A stretch of 13,324 nucleotides of DNA from a bacterium (GTDB lineage: Bacteria > CG2-30-53-67 > CG2-30-70-394). The first letter of the stretch is position 1; each line of letters begins with the position of its first letter. The translations under genes and the position numbers were made by a program. The stretch is taken from positions 1 through 13,324 of the forward strand of contig JAJRSX010000144.1 in NCBI GenBank assembly GCA_024278555.1, written 5' to 3'. Of this stretch, positions 1 to 13,324 are shown in pieces. Under the pieces are notes generated by a model that was not told where the DNA came from, ran no database searches, and saw nothing but the letters and a program-made list of their open reading frames with translations.

Positions 1-40
1 GCCTCCACGGTGTTGACAGGGAGCGGCCTCCTCATGGAAG

Positions 41-180
41 ACACGGAGGACACGGAGAACTGCAAAGGAGAGGTGCTTTCCTCCTCTTGGGCCTCGCGAT
101 GGATCGCCACGGGGTTGCCGTGCGCGAGGACGGCGCAAAATCGTGTTGTTTTCTGATGGAGTTCTCTGTGCCCTCCGTTT
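41..180. repeat. Imperfect inverted repeat of the CACGGAGGACACGGAG family
   Basis: The left arm at 41-61 and the reverse complement of the right arm at 160-180 match at 18 of 21 bases. The arms contain the periodic motif (AC)ACGGAGGACACGGAGA. About 98 bases separate them. The right side continues into CTCTGTGGTGAAAA. It resembles a small non-autonomous dispersed repeat; mobility is inference. Confidence 0.6.
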
Positions 181-377
181 CTCTGTGGTGAAAAATTCCT
201 TCCGGGAGCCCTCCACCTCCCGGCCGAGGCGTGGAGCGACGCCGTACCTGAAAACGGCTCCCCCCTCCCTGGTGGATAGGATGCCACTCGCCATCCTCAA
301 CCTCTTGCGTTCAGGACGAACCACGCTGTCCGTCATGGGCAAGGGGGATAGGGAGTTCTCAAGAAGTTACGGTACTC

Positions 378-395
378 GGCGGGCTGAAGCCCGCC
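378..395. repeat. Short GC hairpin repeat (GGCGGGC-TGAA-GCCCGCC)
   Basis: A perfect 7-bp stem (378-384 with 389-395) closes a TGAA loop, followed by CTACGG. There is no T-run, so it is not a typical terminator. Hairpins of this GGCGGGCTGAAGCCCGCC type are a common form of dispersed intergenic palindrome in environmental bacteria (general knowledge). Confidence 0.55.
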
Positions 396-627
396 CTACG
401 GACGGTCCCATCTTGGTCTGCATTGCTATTTCCGTTGATCCTCTCTGTGGTGAAATCGTCTTACCGCCGTTTCTGGAATGGCGGGCATCGTCCATCGGCC
501 AGTCGCTATTGCGCCCCACTGTGATGGCGCGCAGTCGTTCCCTTGCCCCGCAAGTCTCCCCGTGTCCCCCGTGGTGAAAAGCGGTCCGGAGGTTTCGTCC
601 CCCCGATCACTACGGCACAGTGGCCGG

Positions 628-1671
628 ATGGTGGTCCTGGGGATCGAGACGTCGTGTGACGAGACCGCGGTGGCGGTGGTGGCGGACGGGGTGGTGCGCG
701 CCGAGGAGGTGGCGAGCCAGGTGGCGGAGCACGCAGCCTACGGCGGGGTGGTGCCCGAGCTCGCCTCGCGTCGCCACCTGGAGGCGATCGACCCCCTGGT
801 GACTACCTGCCTCGCCGACGCCGGCGTGGCCCTGGCCGATCTCGACCTCATCGCGGTCACCCGCGGCCCCGGCCTCCTCGTGGCGCTGCTGGTGGGGGTC
901 CAGTACGCCAAGGGGCTCGCCGCCGGGCTCTCGATCCCGCTCATCGGCGTCAACCACTGCCTCGCCCACCTCTACGTGGCGGTGGCGGAGGGGGGGGGCG
1001 CCTATCCCTACCTCGGCCTGGTGGTCTCGGGCGGCCACACCCACCTCTTCCGGGTCGACGGCCCCGTGGAGTTCACCCTCCTCGGCCACACGGTGGACGA
1101 CGCCGCTGGCGAAGCCTTCGACAAGGTGGGAAAGATGGTCGGCCTGCCGTACCCGGCCGGCCCCGAGATCGACTGCCTCGCCGCGGCCGGTGACGCAACC
1201 GCAGTCGCCCTGCCGCGCCCCATGGCGCGACGCGACAACCTCCTCCTCTCCTTCAGCGGCCTGAAGACCGCGGTGCGCACCCACCTGGAGCGAAACGGCC
1301 AGCTCCCCGAGACCGGCGGTGTGCCGCCCGCCGGTCGGGCCCTCGCTGATCTGTGCGCATCCTTCCAGCAGGCGGTGGTGGAGACGATCGCCCCGAAGGT
1401 GGCGCGGGCGGCCGCCCGCGAGGGGCTGACCCGGGTGGTGGTGGGGGGTGGCGTGGCCGCGAACCGCGGCCTGCGCGCAGCCCTCGGCGCGCTCCCCGGC
1501 CTCGACGTCCACTTCATCCGCCCGGCCTGGTGCGCGGACAACGGGGTGATGGTCGCCACCCTCGGCGAGGCGCGCTTTCGCGCCGGCGTCCGCCACGACC
1601 TCGACCTCGCCCCCATCCCCGGGTTGGCGCCACTCCTGGTGGATGAGGGGGTGGTGCAAGACCCCGCGTGA
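628..1671 (+). CDS. tsaD: tRNA N6-adenosine threonylcarbamoyltransferase TsaD
   Basis: TsaD transfers the threonylcarbamoyl group from threonylcarbamoyl-AMP to A37 of ANN-decoding tRNAs, giving t6A, in the cytoplasm together with TsaB and TsaE. The 347-residue product has the usual family length. It opens with GIETSCDETAVAV (the ASKHA phosphate loop). It carries the metal-binding HxxxH as H110 and H114 (NHCLAHLY), then VSGGHTHLF, GEAFDKVGKMVGLPYPAG, and a C-terminal D304 in the CADNGVMVA motif, the third metal ligand in the family. The open frame extends upstream to 478, but the ATG at 628 puts the conserved N-terminus at residue 1, so I choose it; no good Shine-Dalgarno is visible there. It appears intact and monocistronic, with repeat-rich gaps on both sides. 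Confidence 0.97.
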   Translation: MVVLGIETSCDETAVAVVADGVVRAEEVASQVAEHAAYGGVVPELASRRHLEAIDPLVTTCLADAGVALADLDLIAVTRGPGLLVALLVGVQYAKGLAAGLSIPLIGVNHCLAHLYVAVAEGGGAYPYLGLVVSGGHTHLFRVDGPVEFTLLGHTVDDAAGEAFDKVGKMVGLPYPAGPEIDCLAAAGDATAVALPRPMARRDNLLLSFSGLKTAVRTHLERNGQLPETGGVPPAGRALADLCASFQQAVVETIAPKVARAAAREGLTRVVVGGGVAANRGLRAALGALPGLDVHFIRPAWCADNGVMVATLGEARFRAGVRHDLDLAPIPGLAPLLVDEGVVQDPA

Positions 1672-1708
1672 GGGGGGGCGCCGGCGCAGGGGGGGGAGGG
1701 GAGGGGGG
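1672..1708 (+). other. Potential G-quadruplex tract after tsaD
   Basis: Four guanine runs of 7, 8, 4 and 6 bases lie within 37 bases starting directly after the tsaD stop codon. The tract is on the coding strand, so the tsaD mRNA 3' end could fold into a quadruplex. Function, such as mRNA protection or pausing, is speculation. Confidence 0.4.
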
Positions 1709-1857
1709 CCGGCCGGTGCGCCAAGCGCAGCGCGGCGCACCGACACCGCCTCCGACGAGGGTGGGCGTCACCGGTGGCCCTTTGGGGAGGGCCGGGGCTC
1801 AACGCAAAGGGGCGAAGATGCCGGGGCGCAAAGGGGAGGTGGCCCGCGGGTAATGCG

Positions 1858-2046
1858 TCGAACGCGGCGCGAGGAGGGGGGGCTCAGCGCAGAGTCGCAG
1901 AGGGGGGTACGAGGGGTGGTGGAGCAAGCAACGGTGAGGGCCGGGAAGGCCGATCCAACCAGGAAGAACATGAGGGCCACGAAGGGGAACAGATGCCTCC
2001 CGATCCCCCCGCGGATCGCGCGACCGCTCCGCCGCCCCGCCTTCGC
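1858..2046. repeat. Composite dispersed repeat, copy 1
   Basis: Four blocks recur in the same order and strand in the 5162-5590 gap. Block a, AACGCGGCGCGAGGAGGGG, is at 1861-1879 and 5166-5184 (19 of 19). Block b, GTCGCAGAGGGGGG followed by ACGAGGGG, is near 1894-1914 and 5221-5245. Block c, ACGGTG(A/C)GGGCC then GGCCGATCCAACC, is at 1931-1960 and 5403-5433. Block d, GATCCCCCCGCGGATCGCG, is at 2002-2020 and 5547-5565 (19 of 19). Spacing between blocks differs because the second copy is longer. Confidence 0.65.
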
Positions 2047-2051
2047 GGGGC
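2034..2051. repeat. GC hairpin just upstream of the Nudix gene
   Basis: GCCCCGC (2034-2040) pairs perfectly with GCGGGGC (2045-2051) across a CTTC loop. There is no following T-run. It lies about 28 bases before the Nudix start codon, so it could affect translation initiation, but it may equally be the end of the dispersed repeat. Confidence 0.4.
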
Positions 2052-2079
2052 GCTGCCCCGGCGGGGTATCCTCCCGGCC

Positions 2080-2502
2080 ATGGCCCTTCCCGAGCGCGGA
2101 CCCTTCCCCACGGTGGACATCATCATCGAGATGGAGGCCGGCCGCATCTGCCTCATCGAGCGCCGCTTCCCGCCCCTGGGGTGGGCCCTGCCCGGCGGCT
2201 TCGTCGACGACGGCGAGTCCCTGGAGCAGGCGGCGGTGCGCGAGGCGCGGGAGGAGACGTCGCTCACGGTGACCCTCGTCGGCCAGCTCCACACCTACTC
2301 CGATCCGGCCCGCGACGCGCGGCTGCATACCTGCTCGACGGTCTTCGTCGCCCGTGCCACCGGCACCCCGCGGGCCGAGGACGACGCCAAGGGGATCGCC
2401 CTCGTCGACCCGGACGAGCTGCCGGCGCCGCTCTGCTTCGACCACGCGGCGATCCTCGCCGACTACCGGCGCTGGCGGCGCGAGCGGTGGCCGCTCTTTT
2501 GA
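2080..2502 (+). CDS. Nudix-family hydrolase
   Basis: Nudix enzymes cleave nucleoside diphosphates linked to another group X; the substrate here cannot be told from sequence. The 140-residue product is a typical single-domain size. The Nudix box lies at about residues 40-62: G40, E46, then R54-E55 and E58-E59 (REAREE), which supply the metal-binding glutamates. The usual glycine near the end of the box is a serine (S61), a tolerated but non-canonical change. [18 protein letters not shown] is the clearest stretch. The frame is open back to 1774, but that upstream part is repeat-derived; the ATG at 2080 begins [16 protein letters not shown] just before the first expected beta strand. No clear Shine-Dalgarno precedes it. 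It may be an ADP-ribose or oxidised-nucleotide pyrophosphatase, but this is unresolved. Confidence 0.9.
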
Positions 2503-2520
2503 ATCCCGATTTCCGGTACC

Positions 2521-2682
2521 GTGGCGCGATGGCGCGGCGGCTCCCCTCTCTCTTGCTCCTCGCGAGCGGGGCGCGGCTACGCGGCATTGGCGGCGGTGAG
2601 CCTGGCCCTGGCGTGGGGGTGGCTGTCGCGGTCGAGGAGGAGTCCCTTGGGGTCGGTAGCGTTGGCCGCAGCGTCTTACTAG
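2521..2682 (+). CDS. Possible small single-pass membrane protein or gene remnant
   Basis: Starting at a GTG 18 bases after the Nudix stop, a 53-residue frame contains the hydrophobic run GYAALAAVSLALAWGWL followed by the positive SRSRR, which looks like one membrane segment with an inside-positive tail. It then ends at TAG close to a shift to less GC-rich DNA (about 2680-2700). An overlapping frame from the ATG at 2529 begins MARRLPSLLLLASGARLR and looks like a signal-peptide start, so a frameshifted 5' remnant of a larger membrane gene is also possible. No Shine-Dalgarno or family motif supports either reading; I do not recognise it. Confidence 0.25.
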   Translation: MARWRGGSPLSCSSRAGRGYAALAAVSLALAWGWLSRSRRSPLGSVALAAASY

Positions 2683-3049
2683 GCGATAGATGGCAGGTAC
2701 GAAAATGTTCTGAATAGTAATGGGTCGCAATCGGACAATGGCGACAAGGGAGCGGCTGCGGTGGTCTCTGTGTGTTGGGTGATCGGTGATCGTTGACTCA
2801 ACTGGGTAATTATTTGCTCAAGGTGTCGCTCTTTCGCTGCCCTGTGTGTCGACGGGCGGCAATATCGAGTCGCCGGTATCACCCTGTGGGGCGGCACCTT
2901 AGTGGGGGTAAATTCGTAGAAGAATTAGAGTTTTAGCGGTCTTCTCCATGGGGGCCATCTGGTCTCCTCCGGCGGGTGGCATGGCGATTGCAATTGGTCT
3001 TGAAATCCCAAATCCTGGCTATCACCCCCTTCCCATCGGAGGATCTTCC
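2683..3049. other. Less GC-rich spacer upstream of the haem lipoprotein
   Basis: No gene is recognisable. Base composition is visibly closer to even than in the flanking genes, with AT-rich patches near 2700-2720, 2800-2820 and 2910-2935. It is the natural place for the lipoprotein promoter, but I found no -35/-10 pair good enough to call. Confidence 0.5.
3038..3042 (+). promoter_or_regulatory. Shine-Dalgarno sequence that fixes the lipoprotein start
   Basis: GGAGG lies 7 bases before the ATG at 3050. The same frame is open from 2948, but only the 3050 start gives both a ribosome site and a leading lipoprotein signal peptide. Confidence 0.8.
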
Positions 3050-4942
3050 ATGCGCCATCCCCTTCCCCTCATCCCTCACCTTGGGGTCGCCATCCTCCTG
3101 GCAACCCTCCTCGCCTGTGGAGGCGGGGGTTCCGGCTCCACCTCGAGCACCGACGCCCAGGCCTCCCTCGACCGGGCGCCGGCCGCCACCGAGACGGCAG
3201 CCCCCATTGAGACGGCAGCCCCCATTGAGACGGCAGATATTACCGGCACCCTGGCCGCCGGCACGGTGGCCGCCCAGAGTGTCGACGCGGGCAGTGCCAC
3301 CGGCATCGACATCGCCGCGGTCGACGAGCACGGCGACAAGCAGGCGGAGGAGCTCGGGGTCACCTCCACCTTCCGCCTCGCGGTGCCCACGGGCCACGAC
3401 TACGCCCTGATCTTTTCCGAGGGAGGCAGCATCATCTCCACCCTCGTCTACCGTAGCGCCGACGGCAGCGACCATTCGGACATCGCCATTCCACGCGGGA
3501 CGACCCGGGTCGATCTGGGGACGATTACCGTGGATCGCGCCGCCCAGCGGGTGGTGGTGAACGACCCGAGCATGGTGCCCGAGCCCACGACCCCGAAGAT
3601 CCCCATGGTCGACGTGGACGGGGACCACATCCCCGACTCCATCGATCCCTCCATCGACCTGCCCGCCGGCGATCCGGCGGTGGGGGCGGCGCGCTTTGCC
3701 ACCTCATGTGTCGGCTGCCATGGCGCCGATGGCTCGGGCGGGGCGGTGGTCGGCGACTCCATCCGGGGTGCCAGCAGCGACGAGGTCGCCAGCGTCCTGG
3801 CCAACGGCAACGACGGGGGGATGCCCACCTTCCCCGACCTCGTGGGCTATGCGGCGGACATTGCCGCCTTCCTCAGCGACACGGGCGCGCCCGCGGGCGA
3901 CGGCGAGACAGCCGGCGGCGGTGATAGCGGCAGCGGCGGTGACACGACGACGGGCAACGGCAGCGGCAACGGGAGCGGCGGCAACACCACCCCGGGGACG
4001 CCCTCGGCGATGGACGCCTACGCCACCCACTGCGGTGGCTGTCACGGCGCCGACGGCAGCGGCACCACCATCGCGCCGGATATCACCGGCACCTCCGCCG
4101 ACGAGCTCACCGAGGCCCTCGGTGAGGTGGATGCAATGGCGTCGGTGAGTGTTACCGCGGATGAGGTGGCCGCGATCGCTACCTTCCTCTCCGGTAACGG
4201 CGCTACCACTGGCGGCGACGAGGCTGACGGCAACGATAGCGAGGCAGACGACGACGGCGACGGCGCCGCGGTACCGGCCGCCGGGACCGCCACCATCACC
4301 GGCAGCGTGGACATCCTGGCGTTGATCAGCGGCGACGTGGAGGTCCACTCGGTGGCCACCCAGTCTCTCGACCCGGCGGATCTCCCCCATGGCGTGGAGA
4401 TCGCCGCGGTGGACGAGAGCGGCGCGACCCAGGCGGTCGCCGAGGGGGTGGTGGACGGCTTCTCCCTCACCGTTCCCACGGGTCGCACCTATGAGCTGGT
4501 GGTCTCCGACGACGAGGGGGTGATCGGGACGATGACCTACCCGGACGGCAGCGGCGGCAGCGCCACCGCCATCGAGATCGGTGCTGGGACCACCACCGTG
4601 GCGGTTGGGCGGATTACCGTGAACCCGGCGGACGGCACGGTAGAGGCGGCGACCGCGCCCGCCTTCGACACCAGCACCCCGGCGCCCACCCCCCCCCCCA
4701 CCCCGACGCCGACCCCCACGCCGACGCCCGGACCGGACGCGGCCGCGGGGCAGGCGGCCTACGCCGCGAGCTGCGCCGGCTGTCACGGTGCCACCGCCAC
4801 GGGCGGCTTCGGTCCCAACATCGTCGGCGCGAGCCAGGCGAAGGTGAGCAACGTCCTGGCGAACGGCAAGGGAGGCATGCCTGCCTTCCCGGCCCTGGTG
4901 GGCAGCGCCGCGGATATCGCCGCCTACCTGGCGACCCTGTAG
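3050..4942 (+). CDS. Triheme c-type cytochrome lipoprotein with duplicated unknown domain
   Basis: The 630-residue product begins with a lipoprotein signal peptide (lipobox LLAC, lipidated Cys23, then glycines; no Asp at +2, so outer-membrane sorting is expected). Three CxxCH haem sites follow: C220-H224, C328-H332 and C575-H579. Sites 1 and 3 have the class I axial Met in GGMP (M258, M610); site 2 has M363 (DAMAS) as a weaker candidate. An unrecognised beta-rich domain occurs twice, at about 64-172 and 415-534, sharing IAAVDE, VPTG..Y and GTT.V..G.ITV. DVDGDHIPDSIDP (about 188-200) resembles a calcium-binding thrombospondin type 3 loop. Gly/Ser/Asn-, Asp- and Pro/Thr-rich linkers (about 284-320, 385-413, 538-568) separate the modules. 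A role as a periplasmic or surface electron carrier is inferred; the redox partner is unknown. It stands alone, with its own terminator. Confidence 0.88.
   Translation: MRHPLPLIPHLGVAILLATLLACGGGGSGSTSSTDAQASLDRAPAATETAAPIETAAPIETADITGTLAAGTVAAQSVDAGSATGIDIAAVDEHGDKQAEELGVTSTFRLAVPTGHDYALIFSEGGSIISTLVYRSADGSDHSDIAIPRGTTRVDLGTITVDRAAQRVVVNDPSMVPEPTTPKIPMVDVDGDHIPDSIDPSIDLPAGDPAVGAARFATSCVGCHGADGSGGAVVGDSIRGASSDEVASVLANGNDGGMPTFPDLVGYAADIAAFLSDTGAPAGDGETAGGGDSGSGGDTTTGNGSGNGSGGNTTPGTPSAMDAYATHCGGCHGADGSGTTIAPDITGTSADELTEALGEVDAMASVSVTADEVAAIATFLSGNGATTGGDEADGNDSEADDDGDGAAVPAAGTATITGSVDILALISGDVEVHSVATQSLDPADLPHGVEIAAVDESGATQAVAEGVVDGFSLTVPTGRTYELVVSDDEGVIGTMTYPDGSGGSATAIEIGAGTTTVAVGRITVNPADGTVEAATAPAFDTSTPAPTPPPTPTPTPTPTPGPDAAAGQAAYAASCAGCHGATATGGFGPNIVGASQAKVSNVLANGKGGMPAFPALVGSAADIAAYLATL
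3191..3236 (+). repeat. In-frame 18-bp tandem repeat in the lipoprotein gene
   Basis: Two identical 18-base units (3191-3208, 3209-3226) starting GAGACGGCAG, plus a partial third, encode ETAAPI-ETAAPI-ETADI in the linker after the lipidated N-terminus. This is a slippage-prone site that can change linker length by six residues without breaking the frame. Confidence 0.85.
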
Positions 4943-4983
4943 AGAGCCTCACCTCGTAGCCCTCCTCCGCTACGGGTGAGATC

Positions 4984-5018
4984 GGCGGGCCGGCCTTCGG
5001 GCCGGCCCGCCTTTTTTT
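4984..5018 (+). terminator. Rho-independent terminator of the haem lipoprotein gene
   Basis: A perfect 12-bp GC stem (4984-4995 with 5000-5011) closes a TTCG tetraloop and is followed at once by seven T residues (5012-5018). It starts 41 bases after the lipoprotein stop codon. It is the clearest terminator in the window. Confidence 0.95.
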
Positions 5019-5273
5019 CTCCGGACGTTCGGTGGGACGCCCCGCATCCATCCCGGGCGCCGGCGGCGGTCCAGCATATGGCGGCATGGAAAGCGGGGGG
5101 CATCACGGCGAGGGGCCAAACCACGAAGACCACGAAGGGGGAGCCGCTCGGCGGGTGCGGCGTTCAACGCGGCGCGAGGAGGGGTGGGAGGGCCTCAACG
5201 CAGAGGCGCAGGGGGGCGGAGTCGCAGAGGGGGGGGCACGAGGGGACGTGGAACCACGGGGTGCCGAAAGGGG

Positions 5274-5354
5274 ATCTGTGTTCATCCGTGTTCATCCGTG
5301 GTTCCTCGTCGGGGCTTTTGTTGGAACCACGGATGAACACGGATGAACACGGAT
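5274..5354. repeat. Near-perfect inverted repeat with 32-bp arms
   Basis: Arms at 5274-5305 and 5323-5354 pair at 31 of 32 positions, and the inner 28 bp are perfect, across a 17-base spacer (5306-5322). The right arm reads GGAACCACGGATGAACACGG and then repeats the GATGAACACG unit, so each arm is itself a tandem array with a 10-base period. No T-run follows either arm. Transcribed, it would form a very stable hairpin. Confidence 0.9.
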
Positions 5355-5471
5355 GGAGGTGGCAGAGGAGGAGAGCGGGTGTCGGTGGAGCTATCCTGAG
5401 GGACGGTGCGGGCCTGGAAGGGCCGATCCAACCGTGAGTGGCATGAAGGCACGGGCTCGCTGCGCGATCCA

Positions 5472-5496
5472 GGGGCTAGGGATCAGGGGTTAGGGG
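5472..5496 (+). other. Canonical G-quadruplex motif
   Basis: The runs are GGGG-CTA-GGG-ATCA-GGGG-TTA-GGGG: four tracts of three or more guanines with loops of 3, 4 and 3 bases. This meets the standard G3+N1-7 pattern. It lies in a repeat-rich gap with no gene; a biological role is unproven. Confidence 0.55.
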
Positions 5497-5522
5497 TGGT
5501 CGGCCACCACGCGGCGTGGATC

Positions 5523-5538
5523 GCGAGCAGGAGCTCGC
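5523..5538. repeat. REP-like hairpin (reverse orientation)
   Basis: GCGAGC (5523-5528) pairs with GCTCGC (5533-5538) across AGGA and is followed by TCCTACC. On the minus strand this reads GGTAGGAGCGAGC, the same head as the element at 12101. Related GTAGGAGCGGGC hairpins are known as REP elements in pseudomonads (general knowledge). Confidence 0.55.
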
Positions 5539-5792
5539 TCCTACCGGATCCCCCCGCGGATCGCGCCGCCGCAGCGCCGCCCCACCTCCCCCTTCGTGTC
5601 GGGCGCGCAGAGCCCCTTCGTGTCTCTTCGTGGACGATCCCCCTGCCAGGCGACTCGCCGCGGGGTCCTGCCCTCCACGGCGTCGGGAGGTTCACCCTTT
5701 ACCCGCTGGGTGAGCCCCATCCGTGGTCGATCGGGGTCCTTGTCCGGAAGGGGAAGACCAGAGCCGGTGAGAATGGTGGCCGGCCGTTTTCC

Positions 5793-5821
5793 TTGACACG
5801 GCAGGGGGGCGTTGGTAGCGT
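5793..5821 (+). promoter_or_regulatory. Candidate sigma70 promoter for glyQ-glyS-ppdK
   Basis: A perfect TTGACA -35 (5793-5798) is followed after 17 bases by TAGCGT (5816-5821), which keeps the key T, A and final T of the -10 consensus. Transcription would start near 5828, about 60 bases before the glyQ ATG, with a T-rich leader (5842-5859). This is the best promoter match I saw in the window; no experiment supports it. Confidence 0.5.
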
Positions 5822-5890
5822 CCACCGCCGCTTTGTTGCGGCATTTTTTCTTTTTGTTTCAGTGGGTTGCACGCGATTTTCGGGAGTAGC

Positions 5891-6787
5891 ATGGCCGATG
5901 CCCTCGCCTTTCAGGAGGTGATCCTCCGGTTGCAGACCTTCTGGGGGGAGCGCGGCTGCTGCCTCACCCAGGGGACCGACGTGGAGGTGGGGGCGGGGAC
6001 CTTCTCGCCCCACACCTTTCTCCGCGCCCTCGGCCCGGAGCCGTGGCGCGCCGCCTATGTGCAGCCGTCCAGGCGCCCCACCGACGGCCGCTATGGGGAA
6101 AACCCGAACCGGCTGCAGCACTACTTTCAGTATCAGGTGCTCCTCAAGCCGTCGCCTCTGGAGGTGCAGGAGCTCTACCTCGACTCTCTGCGTGCGCTGG
6201 GTATCGACCCCCTCGCCCACGACATCCGCTTCGTGGAGGACGACTGGGAGTCGCCCACCCTCGGCGCCGCCGGCCTCGGCTGGGAGGTGTGGCTCGACGG
6301 CATGGAGGTGACCCAGTTCACCTACTTCCAGCAGGTCGGCGGGGTGGAGCTGTCGCCGATCCCGGTGGAGATCACCTATGGCCTGGAGCGGATCGCCATG
6401 TACCTCCAGGGGGTCGACTCGGTCTTCGATCTCGCCTGGGGGGGCGGCATCACCTACGGCCAGGTCTACCACCCGAACGAGGTGGAGCACTCCCACTACA
6501 ACTTCGAGGTGGCGGAGGTGGCGATGGTCCGGCGCCACTTCGACGAGTTCGAGCGGGAGGCCAACCGGGCGATCGACGCGGGGCTGGTCCTGCCCGGCTA
6601 CGACTACGTCTTGAAGTGCTCCCACTGCTTCAACCTGCTCGATGCCCGTGGCGCGGTGTCGGTGACCGAGCGCACCGACTACATCGGCCGGGTCCGCCAC
6701 CTGGCGCGCAAGGTGGCCAAGGCCTACCTGGCGAGCCGCGAAGAGCTGGGCTTCCCGATGCTGATGCAGCCGCAGGAGGTGGCGTGA
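5891..6787 (+). CDS. glyQ: Glycyl-tRNA synthetase alpha subunit
   Basis: GlyQ is the catalytic class II core of the bacterial alpha2beta2 glycyl-tRNA synthetase; with GlyS it charges tRNA-Gly using ATP. The 298-residue product is close to the usual length (about 300). It starts [18 protein letters not shown] and contains the family hallmarks [38 protein letters not shown] (motif 2 region), [18 protein letters not shown] and [14 protein letters not shown] (motif 3 region). The ATG at 5891 follows GGGAG at 5882-5886; a TTG eight codons upstream is possible but less likely. The C-terminus ends cleanly before an inverted repeat that separates it from glyS by 213 bases, unusually far for this operon. 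Confidence 0.97.
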
Positions 6788-6792
6788 GAACG

Positions 6793-6968
6793 CTCAACGC
6801 GAAGACGCAAAGGCGCCAAGATGCAAGGGGTATGGGCTTGTTGTGGAGGTGGCGGGTGAGCGTCGAAAGGGAGACGTCCGGGCGCGGGGTCACTGCCACG
6901 AGTGCGCGGTGGAGGAGGGTGGCGACGTCACCCTTTGCGCCGTTGCGTCTTTGCGTCTTTGCGTTGAG
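6793..6968. repeat. Inverted repeat inserted between glyQ and glyS
   Basis: The left arm 6793-6830 and the reverse complement of the right arm 6931-6968 agree at about 31 of 38 positions. The arms are arrays of a 7-base unit (ACGCAAAG / GACGCAA type). The enclosed 100 bases encode nothing recognisable. The element begins 5 bases after the glyQ stop and ends about 30 bases before the glyS start, so a polycistronic mRNA would carry it as a long hairpin. Confidence 0.75.
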
Positions 6969-6984
6969 AAACGGAGTGTCCCCC

Positions 6985-7008
6985 ATGGTGGGAGCCATCC
7001 ATGGCTGA
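6985..7008 (+). CDS. Possible 7-codon leader ORF overlapping the glyS start
   Basis: ATG at 6985 opens MVGAIHG and stops at TGA 7006-7008, just inside glyS. A GGAG at 6973-6976 lies 8 bases upstream. The overlap could couple translation to glyS, and two of its seven codons are glycine, but such a short frame can easily arise by chance. Confidence 0.15.
   Translation: MVGAIHG
6990..6994 (+). promoter_or_regulatory. Shine-Dalgarno sequence for glyS
   Basis: GGGAG lies 6 bases before the glyS ATG at 7001. It shows that glyS has its own ribosome site despite the repeat inserted upstream. Confidence 0.75.
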
Positions 7009-9079
7009 GCTGCTCCTGGAGATCGGTTGCGAGGAGCTGCCGGCGGGGTACATCGCGCCGGCGGTGCGGGCGCTCGGCGAGGGGGTCCTGGAGCTGCTCT
7101 CCGACCTCCACGTCCCGGCCACCGGTCTCACCACCTACGAGACGCCGAGGCGGCTCGCCATTTGTCTTGCCGACGTGGCCGAGGTGCAGGAGGCCCGCGA
7201 GGTGGAGCGGCGCGGCCCGGCGGTCTCGGTGGCCTACGACGACAACGGCGACCTCACCAAGGCGGGGCAGGGCTTCCTCCGCTCCACCGGGGTGGCGGAG
7301 GCGGAGCTGATCCGCATCGCCGGCAAGAAGGGCGACTACATCGCTGCCCGGATCCGCGAGGGGGGCGCGCCGACCCGCGACCTCCTCGCCGCCCGCCTCT
7401 CCGAGGTGGTCCGGACCCTCCCCTTCCCCAAGTCGATGCGTTGGGGCACGGGCGCCTGGCGCTTTGCCCGCCCGGTCCACTGGATCCTCTCTCTCCTCGG
7501 GGGCGAGGTGGTCGACTTCGAGGTGGACGGTGTGGCCTCTGGAAAGTTCACGTATGGCCATAGGTTCATTGCTCCGGATGCCTGTGAAGTCAGCGACTTG
7601 GATGGCTACCTTGCGGCATTGCGCGAAGCCTCGGTGGAGCCCGAGCCGGGCCGCCGTGCGGCCTTGATCCGGGAGCGCGCCGAGGCCCTCGGAGTCGAGG
7701 CAGGGGGGCGGGCGGTGGTCGACGATGCCCTCCTCGACGAGGTGACCCACCTGGTGGAGCATCCCGGGTGCTGCCTCGGTCGCTTTGACGACGCCTTTCT
7801 GGAGGTGCCGCGGGAGGTCCTGGTCACCTCGATGGCGAAGAACCAGCGCTATTTCCCGGTGGAGGCGGCGGGCGATGGGGGGGCGCTCCTGCCGTGCTTT
7901 GTGGCGGTGACCAACTCGGGTCCGGCGGCAGAGGCGAACGTGCGCGCCGGCAACGAGCGCGTCCTCCGGGCGCGGCTGGCCGATGCCCGCTTCTTTTGGG
8001 ACGAGGACCGCAAGCGGCCGTTGATCTCGCGACTCGACGACCTCGACGGCGTCACCCTCCACGAGCGCCTCGGCTCGGTGCGGGCGCGGGTCGGCCGGAT
8101 GGAGGCGATCGCCGCCGGCCTCGCCGCTGAGGTGGGGGGCGCGGCAGAGGGGCCGGTGCGCCGCGCGGTGCAGCTCTGCAAGGCGGACCTCACCAGCCAC
8201 ATGGTGGTGGAGTTCACCTCCCTGCAGGGGGTGATGGGCCGCTACTACGCCACCCACGACGGCGAGCCGGAGGCGGTGTGTGTGGCCATCGAGGAGCACT
8301 ACCGACCGCGCTTCGCCGGCGACGCCCTGCCCGCGTCGCAGGTCGGTCGCCTGGTCGCGGTGGCCGAGCGGCTCGACGCGGTGTGCGGCGGCTTCGCCGT
8401 GGGGCTCATCCCCACCGGCTCCCAGGACCCCTTCGCCCTGCGCCGCGCCGGCCTCGGCCTCATCCAGATCGTGCTCGACGGCGGTTGGGGGGTGGACCTT
8501 GCCGCCTGGGTGGCACGCGACCTCGAGCTCCTCGCCGCCGACGGCGTGAAGGTGGCGGAGGACGCCGCGGCCCAGGCCCTCGACTTCCTCGGCCGGCGCC
8601 TCCACTACGCCCTCTGCTCTCAGGGGGTGGCGGAAGATGTGGTGCGGGCGGTCCTCGCCGCCGGGGCGAGCCGGCCGGTGGACGCCCGCGCCCGCGCCGC
8701 CGCCCTTGCCGAGCTGCGCTGGGAGGACTCCTTTGCTGACGTTGCCACCTCCTTCAAGCGGGTCCACCGGATCATCCCCGACGGCTTCGAGCCGGTGGCG
8801 GTGGAGGCGGCGGTGCTGGTGGAGGCGGCGGAGCAAGAGCTGCTGGCGGCGTGCGCGGCGGTGGAGGCGGAGGCCGCGCCCCTGCGGGCGGCGGGCGATT
8901 ATGGCCAGCTTCTCCGCCGTCTGGTTACACTGCGCCCTGCTGTTGATCGTTTCTTTGACGACATCCTGGTGATGGCCCAGGAGGAGGCACTGCGTACCGC
9001 ACGGCTGTCGCTGCTGGCGCGTATTCGCGCCCTCTTCGACGGCATTGCAGATATGAGCCAGCTGGCGGTGGAGGGGTAG
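7001..9079 (+). CDS. glyS: Glycyl-tRNA synthetase beta subunit
   Basis: GlyS is the tRNA-binding subunit of the tetrameric glycyl-tRNA synthetase. The 692-residue product has the normal length. It begins [18 protein letters not shown], the typical N-terminus, then [18 protein letters not shown] and YGHRF. The central block contains [37 protein letters not shown] and [17 protein letters not shown]. The C-terminus ([22 protein letters not shown]) matches the DALR-type anticodon-binding region. The stretch at about 7530-7640 uses visibly less GC-biased codons than the rest, though its protein motifs are intact. It is 53 bases from ppdK with no terminator between, so cotranscription is likely. 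Confidence 0.97.
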
Positions 9080-9119
9080 ACCGCACTCGCGACCACCGAC
9101 GCTTGTCTAAAACCACCAC

Positions 9120-9124
9120 GGAGG
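9120..9124 (+). promoter_or_regulatory. Shine-Dalgarno sequence that fixes the ppdK start
   Basis: GGAGG lies 8 bases before a GTG at 9133. It supports GTG over the in-frame TTG at 9103, which has no such site. Confidence 0.75.
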
Positions 9125-9132
9125 CACCACCC

Positions 9133-11790
<2,658 letters not shown>

Positions 11791-12100
11791 CCGCGGCTCC
11801 GGGGGCTCCCGGTCTCCGTTCTCAACGCCAAGGCGCAAAGGAGGGGGTAGCTGGGGGAGAGGTGTCGACGGTGGTGGCCGGAGGGACCGTGCCGAGTGGG
11901 TTATTGACGCGGAGACGCGGAGGGGCGGGAGACGCGGAGGGGGCGATGGGGTGGGGGTGCGGTGTCGTTGGAGGCGAGCCGGTGGAGAGCAGGGGCCTTG
12001 AAGGCCGGGGGGCAACGCAAAGGCGCAAAGGCTTGCTGGGGAGCCATGGACGGCGTGGGCGGTTTTCCCGGCTCGGGTTGCCGCCCGGCAGGGGGAATCA

Positions 12101-12140
12101 GGTAGGAGCGGGCCAAGCCCGCGATCCGCGCCAAGGGCGC
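12101..12140. repeat. REP-like double hairpin
   Basis: GGTAGGA leads into two adjacent hairpins: GCGGGC-CAA-GCCCGC (12108-12122) and GCGCC-AAG-GGCGC (12128-12140). The head matches, in opposite orientation, the hairpin at 5523-5538. The form is that of a repetitive extragenic palindrome; the family would be confirmed by other genomic copies. Confidence 0.65.
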
Positions 12141-12329
12141 GGCCGGCCCGAAGGGACGGGGATCGGGGACATGGGTGGCGATCGCGGGACCGGCGGCGAG
12201 TGAGCTGCGGAGAGGTTTGGGCGTGGCCGGTAGCAGAACCGCCAGCCGCAAATGGACGCGAATCTGACGCGAATGGCCAGGGCGTCATCGGTGGTGATGC
12301 GTGGGGTGGGGCTTGGCCCTGAAGGCGAT

Positions 12330-12396
12330 TTCACCTCGAAGGAGATGAAGGGGTGGGATCAAGGGGTTTCGTGTCCTTCATGCTCTTCATGGTGAA
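12330..12396. repeat. Imperfect inverted repeat of the ATGAAG family
   Basis: Arms at 12330-12353 and 12373-12396 (reverse complement) match at about 17 of 24 positions across a 19-base spacer. The units are TTCACC and (C/A)ATGAAGG, again a short-period purine-rich repeat like the other families in this window. Confidence 0.45.
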
Positions 12397-12626
12397 TAAG
12401 GATGCCCCCTTAACGGATGAGCAAGCGGCCCCCGGAGCGGGCACGGAGACTGGGGCATGATGTGGAGGGGGAGATGGGAGGGCGAGCTGCATGGAGGGTC
12501 GCCACGCTCCATGCGGATGGCCGGATTTGACGTAGATGACCCTTATGGCTAACTTTAACTCACTATTTAGCAGGGAAGGGGAGCGATGGGCGCCACGTAC
12601 CCGCAGGGACCGATCAGAGACCTCCG

Positions 12627-13205
12627 GGGACTGCCCTGCTTCGTCGCCGAGCCCGTGCCCGCGACTTCGCACGGCACGAGATCACCGTCCGCGACGGTAA
12701 AGGCGGCAAGGACCGGGTCACCCTGCTGCCCCAATCCCTCCTCGGTCCGTTGCGTGACCACTTACGAACGGTCCAGGCGATTCACGAGCAGGACTTGGCC
12801 GATGGGTGGGGTCGCGTGTCCATGCCGACCGCGCTGGATCGGAAGTATCCCAATGCCCCTACCGAATGGCGCTGGCAGTGGGTGTTTCCGCAGGGAACCC
12901 GGTGGATCAATTTCGAGACGCAAGAACAGGGCCGCCACCACGTGGATGAATCTCTGATCCAGAAAGCCGTGCGCGGTGCCGTCACCAAGGCAGGATTGGC
13001 CAAGCGAGCCACCTGCCATACCTTTCGCCACTCGTTTGCCACCCACCTGCTCGAGGCCGGTTACGGCATCCGCACCGTCCAGGGGCTGTTGGGCCACAGC
13101 GACGTCAAGACCATGATGATCTACACCCATATCCTCAACCGTGGACCGGCGGCGGTTCGCAGCCCTGTAGACGGACTGTGGGGTCCGGAAGGAGGCATGC
13201 TATGA
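12627..13205 (+). pseudogene. 5'-truncated integron-type tyrosine integrase (IntI)
   Basis: Integron integrases insert and excise gene cassettes at attI and attC sites. This frame keeps the C-terminal catalytic half: [20 protein letters not shown] (catalytic Lys region), the IntI-specific extra helix [20 protein letters not shown] (about 12831-12890) followed by [28 protein letters not shown] (His 13017, Arg 13026), LLGHSDV (His 13095) and [10 protein letters not shown] (nucleophile Tyr at 13122). The N-terminal SAM-like domain and the first catalytic Arg motif (GTGLR..E in relatives) are absent: the frame opens after a TGA at about 12537, and the first 90 bases look unrelated. The only reasonable in-frame start, TTG at 12750, would omit the Lys motif as well. 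It should be inactive. A full IntI is roughly 320-340 residues. Confidence 0.85.
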
Positions 13206-13324
13206 CGACCCGCATAAACCCCCCTTCGAACTTCCGCGGGACAACCCACAAAGAATGAATACAAAGAGTTACCGTAAATCCAGAACGAACGATCACGGAC
13301 GCTATACGGACAACAACCAGATCC
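13206..13324. other. Composition-shifted tail at the window edge
   Basis: The last 119 bases are near 50% GC, well below the preceding sequence, and hold no recognisable gene; an 18-codon frame from ATG 13202 has no features. It may be the start of a different segment beyond the window. Confidence 0.4.

Follow-up and report, generated by a model that had tools for sequence, protein, structure and literature searches.

PgcA of Geobacter sulfurreducens is a lipid-anchored triheme cytochrome whose haem domains are tethered by (PT)x linkers (PMC5732950, PMC11520253). Its three tethered haem domains reach 180 Å, electrons pass by tethered diffusion, and the C-terminal domain is the mineral reductase (PMC11520253). 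PgcA has been presented as the first example of a class in which the tethered haems lie nanometres from one another. Here we analyse a triheme lipoprotein gene from an uncultured groundwater bacterium that names and kinship place, presumably, in the candidate phylum CG2-30-70-394, "Ca. Omubiota", whose genomes span 2.5–3.06 Mb at about 70% GC (PMC11382960). The gene, found in one assembly (3.06 Mb), lies on its contig C121, a stretch of 13,324 nucleotides that was analysed whole and is called the window below. A sequence-only reading had found the domain arrangement unfamiliar; a studied precedent does exist in PgcA, which that reading did not name. By analogy, and with a probability of roughly one in two, we propose that the protein works like PgcA, as an independently assembled, PgcA-like tethered cytochrome that is secreted and lipid-anchored.

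The frame opens at ATG 3050, with GGAGG upstream, and closes with the stop at 4942 to give a product of 630 residues, with GC of 0.68, 0.60 and 0.88 at codon positions 1, 2 and 3 (Table 1). An alternative in-frame ATG further upstream, at 2948, would give 664 residues; the start at 3050 was preferred because it fits the signal peptide. A NUDIX hydrolase gene lies upstream and glyQ and glyS lie downstream, and the wider window holds tsaD, ppdK and a phage-integrase-type fragment. Given these neighbours the gene is solitary, and it has its own terminator hairpin, both as originally proposed. Among the neighbours surveyed in the window, no electron-transport gene adjoins it, and neither an oxidase nor a bc1 gene was found beside it. 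A scan of positions 2400–5900 found no sigma-70 promoter, the window gave no Rfam match, and the plasmid collection gave no match. Elsewhere in the window, an inverted repeat at 5274–5354 has 32-nt arms that are 97% complementary and made of CATCCGTGTTCATCCGTGG units, a unit with one further copy in the source genome, on contig C21. The phage-integrase-type fragment occupies 12750–13205, near the contig end and 3′ of ppdK.

Table 1. Features of the triheme lipoprotein gene, in window coordinates
Feature	Position	Strand	Details and basis
Triheme lipoprotein gene	3050..4942	+	630 aa; ORF, domain matches and sequence
Lipoprotein signal peptide	3050..3115	+	lipobox LLAC; Cys23 is the predicted lipidated residue; sequence
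Gly/Ser/Ala-rich linker behind anchor	3116..3226	+	carries an 18-bp tandem duplication (ETAAPI x2)
Beta domain copy 1, residues 60-176	3227..3577	+	predicted all-beta sandwich; without Pfam family
Single TSP3-like Ca loop, motif DVDGDHIPDSIDPSID	3605..3664	+	residues 186-205; sequence
Haem domain 1, residues 207-276	3668..3877	+	CVGCH at residue 220; distal Met in GGMP
Gly/Ser/Thr/Asp-rich flexible linker	3878..3991	+	sequence composition
Haem domain 2, residues 315-390	3992..4219	+	CGGCH at 328; Met kept at distal position, following Pro lost
Acidic linker, net -8	4220..4285	+	sequence composition
Beta domain copy 2, residues 413-540	4286..4669	+	lower-confidence model, same core strands
(PT)x linker, PgcA-like, residues 534-560	4649..4729	+	PMC5732950, PMC11520253
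Haem domain 3, residues 561-630	4730..4939	+	CAGCH at 575; distal Met in GGMP
Intrinsic terminator hairpin	4984..5011	+	12 GC pairs (12-bp, all-GC), then T7

The N-terminus has a clean h-region, a lipobox that ends at C23 and Gly at +2, and the same layout of signal and lipobox recurs in the paralogues whose N-terminus is covered. The lipobox together with Gly at +2 suggests that the protein is anchored in the outer membrane. Ordinary outer-membrane lipoproteins face the periplasm. The lipobox and the three CxxCH sites picked out at the start both hold: the haem domains match Pfam Cytochrome_CBB3 (PF13442) in three stretches at 98.6 bits, and each is a single-haem domain with a CxxCH and a distal Met, as in class I cytochromes c (PF13442/PF00034). 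Met aligns at the distal position in three of three domains, in haem domain 2 without the following Pro. In haem domain 3 this Met lies in GGMPAFP, and the only His is that of CAGCH. The alignment thus predicts His/Met haems, and bis-His ligation is not indicated in the protein as judged from its residues. The net charges of haem domains 1, 2 and 3 are -6, -11 and 0, leaving haem 3 alone without net negative charge.

Two copies of a beta-rich domain, which the earlier reading had been unable to recognise, accompany the haem domains, and both the duplication and the lack of a family were borne out, with refined bounds. The copies are 41% identical and score 181 over about 100 aligned residues, against 40 ± 7.5 (maximum 80) in 500 shuffles. 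Since 181 is far above the shuffle maximum, the similarity is no chance match. No Pfam or NCBIfam family matched the domain at cut-off. PF13620 (carboxypeptidase regulatory-like) was not reached at its gathering score, single members giving sub-threshold E values of 0.077 (A1) and 0.016 (a distant homologue), and solved relatives sought by sequence were weak, partial matches alone (E ≥ 0.05). Structure prediction, the proposed check on the two copies, delivered for one of them. AlphaFold2, run on three sequences, gave a best beta-domain model, that of copy 1, that is all-beta at pLDDT 74.3, with the other four at 49–58; the model of copy 2 (pLDDT 58.6) was too uncertain for a structure search. 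Structure searches brought up beta sandwiches, transthyretin-like and CnaB-like ones among them, with a best Foldseek E of 6.5e-4 and VIA-align scores of Z ≤ 7.2, a level that is common for any beta sandwich and may reflect a common arrangement alone. The tail of copy 2 overlaps the start of the (PT)x linker that follows.

The motif DVDGDHIPDSIDPSID is one weak Ca-loop-like motif and the weakest part of the observation. The calcium loop claimed for this position survives as that one motif, but Pfam TSP_3 (PF02412) makes no call in the triheme protein even at E ≤ 1; in the relative P0008, TSP_3 matches at E = 0.0037, below cut-off. Relatives and paralogues carry several Ca loops against the one here, and the loop of the triheme protein is apparently reduced by comparison with its paralogues.

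A profile placed the beta domain at eight sites in seven proteins of the source genome. These include the triheme protein (two sites), a diheme lipoprotein on contig C174, the domain-only exported protein beside it, lipoproteins on C93 and C185 (C185 with PPC domains), and a C115 protein with a papain-type peptidase that is interrupted by the contig end. The domain also occurs on lipoproteins with Big_5 domains. In the profile search of other genomes, suggested with the original observation, the domain appeared outside the genus in two of 386 genomes, both times on lipoproteins with a D-rich Ca loop behind it. With an enlarged profile, 16 of 384 genomes, around G275, proved to have members; this profile includes the two outside members, and part of its match list is therefore their own families. 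A scan of genome contigs with two short peptide patterns returned the CG2_30_70_394 MAG alone, the pattern missing distant homologues that the profile detects.

Of the new loci, all from other lineages, 18 were read and gave 17 readable proteins, none with a CxxCH; L074 is excluded because its reading frame was wrong. In most of them the N-terminus is an exported leader that contains a Cys, and the domain is followed by a D-rich motif. Homologues without CxxCH had been named as grounds for abandoning the redox proposal, and the outcome is divided: the beta-domain homologues are haem-free, whereas two haem domains persist in the nearest full-length relatives. A redox-specific role for the beta domain was rejected, the domain being present on haem-free proteins in the same genome and in other lineages. 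Its occurrence on haem-free exported proteins therefore argues that the beta domain is a general post-anchor spacer or platform, reused behind lipid anchors and before D-rich Ca loops. Its union with haem appears local to this genus, as far as searched. Found in several lineages on unrelated proteins and belonging to no Pfam family, this post-anchor domain deserves a family entry.

The closest paralogue is the diheme lipoprotein on C174 (G000:C174, L007), which has a counterpart (L038) in the genus mate of the source genome, MAG CG2_30_70_394 (G001), from which the candidate phylum presumably takes its name. Both diheme proteins share with the triheme protein the lipobox, the beta domain, Ca loops and two class I haem domains, equivalent to haems 1 and 3. 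They differ in their several Ca loops, in lacking haem 2 and the second beta domain, and in having another spacer. Their genes also appear to share an operon with those of a porin-like protein and a two-component system, whereas the triheme gene is solitary. In the paralogue operon (L007 4284-11646, minus strand) the partners are a Porin_O_P-like protein (19.0 bits, cut-off 20.9), a PBP-like protein, a dCache histidine kinase and an NtrC-type regulator, and the same set, including the domain-only exported protein, recurs in the second species. The domain-only gene beside the diheme lipoprotein looks degraded or frameshifted in G001. Oxidases or porin–cytochrome systems had been envisaged as neighbours; no oxidase lies by the triheme gene, and a porin-like protein stands beside its closest paralogue in two species.

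With a dCache kinase, an NtrC-type regulator and a PBP-like protein in the paralogue operon, the triheme protein could be a redox sensor or adhesin, its beta domains binding a ligand or surface and its haems reporting redox state; some of the VIA-align rows (Z ≤ 7.2) are indeed adhesins. We regard this as improbable. The kinase operon belongs to the paralogue and not to the triheme gene, fold matches of that size are common to any beta sandwich, and the many unrelated partners of the beta domain suit a spacer better than a sensor. The proposal of an electron wire, or of a surface sensor or adhesin with redox function, is retained in one part: what fits best is a lipid-anchored, tethered electron carrier, with PgcA as precedent, and a redox or sensing role for the duplicated domain is unsupported.

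The stretch between the two outer haems differs in all three proteins. In the C174 paralogue it is (TGG)n; in the genus mate it is DUF4215-like (25.8 bits, just under the cut-off of 27); and in the triheme protein it consists of haem 2, beta domain copy 2 and (PT)x. These inter-haem stretches are mutually unrelated, and the outer haem domains are conserved. Because unrelated stretches separate the same two haem domains, the non-haem parts of the triheme lipoprotein look like spacers. Spacers would be expected to be interchangeable if reach alone matters. This swap is the strongest argument here for a spacer role of the intervening parts, and it provides a natural experiment in which different kinds of spacer join one and the same pair of haem domains.

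Compared with the C174 paralogue, haem domain 3 shows 75% identity to the second haem domain there and haem domain 1 shows 54% identity to the first. In a small tree of eight short sequences, haem 3 falls with the second haem domain of the paralogues (strong support), haem 1 near the first (weak support), and haem 2 with a haem domain of the class relative G003 (support 0.996). Haem 2 therefore looks added between two older haem domains. In this class relative we also noted, at L023 6267-7778 (G003:C200), a haem-2-like domain with Cys-rich repeats and Ca loops, and a C-terminus in which GGGGGC and a hydrophobic segment resemble a sorting signal.

Such an insertion of haem 2 and beta domain copy 2 between haems 1 and 3, with Ca loops down to one and the gene not found in the genus mate, might suggest a lineage-specific decaying or chimeric paralogue, in which duplicated modules were fused without a settled function. 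This is very improbable. The frame is open, with strong codon bias (GC3 0.88), a ribosome site and a terminator, and the haem motifs are intact, with distal Met in all three domains. In the genus mate, where no orthologue of the triheme gene was found, tsaD of the same segment is also absent from the assembly; because this neighbour is missing, the absence is uninformative. An interpretation of the absence as a sign of recent gain was discarded, tsaD being missing there too and glyQ lying at a contig edge. The glyQ match in that genome (L047 / G001:C113:595-1488) is 91% identical and spans one in-frame TGA, to be explained either by a premature stop close to the end or by a mistake in the assembly.

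The source genome encodes many multihaem cytochromes. MtrB/PioB-type models found no conduit barrel in the source genome or in the genus mate. Each of the two genomes has three strong COX1-family genes, which makes respiration of oxygen or nitric oxide probable in both species. Marker genes for iron reduction are present in one MAG of the candidate phylum (PMC12501874), and the phylum has been inferred to oxidise sulfur via DsrL-1, read as oxidative sulfur metabolism (PMC10591310). Because oxygen or nitric oxide respiration is probable and sulfur oxidation is inferred, a cytochrome lipoprotein here need not serve extracellular acceptors.

The oxidase genes and the inferred sulfur oxidation favour a periplasm-facing carrier, held in a membrane, that would take electrons from a bc1-type complex or from sulfur-oxidising enzymes and deliver them to terminal oxidases or a nitric oxide reductase, with the spacers spanning the periplasm. 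Among solved structures, haem 3 is closest to bc1-complex cytochrome c and cytochrome c553, which also suits such a carrier. We nevertheless judge it unlikely, though worth weighing: elsewhere the beta domain accompanies peptidase, PPC and Big_5 domains, partners characteristic of proteins that are secreted or lie at the surface. The close paralogue, moreover, has a porin-like protein beside it, and the triheme gene adjoins neither an oxidase gene nor a bc1 gene.

Two further cytochrome loci of the source genome were recorded. On contig C51, L061 3309-5543 (minus strand; G000:C51) encodes an octahaem lipoprotein with an MtrC/MtrF domain match (PF22113) and an N-terminal beta-sandwich-like segment, a candidate surface cytochrome. 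On contig C68, L060 5020-7389 and 7359-9728 (G000:C68) are adjacent ORFs with 29 and at least 30 CxxCH, of about 790 residues each and roughly one haem per 27 residues, the second extending past the contig end. Their repeats match Cytochrome_C7, class III and MtrC/MtrF-type models.

We return to the PgcA-like tethered cytochrome as the preferred reading. In it, three independent class I monohaem domains with His/Met ligands would be strung along a chain of spacers, and electrons would pass between haems by tethered diffusion, as opposed to along a packed haem wire. The beta domains, the Ca loop and the linkers would act as stalks that lift and separate the haems. Haem 3, C-terminal and past the (PT)x linker, would be the outermost point at which a partner protein or mineral is contacted and would be recharged by haems 1 and 2; its net charge of 0 may fit a distinct docking role for the tip. 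With the anchor presumed to lie in the outer membrane, the spacing would let electrons reach further from the cell. Whether the protein faces outward or into the periplasm is the least certain step. In favour of the tethered reading, the lipobox, the three cytochrome domains, the two homologous beta domains and the (PT)x linker are all present in the sequence, and PgcA would supply a tested mechanism. The multihaem cytochromes, the iron-reduction markers of the phylum and the pairing of the paralogue with a Porin_O_P-like gene in two species also support it. Against it stand the lack of an electron-transport neighbour, the lack of an MtrB/PioB conduit in either genome, the weak similarity of haem 3 to PgcA, the usual periplasmic orientation of outer-membrane lipoproteins, and the COX1-family genes and inferred sulfur oxidation.

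More tentatively, tethered-haem transfer may have arisen independently outside the Geobacter lineage, in CG2-30-70-394. Class I haem domains would have been inserted into a widespread, undescribed lipoprotein family built as lipid anchor, beta sandwich and Ca loop stalk, with folded and calcium-stiffened spacers substituting for most (PT)x repeats. To find such a protein assembled separately in an unrelated candidate phylum would point to a design of general use.

The beta domain resembles the PF13620, transthyretin-like and CnaB sandwiches in being a small, extracytoplasmic, all-beta module and in showing a G-V ... F-L-VP-G-Y pattern, but its place is consistently the one that directly follows a lipid anchor and precedes a D-rich Ca loop. 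The model of the PF13442 cytochromes (cbb3 type III / class I) is matched by each of the three haem domains, but here the three copies sit on one tethered lipoprotein and not on an oxidase subunit. PgcA and the triheme protein are both lipoproteins with three CxxCH monohaem domains, long linkers between them and a (PT)x linker, and they are alike in size (a 57 kDa product, PMC5732950, against a 58 kDa polypeptide from Cys23 here). In contrast to PgcA, two folded beta domains and a Ca loop replace most of the (PT)x repeats, so that one (PT)x stretch stands before haem 3, with Gly/Ser/Asp-rich sequence or a folded beta domain serving as linker elsewhere. Domain III of PgcA is bis-His, whereas a distal-position Met is predicted here in all three haem domains. 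The two proteins belong to different phyla, and their sequence similarity is weak: haem 3 matches PgcA domain I (8qj6) at E = 0.0016 and 8qjg at 0.17, behind many other class I cytochromes. Because the folded spacers, the predicted Met ligand of haem 3 and the sequence all differ, we do not file the triheme lipoprotein as a PgcA orthologue. The tethered haem arrangement is known, studied so far in one Geobacter protein; new here are the different spacer parts.
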